Positions 1-36,877 of a DNA stretch of 36,877 bases are shown here, piece by piece (positions within the stretch are counted from its first letter, which is position 1; each line of letters opens with the position of its first letter). Source of the stretch: a virus; the IMG/VR virus record IMGVR_UViG_3300010334_000131, positions 1 to 36,877 of that record. The stretch is one strand, 5' to 3'. A program made the translations under genes and the position numbers. The notes beneath the pieces were generated by a model. That model did not search any database and was not told where the DNA came from. It saw only the letters and a program-made list of their open reading frames with translations.

Positions 1-261
1 GATTTGCTTGCACCTCTCAACGAAGAGAAGCGTGAGACAATGCGTAATTTACTCGAAAGCGTACAAACAGCCCGTCTGAATGCCGCATTTGAAAAGTATC
101 TACCAGCCGTACTGGCCGAAGGCCGTTCAACAAGTAGCCGCAAAGTGATTGTTGAAAATGTGTCGGAAGTAACTGGTGATAAAACTGCCCGAAGCCACGT
201 AGAAGATAATGTTGAAGACAACAGCAACGTTATTGCTATCAAGCGCCTGGCAGGCCTCTAA
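1..261 (+). CDS. 22: Prohead core scaffold protein gp22, C-terminal fragment
   Basis: The open frame is already running at base 1, so only the last 86 residues are present. In T4-like phages gp22 forms the inner scaffold around which gp23 assembles, and it is degraded by the gp21 protease during maturation. The call rests on position (directly before the major capsid gene, as in T4) and on the tail of the protein: a charged helix-rich segment, a VTGDK motif, and the ending IKRLAGL, which matches the R-K-LAGL ending I remember from marine T4-like gp22 proteins. No promoter or terminator separates it from gene 23, so the two are probably co-transcribed. No catalytic motif is expected. Confidence 0.75.
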   Translation, partial: DLLAPLNEEKRETMRNLLESVQTARLNAAFEKYLPAVLAEGRSTSSRKVIVENVSEVTGDKTARSHVEDNVEDNSNVIAIKRLAGL

Positions 262-282
262 ACAAAGAAAAAGGAGACAGAA

Positions 283-1494
283 ATGTCAGAACAATTATTA
301 GAAAGCCGCTGGGGCGAAACCAAAGAAGCATTGCTTGAAGGTTTGAACGGTTCCAAGCGCAACAGCATGAGTGTTATCCTCGAAAACACTCGCAAGTACT
401 TGAAGGAAAACGCAAGTGGTGGTTCAACAGGCTCTGGTAACATTGCCACATTGAACCGCGTGATTTTGCCAGTGATCCGTCGTGTGATGCCAACAGTTAT
501 TGCTAACGAGTTGGTGGGCGTTCAGCCAATGACAGGCCCAGTTGGTCAAATCCACACATTACGTGTGCGTTATGCCAACTCAATGACTGACAACAGTCCA
601 GCGCAGACCAGCACTGCGGCCGGTCAAGAAGCATTGAGCCCATTCTTGATTGCTCAAGCATATTCTTCAGCATCTAGCGTTACTGCTGGTGTTGTTGACC
701 CAACACAGAACATCTACTCTGGTGCTAACACATCAGTTCTAGAAGGTTCTGGTGGTCGTCAAATTTCCGTGCAAATCTTGAAGCAGGCTGTTGAAGCCAA
801 GACTCGCAAGTTGCAAGCACGTTGGACTTTTGAAGCCGCTCAAGACGCACAAGCAATGCATGGTATCGACGTAGAAGCCGAAATCATGGCCGCTTTGGCT
901 CAAGAGATCACTGCTGAAATCGACCAAGAGATTCTTTTGAGTCTCCGTAGTTTGGCTTCAACTGAGTACACATACAACCAAGCAACTGTTTCAGGTACTG
1001 CTACATTCGTTGGTGACGAGCATGCCGCATTGGCAGTTTTGATCAACCGTGTTGCTAACTTGATCGCCCAACGCACACGTCGTGGCGCAGGTAACTACGC
1101 TGTTGTGTCTTCAGCAAGTTTGACAGTGTTGCAATCTGCAACTACTTCTGCTTTTGCACGTACTACAGAAGGTACATTCGAAGCACCTACAAACACCAAG
1201 TTTGTTGGTACATTGAACGGCGCAATGCGTGTGTTCGTTGACTCTTATGCAAGTGACACAACTCCTGTGTTGGTTGGTTACAAGGGTTCTTCAGAAGCAG
1301 ACGCTCCAGCATTCTACTGCCCATACATTCCTTTGATGTCAAGTGGTGTTGTGTTGGATCCCACAACCTTTGAACCAGTTGTGTCATTCATGACACGCTA
1401 CGGGTTTATCGAACTCACTAACACCGCATCGTCTTTTGGCAATGCTGGCGATTATGTGGGAGAGATAGCCGTTTCGAATCTGAGTTTCTCCTAA
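283..1494 (+). CDS. 23: Major capsid protein gp23
   Basis: This 403-residue protein builds the hexameric capsid shell. T4 gp23 is 521 residues, so this is a compact version. The block ILPVIRRVMPTVIANELVGV followed by QPMTGPVGQIHTLRVRYA (about residues 62-100) is the hallmark gp23 segment; T4 has a matching VQPMNSPTGQ stretch. The C-terminus (MTRYGFIELT...) also fits. The N-terminal region has candidate gp21 protease sites of the (L/I)xE type, best at YLKE/NASGG near residue 45, which would release a propeptide shorter than that of T4. The start is set by an AAGGAG Shine-Dalgarno about six bases before the ATG. There is no late promoter in the 21-base gap to gp22, so transcription comes from upstream. 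A strong UUCG terminator follows. Confidence 0.97.
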   Translation: MSEQLLESRWGETKEALLEGLNGSKRNSMSVILENTRKYLKENASGGSTGSGNIATLNRVILPVIRRVMPTVIANELVGVQPMTGPVGQIHTLRVRYANSMTDNSPAQTSTAAGQEALSPFLIAQAYSSASSVTAGVVDPTQNIYSGANTSVLEGSGGRQISVQILKQAVEAKTRKLQARWTFEAAQDAQAMHGIDVEAEIMAALAQEITAEIDQEILLSLRSLASTEYTYNQATVSGTATFVGDEHAALAVLINRVANLIAQRTRRGAGNYAVVSSASLTVLQSATTSAFARTTEGTFEAPTNTKFVGTLNGAMRVFVDSYASDTTPVLVGYKGSSEADAPAFYCPYIPLMSSGVVLDPTTFEPVVSFMTRYGFIELTNTASSFGNAGDYVGEIAVSNLSFS

Positions 1495-1521
1495 GATTTA
1501 CTCAGTTCGCAAATGCAACTC

Positions 1522-1548
1522 AAAAAAAGCACCTTCGGGTGCTTTTTT
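1522..1548 (+). terminator. Rho-independent terminator after gene 23
   Basis: Stem GCACC / GGTGC (1529-1533 with 1538-1542), closed by a TTCG tetraloop, preceded by a run of A and followed by six T. The A tract lets the stem extend. The cUUCGg loop is the extra-stable type common in T4 terminators. It separates capsid transcription from the homing endonuclease. Confidence 0.92.
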
Positions 1549-1549
1549 G

Positions 1550-1578
1550 TTGACTTTTCTTTCTAAAAATGTTATTGT
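1550..1578 (+). promoter_or_regulatory. Sigma70-type promoter of the GIY-YIG gene
   Basis: TTGACT at 1550-1555 and TATTGT at 1573-1578, with a 17-base spacer. It starts directly after the gene 23 terminator and lies 38 bases before the ATG. Host-type promoters in this phage would act early. Confidence 0.6.
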
Positions 1579-1603
1579 TACAAGGCGAAATTGCGGTGAG
1601 AAA

Positions 1604-1610
1604 CTAAATA
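1604..1610 (+). promoter_or_regulatory. T4-type late promoter (CTAAATA) abutting the GIY-YIG start
   Basis: CTAAATA ends five bases before the ATG at 1616. T4 late transcripts start about six bases after the element, which places +1 on the start codon. The gene therefore has an upstream sigma70 promoter and this late element. Confidence 0.6.
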
Positions 1611-1615
1611 ACAAT

Positions 1616-2371
1616 ATGAAACCATACACCTATCTAATAAAACATCGTCCTACAAGCAAAGTCTATTATGGATATCGTTCTGCTAACCAAGTAAATCCGT
1701 GTGATGATCTTTGGAAACATTATTTTACCAGTAGTCATGGTGTACAACAGTTGATTGATGAAACCGGCGCAGATAGTTTTGATGTGGAAATACGCAGAAT
1801 ATTTGAAACCAAAGAACAGGCAAGCAACTGGGAAACCCGAGTATTACGTCGCTGCCGAGTATTAGAAGACGAGCGTTGGCTTAATCAAAACATTGCCGGT
1901 TATATTGTGCCCACCAAAGAAAGCCGAAAAAAGATCAGTGACTACCACAAAGGAAAACCTAAGAGTGATCAACACAAACAAAATCTAAGTAAATCACAAA
2001 AAGGTAAATCAAAAAATTATGTACAAACAGAAGAACACAAAAGAAAAAATTCTTTAGCAAACAGTGGGAAAAATAATCCGATGTACGGTACTTGTACACC
2101 TGAACGTGCGGCAAATATAAGTGCCGCTAAAAAAGGTAAACCTGCCGCAAACAAAGGTGTTCCGATGAGTGAAGAGCAAAAAGCAAAGATTCGTGCTACT
2201 AAAGCCATTAGTCCAACTAAGATGAGTGCGGAGTCAATCGCTCGCCGGATAGCCAAACAAACTGGCCAAAAACGACAAAAACTACACTGCCCACATTGTG
2301 AACGAGACATAGCAGTCGGGTGGTATAATCGGCACGGTGATCAATGCCGCGCCCGACTAAATACCTTGTGA
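1616..2371 (+). CDS. GIY-YIG homing endonuclease with NUMOD3 motifs and C-terminal zinc finger
   Basis: The 251-residue protein opens with YTYLIKH...KVYYGYRSA (residues 4-24), a variant GIY-YIG core, and has the expected downstream catalytic Glu in NWETRVL near residue 80. Several NUMOD3-like DNA-binding motifs follow (SRKKISDYHKGK, KQNLSKSQKGK, NPMYG, ANISAAKKGK). The end is a zinc finger, CPHC-x(11)-NRHGDQC. Seg/I-TevI-type enzymes nick or cut DNA to copy themselves into neighbouring sites, here beside gene 23. An in-frame upstream TTG at 1547 exists but lies inside the promoter, so the ATG at 1616 is preferred. It lacks a clear Shine-Dalgarno. The A-rich, lysine-rich sequence differs from neighbouring structural genes, which fits a mobile gene. 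Confidence 0.85.
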   Translation: MKPYTYLIKHRPTSKVYYGYRSANQVNPCDDLWKHYFTSSHGVQQLIDETGADSFDVEIRRIFETKEQASNWETRVLRRCRVLEDERWLNQNIAGYIVPTKESRKKISDYHKGKPKSDQHKQNLSKSQKGKSKNYVQTEEHKRKNSLANSGKNNPMYGTCTPERAANISAAKKGKPAANKGVPMSEEQKAKIRATKAISPTKMSAESIARRIAKQTGQKRQKLHCPHCERDIAVGWYNRHGDQCRARLNTL

Positions 2372-2404
2372 CAAAAATTCTCAATGAGATGGGAAGGAAA
2401 AACA

Positions 2405-2428
2405 AAAAGGCTCTTCGGAGCCTTTTTT
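2405..2428 (+). terminator. Rho-independent terminator after the GIY-YIG gene
   Basis: A-tract, stem GGCTC / GAGCC (2409-2413 with 2418-2422), TTCG loop, then six T. It is the same cUUCGg design as the terminator at 1522, so the endonuclease gene sits between two matching terminators. Confidence 0.92.
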
Positions 2429-2433
2429 CATGG

Positions 2434-2440
2434 CTAAATA
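2434..2440 (+). promoter_or_regulatory. Late promoter (CTAAATA) abutting the glycosyltransferase start
   Basis: CTAAATA lies four bases before the ATG at 2445, just after a terminator. There is no Shine-Dalgarno. The expected +1 falls on the start codon, implying a leaderless late transcript. Confidence 0.7.
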
Positions 2441-2444
2441 GACC

Positions 2445-3464
2445 ATGCTAGAAAATTACTGGAGTACCAATTTTGTTTACGATCACAGCCATAGAAATCA
2501 TTTTGATTATGTAGATCAAAGCACATTGTCCAAACATTTGTGCTTTGTGTCCGACACCATGTTAAAAATCCATCAAATGGATGTGGCACATGATGCTGAA
2601 CTTATTCATCTGTGTCAGACAGAAACCAATCGCATGCCGGTGTTGTGTTTGGACAGCAACCCCTACGATGTTGAATCCTATCTCAGTGAATTAGAGAAGC
2701 ACGTAGACCCTCAAACTTTCTTTGTGTTTAATCCAGATATTAGACAGGAGCAAAGCACACGCTCAAATCTTGCACCCTGGCCGTCTTGGTTGATCAATCA
2801 ACATTTACAAAAAAATATGCAAGTAGGACAAGTAAAAACTCATAGAATAAGTTTTTTGTCTGGCATACCTAGGTACCATAGAATATATTTGTTTAGACAA
2901 ATCCGACCCTGGATACAGCACAATGATGTTGTGGTTGTTAACTGTTTCAGTCGGGAACAATTTTTAAACACAGTGCCTAGAGGAATAAGAGTTGATGCTG
3001 ATAGTTGGCTGAATGATTTGCCCTGGAGCAACAAGTTGGAATATATTGACACTGATCAGACATGTACCAATGCCAATCTACCCTCATTGAATCAGCATCC
3101 TGCTTACACAGCATGTGTTAATATCACGGGTGAAACCTTGGGCTACGGAACACAAGTTTTGCCTAGTGAAAAAACTTGGAAAGCCTATAGATCAGGTTGT
3201 TTGGTCGTGAACTATGGAATACAAGATATGCCACTGGCACTGAAAAATCTTGGCATCGAAATTTGGAAAGAATATGATACCTCTCAACCAGCCGAAGTCA
3301 AATGTGATAAAATTGTAGAATTATTCCAGCGTGATGATATTGAACAGTTATACGCAAAACATCGCACTATGATTGAACACAATCAAAATTTAATTAACAG
3401 CAAGAGTTTTGTAAAAAAATTAGCACAACCTGCTATAAACAAACTACAAAAACATTTACGTTAG
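2445..3464 (+). CDS. Putative glycosyltransferase (exostosin/GT10-like C-terminal motif)
   Basis: This 339-residue protein has no signal peptide or membrane segment. The C-terminal half contains ACVNITGETLGYGTQVLPSEKTWKAYRSGCLVVNYG (split here as ACVNITGETLGY, then SEKTWKAYRSGCLVVNYG around residues 240-258). It resembles the SEKxxxAxxxGxxPI-type nucleotide-sugar site of exostosin and fucosyltransferase-like enzymes. The N-terminal half is not recognised. The gene is in an island with a second glycosyltransferase read from the other strand; their stop codons overlap by four bases, with no terminator between. The likely role is transfer of a sugar to a virion protein, DNA or host glycan; the target is unknown. 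The sequence motif is suggestive, not decisive. Confidence 0.6.
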   Translation: MLENYWSTNFVYDHSHRNHFDYVDQSTLSKHLCFVSDTMLKIHQMDVAHDAELIHLCQTETNRMPVLCLDSNPYDVESYLSELEKHVDPQTFFVFNPDIRQEQSTRSNLAPWPSWLINQHLQKNMQVGQVKTHRISFLSGIPRYHRIYLFRQIRPWIQHNDVVVVNCFSREQFLNTVPRGIRVDADSWLNDLPWSNKLEYIDTDQTCTNANLPSLNQHPAYTACVNITGETLGYGTQVLPSEKTWKAYRSGCLVVNYGIQDMPLALKNLGIEIWKEYDTSQPAEVKCDKIVELFQRDDIEQLYAKHRTMIEHNQNLINSKSFVKKLAQPAINKLQKHLR

Positions 3465-4618
3465 ATCTTGAACCAGCCCAAGAACTTTTCCATCCGGGCC
3501 AGGGGGGCTGACCAATCACCGTAGGTTTCTTGACGGAACAATCGGGCAGTGGTATACCAAGGAGAATCATCACGATTCTGCATCCAGCGCCAGCAAGCAC
3601 CATACGCATTGAGTGGAATCCATAGAGGCCGACCTATAGCACCTGCTAGGTGTGCGGCTGCGGTGTCTACCGATATTACCAGATCCATGTGATGCATCAG
3701 GGCGGCTGTGTCAGCAAAATCATTAATGGTACCTGGATAGCATTCGGCACCTGCGGCCCGGATAACAGCAGTATCTTCGTCACTGGCATCCACCTGTAGG
3801 CTTACCCATTGATGTTCGGGAAATTTACGAACCAACTCAGCCATGGTCTCTACCGGCATGCTTTTGTGTTGATTGATCCAGGAGTCTCTGCGCCCAGACC
3901 AGGTAATACCAATTCTCATGCGATTCTTGGGAATACCCAGGCGTTGAGCCCAGGCCCGCGCACGTTCCGCATCTACCTGTACATACTGCAGATAGTGCTG
4001 AACATTTTCCAGTCGCATGTTTAGGATTCGAGGCAGACTCATCATGGCCACCCAGTAGTCAAAAGGACCAATTTGATCTTCTGTGTTGCAGGTAATGCCC
4101 ACAATGGCGTCGGGGGTATTGATCAACAAAGGCTTGATACCTGGACTCACATGCAGGCGAATCTTGGCACCCATATCTTGCAAGTTACCACAAAATCGCA
4201 AAAACTGAATTTGATCACCAAGACCTTGTTCGCCAATGACCAGAATAGTTTTGCCACGCAGGTCCTCGCCAGACCATTCGGGAGCAGGCAGGTTGGGTTT
4301 GGTACCCGACAAGTGCTCATAGCGCCAGCGACTTTCGTACTGCCGCCAGCCCTGTTCATAATTGCCCAGCATCAAATTGGCCACGGCCAGATTGAACTCA
4401 GCAGTGACACTGGCAGGATCCAGTGCTCGTGCAGCCTCCAGGAAAGGCACAGCACGACGGGTGTGTCCCATCTCTCTCAATACATTGCCATAGTTGTTGA
4501 AGGCAGCGGAACTTTCAGGGTCCTGCACAAATGCCTGTGCATAAAATGCAATGGCCTGATCGGGTTGGTGTTTTTCTCTGGCCAGGTTACCGCTGGCAAT
4601 CAAGTCGTTTGTGTTCAT
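3461..4618 (-). CDS. TPR-containing glycosyltransferase (GT9/OGT-like)
   Basis: The 385-residue protein begins with about three tetratricopeptide repeats (residues 1-105: AFNNYGNVLREMGHTRRAVP, AEFNLAVANLMLGNYEQGW). A glycosyltransferase-B-like domain follows, with VIGEQGLGDQIQFLRF (near 130) and, near residue 325, DLVISVDTAAAHLAGAIGRP, the heptosyltransferase/OGT-type donor-binding motif, then DDSPWYTTARLFRQ. This architecture is common in bacterial proteins next to heptosyltransferase or flagellin-glycosylation genes. An in-frame ATG at 4651 would add 11 residues, but the ATG at 4618 lies directly after a late-promoter element and is preferred. The gene looks more GC-rich than its neighbours, which suggests bacterial origin. 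A protein-modifying role is plausible because of the TPRs. Confidence 0.85.
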   Translation of the reverse strand: MNTNDLIASGNLAREKHQPDQAIAFYAQAFVQDPESSAAFNNYGNVLREMGHTRRAVPFLEAARALDPASVTAEFNLAVANLMLGNYEQGWRQYESRWRYEHLSGTKPNLPAPEWSGEDLRGKTILVIGEQGLGDQIQFLRFCGNLQDMGAKIRLHVSPGIKPLLINTPDAIVGITCNTEDQIGPFDYWVAMMSLPRILNMRLENVQHYLQYVQVDAERARAWAQRLGIPKNRMRIGITWSGRRDSWINQHKSMPVETMAELVRKFPEHQWVSLQVDASDEDTAVIRAAGAECYPGTINDFADTAALMHHMDLVISVDTAAAHLAGAIGRPLWIPLNAYGACWRWMQNRDDSPWYTTARLFRQETYGDWSAPLARMEKFLGWFKI

Positions 4619-4623
4619 GAAGA

Positions 4624-4630
4624 TATTTAC
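4624..4630 (-). promoter_or_regulatory. Late promoter (GTAAATA) abutting the TPR-glycosyltransferase start
   Basis: On the minus strand GTAAATA is followed by five bases and the ATG at 4618. The expected +1 (about six bases after the element) is the A of that ATG. No Shine-Dalgarno is present. Confidence 0.6.
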
Positions 4631-4667
4631 TAACACCGGCACACTGGGCAAAATAAACTAGATTTAC

Positions 4668-4674
4668 ATAAATA
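4668..4674 (+). promoter_or_regulatory. Late promoter (ATAAATA) upstream of the 274-residue structural gene
   Basis: CATAAATA, with an expected +1 near 4680 and therefore an 85-base leader to the ATG at 4765. This leader is longer than at the other late genes in the window. Confidence 0.65.
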
Positions 4675-4680
4675 CTTGTC

Positions 4681-4764
4681 AACGCAATTCTGCGTTTTAT
4701 GCGGCGATTAACCCCACCGCGTAGCGGCTAGAACCCGCATTGGGCTTCTACTAGGAGAAATCAA
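4681..4764 (+). promoter_or_regulatory. Structured 5' leader of the structural gene
   Basis: The leader contains hairpin AACGCA / TGCGTT with an ATTC loop (4681-4696) followed by TTAT, and hairpin CCGC-GTA-GCGG (about 4717-4727). It ends in GGAG (4753-4756) before the ATG. The first hairpin looks like a weak terminator or an RNA-stability element; neither role is proven. Confidence 0.4.
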
Positions 4765-5589
4765 ATGGGAAGATCACTTAAAATACAAAAAACAAACATT
4801 GGATCTGGATCCACTGTAACAGGCAATCCACCTGTAACCGCCTACAATCAAAACGTGCTTACAGATGCAGGCTTCACATCCTTTGGCAACTTGATTGATC
4901 CTGATGCTGGCAGCGGTACAGGACTCACTAACAGTCAGTTCCTGGGTGTGGTAGGCGGTGTACCTGCCACCAGTAATCCCAGTGCTACTTTTCCAGAAGT
5001 GTTGACTCAAGCCAATATCTTGCTGGCTGATGGCACAAATACTGCTTACGGTAACAGTCAAATTCTACGACAAAAAGGCGCACACAAGTTTATGGTTGCT
5101 AACTTAGATAGCATAACCAGTGATGGTAGTTTTATTGTAGGTCAAGCATACCAAATTGCCTCATTGGGTAATACTGCCTGGACCAGTTATGGTGCTCCTA
5201 CTACCGTGGCAGTGGGTGACGTTTTCACCGCAACTTCGGTAGGCGGCGCAGGCACAGGAACTGCTTATCCAGTGGGCACTTGTGTGTTGCAAAACTCAGC
5301 CACACCAACTGCTGGTTTTATGAGTGTGGGCTACACGTTCAATGGTGGTAGCACTACCTATGCTAGTTATATCACTAACAAGTGGGTGCGTGACTGGAAC
5401 GGCATGACATATGGCAACTATAACAATGGCAATGATGGTGAAAATATCTATTCCAACGAAAACTACTATGTGACCAACTTCTTTAGCAATGTGGGCACAG
5501 TGACATTGAGTGGTGCAGACGTGATCAACAGCGCACCAGGCAACAACGGTTCTGTGTATATTGCACAGATCGACAACGTTACAAGTTAA
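4765..5589 (+). CDS. Putative virion structural protein (MGRSLKIQK family)
   Basis: A 274-residue Gly/Ser/Thr/Asn-rich protein without membrane segments. The opening MGRSLKIQKTNIGSGS resembles small structural proteins found near fibre genes in marine T4-like phages. An inserted module at about residues 120-170 (FIVGQAYQIASLGNTAWT ... VGDVFTATSVGGAGTGTAYP) is of a type I have seen in many phage tail proteins. The C-terminal third is rich in Asn and Tyr (GNYNNGNDGENIYSNENYYV). The gene has its own late promoter, a good Shine-Dalgarno and its own terminator, so it is a single-gene unit. The precise role is unknown; a baseplate or fibre-associated part is the best guess. Confidence 0.6.
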   Translation: MGRSLKIQKTNIGSGSTVTGNPPVTAYNQNVLTDAGFTSFGNLIDPDAGSGTGLTNSQFLGVVGGVPATSNPSATFPEVLTQANILLADGTNTAYGNSQILRQKGAHKFMVANLDSITSDGSFIVGQAYQIASLGNTAWTSYGAPTTVAVGDVFTATSVGGAGTGTAYPVGTCVLQNSATPTAGFMSVGYTFNGGSTTYASYITNKWVRDWNGMTYGNYNNGNDGENIYSNENYYVTNFFSNVGTVTLSGADVINSAPGNNGSVYIAQIDNVTS

Positions 5590-5604
5590 TTTGTAGATTA
5601 ATTC

Positions 5605-5643
5605 AATCCTCCAGGTGGCCCTGCGCCACGGGAGGATTTTTTT
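5605..5643 (+). terminator. Strong rho-independent terminator after the structural gene
   Basis: Outer stem AATCCTCC / GGAGGATT (5605-5612 with 5631-5638) with an inner stem GTGGC / GCCAC (5615-5619 with 5625-5629), followed by a seven-T run. Confidence 0.93.
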
Positions 5644-5672
5644 ATGGTCAGTTTGAGGTTTGCTAAGTTTCG

Positions 5673-5679
5673 GTAAATA
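5673..5679 (+). promoter_or_regulatory. Late promoter (GTAAATA) of the 997-residue fibre gene
   Basis: GTAAATA lies 20 bases before the ATG at 5700. The expected +1 is near 5685, giving a leader of about 15 bases with no strong Shine-Dalgarno. Confidence 0.65.
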
Positions 5680-5699
5680 CACCCAGAGACTCTATTTTT

Positions 5700-8693
5700 A
5701 TGACACAGTATATCATTGACACCGGCACTGTACCCAATGATGGGCAAGGTGATCCGTTACGAACTGCGTTTACCTATACCAACGACAACTTTACTCAGAT
5801 TTTTCTAGCCGGGCCTGTAGGTAGCAATGTTCGAATTGGTAATAATACCATTACTACCACAGTTCTCAACAGTAACTTAGTGTTGAGCCCATCGGGCATT
5901 GGACGCATACAACTCAACAACACGCTGTTTCCCAGGGTAAACAATGTTTATGATATTGGAACTCCCAGTTTGCGTTTTAACAGCATTTACCTGGGCGATG
6001 GCGGAATTGACGTCACAGGTGGTATCACAACTGCTGGCAACATCACTGCCGACTATTTCATTGGCAATGGCAGTCAACTGACTGGTATTGTGGCCAGTAC
6101 TGGCAGTGAAGTTGTCAATGGCAACAGCACAATCAGCATACCCTCATCAGGCTCCAATATCTATGTCACAGTGAATGGTACTGGTAATGTGACAACATTT
6201 GCCAACTCTGGCGTGTATGTGGCAGGCGAAGTCAGTGCCACAGGTAACATCTCAGGCAACTATATTTTAGGTAACGGTGCATTACTAACCGGTATCAATA
6301 TTGGCTACAGCAACGCCAACGTGGCAGCCTTCTTGCCCACATACACCGGCAATTTGGTCAGTTTAACTGGTCCTGTGGTGACCACAGCCAATGTTGTGGC
6401 AGGAAACTTACTGACCAGCGGCGCTATTTCTGCCACTGGCAACATCACTGGTGGCAACATCAACACCGGTAGACTCAACGCAGGCTATATCACCACAGGC
6501 ACAACCATAAGTGCATTAGGAAATATCACTACCAATTCCTACTTTATCGGTGATGGTAGCCTGCTGACAGGACTCAATCTCAATTACAGCAATGCCAATG
6601 TGGCTGCCTTTTTGCCCACATACACCGGCAACTTGGTTAGCCTAACCGGTCCTGTAATAACCACTGCCAACATCACGGGTGGCAATCTATTGACTTCGGG
6701 CTTGATTTCGGCCGCTGGATTGATCACTGGTGGCAATGTACGCACAGGAAATATCACTGCTGGTAATGTAGTAACTCCAGGATCTGTCAGCGCCACAGGC
6801 AATGTGATCACCACTGGATATTTTGTCGGTGACGGTAGTCAACTGACAAACTTGCCAGTTGGAAATTATAGCAATGCCAATGTGGCTGCCTTTTTGCCCA
6901 CATACACAGGTAACTTGTCAAGTTTAACAGGCCCAGTCACAACCACTGCCAACATCACAGGTGGCAACATACTCACTGGTGGCCTGATATCCGCCGCTGG
7001 ATTTATCACAGGCGGCAACGTCAACACTAACAGACTCAATGCTGCCAACATCACTTCCAGTGGTTCAATATCGGCTGTGGGCAATGTCACCGGCAACAAC
7101 TTGATTGGTGCAACAGTCACAGTCACAACTGTTTCGGCTCTGGGCAACATCACAGGCAGTAACATTCAGATCAGTGGTCAGATATCTGCGGCAGGTAATA
7201 TTCGTGGTGGCAATCTTTCTGCGCCTGGCGGCACAGTTGATGCTTACATTGTTAGTGCCACTGGTCAAATACAAGGCAACAGTTTTGTAACCACAGGCAT
7301 TATAACTGCCACAGGCAATATCACAGGCGGCAATGTTACCACTGGCAACCTACAAGCAGCCAATGTCAACGCTGATGCCAACATATCAGCCGCTGGCAAT
7401 GTAACGGCCAAGAATTTCCTGGGCAATGTAATTTCAGTTGGCCTGATCAGTACCACCGGCAATGTTGCAGGCAATTATTTTATTGGTAATGGCGCATTAC
7501 TGACGGGCATCACAGTCAATGCAGGCACAAGTATCACCAACGGCAACAGCAATGTTGTGGTCAGTGCCAATGCCAATGTTGACATTGGTGTGAGAGGTGT
7601 AGGCAATGTTGCAACATTTGCCAACACAGGTGCATACATCACTGGTGAAGCCAGTGTAACTGGCAATGTTACCGGCAACTATTTCATTGGTAATGGCAGT
7701 CAGTTGACAGGCGTGGTGGCCACTGCAATTGGCACTCTGGGCAATCTCAGTGTGACTGGCAATATTGCCACTGGTGGCATACTTTCAGACAACTATTACT
7801 ATGCCAATGGTCAGCCAGTGCCTGCTGGCATAACCTACACTGCCAACACAGCCCCGCCACCATTCCCTAACATAGCAGATCAATGGTGGGACACAGACAA
7901 TGATGTGCTGTATGAATTTATTTCGGATGGTGTCAGTACCTACTGGGTAGACACTACCAGTCCAGCCTTTGCCAGTGGTATCATTGCTAACGTGGCCATT
8001 ACAGGCAGTTTGTTGCCCATAGCCAATGTGACCTATGACGTAGGCAGTCCGGGCAGTTACTTCAACAGAGGCTTTTTCCAAACAGTCACAGTGGGCGGCA
8101 ACACCAGTGTTGCTGGCAATGTCATAGCCGGAAAAGTGGTCAGTGATCTAGTGGTAGCCAGTGTGCTGGCCAATGCGTCAGCCATCAACCTACAGACCAA
8201 TGGCACCAATGCACTTAGTATTGACAGCAGTCAAAACATCACCACTGCTCGTAGATTGCCTGCTGCCAGCATGCCTGCAGGTGCTGTGGTACAAACGGTG
8301 ATGAGTTCCGCCGTGGGTGGTAGCATAACCAACAGTACCAGTTACGTGGATATCTCATCAGCCTCGGTCACTATCACTCCCAGCAACAGCACCAGCAAGA
8401 TTGTGGTCATAGCCACAGGCACCAGTGCATTCAGTGCTGTGTCTGGTACCAATATCAATGCTGACACTCAGTTGATTCGTAGTCCCACTACCAGTCTACA
8501 GACTCAAAACATTGGCGGCTTGTTTGGAGCCTTTGGCGGAGTCGGGCTGTCAGGCACAGTGGCCTACAGTTACACAGACAGTCCAGCCACTACCAGTCCA
8601 ATAACTTACAAACTGCAACAGCGAGTATCTAATTCGGCCAGTACCTTGACCAGTTCAAACATCTGGTTGATAGCCATGGAGATCACAGCATGA
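5700..8693 (+). CDS. Tail fibre / receptor-binding protein, 997 residues
   Basis: The N-terminus (YIIDTGTVPNDGQGDPLRTAF, residues 4-24, then YTNDNFTQIF and LVLSPSGIGRIQL) is a typical virion-anchoring segment of marine T4-like fibres. The shaft (about residues 100-700) is built of Gly/Asn/Thr repeats with FIGNGSQLTGI-type turns. It holds three long super-repeats of 93-94 residues, each starting YSNANVAAFLPTYTGNL. A tryptophan module (QWWDTDNDVLYEFISDG...YWVD, about 730-755) precedes the C-terminal domain (about 855-997), which starts AGAVVQTVMSS and has a SKIVVIATG strand. That domain resembles trimeric fibre tips and is the likely receptor-contact region. Its final ATGA overlaps the next gene, so the two are translationally coupled. 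Confidence 0.88.
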   Translation: MTQYIIDTGTVPNDGQGDPLRTAFTYTNDNFTQIFLAGPVGSNVRIGNNTITTTVLNSNLVLSPSGIGRIQLNNTLFPRVNNVYDIGTPSLRFNSIYLGDGGIDVTGGITTAGNITADYFIGNGSQLTGIVASTGSEVVNGNSTISIPSSGSNIYVTVNGTGNVTTFANSGVYVAGEVSATGNISGNYILGNGALLTGINIGYSNANVAAFLPTYTGNLVSLTGPVVTTANVVAGNLLTSGAISATGNITGGNINTGRLNAGYITTGTTISALGNITTNSYFIGDGSLLTGLNLNYSNANVAAFLPTYTGNLVSLTGPVITTANITGGNLLTSGLISAAGLITGGNVRTGNITAGNVVTPGSVSATGNVITTGYFVGDGSQLTNLPVGNYSNANVAAFLPTYTGNLSSLTGPVTTTANITGGNILTGGLISAAGFITGGNVNTNRLNAANITSSGSISAVGNVTGNNLIGATVTVTTVSALGNITGSNIQISGQISAAGNIRGGNLSAPGGTVDAYIVSATGQIQGNSFVTTGIITATGNITGGNVTTGNLQAANVNADANISAAGNVTAKNFLGNVISVGLISTTGNVAGNYFIGNGALLTGITVNAGTSITNGNSNVVVSANANVDIGVRGVGNVATFANTGAYITGEASVTGNVTGNYFIGNGSQLTGVVATAIGTLGNLSVTGNIATGGILSDNYYYANGQPVPAGITYTANTAPPPFPNIADQWWDTDNDVLYEFISDGVSTYWVDTTSPAFASGIIANVAITGSLLPIANVTYDVGSPGSYFNRGFFQTVTVGGNTSVAGNVIAGKVVSDLVVASVLANASAINLQTNGTNALSIDSSQNITTARRLPAASMPAGAVVQTVMSSAVGGSITNSTSYVDISSASVTITPSNSTSKIVVIATGTSAFSAVSGTNINADTQLIRSPTTSLQTQNIGGLFGAFGGVGLSGTVAYSYTDSPATTSPITYKLQQRVSNSASTLTSSNIWLIAMEITA
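6306..7150 (+). repeat. Three tandem super-repeats of about 280 bp in the fibre gene
   Basis: Copies begin at 6306, 6585 and 6867 (offsets 279 and 282 bp, that is 93 and 94 codons). Each opens with codons for YSNANVAAFLPTYTGNL and SLTGPV. The DNA is similar but carries scattered synonymous changes. Confidence 0.85.
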
Positions 8694-9412
8694 TCACAAT
8701 GATTCAAGCCATACAAAGCCTAGTACCCGGCGCAGAAGTCAGTGTGGGCATATACAATCAAGAAATAACCTGGGTCAACCCCACAGTGGCTCCGGTGACC
8801 TTTGATCAGATACAGGAAGAACAACGGCGTCTGCAGGCAGAACATGATCGTGCTGAATATCAAAGAAATCGTGCTAGAGAATATCCTAGCATTGAAGAAC
8901 AACTGGACGCCTTGTATCATGCTGGTGTTTTTCCGACCTACATGGCTGATCAAATACGTGCAGTCAAAGAAAAATATCTACCGCCTACAATGACTCGAGA
9001 AGAATGGCTAAAACGCCAGGCTCGTATAGTTGTAAAACCAGTTGCGCCTCCCAAAACACCTGAACCAGTGGGCACAACCACTCCTAGCATGACAGCAGAA
9101 CAGTGGTTGGCTGCACAATTACAAAATTCACCAGAACCAGAGCCACAGCCAGCAACACCTGCAGCCACTATGACAGCAGAACAGTGGTTGGCACAACAGA
9201 CTTCAAACCGATCCATGACCAGAGAAGAATGGCTGGCTGCACAGGTTCAAAATGCACCAGTACCACAGCCTGCACCACCTGCACCGGTGTTCGATCCAGT
9301 GGTGACCCCGTCTACAGCACCCGCTATGACGGCAGAACAGTGGTTGGCACAGCAGGCAGCGGCCCGGCCCATGACCAGAGAAGAATGGCTGGCTACACAG
9401 CAGAATTTATAA
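8690..9412 (+). CDS. Virion-associated protein with six M-T-x-E-x-W-L repeats
   Basis: The 240-residue protein has three parts. Residues 1-35 form a small domain (VPGAEVSVGIYNQEITWVNP). Residues 36-97 are a helical segment with YPSIEEQLDALYHAGVFP, like the PxxxQLDALW segments that accompany phage fibre or assembly proteins. Residues 98-240 are Pro/Gln/Ala-rich linkers joining six ten-residue repeats, MTREEWLxxQ or MTAEQWLAxQ, at 101, 134, 161, 176, 213 and 228. The start overlaps the fibre stop (ATGA) with GGAG before it, so it is probably made in step with the fibre. Function is unknown; regularly spaced Trp-containing helices could be binding pegs or a chaperone-like scaffold. Confidence 0.65.
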   Translation: MITMIQAIQSLVPGAEVSVGIYNQEITWVNPTVAPVTFDQIQEEQRRLQAEHDRAEYQRNRAREYPSIEEQLDALYHAGVFPTYMADQIRAVKEKYLPPTMTREEWLKRQARIVVKPVAPPKTPEPVGTTTPSMTAEQWLAAQLQNSPEPEPQPATPAATMTAEQWLAQQTSNRSMTREEWLAAQVQNAPVPQPAPPAPVFDPVVTPSTAPAMTAEQWLAQQAAARPMTREEWLATQQNL

Positions 9413-9418
9413 AAAAAA

Positions 9419-9425
9419 ATAAATA
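9419..9425 (+). promoter_or_regulatory. Late promoter (ATAAATA) upstream of the 1889-residue fibre gene
   Basis: ATAAATA at the end of an A-rich run, 65 bases before the ATG at 9490. The expected +1 is near 9431. Confidence 0.6.
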
Positions 9426-9428
9426 CTT

Positions 9429-9459
9429 TTGACAAAGATTGGATGATCCAGTCTAGTAT
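9429..9459 (+). promoter_or_regulatory. Possible sigma70-type promoter upstream of the 1889-residue fibre gene
   Basis: A perfect TTGACA at 9429-9434 is followed after 19 bases by TAGTAT (9454-9459). The long spacer and moderate -10 make this weaker than the other host-type promoters here. It overlaps the predicted late start. Confidence 0.35.
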
Positions 9460-9489
9460 AAGTAGAAAAGACCAAACTTAGGAGTTCCA

Positions 9490-12400
9490 ATGTCATTTCC
9501 AGTATCACCAACCAATGGACAGATCACAGTAGTTAACCAGGTATCATACCAGTATTCTAGTGCAACCAATTCATGGACTAGAATTTTATCTACTGCCAAC
9601 GTTATCACAGCCAACACAATTGCTGTAAACGGAGCACTCACAGTAGGCACCACAATCTCGGCTACTGGCAACATTGTTACTCAAGCGTACTTTATTGGTG
9701 ATGGTAGTAAAATTAGCAACATCAGCGCCAATGCTGTTTCAGTAAGCAACATTACTAACGGTACCAGTAACGTCAGTATCAACACTTCGGGTGGTAATGC
9801 TACAGTTGGTATTGGTGGCACATCAAATGTGGCAGTGTTTGCCACAACTGGCACATACATTACAGGTCTGTTGAGTGTAAGTGGCAATATTACTGGTGGT
9901 AATATTCTAACAGGTGGTTTGATCAGCACCACAGGAACAATTAATTCAGCAACCACAATCACTGGTGGCAACTTGGCCACTGCTGGCTATGCCAGTGCTA
10001 CAGGTAACGTAACCGGTGGCAATATCGTAACAGGCGGTTTGATCACTGCCACTGCCAACATTTCTGGTGGTAACTTGCTCACAGTGGGCTTGATAAGTGC
10101 CACATCAACTATCACAAGCGCAGCCAACATCACAGGTGGCAACATCCTAACTGCTGGCCAAGTGTCAGCCACTGCCAACGTAACTGGTGGCAATTTGCTC
10201 ACAGCAGGTCTTGCCAGTGTAACTGGTAACGTAACTGGTGGCAACTTGACCACAGGCGGTCAGATCACAGCAACCGGTAACATCTCTAGTGCAGCCAATG
10301 TGGCTGGCGGCAATATTCTTACTGCTGGTTTGGTAAGTGCTGGTGCAAACATCACTGGTGCTAATGTCTTAACAGGCGGACAAGTATCAGCCACTGCCAA
10401 TGTCACTGGCGGCAACATTTTGACAGGTGGATTGATAAGTGCCACATCAACAATTACATCAGCAGCCAACATCACTGGTCAAAACTTGATTACAGGTGGC
10501 TTGGTAACAGCAACCGGTAATGTCACAGGCGGTAACGTATTAACAGGTGGTTTGATTTCTGCAACTGCTACAATCACTGGTGGCAACTTGGCCACTGCAG
10601 GTTATGCTTCAGCAACTGGCAACGTCACAGGCGGCAACGTCAACACAGGTGGTTTGATCACCGCAACTGGCAACATCGCTGGTGGCAACGTCAACACAAG
10701 TGGCATAGTATCAGCCTCGGGCAACATATTTGGCAACAATATCTTTGCCACAACAACAGTCAGCACAGCCGGCAACGTGATTGCTGGCAACGTAAACACC
10801 AGTAACATTCGTCCCACAAGTGGCGCACTAACAATCAGTACAGGCACAGGTAATTTAAACTTAAATCCTGCTGGTAACATTGTATTAAGTGCCAACACCT
10901 GGATCAACAACCTAGCAACTCCAGTTCAAGATGGTGATGCGGCTTCCAAGTACTATGTTGATACTATTGCTTCAACTGGCATTCAGTATCACCAGGCAGT
11001 TTATGCAGCCACCACAACAACCCTGGCCGCAACCACAGGTGGTACAATCACTTATGCTCAACCCAATGGCGTGGCCAATGGCGTTGGCGCAACACTGACA
11101 ACTACCACATCGTTCAACTTGATCGACACTGCCAACGTTCAAACAGTAGGTACACGCATCTTGGTCAAAGACCAAGCCAATGCGGTGCAGAACGGTGTTT
11201 ATGTTTGGTCAAACGCCACTGCACTTACTCGATCCGCAGACACTGACGAATACGGTGCCAACAGTACAGAACAGTTCAGTATCAACGACTACTTCTTTAC
11301 CACAAACGGTAACGTCAACGCTGGCACTGCGTTCATTGTGAGCGCACCGCCCGGGGTGATCACATTTGGTACCTCAAACATTGCATTCAGTACCTTCAGT
11401 ACAAGTCAAGTTTACTCGGCCAACACTGCGGCTGGTTTGAGCCTGACAGGCACGGTATTCTCGGCCAAGGTTGACAACAACACCACAGCCTTTGACGGCA
11501 CTGGTAACATTATTGTCAAGGCTTCTGCTAATTTGACCACACCCAATATTGGTGCGGCAACTGGTACAAGTTTAAACACAACTGGCAACGTTGACGCAGG
11601 TAACTTGCGCACAGGCGGTTTGGTAAGTGCAACTGCCAACGTAACTGGTGGTAACTTGACCACAGGTGGTTTGATCACTGCAACTGGCAACTTAACTGCT
11701 GGCAACATTCAAACAGCCGGACAGATTTCTGCAACTGGCAACATTGTGGCAGCCGCAGGCTCGTTCTTTGTGGGTAATGGTTCAGCACTGACAGGTGTTA
11801 CTGCTACTTCAGCAGGCTTCCCAATCACAGCAGGTACTTCAAACATTGCGGCTGCTGTCAACGGCAACATTGGTATCACTGTAGCCGGTGCAAGTAATGT
11901 GGGATTGTTTACACTTTCGGGCTTGCTTGTAACTGGTTTGATCAGTGCCAACGGAAACGTTACTGGTGGAAACATTACTACAGGTGGATTAGTGTCAGCA
12001 ACTGGCACAGTAACTGGTTCAACGCTAATTGGCACTGTTGTAACAGCAACTGGCAACGTGTACGGTGGCAATGTATCAACAGGTGGTTTGGTCACAGCAA
12101 CTGGTAACGTGACTGGTGGCAACTTGACCACAGGTGGATTGATCACGGCAACTGCCAGTATTTCTGGTGGTAACTTGTTGACAGGTGGATTGATAAGTGC
12201 CACTTCAACAATCACATCAGCAGCCAACATAACTGGTCAGAACTTGCTCACAGCAGGTTTAGTAAGTGCCGGTTCAAATATTCAAGGCGCCAACATCTTG
12301 ACAGGTGGCCTAGTGTCAGCAACTGCCAACGTCACAGGTGGCAATTTGATCACTGGCGGATTGGTGTCGGCAACAGGTAACATCACATCAGTTGCCAACG

Positions 12401-15159
12401 TTGCCGGTGGTAACTTGCTGACAGGTGGCTTGGTATCAGCCACTGCCAACGTCACAGGTGGCAATTTGACCACAGGTGGAGTGATCACAGCAACAGGCAC
12501 AATCACAGGTGGCAACATTGTCACAGGTGGCATAGTATCAGCAACTGGCAATATTACCTCAGTTGCCAACGTTGCCGGTGGTAACTTGCTGACAGGTGGC
12601 TTGGTATCAGCCACTGCCAACGTCACAGGTGGCAATTTGATCACTGGCGGATTGATTTCAGCAACTGCCACAATCACAGGTGGCAACTTGGCCACAGGTG
12701 GCACAGCAAGTGCTGGTGGTAACATTACAGGTGCCAACATCCTAACAGGTGGTTTGGTATCAGCGACCAGCACAGTACAAGGTTCAACATTGATTGGTTC
12801 AGTTGTTACAGCAACTGGTACCATCACTGGTGGCAATTTGGTCACTGGTGGTCAAGTGTCAGCAACAGGTAACATCACATCAGTGGCCAACATCGCAGGT
12901 GGCAACTTGCTTACAGGTGGATTGATATCTGCAACTGCCAATATCACTGGTGGCAATGTCTTAACTGCTGGACTGGTAAGTGCAACTGGCAACGTAACTG
13001 GTAATTACATTTTGGGCAATGGTGCGTTCTTGAGTGGCGTGATCACAAGTGTGGCCAACATCAACAACGGCACATCAAACGTAAGTATCTACGCAGCCAA
13101 TGCCAACGTGGCAGTCAGTGTAGGCGGTACGTCAAACGTGGCAGTGTTTGCTACCACAGGTGAATACATCAACGGTTTGTTGAGTGTGAGTGGTAATGTA
13201 ACAGGTGGTAACGTATTGACAGGTGGTTTAGTAAGTGCTACTGCCAACGTGACTGGTGGTAATTTGACCACAGGTGGTTTAGTAAGTGCTACAGGTACTG
13301 TACAAGGTTCGACCCTGATCGGCGCAGTGATCACAGCAACCGGTAACGTATATGGTGGCAACTTATCAACAGGCGGCCTGATCACAGCAACGGCCAATAT
13401 CACTGGTGGTAACTTGCTGACAGGTGGCCTGATATCGGCCACATCGACAATCACTTCTGGTGCTAATATCACTGGTGCCAACATTTTGACAGGTGGTTTA
13501 GTATCAGCAACTGGTACTGTCCAAGGTTCAACATTAATTGGTTCAGTTGTGACAGCAACTGGTAATGTGTATGGTGGTAATGTATCAACTGCTGGTCTGG
13601 TAACAGCAACTGGCAACGTGACAGGTGGCAACATATTGACAGGTGGATTGATATCCGCAACGTCAACCATCACTAGTGCAGCCAATATCACTGGTGGCAA
13701 CATCTTAACAGGTGGCCTAATATCAGCAACTGCCACAATCACAGGTGGCAACTTGGCCACAGGTGGCACAGCAAGTGCAGGCGGCAACATTACAGGTGCC
13801 AACATCTTGACAGGTGGTTTGATGTCAAGTACGGGCAACGCTATCCATGGCAATATCTCAACTGCTGGATTGATTACTGCTACTGGCAATATCAACGGTG
13901 GAAATATTACCACAGTTGGTTTGATCAGTACCTCGGGCAATGTTGCTACTGGTAATTTGTTGACCAACAACTTCTACTATGCCAACGGTGCTCCAATCAC
14001 ACTAGGCGTGAACTACACAGCAAATACCACACCTCCAAGTGGCCCAGCCAATGGATGGCAGTGGTACAATACTTCAACTGATGTGTTGTATGAATACCTC
14101 AGCGACGGTACAAGCCAATACTGGGTTGACATAACAAGTCCTGCATTTGCCGGCGGCGTTGTGGCAAACGTGGCGATCTCGGGCAGTATGTTGCTCAATG
14201 CCAATGCCACATATGACCTGGGCAGTAGTTCACAACAAGTTCGCAACGTATACGCTGTAAATTACTATGGTAACGGTGCTACACTAAGCGGTATTATCAC
14301 AAGTGTAAGCAACATCAACAACGGTACATCAAACGTGACTGTTGTGAGTTCCGGTGGTAATATTGCAGCCTCAGTTGGTGGAACATCAAATGTGATGGTG
14401 ATCAGTTCAGGTGCTGTGGCAATCACAGGTGACTTGAGTGTATCTGGCAACGCAAGTTTGACTGGTAACATTGTTGGCGATGCTATCTACAATGGTACAA
14501 CTAGCCTACAAATTCAAACATCCGGTGGTAATGCCAACCTCACTATTGGTGGAACATCAAACGTAGTTGTTTGGGCCACAACAGGCGAATATGTAACTGG
14601 ATTAATCAGTGCAAGCGGTAACATTACTGGTGGCAATTTGACCACAGCAGGCGTACTCACAGTCAATTCTGGAGCAGCCGCAACAGCCATTGTGAACGGT
14701 GCAGGTAATGCAGTTGGTAACATTGGTAGTTCTAGTAAGTATTTTAACCAATTGTTTGCTCAGGCAACCACAGCACTGTATGCTGACTTGGCAGAAAATT
14801 ATGTGAGCGATGCTGACTATGCACCAGGCACAGTTTTGGATTTTGGTGGTACTCAAGAAGTCACCATAAGTACTGTAGATTCCAGCAAGCGGGTTGCTGG
14901 TGTGGTTTCAACTAATCCGGCTCATTTGATGAACGCAGGAGTTGTTGGTGAACATGTGGTCACAGTTGCCCTGATTGGTCGTGTACCAGTCAAGGTAACA
15001 GGTACAGTACGCAAGGGTGATTTGATGGTCAGTGCTGGAGACGGCACAGCCAGAGCAGTTACAATTGCAAGTCCAAAAGTAGGTACTATAATTGGTAAAT
15101 CACTAGAAGACTTCGACGGCGACAAAGGCACAATTGAAATCGTGATTGGCAAGCATTAA
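9490..15159 (+). CDS. Giant repeat-built tail fibre protein, 1889 residues
   Basis: This is the longest protein in the window. Residues 1-35 are a short attachment module (FPVSPTNGQITVVNQVSYQY, ending SWTRI) shared with the next two genes. The shaft is dominated by a 17-residue unit, GNVTGGNLLTGGLISAT and variants, probably a beta-structured trimeric rod. At about 473-640 lies an inserted globular domain (DAASKYYVD, then TRILVKDQANAVQNGVYVW, TRSADTDEY), widespread in phage fibres. A tryptophan module (QWYNTSTDVLYEYLSDG, YWVD) occurs near 1515-1540. The C-terminal domain (about 1752-1889; ATTALYADLAENY, VAGVVSTNPAHLMN, VALIGRVPVKV, GTIIGKSLE) resembles autochaperone domains such as Peptidase G2; no cleavage residue was assigned. 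GGAG at 9481 sets the start. The next fibre follows after 11 bases. Confidence 0.88.
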   Translation: MSFPVSPTNGQITVVNQVSYQYSSATNSWTRILSTANVITANTIAVNGALTVGTTISATGNIVTQAYFIGDGSKISNISANAVSVSNITNGTSNVSINTSGGNATVGIGGTSNVAVFATTGTYITGLLSVSGNITGGNILTGGLISTTGTINSATTITGGNLATAGYASATGNVTGGNIVTGGLITATANISGGNLLTVGLISATSTITSAANITGGNILTAGQVSATANVTGGNLLTAGLASVTGNVTGGNLTTGGQITATGNISSAANVAGGNILTAGLVSAGANITGANVLTGGQVSATANVTGGNILTGGLISATSTITSAANITGQNLITGGLVTATGNVTGGNVLTGGLISATATITGGNLATAGYASATGNVTGGNVNTGGLITATGNIAGGNVNTSGIVSASGNIFGNNIFATTTVSTAGNVIAGNVNTSNIRPTSGALTISTGTGNLNLNPAGNIVLSANTWINNLATPVQDGDAASKYYVDTIASTGIQYHQAVYAATTTTLAATTGGTITYAQPNGVANGVGATLTTTTSFNLIDTANVQTVGTRILVKDQANAVQNGVYVWSNATALTRSADTDEYGANSTEQFSINDYFFTTNGNVNAGTAFIVSAPPGVITFGTSNIAFSTFSTSQVYSANTAAGLSLTGTVFSAKVDNNTTAFDGTGNIIVKASANLTTPNIGAATGTSLNTTGNVDAGNLRTGGLVSATANVTGGNLTTGGLITATGNLTAGNIQTAGQISATGNIVAAAGSFFVGNGSALTGVTATSAGFPITAGTSNIAAAVNGNIGITVAGASNVGLFTLSGLLVTGLISANGNVTGGNITTGGLVSATGTVTGSTLIGTVVTATGNVYGGNVSTGGLVTATGNVTGGNLTTGGLITATASISGGNLLTGGLISATSTITSAANITGQNLLTAGLVSAGSNIQGANILTGGLVSATANVTGGNLITGGLVSATGNITSVANVAGGNLLTGGLVSATANVTGGNLTTGGVITATGTITGGNIVTGGIVSATGNITSVANVAGGNLLTGGLVSATANVTGGNLITGGLISATATITGGNLATGGTASAGGNITGANILTGGLVSATSTVQGSTLIGSVVTATGTITGGNLVTGGQVSATGNITSVANIAGGNLLTGGLISATANITGGNVLTAGLVSATGNVTGNYILGNGAFLSGVITSVANINNGTSNVSIYAANANVAVSVGGTSNVAVFATTGEYINGLLSVSGNVTGGNVLTGGLVSATANVTGGNLTTGGLVSATGTVQGSTLIGAVITATGNVYGGNLSTGGLITATANITGGNLLTGGLISATSTITSGANITGANILTGGLVSATGTVQGSTLIGSVVTATGNVYGGNVSTAGLVTATGNVTGGNILTGGLISATSTITSAANITGGNILTGGLISATATITGGNLATGGTASAGGNITGANILTGGLMSSTGNAIHGNISTAGLITATGNINGGNITTVGLISTSGNVATGNLLTNNFYYANGAPITLGVNYTANTTPPSGPANGWQWYNTSTDVLYEYLSDGTSQYWVDITSPAFAGGVVANVAISGSMLLNANATYDLGSSSQQVRNVYAVNYYGNGATLSGIITSVSNINNGTSNVTVVSSGGNIAASVGGTSNVMVISSGAVAITGDLSVSGNASLTGNIVGDAIYNGTTSLQIQTSGGNANLTIGGTSNVVVWATTGEYVTGLISASGNITGGNLTTAGVLTVNSGAAATAIVNGAGNAVGNIGSSSKYFNQLFAQATTALYADLAENYVSDADYAPGTVLDFGGTQEVTISTVDSSKRVAGVVSTNPAHLMNAGVVGEHVVTVALIGRVPVKVTGTVRKGDLMVSAGDGTARAVTIASPKVGTIIGKSLEDFDGDKGTIEIVIGKH
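12388..12640 (+). repeat. Exact 82-bp direct repeat within the fibre shaft
   Basis: Bases 12388-12469 and 12559-12640 are identical over 82 bases, 171 bp apart (57 codons). By eye this is the longest perfect repeat I found in the array. It looks like a recent duplication or gene conversion. Any slip by one copy would keep the reading frame. Confidence 0.9.
12672..13815 (+). repeat. Near-identical 81-bp blocks about 1 kb apart
   Basis: The block at 12672-12752 (codons for ITGGNLATGGTASAGGNITG) recurs at 13735-13815 with only a few third-position changes. The offset of 1063 bp is approximate, because block edges were set by eye. Confidence 0.65.
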
Positions 15160-15170
15160 AAGGATAGCGA

Positions 15171-18100
15171 ATGGCCTTTCCAACGTCGCCGACGAACGGG
15201 CAAACGGTAGTTGTTAACAACGTTTCGTATCAGTATTCGAACGTTAGCAACTCCTGGACCCGCATCCTCTCAACGGCCAACATCATCACGGCCAACACCA
15301 TCGCAGTCAACGGCGCACTCAGCGCCGCTGGCAACATTTCAACAGGCAACTACTTTATTGGTAACGGTTCGTTACTGACAGGTATCGCCACTGGAACACC
15401 AACTTTAATCGCTAATGGTACATCCAACGTCTCTGTTGCAAGTTCGGGTGGCAACATCAGAGTCAATGTAGGCGGCACATCTAACGTAATTGTTTATGCC
15501 ACCACGGGCGAATATGTAACAGGTGTTATAAGTGCCAGTGGTAATATTACTTCGGCAGGCAATGTCACTGGCGGTAACATTTTAACCGCCGGATTGGTCA
15601 GTGTCACTGGCACACTCAGTGTGAGTGGAGTAACCACGCTGGCCAATCTCAGCGCCGGCAACATTTCATCAGGTGGCATAAACTCTGGCGGAGCAATAAG
15701 TGCCACTGGCAACATCACCGGTGGCAATTTATCAGGTACCAATATTGCAGGCACACTGACCACAGCCTCACAAACCAATATCACCAGCGTTGGAACACTG
15801 GGCTCATTGGCCGTTACCGCTAACGTAACCGGTGGTAACTTACTAACAGGTGGACTTATTAGTGCTACATCAACTGTCACTGGATCAACTTTAATTGGTT
15901 CAGTTGTCACAGCAAGTGGTAACGTAACCGGTGGCAACATATTAACAGGTGGATTAGTATCTGCCGCGGCCAATGTAACGGCCAATAACGGCATGTTTAC
16001 CAATATTGTGAACGTGGCCAGTTTCACCGGAGGCCTTGTTTCTGTTACAGGCAATGTCACTGCCAACAATGGCATGTTCACCAACATTGTAAACGTGGCA
16101 AGCCATACAGGTGCTGTAGTATCAGTAAGTGGCAACGTAACTGGTGGTAACTTGTTGACTGCAGGCCTGATCAGTGCTACAAGTACAATCACCAGTGCGG
16201 CCAATATCACAGGTGGTAACATCTTAACTGCTGGATTGATCAGTGCCGCAAGTACCATAACTGGTACAAGTCATCTGGGTTCAGTTGTTTCAGTCACAGC
16301 CAATATCACAGGTGGTAACATCCTAACAGGTGGGCAAGTTTCGGCAGTGGGTGCTGTCACAGGCGGATCCTTATCAATTGGTACCGGCAACACAGGCGAT
16401 GCTATTATCTATGGTAACCTAACAGTTTACGGCAATACCACAACCATCAATTCAAACACAATTACCACCAATGATCTCAACATCACTGTTGGTAACAATC
16501 AAAACACAGGTGCCGCACTGAACAATGCTGGTATAGACGTTGGTAACAACAACTTGGCCACCTGGAGATACAACAACGCTACCACAAGTTGGCAAAGTAA
16601 TATTGCTGTCACACCCGCGGCCAATGCCACATTGGCTCTTGGTGGCACCAGCAACTATTGGGGTACAGCCTATCTCAATGCCACACAGATTGCAACCACA
16701 GCCAGTGCTGTGGGCAACGTAACCGGTGGTAATTTACTAACTGGTGGATTGATATCAGCCACATCAACTATTACGTCAGCGGCAAATATCACAGGTGGTA
16801 ATGTCTTAACTGGCGGTTTGATAAGTGCCGCAGGTAACATCAGTGGTAACAATATCTTTGGCGGATTTCTTTCGGCTGTGGCCAACGTGATTGGCGGTAA
16901 CATAACAACAGGTGGCCTGATCACTGCAACAGGCAACGTAACTGGCGGTAACATCCTGACAGGTGGATTGATTAGTGCTACTGCCAACGTGATCGCCAAC
17001 AACGGAATATTCATCAACATAGTAAACACTGCTAGTTTCACTGGTGGAATTGTATCGGTTACTGGCAACGTCACAGCCAATAACGGCATGTTCACCACGA
17101 TTGTGAACGTGGCCAGTCATACAGGTGCTGTGGTAAGTGTTAGTGGCAACGTCACTGGTGGTAACATCTTAACTGGTGGCCTGATAAGTGCCGCTGGGAA
17201 TATTGCTGGTAATGTGTTTATTGGTAATGGTTCACAACTGACTGGTATTACTGGAACATATGGCAATGCCAATGTTGTGGCCAACTTGGCTGCTTTGGGA
17301 TCAAATCCAGTATCAACCACAGGTAACATAACTGGTGGTAACTTGTTGTTTGGATCTGGCGTTGCAAGTGGTACAGGCAACGTAACTGGTGGCAATATCT
17401 TGACAGGTGGATTAGTCAGTGCCGCTGGCACCATAACTGGCACAAGTTATTTGGGTTCAGTTGTGTCAGTCACTGCCAACATCACAGGCGGTAACATTTT
17501 AAATAATGGATTGATATCAGCCAGTGGTAACGTGACCAGCGGTAATATGCTGACAGCAGGGTTGATCTCTGCAACTGGTAATATTACTGGTGGTAACCTG
17601 TCAGGCACAAGTATTGCAGGTACATTGACCACAGCCGCACAAACCAACATCACTTCAGTTGGTACTTTGAGCAGCCTGGCAGTGACAGCCAACGTAACGG
17701 GTGGTAACTTACTAACTGGTGGATTGATCTCGGCAACTGGTAACATTACTGGTGGCAATATAACAATTCCAGGATCGGCTAACATATCTACTTTTATAGG
17801 TAATGTTTTCTTTGGCTCTATTCCAGCACAGCCAACATGGTATACTGTTGCCCCATTAAATCTCAACAACAGTTTGGCAGCGGCCACAAAAGTTCAGTTA
17901 AATTTAATTAACACAGGTGGCGGCGCTGGTGCTGGATCAGCAATTGATTTCTACACTTATCAAATTTCAGTTGCCGCAGCCAACGCAGAAGCCAGAATAG
18001 CCGGAATTGATGATGGTAACTATTCGGCCTATCTCAGTCTTCAAACAAAAACTCCTGGTAGCATTGGCACTAATGGATTAGTTGAACGAGTAAAAATTGA

Positions 18101-20111
18101 TTCAACTGGTGCATCGGTAGTTGCTAATATCACAGGTGGTAACATCCTGACAGGCGGATTAATATCTGCAACTGGTACAGTCACTGGCACAAGTCATTTG
18201 GGTGCTGTGGTATCAGTAACGGCCAACGTAACCGGTGGCAATATCTTAACTGGTGGATTAATTTCAGCCACTGCTAACATTACCGGCAACTTCTTTATTG
18301 GTAACGGATCACAGTTAACTGGTATTGCTACCGGAACACCTACACAGATTGTCAGTGGTACATCAAACGTGAATGTTGTGAGTTCTGGCGGTAACGTTAG
18401 TGTAGGTATAGGTGGTACATCAAACATAGCAGTGTTTGCTACTACAGGTGAATATGTTACAGGTTTAATAAGTGCTAGTGGTAATATTACTGGTGGTAAT
18501 TTATTAACAGGCGGATTGATTTCTGCAACTGGTAACATCACTGGTGGTAACCTGTCAGGTACAAGTATCGCAGGTACATTGACCACTGCCTCACAAACCA
18601 ACATCACAAGTGTTGGTACACTGGGAAGTTTAGCAGTCACAGCCAACGTAACTGGTGGTAATATCTTAACAGGTGGATTGATTTCCAGTACAGGCAATAG
18701 TACAGCAGGAAATTATCTAACTGGTGGTGTTGTTAGTGCCACTGGTAATATCGCTGGCAACTATTTTATTGGTAATGGTTCACAACTAACTGGTATTGCC
18801 ACAGGAACACCTACCAAAATTGTCAATGGCACAAGTGAAGCCAACATTGGTGCATCAGGCGGTAATGCCAACATCACAATTGGTGGCACATCAAACGTTG
18901 TGGTTGTGGCAACTACAGGTGTTTTAGTCACAGGTATTGTAAGTGCAACTGGTAATATCACAGGCGGCAACGTGATATCTGGCGGTGTAAGAGTATACAA
19001 ATGGACCACGCAGGCCAACACAGCACCGTCAGGCGCAGTACCAGGCGATGCTTGGTACGATTCCTATGCCGCTAAACTGTATTTGTACATAAACGATGGA
19101 ACTGGTAACCAGTGGGTTGATCAAAGTCCTCCCACATCATTTGCCAATCTAACAGTGAGTGGAACGGTCAGTGCTGTTGGTAACATTACCGGCAACTACT
19201 TTATTGGTAATGGTTCTCAATTGACTGGTATAGCAGGTGGCGGCGGCGGAACAAGTATTTCTAGTGGCACATCAAATGTCAACGTAGTAAGTTCAGGCGG
19301 CAACGTCACAGTTGGTATTGGTGGAACTGCAAACGTGGCAGTGTTTGCCACCACCGGCGAATATGTAACTGGTTTAATTTCAGCAAGTGGTAACATCACT
19401 GGTGGCAACTTGTTGACAGGTGGCCTGATATCTGCTACATCAACTATTACCTCGGCTGCTAACATCACTGGTGGCAACTTGTTGACAGGTGGTTTAATAT
19501 CAGCCGCAGGTACTGTGACTGGTACAAGTCATTTGGGGGCTGTGGTATCAGTGACTGGCAACGTAACAGCCGCTAACGTGGTTATCACTGGTACTGCTGC
19601 CGCAGGTAGTGGAGTATTAATTGTTTCGGGCAACATTCAAACCAGTACAGCCAATGCCACTGCCAATATTGGCAACGCCAGCAACTATTTCAACAGACTG
19701 TTTGCTCAAGCAACCACAGCACTGTATGCCGACTTGGCAGAAATGTATACAGCAGACCAGGAATATGTTCCAGGCACAGTATTGGTATTTGGTGGCTCCC
19801 AAGAAGTTACTATGAGTACAGTGAGTCATGATGTTCGTATTGCAGGAGTAGTATCTACCAATCCAGCACACATAATGAACTCAGGATTAAATGCCGATTG
19901 TACTGTGGCTGTGGCTCTGGTGGGAAGAGTTCCTTGTCAAGTTATAGGACCTATTGTCGCAGGTGATCGTGTGGTCGCCAGCAACCGCGCAGGTGTTGCC
20001 GAACGCTTGGACATGTCACAATACCAACCAGGTGTGATTATTGGCAAGGCATTAGAGAGTTACTCCAGTACCGAACCTGGTGTAATTGAAGTTGTGGTAG
20101 GGAGACTATAA
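15171..20111 (+). CDS. Repeat-built tail fibre protein, 1646 residues (paralogue)
   Basis: It starts with the same attachment module as the previous fibre (FPTSPTNGQTVVVNNVSYQY, then NSWTRILSTAN). The shaft uses the 17-residue unit plus other blocks: FIGNGSQLTGI turns, a repeated GTLTTASQTNITSVGTLGSL segment, and a duplicated VTANNGMFTNIVNVAS segment. Globular inserts lie near residues 403-507 (GNLTVYGNTTTINSNTITTN) and 866-983 (SAIDFYTYQISVAAANAEAR, ERVKIDSTGAS). A tryptophan module (DAWYDSYAAKLYLYINDG) occurs near 1290. The C-terminal domain (about 1506-1646) is homologous to those of the neighbouring fibres. AAGGA precedes the ATG. The stop codon overlaps the next start (TAATG), so the genes are coupled. 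Confidence 0.87.
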   Translation: MAFPTSPTNGQTVVVNNVSYQYSNVSNSWTRILSTANIITANTIAVNGALSAAGNISTGNYFIGNGSLLTGIATGTPTLIANGTSNVSVASSGGNIRVNVGGTSNVIVYATTGEYVTGVISASGNITSAGNVTGGNILTAGLVSVTGTLSVSGVTTLANLSAGNISSGGINSGGAISATGNITGGNLSGTNIAGTLTTASQTNITSVGTLGSLAVTANVTGGNLLTGGLISATSTVTGSTLIGSVVTASGNVTGGNILTGGLVSAAANVTANNGMFTNIVNVASFTGGLVSVTGNVTANNGMFTNIVNVASHTGAVVSVSGNVTGGNLLTAGLISATSTITSAANITGGNILTAGLISAASTITGTSHLGSVVSVTANITGGNILTGGQVSAVGAVTGGSLSIGTGNTGDAIIYGNLTVYGNTTTINSNTITTNDLNITVGNNQNTGAALNNAGIDVGNNNLATWRYNNATTSWQSNIAVTPAANATLALGGTSNYWGTAYLNATQIATTASAVGNVTGGNLLTGGLISATSTITSAANITGGNVLTGGLISAAGNISGNNIFGGFLSAVANVIGGNITTGGLITATGNVTGGNILTGGLISATANVIANNGIFINIVNTASFTGGIVSVTGNVTANNGMFTTIVNVASHTGAVVSVSGNVTGGNILTGGLISAAGNIAGNVFIGNGSQLTGITGTYGNANVVANLAALGSNPVSTTGNITGGNLLFGSGVASGTGNVTGGNILTGGLVSAAGTITGTSYLGSVVSVTANITGGNILNNGLISASGNVTSGNMLTAGLISATGNITGGNLSGTSIAGTLTTAAQTNITSVGTLSSLAVTANVTGGNLLTGGLISATGNITGGNITIPGSANISTFIGNVFFGSIPAQPTWYTVAPLNLNNSLAAATKVQLNLINTGGGAGAGSAIDFYTYQISVAAANAEARIAGIDDGNYSAYLSLQTKTPGSIGTNGLVERVKIDSTGASVVANITGGNILTGGLISATGTVTGTSHLGAVVSVTANVTGGNILTGGLISATANITGNFFIGNGSQLTGIATGTPTQIVSGTSNVNVVSSGGNVSVGIGGTSNIAVFATTGEYVTGLISASGNITGGNLLTGGLISATGNITGGNLSGTSIAGTLTTASQTNITSVGTLGSLAVTANVTGGNILTGGLISSTGNSTAGNYLTGGVVSATGNIAGNYFIGNGSQLTGIATGTPTKIVNGTSEANIGASGGNANITIGGTSNVVVVATTGVLVTGIVSATGNITGGNVISGGVRVYKWTTQANTAPSGAVPGDAWYDSYAAKLYLYINDGTGNQWVDQSPPTSFANLTVSGTVSAVGNITGNYFIGNGSQLTGIAGGGGGTSISSGTSNVNVVSSGGNVTVGIGGTANVAVFATTGEYVTGLISASGNITGGNLLTGGLISATSTITSAANITGGNLLTGGLISAAGTVTGTSHLGAVVSVTGNVTAANVVITGTAAAGSGVLIVSGNIQTSTANATANIGNASNYFNRLFAQATTALYADLAEMYTADQEYVPGTVLVFGGSQEVTMSTVSHDVRIAGVVSTNPAHIMNSGLNADCTVAVALVGRVPCQVIGPIVAGDRVVASNRAGVAERLDMSQYQPGVIIGKALESYSSTEPGVIEVVVGRL

Positions 20112-21052
20112 TGGCATTTCCAACGTCACCAATCAATGGGCAACAGGCTACCATAAATGGTATAGTCTATACTTACAGCACAGCGTTGACTGCTTGGACG
20201 GTGAGTACATCACTGGGCAACTCGTTTGTAAGTATCAGCGTCTCTGGTAATGTCAATAGTGGAAATTTGTTAGCCACCGGCTTGGCCAGCGTCACAGGTA
20301 ATATCACTGGCAATTACTTTATTGGTAACGGCAGTCAATTGTCAGGTCTCAGTGCCAGTAAGATATTTAATGGCACAAGTGAAGCCAACATTGGCGCATC
20401 AGGTGGTAATGCCAATATCTCAATTGGTGGTACATCAAACGTATTTGTTGTGTCATCGACTGGTATTTTTACAACTGGTTTATCCAGCGTCAGCGGAAAC
20501 ATCACCACTGGTGGTAATTTAACCATTACTGGTACAGCAGCCGCGGGTAGTGGGGTGTTGATTGTGTCAGGCAATATTCAAACCAGTACCGCCAACGCCA
20601 CAGCCAACATTGGCAATGCCAGCAACTACTTCAACAGACTGTTTGCTCAAGCGACCACAGCACTCTACGCTGACTTGGCTGAAGTTTACCGATCTGATGC
20701 ACAGTATCCCCCAGGTACTGTGCTGGTATTTGGTGGCTCACAAGAAGTCACAACAAGCACAGTCAGCCACGATACCAAAATCGCCGGCATAGTATCTACC
20801 AATCCTGCTCACGTGATGAATTCAGGACTGCAATCTGAATTTACTGTGGAAGTTGGTTTGATTGGGCGTGTGCCATGTCAAGTGATTGGACCAATTGCCG
20901 CAGGTGATCAAGTGGTGTCAAGTAATCGGGCAGGTGTTGCTGAACGATTAGATCAGACAAAATATCGATCTGGAATGATTATTGGCAAAGCACTAGAGAG
21001 TTACTTAGGGACAGATGTTGGCACAATTGAAGTTGTGGTTGGCAGACTATAA
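19584..21052 (+). repeat. Paralogous 528-bp 3' ends of two adjacent fibre genes
   Basis: Bases 19584-20111 and 20525-21052 align with no indel over 528 bp to each stop codon. The first 53 codons give identical protein (from ITGTAAAGSG to LYADLAE) but differ at many third positions. The remaining part has diverged in protein sequence too. Confidence 0.9.
20111..21052 (+). CDS. Short tail fibre paralogue, 313 residues
   Basis: This is a miniature of the two preceding genes: the attachment module (FPTSPINGQQATINGIVYTY), a very short shaft with one FIGNGSQLSGL turn and a SGGNANISIGGTSN block, and the full C-terminal domain (about 172-313; NYFNRLFAQATTALYADLAE, STNPAHVMNSG, IGRVPCQVIGP, GMIIGKALES). 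It lacks the globular inserts and tryptophan module. GGAG six bases before the ATG and a TAATG overlap indicate coupled translation with the preceding fibre. It could be a separate short fibre, a capping subunit that co-trimerises through the common C-terminus, or a product of deletion between repeats. The intact frame and good start argue that it is expressed. Confidence 0.82.
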   Translation: MAFPTSPINGQQATINGIVYTYSTALTAWTVSTSLGNSFVSISVSGNVNSGNLLATGLASVTGNITGNYFIGNGSQLSGLSASKIFNGTSEANIGASGGNANISIGGTSNVFVVSSTGIFTTGLSSVSGNITTGGNLTITGTAAAGSGVLIVSGNIQTSTANATANIGNASNYFNRLFAQATTALYADLAEVYRSDAQYPPGTVLVFGGSQEVTTSTVSHDTKIAGIVSTNPAHVMNSGLQSEFTVEVGLIGRVPCQVIGPIAAGDQVVSSNRAGVAERLDQTKYRSGMIIGKALESYLGTDVGTIEVVVGRL

Positions 21053-21058
21053 AGTCTG
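21043..21058. terminator. Small hairpin at convergent stop codons
   Basis: CAGACT (21043-21048), loop ATAA, AGTCTG (21053-21058). The stop codons of the plus-strand fibre gene and the minus-strand Nudix gene lie in this 16-base hairpin. There is no T run, so any termination would be weak; RNA 3'-end protection is an alternative. Confidence 0.35.
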
Positions 21059-21475
21059 TTCCACCTGCTGAATCTTTTGCTGAACAGCATCCAGGTTTAC
21101 AGTGTTCCAAAGTCCAGGATGCAAGGGTCTTGGCCAACGCCCTGATTCAATCCAGGCATAGCCTGTGTGTTCGTGATTTAGTTCTGGTACAAACTCATAG
21201 TCCACTCGGCACCAAAAAGTATGATATTCGAATGCACCATCGGGCGATGTGAATTTCTCTATGGGTATCAGCCGTTCGTAGTCGGGCACACTGCCCAGTT
21301 CTTCCGCACACTCGCGTTCCACCGCCACTAGTAAGTTTTCTCCAGCCTCTACTTTGCCCCCGGCCAAACCCCAGGTGTCCGGATACTTGACATCGTTTCG
21401 CAAGAGATAGAGATAGCGTCGAGTACGGCCGCAGTAGAACCATACACCCACGGCTTTTACAATACCAGACTCCAC
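21047..21475 (-). CDS. Nudix hydrolase
   Basis: A complete Nudix box is visible: GKVEAGE, seven residues, then RECAEELG, matching G-x5-E-x7-R-E-U-x-E-E-x-G. Metal-binding glutamates are intact. Flanking strands (AVGVWFYCGRTRRYLYLLR and YHTFWCRVDYEF) fit the fold. Nudix enzymes hydrolyse nucleoside diphosphate-linked compounds; T4 NudE acts on ADP-ribose and Ap3A, but the substrate here cannot be read from sequence. The start is uncertain. The GTG at 21475 gives 142 residues and overlaps gp15 by 19 bases; the GGGAGG before it is only three bases away. A further-upstream GTG at 21529 would overlap gp15 by 73 bases and is less likely. It is the last gene of the minus-strand gp14-gp15 unit. Confidence 0.88.
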   Translation of the reverse strand: MESGIVKAVGVWFYCGRTRRYLYLLRNDVKYPDTWGLAGGKVEAGENLLVAVERECAEELGSVPDYERLIPIEKFTSPDGAFEYHTFWCRVDYEFVPELNHEHTGYAWIESGRWPRPLHPGLWNTVNLDAVQQKIQQVEQTL

Positions 21476-22860
21476 GAGCCTCCCGGATACAGGCCATCGA
21501 TACTCTTGACCCAGGCAGTACCATTCCACTTGTACTGTATGCCAGTGGTAAGATTGGTCACATACTGTGCTTCTAGCATGCGCTCACTGTCAAATGCCAC
21601 TTCCCATCTCACACCATTATACTCAATGATGTCATTGGCATTGGCCAACAAGGGCTGACCACCACCTCCAAGCCAGCCTAGGGGATTTTGCGAGTTTTCA
21701 GTACTGCCAGTTGGCTCGGTGATCAAATAACGCTGTCCTAGTGTAGGAGCAGGCAAACCTGCATTGGGGCCACTCAACAAGGGATTGACCACTGAGTTGA
21801 CCGGTAGCAGACTATCTTGTGGCTGGGTATCGGGATCAATGTTGTAGATTAGTAATCGATCGTCAGCAGGATTTACAGTTATGGTACCCACAATACTGGC
21901 ATCAGGATTCCAAGGATCATCCAAGGTGATATAACTTATTCCTGGACGCAAAACACCGTAGGCTCCAATCACTGTGGGCCAGGTTATTTGCGGATTTTCA
22001 TCTATAGGGAAAGTGAATGGACTCAGGCTTGATCGATCGGGCAGTAGCACTTCGGCAGGTTGTAGAATCTGCAATTGCCCATCCAGCAAGGCCACTTGAT
22101 AGTTCCAGGGAGTGACCTTGAGTCGGGTGCCCAACAACAAGTCATTGTTCAAGATGGCATTGGCAGCGTCACCGTTGGCATCAAAGATTGATGCGACCAC
22201 ACGTTCAACCACACCCAGTTTCTTGACCTTGGCAGGTGAACTGATCCAGATGGGAATACCAAATGTCAAGGTCATGATGTCTATAGGATTTTCTGTGCCT
22301 ACTGGAATAGTTCTTGAACTCCAGTTTACTTTTTCCAAGTTGACCACGCTTAAACTGGTCCAGTCAATATAGTTTTCACTACTTTGAATCTCTAAACTGG
22401 GATTGAACAAGGTAGCAATTTGTTCAAAGATCTGCATTTTTTGATTGGTGTTTGATGTCCAGATGTCCATGCTGATGGTCATGTTGTACGGCACAGGCAT
22501 CAGGCGTTCGATTGTAAACGCATTGCCCTGAGTGGTTTCATAGTCCTGGGTGTCAGTATTGTAAGTGCGTTGACGCACCTGCATCTTGTTCACATGATAA
22601 GGTTCCTGCATTCTAGGACGATCATAGTCCATGCCGGTAATGTAAAATGTTATCAAGGGCGTGGATGGCAAACTGTTGGCTGAGTTCTGTTGAATAATGG
22701 TCTGTGCTTGACGGCTGGCATCACCATAGCGTACAGGTACTCGTATGAGGTCTGATGTGCCTTGCTCGTTGCGCCCATATTCCACTTGGAACAGGCTGAT
22801 CATGCGTGTGAACTGTAGCAGATATCTGCGTATTTGTTCATCATAATAGAACATTTGCAT
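21457..22860 (-). CDS. 15: Tail sheath stabiliser / completion protein gp15
   Basis: gp15 caps the tail sheath and joins tail to neck. Residues 1-225 match the T4 gp15 layout: FYYDEQIRRYLLQFTRMISL, then DLIRVPVRYGDASRQ, PLITFYITGMDYDRPR, NMTISMDIWTSNTNQKMQIF, and a region ending LTFGIPIWISSPAKVKK. T4 gp15 is 272 residues; this one is 467, with a C-terminal extension (about 226-467) ending in a tryptophan-rich module (ANDIIEYNGVRWEV, YKWNGTAWVKSIDG, SWSLVL). A similar extension is, from memory, present in marine T4-like gp15. The ATG at 22860 lies three bases after the gp14 stop, so it is co-transcribed from the gp14 late promoter. Confidence 0.88.
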   Translation of the reverse strand: MQMFYYDEQIRRYLLQFTRMISLFQVEYGRNEQGTSDLIRVPVRYGDASRQAQTIIQQNSANSLPSTPLITFYITGMDYDRPRMQEPYHVNKMQVRQRTYNTDTQDYETTQGNAFTIERLMPVPYNMTISMDIWTSNTNQKMQIFEQIATLFNPSLEIQSSENYIDWTSLSVVNLEKVNWSSRTIPVGTENPIDIMTLTFGIPIWISSPAKVKKLGVVERVVASIFDANGDAANAILNNDLLLGTRLKVTPWNYQVALLDGQLQILQPAEVLLPDRSSLSPFTFPIDENPQITWPTVIGAYGVLRPGISYITLDDPWNPDASIVGTITVNPADDRLLIYNIDPDTQPQDSLLPVNSVVNPLLSGPNAGLPAPTLGQRYLITEPTGSTENSQNPLGWLGGGGQPLLANANDIIEYNGVRWEVAFDSERMLEAQYVTNLTTGIQYKWNGTAWVKSIDGLYPGGSWSLVL

Positions 22861-22863
22861 AGT

Positions 22864-24237
22864 TTAACTCGATGGTTGATAAGGTTGTGTTGGCGGATAG
22901 GGATTGGCTGGCTTGTTGCCACCATCGTCTCCGTTGGCAGCATCCGGAATAAGAGCCTGACTCAAACTTTGACGACTTGGAATATTGCCCAGGTCTGAGG
23001 TTGGCGTAGTGTATGTATTGTTAACAAAACTACTGCGCAAAGTATTGTTGGTGGCTCCGGGCGTGAGTGTGGTGCGTACATCACTTTCGATCTTGACCCA
23101 TGTTCGGCCATTGTAGCGGAACAGGCGATTGGGAAAGTAATCCAGTCTCAGTGCATATTGTCCTGCAATGGGATTTACTGGAAAGTTCACGCCTGCTGTG
23201 ACCGGCAAACCATTGGGTGCCTTGCCATCACCAGTGAGATAACCTTCTGTGTAACCATCAGCCCTGGGAGTAACACCTTGATTGGCCACTGTTCTTGATG
23301 CATCACTTATGGTATAGTCTGCGGTGTATGTGGCAGACTCAGGGTTGGCAGGTGTGCCGTCAGGAGTGGTAGCCAAGATGTAAAACTTCACAACGTCAAA
23401 TCCAGACTTGGGTATCTCTGCTTCGGCTTGAATTAAGATAGCATCGTTGATTTCCAGGTCCTTGGGCCTGGTACTCATTTTGTCTGCTAGTGTAGCAGGG
23501 TTTGATTTTTCTTGCCAATAGGTGGTATCAGTTATGGGAGTACCTGGGGGCACATTCCCTTTGCTGACATAATAAGTGTTGCCATTGAGCACAGTGACAC
23601 CTCCAGGATAAAAGTTGCCCGGATCCCAAATGTTAATAGGTTCAAAAGGTTCTTTGGTAATTTGATTGAACTCTTGAGCATTGACCATGGGTGTGCATTT
23701 TACTCGCCACAGGTGAGGCAACCAAGTTTGGCTGAAACCTTCAGATGCAAATGCCGCGTCTTGAATCACATAGAACTTGGGCAAGGCTCGGGGTATGGTT
23801 TCGTTGAGTGGATTGTAATCACGCAGGTTAGGCAGTTCTAACACATCGCCACTCATGAGTTTGCGACCAATTGTGTCGATCATGCGGTTGTAGTGAAATG
23901 TAATAAACAAGGTATCGTTGTTCAAGAACAAACCAAACTGAGTTAGGTCAAAATCAATGTCTTGTGTTTGATACACACCGCGCATGACATACACATCAGG
24001 ATCATAGGCACGATCTCTATTTTCCAGCAACAGCAAGTCTTCTATGAACAAGGGATTGGACGTGTCATATTTGGGCAGGGTAGCATCGTTGTTGCCGGTA
24101 TTGTCGTTAGTTAGTGGACCAAGATATTTGTGCAAATATGTATCAACGCCCCCAACTTGGTACATTTCTGCAATGGTACGGTCAAAGAATTGGTAGTCGG
24201 CTGTTCTATTGGGCCTATAAAGAGAAAGTCTTGGCAT
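22864..24237 (-). CDS. 14: Neck protein gp14
   Basis: With gp13, gp14 forms the neck that closes the DNA-filled head and receives the tail. Segments matching the family include NPLFIEDLLLLENRDRAYDP, DVYVMRGVYQTQD, FITFHYNRMIDTIGRKLMSG (T4 has a comparable region) and GDVLELPNLRDYNPLNE. The protein is 457 residues against 256 in T4. Extra modules (numbered from the upstream ATG) are a carbohydrate-binding-like loop at 205-244 (NIWDPGNFYPGG, GNTYYVSKGNVPPG, TTYWQE) and a module at 356-392 (GQYALRLDYFPNRLFRYNGR, TWVKIESDVR). A second ATG lies two codons upstream at 24243, only one base after the late promoter; with +1 expected near 24239, the ATG at 24237 is preferred. Confidence 0.85.
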   Translation of the reverse strand: MPRLSLYRPNRTADYQFFDRTIAEMYQVGGVDTYLHKYLGPLTNDNTGNNDATLPKYDTSNPLFIEDLLLLENRDRAYDPDVYVMRGVYQTQDIDFDLTQFGLFLNNDTLFITFHYNRMIDTIGRKLMSGDVLELPNLRDYNPLNETIPRALPKFYVIQDAAFASEGFSQTWLPHLWRVKCTPMVNAQEFNQITKEPFEPINIWDPGNFYPGGVTVLNGNTYYVSKGNVPPGTPITDTTYWQEKSNPATLADKMSTRPKDLEINDAILIQAEAEIPKSGFDVVKFYILATTPDGTPANPESATYTADYTISDASRTVANQGVTPRADGYTEGYLTGDGKAPNGLPVTAGVNFPVNPIAGQYALRLDYFPNRLFRYNGRTWVKIESDVRTTLTPGATNNTLRSSFVNNTYTTPTSDLGNIPSRQSLSQALIPDAANGDDGGNKPANPYPPTQPYQPSS

Positions 24238-24244
24238 GGTCATG

Positions 24245-24251
24245 TATTTAT
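24245..24251 (-). promoter_or_regulatory. Late promoter (ATAAATA) of gp14-gp15-Nudix
   Basis: On the minus strand ATAAATA is followed after one base by ATG-ACC-ATG. The expected +1 near 24239 leaves at most two bases before the second ATG, and no Shine-Dalgarno is present. Confidence 0.7.
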
Positions 24252-24271
24252 GGGTAATACTTTCTGTTTAC

Positions 24272-24300
24272 TTGACCAAAAAACCCTGATCTGTTATAAT
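24272..24300 (+). promoter_or_regulatory. Sigma70-type promoter of the 378-residue gene
   Basis: TTGACC at 24272-24277, 17-base spacer, consensus TATAAT at 24295-24300. This is the best host-type promoter in the window. A leader of roughly 16 bases with GGAG (24314-24317) precedes the ATG at 24323. It is divergent from the gp14 late promoter. Confidence 0.85.
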
Positions 24301-24322
24301 TACAGCATGTTTTGGAGAACAC

Positions 24323-25459
24323 ATGAAAGTCACTACCGCACTCAAGCCTCTTAACCCACGTAGTCCTGACACCAAATATGTAGGACTGGAACCCATGTGG
24401 CGCAATCAGCCCACAGAGGGTCGTATCAGTGCATTGAGCACAGCGTTTGGTTGGTACAACTACTTTTATGGCAAAAAAGAAGCCAAGGACTTTGCTGTGG
24501 CTTACTTGGACTCGCATGAAAAAACCCGAGAAGCACGACAGGTGCGTACCTTGCCAGACAGCCAGATGCGTCTTACCACAGGTTGGCTATGCCGTATGAG
24601 TATGATGGGCTTGCAGTTGAGTGACCATGAGCAGATACAACTGGACAATCTAATCGCAGAACTTGTGGCCATCAAACAAGAAATGCAAGCCGAAGCCGAA
24701 GTGTCAGATGATGAGCCTGCCAGACCCAACATTCAGGACCGACTGCGTGAAAAAGTATCAGAGTGCAGTGCTGAACTAGAAGCCATGTTTGACGAGTTTA
24801 TGACAGCAGGTGCTAAAATGTCAGCAGACTTCAAACCCATCATGGTGATCCGTGGCATGAATGTGGCACCACAAATGATCAGTGTGATCAGTCATCACTG
24901 GAAAGCCCGACTGGAAGAGTTTGAACAGGCCATTGAGGGCAAGGACTCTCAACTGGTTGAAGCCTACAGTTTCCTCTCCAAGATTCAATTGCGTAATTGC
25001 GTAAAGTTTTGTGAAGCAGTGATCAATGACTGCGGTGCTTATGTACAGATCAAGAAAGTGGAACGCAAGCCACGCAAGGTCAAAGCAGTGCCTCCAGAAA
25101 AACGTGCGGCAAAATTCAAAATCCAGGCAGAGTTTGCCGACCTCAAACTCAAAAGTTTGCCTGCCGCAAGCCTAGTGGACCGGGCCGAAGCCTGGTTGTA
25201 CGACACCAAAAAACGCAAGTTGATCCACCTTGTGGCCGACAGCCACACACAGGCGTTTACTGTGAAAAACAATTCAATCATTGGATTTAGTACTGTAGAA
25301 ACACAACAAAAGACTCTGCGTAAACCAGCGGAAGTGGTGCGAGCAGTACAAGCCGCAGGCAAGCCGGCCGCACGTAAGTTGTTCAAGGAGATCAAGGCCA
25401 CAGAAACTGCCTGGAACGGGCGCGGTACTGAAAACTTGATCATTCTCAAGAGTTGGTAA
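24323..25459 (+). CDS. Conserved phage protein of unknown function, 378 residues
   Basis: No catalytic motif or membrane segment is seen. The protein is charged and helical, with a short coiled-coil-like acidic segment at about 113-145 (ELVAIKQEMQAEAEVSDDEP). The C-terminal part (RAAKFKIQAEFADLKLKSLP, then AEAWLYDTKKRKLIHLVADS and NNSIIGFSTVETQQKTLRKP) resembles a conserved uncharacterised protein I associate with T4-like cyanophages, which has a WVYNTKTRKL-type stretch in the same place. It has its own consensus sigma70 promoter and Shine-Dalgarno, so early expression is likely although it lies among neck genes. Transcripts would run into gp13. A DNA- or RNA-binding role would fit the lysine-rich composition but is not shown. 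Confidence 0.65.
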   Translation: MKVTTALKPLNPRSPDTKYVGLEPMWRNQPTEGRISALSTAFGWYNYFYGKKEAKDFAVAYLDSHEKTREARQVRTLPDSQMRLTTGWLCRMSMMGLQLSDHEQIQLDNLIAELVAIKQEMQAEAEVSDDEPARPNIQDRLREKVSECSAELEAMFDEFMTAGAKMSADFKPIMVIRGMNVAPQMISVISHHWKARLEEFEQAIEGKDSQLVEAYSFLSKIQLRNCVKFCEAVINDCGAYVQIKKVERKPRKVKAVPPEKRAAKFKIQAEFADLKLKSLPAASLVDRAEAWLYDTKKRKLIHLVADSHTQAFTVKNNSIIGFSTVETQQKTLRKPAEVVRAVQAAGKPAARKLFKEIKATETAWNGRGTENLIILKSW

Positions 25460-25463
25460 CGGG

Positions 25464-25470
25464 CTAAATA
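25464..25470 (+). promoter_or_regulatory. Late promoter (CTAAATA) of gp13
   Basis: CTAAATA ends 18 bases before the ATG at 25489. The expected +1 near 25476 lies inside the left arm of the gp13 hairpin. Confidence 0.7.
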
Positions 25471-25490
25471 TTGGGGACGGAGTCCCCAAT
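25470..25490 (+). promoter_or_regulatory. Start-codon-sequestering hairpin of gp13
   Basis: Perfect 9-bp stem: left arm ATTGGGGAC (25470-25478), loop GGA (25479-25481), right arm GTCCCCAAT (25482-25490). The right arm includes the A and U of the gp13 start codon, and the Shine-Dalgarno GGAG (25479-25482) fills the loop. RNA read through from the upstream gene can form it; RNA started at the late promoter lacks most of the left arm. Confidence 0.8.
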
Positions 25491-26256
25491 GGCCGAAACA
25501 GAAAATTCTTTAGTTACCCTTAAATCTGCATTATACGATTATGTACGCCTGACTCTAGGCGATCAAATTGTGGATCTTGAATTGGATCCTGCGCACTATG
25601 AAGCCGCTTATCAGCGCACCATTGGCACTTACCGCCAACGAGCCAACAATGCCTATGAAGAAAGTTACAGTTTCATGGAGTTGGTGAACCAGCAAAACAT
25701 CTATACTTTGCCTCAAGAAGTGCAGAGTGTGCGTCAAATCTTTAGACGTACATTTGGCATTGCCACAGGACCTTTTGGATCAAACTTTGACCCGTTCAGT
25801 CAAGCACAAATGAACGTGTACTTGATTAACTTCAACCAAGCCGGAGGCCTGGCCACTTATGACTTCTACAGCCAATATGTTGAACTGGCCGCACGTATGT
25901 TTGGTGGTTATCTAAACTACACTTGGAATCCTGTGACCAAGAAACTGCAACTGATCCGTAGCCCCCCTGGTGGTGGCGAGGTTGTGTTGCTTTGGACCTA
26001 TAATCTCAAACCCGAAATCCAATTGCTGAGTGATTACCAAATCAGTCAATGGGTCCGTGACTACATGGTTGCGGCCTGCAAGATGATCATTGGCGAAGCA
26101 CGTGAGAAGTTTGGCACAATTGCTGGTCCACAAGGCGGCGGCACCCTAAACGGTACAGCCATGAAAGCCGAAGCACAGACCCAAATGGATGCCAAGATAC
26201 AAGAACTGGTCATGTATGTGGATGGTTCACAACCGCTTACCTTTGTGATTGGGTAA
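25489..26256 (+). CDS. 13: Neck protein gp13
   Basis: gp13 sits between portal and gp14 and completes the DNA-filled head. The 255-residue protein starts with the helical segment typical of the family (LKSALYDYVRLTLGDQIVDL, then ELDPAHYEAAYQRTIGTYRQ), then NIYTLPQEVQSVRQIFRRTF and a beta segment, YLNYTWNPVTKKLQLIRSPP, followed by EVVLLWTYNLKPE. The C-terminal helix (VRDYMVAACKMIIGEAREKF) is also usual. T4 gp13 is 309 residues. An in-frame TTG at 25471 is possible, but GGAG six bases before the ATG at 25489 favours the latter. gp14 lies on the other strand with one gene between, unlike the 13-14-15 run of T4. Confidence 0.85.
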   Translation: MAETENSLVTLKSALYDYVRLTLGDQIVDLELDPAHYEAAYQRTIGTYRQRANNAYEESYSFMELVNQQNIYTLPQEVQSVRQIFRRTFGIATGPFGSNFDPFSQAQMNVYLINFNQAGGLATYDFYSQYVELAARMFGGYLNYTWNPVTKKLQLIRSPPGGGEVVLLWTYNLKPEIQLLSDYQISQWVRDYMVAACKMIIGEAREKFGTIAGPQGGGTLNGTAMKAEAQTQMDAKIQELVMYVDGSQPLTFVIG

Positions 26257-26263
26257 TTCAAGT

Positions 26264-26292
26264 TTGATTTTAATCTAAAAGTCTGCTATACT
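26264..26292 (+). promoter_or_regulatory. Sigma70-type promoter of the exonuclease-dNMP kinase pair
   Basis: TTGATT at 26264-26269, 17-base spacer, TATACT at 26287-26292. The ATG at 26299 lies seven bases after the -10, so +1 falls at or within a base or two of the start codon. No Shine-Dalgarno is present. Confidence 0.75.
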
Positions 26293-26298
26293 ACATGT

Positions 26299-26820
26299 AT
26301 GGCAGACATTATGATTGACATTGAAGGTCTTGCAACGGGACCAGATGCTACTATTCTTACAATAGCGGCGCAAACTTTTGACCCATTGAGCAGTGGGTAT
26401 TATCCACGACAATATTATGCTCGAATAACATTAGAGAGCCAGGAAGATCGAAAGATCGAACAGGGCACCATAGACTGGTGGGCAACTCAAAAAGAAGCGC
26501 AGGCAGAAGCATTTGCTGAAGATGGGCGTATTCCACTGGACCAAGCACTAAAAGAATTACACAAACTGACCTGGCAATGTAATAGAGTATGGATGAACGG
26601 GCCAACGTATGATGCTAATATCTTAGAACACGCTTACAAAAGTTATGGAATGGGATTGCCATGGCAGTATTACAAAATTAGAGATACTAGAACCATTTAC
26701 AGTTTGTGGTCCGAACTGCCCAAGCCGCCTACAAGTCATCATGCGCTAGAGGACTGTCGCCGACAAATTGGACTGTTACAAGATACGCTTAAATACCTCA
26801 AAGTAAAGGAACTGGTATGA
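26299..26820 (+). CDS. DEDD-family 3'-5' exonuclease (DexA/Rv2179c-like)
   Basis: The 173-residue protein has the exonuclease motifs in order: MIDIEGL near residue 5 (Asp7 and Glu9), WMNGPTYDANILEHAY near 97-112 with the second acidic position, and HHALEDC near 147-152, matching the H-x-A-x-x-D ending of DEDDh enzymes. WWATQKEAQAEA between motifs is characteristic of the Rv2179c-like group, which I believe includes T4 DexA. The role is 3'-5' degradation of DNA or RNA, probably for nucleotide recycling or RNA turnover. A second ATG at 26311 would cut into motif I, so the first is chosen. It overlaps the kinase gene by four bases (ATGA). Confidence 0.82.
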   Translation: MADIMIDIEGLATGPDATILTIAAQTFDPLSSGYYPRQYYARITLESQEDRKIEQGTIDWWATQKEAQAEAFAEDGRIPLDQALKELHKLTWQCNRVWMNGPTYDANILEHAYKSYGMGLPWQYYKIRDTRTIYSLWSELPKPPTSHHALEDCRRQIGLLQDTLKYLKVKELV

Positions 26821-27482
26821 TCATTGGAGTATGTGGTTTTATATCATCCGGAAAAGATACTGTTGCTGATTATCTTACCAACTTTCATGGATTTCGTAGA
26901 GAATCATTTGCCGCAACCTTGAAAGATGCAGTGGCACAGGTATTTGGTTGGGATCGAACCATGCTGGAAGGCCGTACCACACAGGCCCGCGCCTGGCGCG
27001 AACAGGTAGATCCCTGGTGGGCAGAACGCTTGAACATGCCCACACTGACTCCACGCTGGATCTTGCAGTACTGGGGAACAGAAGTGTGTAGAGCCGGATT
27101 CCACGATGATATCTGGATTGCCAGTTTAGAAAACAAACTGCGCCACAGCCAAGATGATATTGTGATCAGCGACTGCCGTTTTCCTAACGAAATACGGGCT
27201 ATCAAAAATGCCGGCGGGCAAGTGATCAGAGTTGTGCGTGGCTCAGAGCCCAAGTGGTATGATGCGGCAGTGAGTGTGAATCGTGGTGCCAATGGTAATT
27301 CCACCTGGGCATTAAGCATGAGAAAATTAGAGAAACTAGGCATTCATGCTTCAGAAACTGCCTGGGTAGGCACTCAATTTGATTATGTACTAGATAACAA
27401 CAACACTGTGGATGATTTGTATCAACAGGTCAATGATCTACTTGCAGGTCTCCAGGTCGCCAAGGCACAGCCAGGCGCCTGA
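26817..27482 (+). CDS. 1: Deoxynucleoside monophosphate kinase (T4 gp1-like)
   Basis: The 221-residue protein begins MIIGVCGFISSGKDTVADYL, containing a P-loop (GFISSGKDT). Further features of the phage dNMP kinase group are RESFAATLKDAVAQVFGWDR, the LQYWGTEVCR segment near residue 85, and VISDCRFPNEIRAIKNAGGQ around 120-140, ending in a basic region that carries the lid. The enzyme phosphorylates dNMPs to feed phage DNA synthesis. T4 gp1 is 241 residues. AAAGGA precedes the ATG, which overlaps the exonuclease stop. The 3' end overlaps the convergent zinc-ribbon gene by 53 bases. This early-type metabolic gene lies inside the late structural region behind its own host-type promoter. Confidence 0.87.
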   Translation: MIIGVCGFISSGKDTVADYLTNFHGFRRESFAATLKDAVAQVFGWDRTMLEGRTTQARAWREQVDPWWAERLNMPTLTPRWILQYWGTEVCRAGFHDDIWIASLENKLRHSQDDIVISDCRFPNEIRAIKNAGGQVIRVVRGSEPKWYDAAVSVNRGANGNSTWALSMRKLEKLGIHASETAWVGTQFDYVLDNNNTVDDLYQQVNDLLAGLQVAKAQPGA

Positions 27483-27774
27483 CCTCTTCCACACAGTTCA
27501 AACAAACTGTACGTAAGTTAGATAGTTCTGTGTTGGTCAATCGCCCATCCACATGATATACCAACAGTTGACTAGCATACCTTGATCTAAATCCACAGCG
27601 ATCACAAGCAGTTTTTTTCTTGTATCCTGCTGATTGCCAACGTGCTACAGGTGCTTTTTCTTGGCGACCACGACGTATACAGTTATCGCATCTGTTGCGA
27701 TAATAAACAGTTTCTTCTCGACGATAGTTAACAGCCACTGGGCGTTGATTACAGGCTCGACAAATGGGTCTCAT
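27430..27774 (-). CDS. Small zinc-ribbon / HNH-like protein
   Basis: The 114-residue basic protein carries three cysteine pairs: CRAC (residues 5-8), CDNC near 29 and CDRC near 55, followed by YHVDGRLTNTELSNLRTVCL and a final CLNC. The H-x-D, N and N-L-x-x-x-C-x-x-C spacing is like an HNH nuclease core built on zinc ribbons. A family with the start MRPICRACNQRPVAVNYRRE is, to my memory, common in marine T4-like phages, and its role is not established. The ATG at 27774 is chosen because a perfect late promoter stands four bases before it; an in-frame ATG at 27810 lies upstream of the promoter. It points against the kinase and its promoter lies close to the sheath gene. Confidence 0.72.
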   Translation of the reverse strand: MRPICRACNQRPVAVNYRREETVYYRNRCDNCIRRGRQEKAPVARWQSAGYKKKTACDRCGFRSRYASQLLVYHVDGRLTNTELSNLRTVCLNCVEEVRRLAVPWRPGDLQVDH

Positions 27775-27778
27775 GGTG

Positions 27779-27786
27779 TATTTATA
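27779..27786 (-). promoter_or_regulatory. Perfect late promoter (TATAAATA) of the zinc-ribbon gene
   Basis: Minus-strand TATAAATA, four bases before the ATG at 27774. It is the full T4 consensus. No Shine-Dalgarno follows, so a leaderless transcript is expected. Confidence 0.8.
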
Positions 27787-27839
27787 GTCACGAACCTTTG
27801 GAAAGGGCATCGCAACTGGCCAGGTTTTGGTCTATTGCG

Positions 27840-27846
27840 ATAAATA
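27840..27846 (+). promoter_or_regulatory. Late promoter (ATAAATA) of the tail sheath gene
   Basis: GATAAATA with expected +1 near 27852, then AAGGAG (27861-27866) and the ATG at 27872. This is a normal leader of about 20 bases, in contrast to the leaderless group. Confidence 0.75.
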
Positions 27847-27871
27847 TCTTTAAGTTTTATAAGGAGCCAAA

Positions 27872-30800
27872 ATGGCACTAGTTTCACCAGGTGTACAAGT
27901 CACCATCGTCGACGAAAGCAATTATCTTCCAGCCGCAACTAATTCGGTACCTTACTTTTTGATTGCCACAGCGCAGGACAAAGTTTCTGGTTCCGGAGTG
28001 GGAGTAGCCGCTGGCACACTCAAGGCCAATGCCAACAAGGCCTATTTGATTACTAGCCAAAGAGATTTGACTGCCACTTTTGGTAATCCATTCTTTTATA
28101 AGACCACAATTGGCACTCCAATCAATGGTTATGAACTCAACGAATATGGCCTGCTTGCTGCCTATTCTGCACTGGGTGTGACCAACAGAGCATACATTCA
28201 GCGTTGTGACATTGATTTGACACAACTCACAGCCAGTTTAGTTCGCCCAACAGGTGAACCCAACAATGGAGCCTACTGGTTAGACACCGGCAACACCTTA
28301 TGGGGAATCTTTGAGTGGAACATAGTTACAGCCACGTTTTCAAATGTGGTGCCCAGTGTGATCACTGACACTGTGTATCTTTCTTCAGGTGTGCCAGTGG
28401 GCAGTTATGGCAACATTGGCGATTACACAGTGGTTGCCACCAACACAGCCAATCCTGTGTACTACAAAAACGGTGCAGCCACCACGTCTCAAACCACTGC
28501 TAGTGCTTTGAGCAGTCTTTACAACACCTGGGTTCTTGTGGGCAGTAATGCTTGGAAATTGAGTTATCCCACTGTGACTGGTGACAACGCCGTGAGTGCA
28601 GATTTGACTGCTGGCAACATTATCATTATCAACGGTACCACAGTTACAGTTCCTGCAAGTCCCAACAATACCCTGGCTGGACTCAGTGCCGCCGTCAACA
28701 CAGCAGCCATCACAGGTGTATACAGTGCTGTGATAGACAACAAGTTCTGTTTGTTTGCCAACGCTGATGCCAATGTCAGTGGAAACAATCAAAACAATGG
28801 AGTGATCTTGATTGCCAGTGGCAGCACCTCCGGCCTGCTGACCACACTGGGCATCACAGCCAACGAAAACTATTTTGCGCCTTCTTTGTTGGCCAGCAAC
28901 AGTTATGAAAACCCCAACTGGCGCGATGGTGGCCCTTCACCACGTCCTACTGGCAGCGTTTGGAACATGACCAACAGTGTTAATCTTGGTACCACCATGG
29001 TTGTCAAGAAATACTCTACTGCTTTGGCAGCCTTTGTACAACAAAGTGCAGTGGTCTATCAAGACGACTGGGAAGCCAATGCCAATTTGGATGCCACTGG
29101 AGGCGGCAAGAACATTGCCGCAGGCACAACTTATACACAGTACAATGCTGTCACAGTCAGCAATTCCGGCGGTGCAACTCCTGGCACAGTGTATACTCCA
29201 GAACCAAATGGTGCAACAGGCAATTATCCCTTCAATCCTGCCTACACTCTGCAGGTATTTGAAAGAACTCAAACAGGCAGCACAGTGATCACCGGTGATA
29301 CTGATACTGCCACATTTACTGTTGGTAACTCTTTTTATATTAGAACTTCCACGGCCAACAGTTCAACATTGACCGATCCTGTGTTGGTCACTCTGACAGG
29401 TACTACCCCCACCGACTTTGTTACAGCAGTGAGTCATGCGGCTGTGCCCAATGTCAGTGCCACAATTGACAACAATGATTATATTGTGTTCACACAGGCC
29501 ATTGGCGGTGTGATTTTATTACAAAATGTATCAGGAACACCTGTTGCAAGCGCAGGCTTTAACAACACAGTAACTGGATGCAGATGGCAAATAGTGGGCA
29601 CCAGTGCCACAGCAGCCAATGATGAATGGCTACAGTTGAGCAACTGGGTTCCATTGTCCTATACTGCCAGTGCAGTAGCCCCAGGACAAGATCCTGCTAC
29701 CGGTCGATATTGGTATTACAGTGCCACCAATCAAGTGGACATCATGATTCAAACTGGCTCAGGCTGGGCAGGTTATCTCAACGGCGGCACCGACATCCGC
29801 GGTGATGTGCTGGGCAACACCAACTCCACAGGACCCATTATCAGCGCCACAGCACCCACAACACAAAGTGATGGTACACCATTAGTCTACGGCGATTTGT
29901 GGATTGATACCTCAAATCTCGAACTGTATCCAGTGATCAATCGTTGGTCAGTGGTGAGTGGTGTGGACCAATGGATCACCTTGGACAACACAGATCAGAC
30001 CACACAAAACGGTGTGTTGTTTGCTGACGCTCGCTGGAGTCCAACTGGCACAGCAAACCCAATCACGGATCCTGTGCCTTCTATCACCAGTTTGTTGAGC
30101 AGTAACTATCTGGACATTGATGCGCCTGACTACACCCTGTATCCAACAGGCATGTTGTTGTTTAACACACGTCGTTCTGGTTTCAATGTGAAAAGTTTCC
30201 AGGCCGACTATTTCAATGCCACGTCATTTGCATACCCAAGTTGGAGTAACTCAACTACCTATGCCAAGGGCAGTCAAGTGTTGTACAACACAACATTGTA
30301 TGTGGGCATTGTGAATTCTATTCCTACAGGCACAGTGCCTACCAATACCAGTTACTGGGCAGAATTGCAAGTGAACAGTTGGGTCACAGCCAGTGGCAAC
30401 CGTGATTCAGGCGCTCCCAACATGGGCCGTTTTGCTCAACGTGAATTGATTGTGGCAGCACTCAAAGCAGGAATTGACACCAGCGTGACCATCAGAGAAG
30501 AACAAAATCAATTCAACCTGACAGCATGTACTGCTTATCCAGAATTGATTCCCAACATGTTGGCACTCAGCAATGAGCGCAACAACACAGTGTTTGTGGT
30601 GGGTGACACTCCCATGAGACTGCCAGCAGACAGCGCCGAAATAGTTAGTTATGCAACCAACAATGGCGGTGCTGGTTATGCCACAGGCGATGGACTCACA
30701 GTTGCTTCTCCATATGTGGGCGTGTTCTGGCCCAGTTGCCAGACCACAGACTTGTCGGGATCCGCCGTGGTCACAGCGCCAAGCCATATGATGGTTCGTA

Positions 30801-31390
30801 CCATGATCCGTAATGATGAGGTGGCTTATCCATGGTTGGCACCAGCAGGTACTCGTCGTGGTGTGGTTGACAACGCTGACCGGATTGGTTACATCAATGC
30901 TCAAACAGGCGAGTTCATTACCTTGGGTGTGAATCAAGCCTTGCGTGATGTGTTGTATACCAACCGCGTGAACCCGATTACATTTGTGCCCGGAGTTGGT
31001 ATAACAAACTTTGGTAACAAGACCACCCAGTCAGTGGCCAGCAGTCTGGATCGCATCAACGTGGCACGCCTGGTGGTGTTTATCCGTGCTAGATTGGAAG
31101 AAATTGGCAAGCAGTTCTTGTTTGAACCCAATGATCAAATCACACGCGATGAAGTTAAAAATGCGGTCAACAGCCTCATGATCAACTTGGTGGCCAAGCG
31201 TGGTATCTATGACTATTTGGTAGTTTGTGATGACACCAACAACACACCGGCCAGAATTGATGCCAATGAGTTATGGGTGGACATTGCAATTGAACCTGTC
31301 AAGGCAGTGGAATTTATCTACATACCAATCCGACTCAAGAACACAGGCTCGATCGCAGCCGGCCAAGTGGCTTCTGCTCAAGCAGTCTAA
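27872..31390 (+). CDS. 18: Contractile tail sheath protein gp18, extra-large
   Basis: The N-terminus (MALVSPGVQVTIVDESNYLP, then NSVPYFLIATAQDK) and C-terminus (RINVARLVVFIRARLEEIGK, NSLMINLVAKRGIYDYLVVC, ANELWVDIAIEPVKAVEFIY) are those of marine T4-like gp18, which polymerises around the tube and contracts. At 1172 residues it is far longer than T4 gp18 (659). The extra length lies between about residues 120 and 830: Ser/Thr/Asn-rich beta modules, including paired segments like IIINGTTVTVPASPNNTLAG and FTVGNSFYIRTSTANSSTLT, a GDLWIDTSNLELYP block near 675-722, and a carbohydrate-binding-like module near 790-832 (TTYAKGSQVLYNTTLYVG, TSYWAEL). These should decorate the outside of the tail. Late promoter, Shine-Dalgarno and a strong terminator bound the gene. 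Confidence 0.93.
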   Translation: MALVSPGVQVTIVDESNYLPAATNSVPYFLIATAQDKVSGSGVGVAAGTLKANANKAYLITSQRDLTATFGNPFFYKTTIGTPINGYELNEYGLLAAYSALGVTNRAYIQRCDIDLTQLTASLVRPTGEPNNGAYWLDTGNTLWGIFEWNIVTATFSNVVPSVITDTVYLSSGVPVGSYGNIGDYTVVATNTANPVYYKNGAATTSQTTASALSSLYNTWVLVGSNAWKLSYPTVTGDNAVSADLTAGNIIIINGTTVTVPASPNNTLAGLSAAVNTAAITGVYSAVIDNKFCLFANADANVSGNNQNNGVILIASGSTSGLLTTLGITANENYFAPSLLASNSYENPNWRDGGPSPRPTGSVWNMTNSVNLGTTMVVKKYSTALAAFVQQSAVVYQDDWEANANLDATGGGKNIAAGTTYTQYNAVTVSNSGGATPGTVYTPEPNGATGNYPFNPAYTLQVFERTQTGSTVITGDTDTATFTVGNSFYIRTSTANSSTLTDPVLVTLTGTTPTDFVTAVSHAAVPNVSATIDNNDYIVFTQAIGGVILLQNVSGTPVASAGFNNTVTGCRWQIVGTSATAANDEWLQLSNWVPLSYTASAVAPGQDPATGRYWYYSATNQVDIMIQTGSGWAGYLNGGTDIRGDVLGNTNSTGPIISATAPTTQSDGTPLVYGDLWIDTSNLELYPVINRWSVVSGVDQWITLDNTDQTTQNGVLFADARWSPTGTANPITDPVPSITSLLSSNYLDIDAPDYTLYPTGMLLFNTRRSGFNVKSFQADYFNATSFAYPSWSNSTTYAKGSQVLYNTTLYVGIVNSIPTGTVPTNTSYWAELQVNSWVTASGNRDSGAPNMGRFAQRELIVAALKAGIDTSVTIREEQNQFNLTACTAYPELIPNMLALSNERNNTVFVVGDTPMRLPADSAEIVSYATNNGGAGYATGDGLTVASPYVGVFWPSCQTTDLSGSAVVTAPSHMMVRTMIRNDEVAYPWLAPAGTRRGVVDNADRIGYINAQTGEFITLGVNQALRDVLYTNRVNPITFVPGVGITNFGNKTTQSVASSLDRINVARLVVFIRARLEEIGKQFLFEPNDQITRDEVKNAVNSLMINLVAKRGIYDYLVVCDDTNNTPARIDANELWVDIAIEPVKAVEFIYIPIRLKNTGSIAAGQVASAQAV

Positions 31391-31410
31391 CAGGACCGCT
31401 AGACACGAAA

Positions 31411-31437
31411 ATGGGGTGGCAACACCCCATTTTTTTT
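31411..31437 (+). terminator. Rho-independent terminator after the sheath gene
   Basis: Stem ATGGGGTG / CACCCCAT (31411-31418 with 31423-31430), GCAA loop (GNRA type), then seven T. It separates sheath from tube transcription, which restarts at its own promoter. Confidence 0.95.
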
Positions 31438-31449
31438 GGCCTCAAACGA

Positions 31450-31457
31450 TATAAATA
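31450..31457 (+). promoter_or_regulatory. Perfect late promoter (TATAAATA) of the tail tube gene
   Basis: Full T4 consensus at 31450-31457, expected +1 near 31463, then TAGGAGA (31464-31470) and the ATG at 31478. Confidence 0.9.
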
Positions 31458-31477
31458 ACACTATAGGAGATACTAAT

Positions 31478-32119
31478 ATGGCCGTTGCATCATTAACAAG
31501 AATGACAGTGCCCCTGGCAAGCGATCAAAGCGCAAGCAATCAGGGCATGCTCATGCCCAAACTCAAATATCGCTTTAGAGTGGTATTTGAAAACTTTGGC
31601 GTGAGTACACCTAGAACAGAATTGACCAAACAGGTCATGGACTTCAAACGTCCCACAGTAAACTTTGATCCCATTGTTCTACCAATCTACAACAGTGAAT
31701 TGAAATTGACAGGCAAAGCACACTGGGCAGACGTCACATGTAATCTGCGAGATGATGCATCGGGTGCTGTGAGTCGCTTGGTTGGTGAACAGGTTCAGAA
31801 ACAAATGGACTTTTTGGAAATGGCTTCAGCCGCTTCAGGCATTGACTACAAATTTACCACACGTTTTGAAGTGTTGGATGGTGGCAACGGAACCGCAACT
31901 CCTAATGTTCTTGAAACTTGGGAATTGTATGGTTGCTATCTATCATCGGTTGATTATGGTGATGCCAATTATGGCACCAACGATCCAATGACCATTGCAC
32001 TAACTATTGTTTATGACAATGCCAACCAGACTCCTAACGGTACCGGTATTGGTACAGTGATTGCCAGAACAGTCAACGATGTTGTGACTGGTGCTGGTAC
32101 CGCTCAGTCTATTCAATAA
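31478..32119 (+). CDS. 19: Tail tube protein gp19
   Basis: gp19 hexamers stack to make the inner tail tube. The 213-residue protein has the expected fold signature: KLKYRFRVVFENFGV near residue 27, LTKQVMDFKRPTVNFDPIVL, then SELKLTGKAHWADVTCNLRD, and a late segment, LETWELYGCYLSSVDYGDAN, ending in MTIALTIVYDNA. T4 gp19 is 163 residues; marine relatives are longer. The ATG at 31478 is set by AGGAG; a 14-residue in-frame extension upstream runs back through the promoter and is rejected. Placement directly after the sheath gene matches T4. Confidence 0.92.
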   Translation: MAVASLTRMTVPLASDQSASNQGMLMPKLKYRFRVVFENFGVSTPRTELTKQVMDFKRPTVNFDPIVLPIYNSELKLTGKAHWADVTCNLRDDASGAVSRLVGEQVQKQMDFLEMASAASGIDYKFTTRFEVLDGGNGTATPNVLETWELYGCYLSSVDYGDANYGTNDPMTIALTIVYDNANQTPNGTGIGTVIARTVNDVVTGAGTAQSIQ

Positions 32120-32131
32120 GGATCGACTGAT

Positions 32132-33277
32132 ATGACCTGGGGTCAGGATTTCCTGACAGGTTTTTTTGGTGCGCAGGGTCTCAAAGACTATGCGCATGCC
32201 AGCCAGACCTTTAGAACCAACGGATACGAACTTGCTCCCAGGAACAAGTTCCTGTTCCATGTGTACTTCAATCTCAACACATCTGAAATCCCCAGTCTAG
32301 GTAGAATCTACACCACGTCAGAAAAGAGTGTGATAGGTCTGCTGGTCAAAACTGTGCAGTTGCCAACATTCAGCATTGATACAGAAACACTGAATCAATA
32401 CAATCGCAAAAGAATAATCCAAAAGAAAATCAATTATCAACCAGTTCAACTGACCATGCATGATGACGGTGGTGATGTCAGTAGACTGCTATGGTACAAC
32501 TACTACAGTTACTATTACAAAGACCCCAACCAACAGTACGGATCTGCTCCCAACATGAATGGCAGTATAGGACAGGTAGACAATGAACCTGGCTTTTCAT
32601 ACAACAGCAGAGACATCTACAGCCCCAACCGATCAGTCAATGACTGGGGCTATATTGGCGAATCATATGATCAAGGCAATGCAGGCGGTACAGGTATAGG
32701 ATCAGGAGGAGATCAATACTCGGGCAAGCCTCCATTCTTTAGAGACATCACTATATATGGCATGGATCAACACAAGTGGGCTAGTTATGTGTTGATCAAT
32801 CCCTTGATAAAAGAATGGCGCCATGATGACTACAACTACAGTGAAGGTGCTGGTACTATGACAAATACCTTGACTGTTGAATACGAAACTGTCAAATACT
32901 ATCGAGGCGCTATTGGTGGTTCTAGACCCGACACCAACATCAAAGGCTTTGCTGATCCTGCTCATTACGACAGCATCAGAAGCAGTCTGGCCAGACCTGG
33001 CAGTACCAGAAGTGTGCTGGGCCAAGGCGGATTACTAGATGCAGGTATTGGTATTGTGGAGGATCTACAGAGTGGCGGCGTGACAGGTATCATAGGTGCT
33101 GTGCAAAAAGCCGGTACTGCTTACAACACCTTTAGAGGCGCCAATATCAAGGCTGTGGTCAATGAAGAAGCCAATGCGGCTCTCAAGAGCGTGATACGCA
33201 ACACTGTGCCAGGCGCAGTGAGACAAGCACAAGGCACATCAGGGGGTTTTGTGTTTCCTAGGTCACCGGGAGCATGA
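32132..33277 (+). CDS. Second tail-tube-fold protein, possibly initiator gp54 or cap gp48
   Basis: The 381-residue protein contains a tube-like segment near residues 38-115: APRNKFLFHVYFNLNTSEIP, then LLVKTVQLPTFSIDTETLNQ, YNRKRIIQKKINYQPVQLTM, HDDGGDVSRLLWYNYYSYYY. This corresponds to the gp19/gp48/gp54 fold, with another tube strand pair at about 200-255 (WASYVLINPLIKEW, TNTLTVEYETVKYYRG). The middle (130-190) is a Gly/Tyr/Asn-rich insert. Length is near T4 gp48 (364) and gp54 (320), the baseplate cap and tube initiator. It follows gp19 by 12 bases with AAGGA before the ATG and overlaps the next gene's possible first ATG, so it belongs to the tube operon. Which of the two roles it has cannot be settled by eye. 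Confidence 0.65.
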   Translation: MTWGQDFLTGFFGAQGLKDYAHASQTFRTNGYELAPRNKFLFHVYFNLNTSEIPSLGRIYTTSEKSVIGLLVKTVQLPTFSIDTETLNQYNRKRIIQKKINYQPVQLTMHDDGGDVSRLLWYNYYSYYYKDPNQQYGSAPNMNGSIGQVDNEPGFSYNSRDIYSPNRSVNDWGYIGESYDQGNAGGTGIGSGGDQYSGKPPFFRDITIYGMDQHKWASYVLINPLIKEWRHDDYNYSEGAGTMTNTLTVEYETVKYYRGAIGGSRPDTNIKGFADPAHYDSIRSSLARPGSTRSVLGQGGLLDAGIGIVEDLQSGGVTGIIGAVQKAGTAYNTFRGANIKAVVNEEANAALKSVIRNTVPGAVRQAQGTSGGFVFPRSPGA

Positions 33278-33279
33278 TC

Positions 33280-33642
33280 ATGGGTGGTTCAGTCAACACT
33301 CCCAATCCAGATAATGATCTAACAGTAAGAATCTTTGATGGCTTTTACAGTTATGAACAGTATGTTAGTGCAGAAGAATATGATGTTGTCTACAGTTATC
33401 TCAAAAGCGTGTTTACCACAGATGCGGCTGCTGGCAATTTTGCTGTGGCCTTGTTTAGAATTGCAGACGAAACTCGTACTCCGGTGCTGACAATACTACA
33501 AAGCATCGAAGGACAGGATGCGCTGACCCTGACACAAACCTTGTGTTACTATCTCAACAGCATGAGAAGTGGCAGCACCTTGTTGGGTTTTGGCGCCCCA
33601 GTCACGCCCAACTATTACACTGCTAGGAATGTGTTGGCATGA
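33280..33642 (+). CDS. Small conserved protein of the tail operon, unknown function
   Basis: A 120-residue acidic protein without recognised domain. Notable segments are VRIFDGFYSYEQYVSAEEYD, VVYSYLKSVFTTDAAAGNFA, LFRIADETRTPVLTILQSIE and LTQTLCYYLNSMRSGSTLLG. The pattern of helices resembles small virion-associated proteins I recall next to tube genes in marine T4-like phages, but I cannot name it. Two ATGs are available: 33274 overlaps the upstream stop, and 33280 has GGGAG (33268-33272) at a normal seven-base spacing and is preferred. Its end overlaps gp4 by four bases (ATGA). A head- or tail-completion accessory role is inferred from neighbours only. Confidence 0.6.
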   Translation: MGGSVNTPNPDNDLTVRIFDGFYSYEQYVSAEEYDVVYSYLKSVFTTDAAAGNFAVALFRIADETRTPVLTILQSIEGQDALTLTQTLCYYLNSMRSGSTLLGFGAPVTPNYYTARNVLA

Positions 33643-34070
33643 GTCGCTGGGCCAACGGCACCTATACCTTGATGAATCCTGCCAAGTATGTGGGCAAAGG
33701 CACACCCAGATATCGTTCAGGATGGGAGCATGCATTTTTCAAATTCTGTGACTCAAATGATGCTGTGTTACAGTGGGCCAGTGAAAGCATAGCCATACCC
33801 TATCGCAATCCCATCACAGGCAAGCCCAGTCAGTATATACCAGACATATTAATGACTTATAGAACCAGAGGCAATCAAGTGCGAGCAGAGTTAATAGAAA
33901 TCAAACCCCGAAAGCAAAGCGTGATTGAGGAAAAAATGAGTTCAAGAGATCGTGCTGTGGTTGCTGTGAACTACGCCAAGTGGCACGAGGCCTCCAAGTG
34001 GGCAAAAAGAAATGGCATGACTTTTCGTGTTATAACCGAAGACGACATGTTTAAAAACGGTGGTAAGTAA
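33639..34070 (+). CDS. 4: Head completion protein gp4 (nuclease-like fold)
   Basis: The 143-residue protein matches the gp4 family: NPAKYVGKGTPRYRSGWEHA (residues 12-31), FFKFCDSNDAVLQWASESIA, IPYRNPITGKPSQYIPDILM, and AELIEIKPRKQ near 85. The acidic residues of the WE, PD and EIK motifs form a TnsA/restriction-nuclease-like site. In T4 gp4 (also called gp50) is needed to complete DNA-filled heads so tails can join. It is translationally coupled to the upstream small gene. No late promoter precedes it, so it is expressed from the tube operon. Similarity is strong across the whole length. Confidence 0.87.
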   Translation: MSRWANGTYTLMNPAKYVGKGTPRYRSGWEHAFFKFCDSNDAVLQWASESIAIPYRNPITGKPSQYIPDILMTYRTRGNQVRAELIEIKPRKQSVIEEKMSSRDRAVVAVNYAKWHEASKWAKRNGMTFRVITEDDMFKNGGK

Positions 34071-34076
34071 TAAATA
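34070..34076 (+). promoter_or_regulatory. Late promoter (ATAAATA) upstream of the HNH gene
   Basis: AATAAATA overlaps the end of the gp4 stop codon. The expected +1 is near 34082, leaving a leader of about 56 bases. Confidence 0.6.
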
Positions 34077-34079
34077 AAG

Positions 34080-34137
34080 GTGCCGATCGCGATCCTGGCA
34101 GATCCACCGGCTCTATGATTGAAAGGAATCACAGCAA
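34080..34137 (+). promoter_or_regulatory. Structured leader of the HNH endonuclease gene
   Basis: It contains TGCC / GGCA flanking the palindrome GATCGCGATC (about 34081-34100) and a small hairpin TGATT / AATCA (34116-34120 with 34127-34131) whose loop GAAAGG carries the likely Shine-Dalgarno. This could limit translation of the endonuclease; the evidence is base pairing only. Confidence 0.35.
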
Positions 34138-34752
34138 ATGTATTTACAAAACAAATACACTCGTTGGTATTATAGCATAATACAGCGAGCACAAATAAGA
34201 ACAATACCAACAGATGTTTATTCAGAAAAACATCACATTATACCAAAAAGTTTAGGTGGTAACAACAGTCCAGAGAACTTAGTTAAACTTACTGCAAGAG
34301 AACATTTTATTTGTCACAGATTACTTCCAAAAATGGTGACAGATGGTAATAAAAGAAAAATGACTTTTGCTATATGGGCGATGGCTAATCAAGATCACTC
34401 AAAACAAAGATTAAGATATAAGACTAACTCTTATGTTTATGAAATTCTAAAAAAACAAGGTGCACTGGCGGCATCACAATTAAACAAAGGTGTTCCTAAA
34501 CCATATAAAACTTGGCTTGGAAAAAAACATTCATTAGACTCAAAAAAATTACAATCCTCAGTGAAACAAGGAGATAAAAATCCAATGTGGGGAAGGCAGC
34601 ACAATGAAAGTACAAAACTGTCAATGAGCGTTACTCAAAAAGGTATTTCTAAACCTAAATTCCATTGTCATAAATGCGGAAAAATTGTAGGTGGCAAAAG
34701 CAACTTAGAAAGATGGCACGGAGATAAGTGTAAGCAGAGTTCAACCCACTAA
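34138..34752 (+). CDS. HNH homing endonuclease with NUMOD3-like motifs and C-terminal zinc finger
   Basis: The 204-residue protein has an HNH core near residues 30-60: SEKHHIIPKSLGGNNSPENL, VKLTAREHFICHRLL. Lysine-rich NUMOD3-like motifs follow (LNKGVPKPYKTWLGKKHSLD, KNPMWGRQHNESTKLSMS), then a C-terminal zinc finger CHKC-x(n)-RWHGDKC. It probably cuts DNA near its insertion site, between gp4 and gp16. The A/T-rich, lysine-rich sequence departs from neighbouring genes, as expected for a mobile gene. AAAGGA ten bases before the ATG supports the start. The next gene's late promoter begins within its last codon, so the insertion left the gp16 promoter intact or brought it along. Confidence 0.87.
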   Translation: MYLQNKYTRWYYSIIQRAQIRTIPTDVYSEKHHIIPKSLGGNNSPENLVKLTAREHFICHRLLPKMVTDGNKRKMTFAIWAMANQDHSKQRLRYKTNSYVYEILKKQGALAASQLNKGVPKPYKTWLGKKHSLDSKKLQSSVKQGDKNPMWGRQHNESTKLSMSVTQKGISKPKFHCHKCGKIVGGKSNLERWHGDKCKQSSTH

Positions 34753-34755
34753 ATA
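34749..34755 (+). promoter_or_regulatory. Late promoter (CTAAATA) abutting the gp16-like start
   Basis: CTAAATA overlaps the HNH stop codon and lies four bases before the ATG at 34760. No Shine-Dalgarno; expected +1 is on the start codon. Confidence 0.7.
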
Positions 34756-34759
34756 TGGT

Positions 34760-35254
34760 ATGAAGAAACTTGAGGAACTTTTTGATTTACCACCAAATGG
34801 CGGCATTCCTGTAGAAATGCCCGATCTTGATCAACCCACTATTGAAGAAACTAAAACATATATAACGGAGATTGATAGCACAATTGACAAGATAAATGCC
34901 GCTTTACCAATGGTACGGGATCTAGAATCGTCAGATCAAGAAATGGACGAACTAGCGGCTAAAGCAACTAAAACATTTGATGACCTAATGGATTTAGGTT
35001 TTAACGTCGATTCCAGATTTGCCGCAGAAATATTTGGCGTAGCCGGCACAATGTTGGGCCATGCACTCACAGCCAAAACAGCCAAACTTAACAAAAAACT
35101 CAAGGTAATCGATCTCCAGTTGAAAAAAGCCCGACTGGATCAACAAAACCCTGACGACGCACCCACTCATGCTGGGCAAGGCCATGTGCTGGATCGCAAT
35201 GAAATACTAGAACGCTTGATCGGCGATAGACGCTCAATCGCCAAAAAAGAATAA
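34760..35254 (+). CDS. 16: Probable small terminase subunit gp16
   Basis: The 164-residue protein has the same length as T4 gp16 and a similar plan: an acidic N-terminal tail (LEELFDLPPNGG, EMPDLDQ, residues 3-25), a central helical oligomerisation region (about 30-135, LDQQNP at the end; KTAKLNKKLKVIDLQLKKAR is strongly coiled-coil-like) and a short C-terminal tail (VLDRNEILERLIGDRRSIAK). In T4 gp16 rings stimulate the gp17 packaging motor. Evidence is length, architecture and the nearby packaging gene gp4; I see no single diagnostic motif. The large terminase gene is not in this window. The start is the ATG directly after the late promoter. Confidence 0.55.
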   Translation: MKKLEELFDLPPNGGIPVEMPDLDQPTIEETKTYITEIDSTIDKINAALPMVRDLESSDQEMDELAAKATKTFDDLMDLGFNVDSRFAAEIFGVAGTMLGHALTAKTAKLNKKLKVIDLQLKKARLDQQNPDDAPTHAGQGHVLDRNEILERLIGDRRSIAKKE

Positions 35255-35257
35255 ATA
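35251..35257 (+). promoter_or_regulatory. Late promoter (ATAAATA) of the capsid-targeted protein gene
   Basis: AATAAATA overlaps the gp16 stop codon. Expected +1 near 35263, then AGGA (35264-35267) and the ATG at 35275. Confidence 0.7.
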
Positions 35258-35274
35258 TCATATAGGACCTTACC

Positions 35275-35883
35275 ATGAAGACATTTCATCAATATCTCGC
35301 AGAATCTTCTCGCACATACGACTACAGGATCAAACTCCTGGGAGAAGTACCGCCTGAATTTATCAAACATCTGGAAGAAAAAATGGCACAGTTTGACATT
35401 GTCAAAATGAGCCGTCCAAAAAGCACACCTATTCAAAAGTTGCAAAAAGACTTTCCAGGTGCCGAAAACCAAAGCATGACTATCGTGGATGTGAGTTTTA
35501 GATACCCTGCCATTGAGCCACAGATCAAGCAGTTGGCACAGTTGTTGGGCTTTAATCCCAATTTCATTGCATTACAAACACAAGCATATGATGACAGCAT
35601 TGCCAAAGAGATTGCTGACATCACAGCACAAAACAAAGATCTGATTGCTGACACAGATTATCCTGCACCTGATGCAGAACAACGAGCCTTGAGCCAAGAC
35701 TACTCGGCCAATCCCTATCAACATGCAGTATTGCGGAACGAATATCGTTCAGACTTTACTGTGGCCGGAGGCAAAACACCTCCTGCAAAAACCACAAATG
35801 ATATTCCACAACAGGACACCAGTCCATTTGCAAATATCAAGCGTCCACCCCGCCCAGCAACTGGTGCAAACCCAAGAGGATAA
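35275..35883 (+). CDS. Putative capsid-targeted internal head protein
   Basis: The first ten residues, MKTFHQYLAE, closely match the capsid-targeting sequence of T4 internal proteins (MKTYQEFIAE), which directs proteins into the prohead core and is removed by the gp21 protease after the (L/I)xE glutamate. Residues 15-105 form a compact alpha/beta domain (YDYRIKLLGEVPPEFIKHLE, QSMTIVDVSFRYPAIEPQIK, QLAQLLGFNPNFIALQTQAY). The rest is a Pro/Thr/Asn-rich tail of 202 total residues. It may be packaged with DNA or act during head assembly. It lies between gp16 and another protein with a possible cleavage site. Similar openings also occur in other marine T4-like head proteins, so a purely structural role is possible. 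Confidence 0.6.
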   Translation: MKTFHQYLAESSRTYDYRIKLLGEVPPEFIKHLEEKMAQFDIVKMSRPKSTPIQKLQKDFPGAENQSMTIVDVSFRYPAIEPQIKQLAQLLGFNPNFIALQTQAYDDSIAKEIADITAQNKDLIADTDYPAPDAEQRALSQDYSANPYQHAVLRNEYRSDFTVAGGKTPPAKTTNDIPQQDTSPFANIKRPPRPATGANPRG

Positions 35884-35887
35884 TATA

Positions 35888-36877
35888 ATGGATAATTTTT
35901 TCTACGACTTAAACAAACGCATGGCCAACTTGAGCCAACAACAAACTCTTACAGAAGGCACAGTTGCTGAACGTGCTACCGGTGACTACTCTGCCACAAA
36001 GGCACGTGCTGGCAAAGACATTGGCAAGCCAGGCAAGAACTTTTCAAAGATTGCTGCCGATGCAGGCCAGCGTTATGGTTCAAAAGCCGCAGGTGAGCGT
36101 GTGGCAGGGGCAGTGCTAAACAAATTACGTCACCCCAAAGAAGGCATGGATGAAGCAGTGCGCGGTCTTACAGTAGGCAACGCGGGCATACGTCCGCCAG
36201 TGAATCAGGCCGAACGTGACATTATAGCAAAACAGTTTAAACAAACTCGCGCCACCAACAGAGCGGATACAACAACAACTGGTTATGGTAATCGTGTTGC
36301 ACCTCAGGGTGGTAGAGCATCCGCTGACAACACCGGTTCACTTGCTGTAAGAACCGAACCAACATATCACGGTCAAGAAACACCAGTTGTTTATAAAGAT
36401 ACTTACTATCAAGATGCAAAACATACCAATGATCGCACAGGCAAATTAATGATGAAACCCAGTCAAGGCAAAGGCGTTGCTGGTCAACCCGGTGTGACCG
36501 AAGCCGACGTGGAAGAAGGCAACGATTTTACCAAAGCCCGTTTGGATGCCATCAAAGCCAACAAGCCCACATTCACAGTGGGCGGCAAGACATACAAAGT
36601 CACAGGCGACACATCAGATGAACGACAAGTTACAGACGAAGGCTCCGGTCAATTCTATGTGTATCACAAAGTAAAAGGTGATAGAGCAGGTGGTGCTGAT
36701 TATGATTTGCTGAAAACATTCCCTGACAAAAGCAGTGCCATGTCCTTTGCTCAAACATACAACAACAAGATATCTGCTGACAAGAAAAACTTTCACTCGG
36801 CTGTGGTTAGAACCAAATCTGTGAAAAAAGACATGGACGAGGGCTGGGACGAAATGGAACGTGACGTCAAAAGCCGC
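35888..36877 (+). CDS. Putative head/internal virion protein, 3' truncated by the window
   Basis: The frame is open from the ATG at 35888 to the last base (330 codons), so the C-terminus is missing. AAGAGGA precedes the start by about seven bases. The N-terminus MDNFFYDLNKRMANL, then QQQTLTEGTVAERA, carries an LTE prohead-protease-type site near residue 23. Next comes a Gly/Lys/Arg-rich region (GKPGKNFSKIAADAGQRYGS, KAAGERVAGAVLNKLRHPKE). Near residues 205-240 is a module, EGNDFTKARLDAIKANKPTF, then TVGGKTYKVTGD, of a type I associate with marine T4-like structural proteins. A final domain contains QFYVYHKVKGDRAGGADYDL. It is hydrophilic with no membrane segment. Function is not established. 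Confidence 0.6.
   Translation, partial: MDNFFYDLNKRMANLSQQQTLTEGTVAERATGDYSATKARAGKDIGKPGKNFSKIAADAGQRYGSKAAGERVAGAVLNKLRHPKEGMDEAVRGLTVGNAGIRPPVNQAERDIIAKQFKQTRATNRADTTTTGYGNRVAPQGGRASADNTGSLAVRTEPTYHGQETPVVYKDTYYQDAKHTNDRTGKLMMKPSQGKGVAGQPGVTEADVEEGNDFTKARLDAIKANKPTFTVGGKTYKVTGDTSDERQVTDEGSGQFYVYHKVKGDRAGGADYDLLKTFPDKSSAMSFAQTYNNKISADKKNFHSAVVRTKSVKKDMDEGWDEMERDVKSR

Follow-up and report, generated by a model that had tools for sequence, protein, structure and literature searches.

A hairpin at the gp13 start of a freshwater phage as a probable T4-type translational lock, with counterparts in distant jumbo phages

The gene for the neck protein gp13 of a freshwater phage begins within a perfect hairpin that overlaps a T4-type late promoter, and sequence comparison makes it very probable that this hairpin is a translational lock of the T4 kind, silent in early RNA and active in late RNA. 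Our analysis deals with a virus record from IMG/VR, 36,877 bases long (the window), a fragment of the phage genome for which megablast retrieved no matches in phage records. RNA reading through from the promoter at 24272 and across the upstream gene would carry both arms of the hairpin, with the start codon paired and the GGAG squeezed into a three-base loop, so that ribosomes could not start on it, as we propose; late RNA from CTAAATA would start at about 25476, without most of the left arm, and be translated. Expression of gp13 would thus be repressed and timed such that a virion neck protein is kept off early messages, presumably to the benefit of the phage, though the gene sits between early-type genes. 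This interpretation, put forward in the initial annotation, is supported by our results; the reach of the device into distant jumbo phages and its tie to a co-directional upstream gene had not been seen there.

Results

The features of the gp13 region are collected in Table 1. The gp13 homologues carry the annotation neck protein, and the gp13 ATG lies 29 nt past the end of the phrog_11903 gene, whose product, as an AlphaFold model (pLDDT 84, pTM 0.36), gave no PDB fold match at E<=0.001. The sigma70 promoter that had been claimed upstream of gp13 was found and is near consensus; it is presumed to be the source of read-through RNA into gp13, and the same promoter class precedes the orthologous upstream gene in nearly all relatives showing the region. 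The exonuclease gene has a sigma70-like promoter of its own in most relatives examined. As sigma70-type promoters serve both the upstream gene and the exonuclease, gp13 can be placed between early-type units. In most relatives the exonuclease -10 box stands about 6 nt before the first ATG, which suggests a leaderless or nearly leaderless early mRNA (26264-26311), and the start of this gene is spanned by an 11-bp inverted repeat (26281-26307).

Table 1. Features at and around the gp13 start, in window coordinates
Feature	Position	Strand	Remarks
sigma70-type promoter TTGACC-17-TATAAT	24272..24300	+	11/12 matches, TG before -10
378-aa gene upstream of gp13	24323..25459	+	phrog_11903, function unknown
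Outer helix, 5' strand GGCU (optional)	25462..25465	+	pairs with 25491-25494 in MFE fold
T4-type late promoter CTAAATA	25464..25470	+	last base is first base of stem
Hairpin left arm ATTGGGGAC	25470..25478	+	sequence, fold, compensatory changes in relatives
Predicted late transcription start	25476 (+/-1)	+	~6 nt past last A, inferred from T4 late promoter geometry
Hairpin loop GGA	25479-25481	+	
Shine-Dalgarno GGAG	25479..25482	+	GGA is the loop, last G in stem
Hairpin right arm GTCCCCAAT	25482..25490	+	takes in AU of start codon
gp13 start codon ATG	25489-25491	+	
gp13, head-tail adaptor Ad2 / neck protein, 255 aa	25489..26256	+	phrog_211, E 7.9e-26
sigma70-like promoter of exonuclease gene	26264..26292	+	ends ~6 nt before first ATG
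Exonuclease (Rv2179c-like), gene after gp13	26299..26820	+	
Deoxynucleoside monophosphate kinase (dNMP kinase)	26817..27482	+	tail sheath comes next
Tail sheath	27872-31390		

All nine pairs of the stem are Watson-Crick, and the 9-bp perfect stem taking in the AU of the gp13 start codon was located correctly to the base in the initial annotation; its placing of GGAG in the loop holds for GGA and fails for the last G (25482), which pairs with C25478. The 4-bp outer helix also pairs the G of the ATG and is absent from some relatives. The read-through RNA folds with an MFE of -19.0 kcal/mol (z -3.1; 0/200 shuffles equally stable), RNA from 25476 is predicted to form only weak structure at the start region, and the computed cost of opening the ribosome site is 15.7 kcal/mol in the read-through RNA versus 2.7 in the late RNA. 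Sequestration of the gp13 start in the longer RNA is a predicted structure, to which the covariation described below lends support. Perfect-stem counts amounted to 9 in the window, from 4 places, against 0-4 per shuffled window; the three other perfect stems of at least 9 bp (loop 3-8) each enter A/T tracts in terminator style. No Rfam family was assigned to the gp13 hairpin. Elsewhere in the window Rfam recognised the 'freshwater-2' cis-regulatory RNA RF02980 (4680-4767, 66.7 bits), flanked by an ATAAATA late-type motif (4668-4674) and a 274-aa ORF at 4765, and a further 274-aa ORF (1547-2371), adjoining the major capsid gene, resembles homing endonucleases (phrog_314, E 4e-22).

The late promoter, which had been described as ending at 25470 and overlapping the left arm, was confirmed in the sequence, 18 nt before the gp13 ATG. 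Across the window and three relatives TAAATA occurs 46 times 15-29 nt upstream of starts, versus 2 occurrences of its reverse complement and 17 of the reversed motif; because of this concentration before start codons it behaves as a promoter element. CTAAATA shows no excess in the window, its raw frequency being no higher than chance. Transcription would start near 25476, and for start sites 5-8 nt past the motif the left arm lies upstream of the predicted late start. A late sigma factor family (phrog_12791) was detected in a 300-kb relative, G003 (E 2.7e-73), as well as in PA5oct and XaC1, and was not found in the possibly incomplete contigs G001, G002 and G004; in the G003 leader (L132) the hairpin persists in shortened form, with a weaker score (z -1.2). 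In the window, CTAAATA also stands just 4 nt before the ATG of a 339-aa ORF at 2445 (2434-2447), which is another possible leaderless late gene, or one whose start is misplaced.

Leaders were scored by the free energy with which bases on either side of the predicted late start pair, compared with shuffles that hold promoter, Shine-Dalgarno and coding bases fixed and whose statistics ignore phylogeny. For the gp13 start of the window the score was -15.0 kcal/mol (p 0.003-0.007, z -3.6 to -3.9). Of the 61 late-type starts drawn from the window and three relatives, four gp13 starts included, two others reached the same p and none a lower one; as a group these starts have a median z of 0.0, and 11 have p<=0.05. 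The 59 distinct gp13 leaders of our comparison set, three cultured relatives among them, gave a median z of -2.4, with 37/59 at p<=0.05, the shuffles again ignoring phylogeny. The same score, applied to T4 as a positive control, returned p<=0.01 for 49, I-TevII, e, segB, soc and I-TevI, all named as hairpin-controlled in reviews (PMC3014915, PMC2988022), whereas T4 gene 13 was absent from the scan, i.e. has no such late-type motif near its start. The comparison with early-silent, late-active T4 genes drawn in the initial annotation is thus borne out both by these reviews and by the position of the T4 controls at the top of the score. Strong locks were also recorded at other late-type starts (G002 151025, 89220 and 90762; G003 44554), at genes for tail-fibre-like, IscU-like and tailspike-like proteins, two of them behind IscA-like or nuclease genes. 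A 129-aa HNH-endonuclease-like gene of G003 (290314, L309) has a hairpin ATAGTAGA/TCTACTAT overlapping its late promoter, in an arrangement resembling that of the T4 homing endonucleases.

The gp13 loci came from two scans of 80 loci each, with many contigs shared, and from a scan of IMG/VR for the pattern CTAAATA..ACGGAG..ATG, whose matches were mainly due to chance, gp13 dominating among the stably folding ones. Loss of complementarity in close relatives had been named as the finding that would speak against the hairpin; complementarity is kept, the arms change together, and the compensatory changes that had been asked for were found to have arisen more than once. Perfect alternative stems are ATCAGGGAC/GTCCCTGAT, ATCAGGAAC/GTTCCTGAT, ATTGGGTAC/GTACCCAAT, ATAGGGAAC/GTTCCCTAT (L218) and TATGGAC/GTCCATA (L233), and arm changes such as TTG/CAA to TCA/TGA, GC to TA and GC to AT account for several separate compensatory events on the gp13 tree. 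Among the 13 distinct leaders with the 18-nt spacing, 4 stem pairs have changed at both bases, and 0/500 shuffles and no slid register reached the covariation score; the three most variable pairs underwent 7 to 9 changes each on the tree, all pair states counted.

Other leaders have other designs. In L110 the promoter AAATACTC pairs with GAGTATTT, in L146 a 13-bp stem is built around the promoter, and in L056-type leaders CCATAA pairs with TTATGG; almost every leader has its right arm over the Shine-Dalgarno sequence or the start codon. Locks are weak in L133, L104 and L190, and the L142 group has neither a Shine-Dalgarno sequence nor a lock. In L142, L145, L147 and L150 the gp13 ATG follows GTAAATA by only 5 nt, without a Shine-Dalgarno sequence, and the late gp13 mRNA may be leaderless. 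Among freshwater-group insertions 5' of gp13, pairing is weak or absent in L099 (L009), L142 and L175, is not weakened in L146, and persists as a moderate lock in L134. In L009 the gene upstream of gp13 is set apart from it by an inserted A+T-rich gene (~1753-2951) of about 400 aa with no PHROG match, and of the hairpin only the right arm GTACCCAAT survives, other sequence standing in place of the left one.

The comparison also took in jumbo relatives available in culture, at a gp13 identity of about 36-40%. Strong hairpins of unrelated sequence and the same layout are present in XaC1, Salmonella PHA46, Klebsiella K64-1, Serratia BF and Xanthomonas XbC2 (z -7 to -8), and likewise in PA5oct (z -3.9); over the RaK2-like phages and XaC1 as a whole z ranges from -5.6 to -9.4. 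By lock strength gp13 ranks 1/62 among late-type starts in BF, where it is preceded by a run of metabolic genes and is the first in a stretch of tail genes, and 2/66 in PA5oct. The same score found no gp13 lock in Phosso or Atu_ph07, where the gene upstream of gp13 points away. When the jumbo set was extended by further IMG/VR loci, a lock accompanied a co-directional upstream gene in 27/30 leaders versus 1/7 where that gene is divergent (Fisher p 2e-4). The single divergent case with a lock, L368, lies at a contig end where orientation is unclear; the co-directional leaders without a lock are L370, L375 and L417. Independent orientation switches on the tree number only 3-4, none against expectation, and a sign test is not significant.

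Discussion

A perfect dyad beside a promoter, with some arms identical in many phages, could also be a DNA-level palindrome, that is, an operator over the late promoter, its symmetry maintained for binding by a dimeric protein. We consider this quite improbable, since arm sequences vary freely with pairing kept and G-U pairs tolerated, loop length and register vary, the promoter itself falls in the left arm or the loop in L146, L110, XaC1 and BF, the right arm is so regularly placed over the Shine-Dalgarno sequence or start codon, and locks track co-directional upstream genes. It is likewise improbable that the hairpin terminates the upstream unit, stopping its RNA before the late promoter restarts transcription. 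In XaC1 and the RaK2-like phages a U run stands between the hairpin and the ATG, and because of it termination may add to the lock there; for the window hairpin this reading was rejected, as no U run follows it (AATGGCCGAAAC) and it is not among the terminator-like sites, and the U run is absent in freshwater relatives too. Translational coupling was considered and rejected. The footprint of a ribosome terminating at the upstream stop, 29 nt before the ATG, would end about where the gp13 stem begins, and such a ribosome would therefore not be expected to open the stem.

A signal for mRNA processing or decay is very improbable. T4 RegB cleaves within GGAG sequences at sites of translation initiation (PMC3014915), and here GGAG stands at the hairpin loop as it might for a RegB-like RNase; however, REGB_T4 (PF10715) was not found in the contigs of six relatives, which may be incomplete (T4 control 1e-69), and in other clades the Shine-Dalgarno sequence is in the stem. 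Nor can the hairpin serve as a 5' stabiliser of late RNA, because late RNA would be made without it. That a chance hairpin was simply kept by shared ancestry, as the near-identical leaders of many contigs might suggest, is scarcely credible, being already contradicted by the covariation with its repeated double changes on the tree and 0/500 shuffles, and by the wholly different arms of distant phages. Sequence evidence thus indicates that the gp13 hairpin is a real, selected RNA lock.

It is the breadth and gene specificity of the gp13 lock that make it interesting. Start-codon locks, Shine-Dalgarno locks and locks with a U run all occur across these phages, and we are inclined to favour, with some reserve, the view that jumbo phages of the T4 superfamily have long used a lock specific to gp13 for timing. 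Its sequence and design would have turned over completely while the lock itself persisted, with a tendency to disappear where the gene upstream is divergent or where inserted DNA parts the two units. Its function would have preserved it, since RNA coming from early-type genes often meets gp13 before any other structural gene. The gp13 lock, for which there is covariation evidence, would bring a well-known regulatory device of T4 to a central virion gene and to remote giant phages; the orientation of the upstream gene provides a built-in natural control, and the lock suggests that neck protein made too early is costly. A simple sequence score finds such locks in unannotated phage genomes.

The mechanism itself is already known; its occurrence at gp13 and in these phages is, within the literature searched, new. 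The available text on the RaK2-like phage CBB describes an ATAAATA motif before structural genes, a gp55-like sigma factor and neck protein in the virions, with no mention of a gp13 leader hairpin found in it (PMC5259590). In T4 gene e late promoters overlap the 5' arm, the long early RNA is silent, with about 100-fold less lysozyme, and the late RNA is active (PMC3014915). The gp13 start shares with this lysozyme gene a late promoter overlapping the 5' arm, and differs in gene and sequence and in that its loop presents the GGAG and its stem takes up the AU of the ATG. In T4 soc, 49, I-TevI, I-TevII and segB, and in Aeh1 mobE, the ribosome binding site is sequestered in upstream-initiated RNA and freed by a late promoter (PMC2988022). 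The gp13 hairpin resembles these five T4 genes in giving a low p by the same score; unlike gp13, the T4 and Aeh1 cases are endonucleases, a capsid accessory protein and a resolvase, and none is a neck gene.
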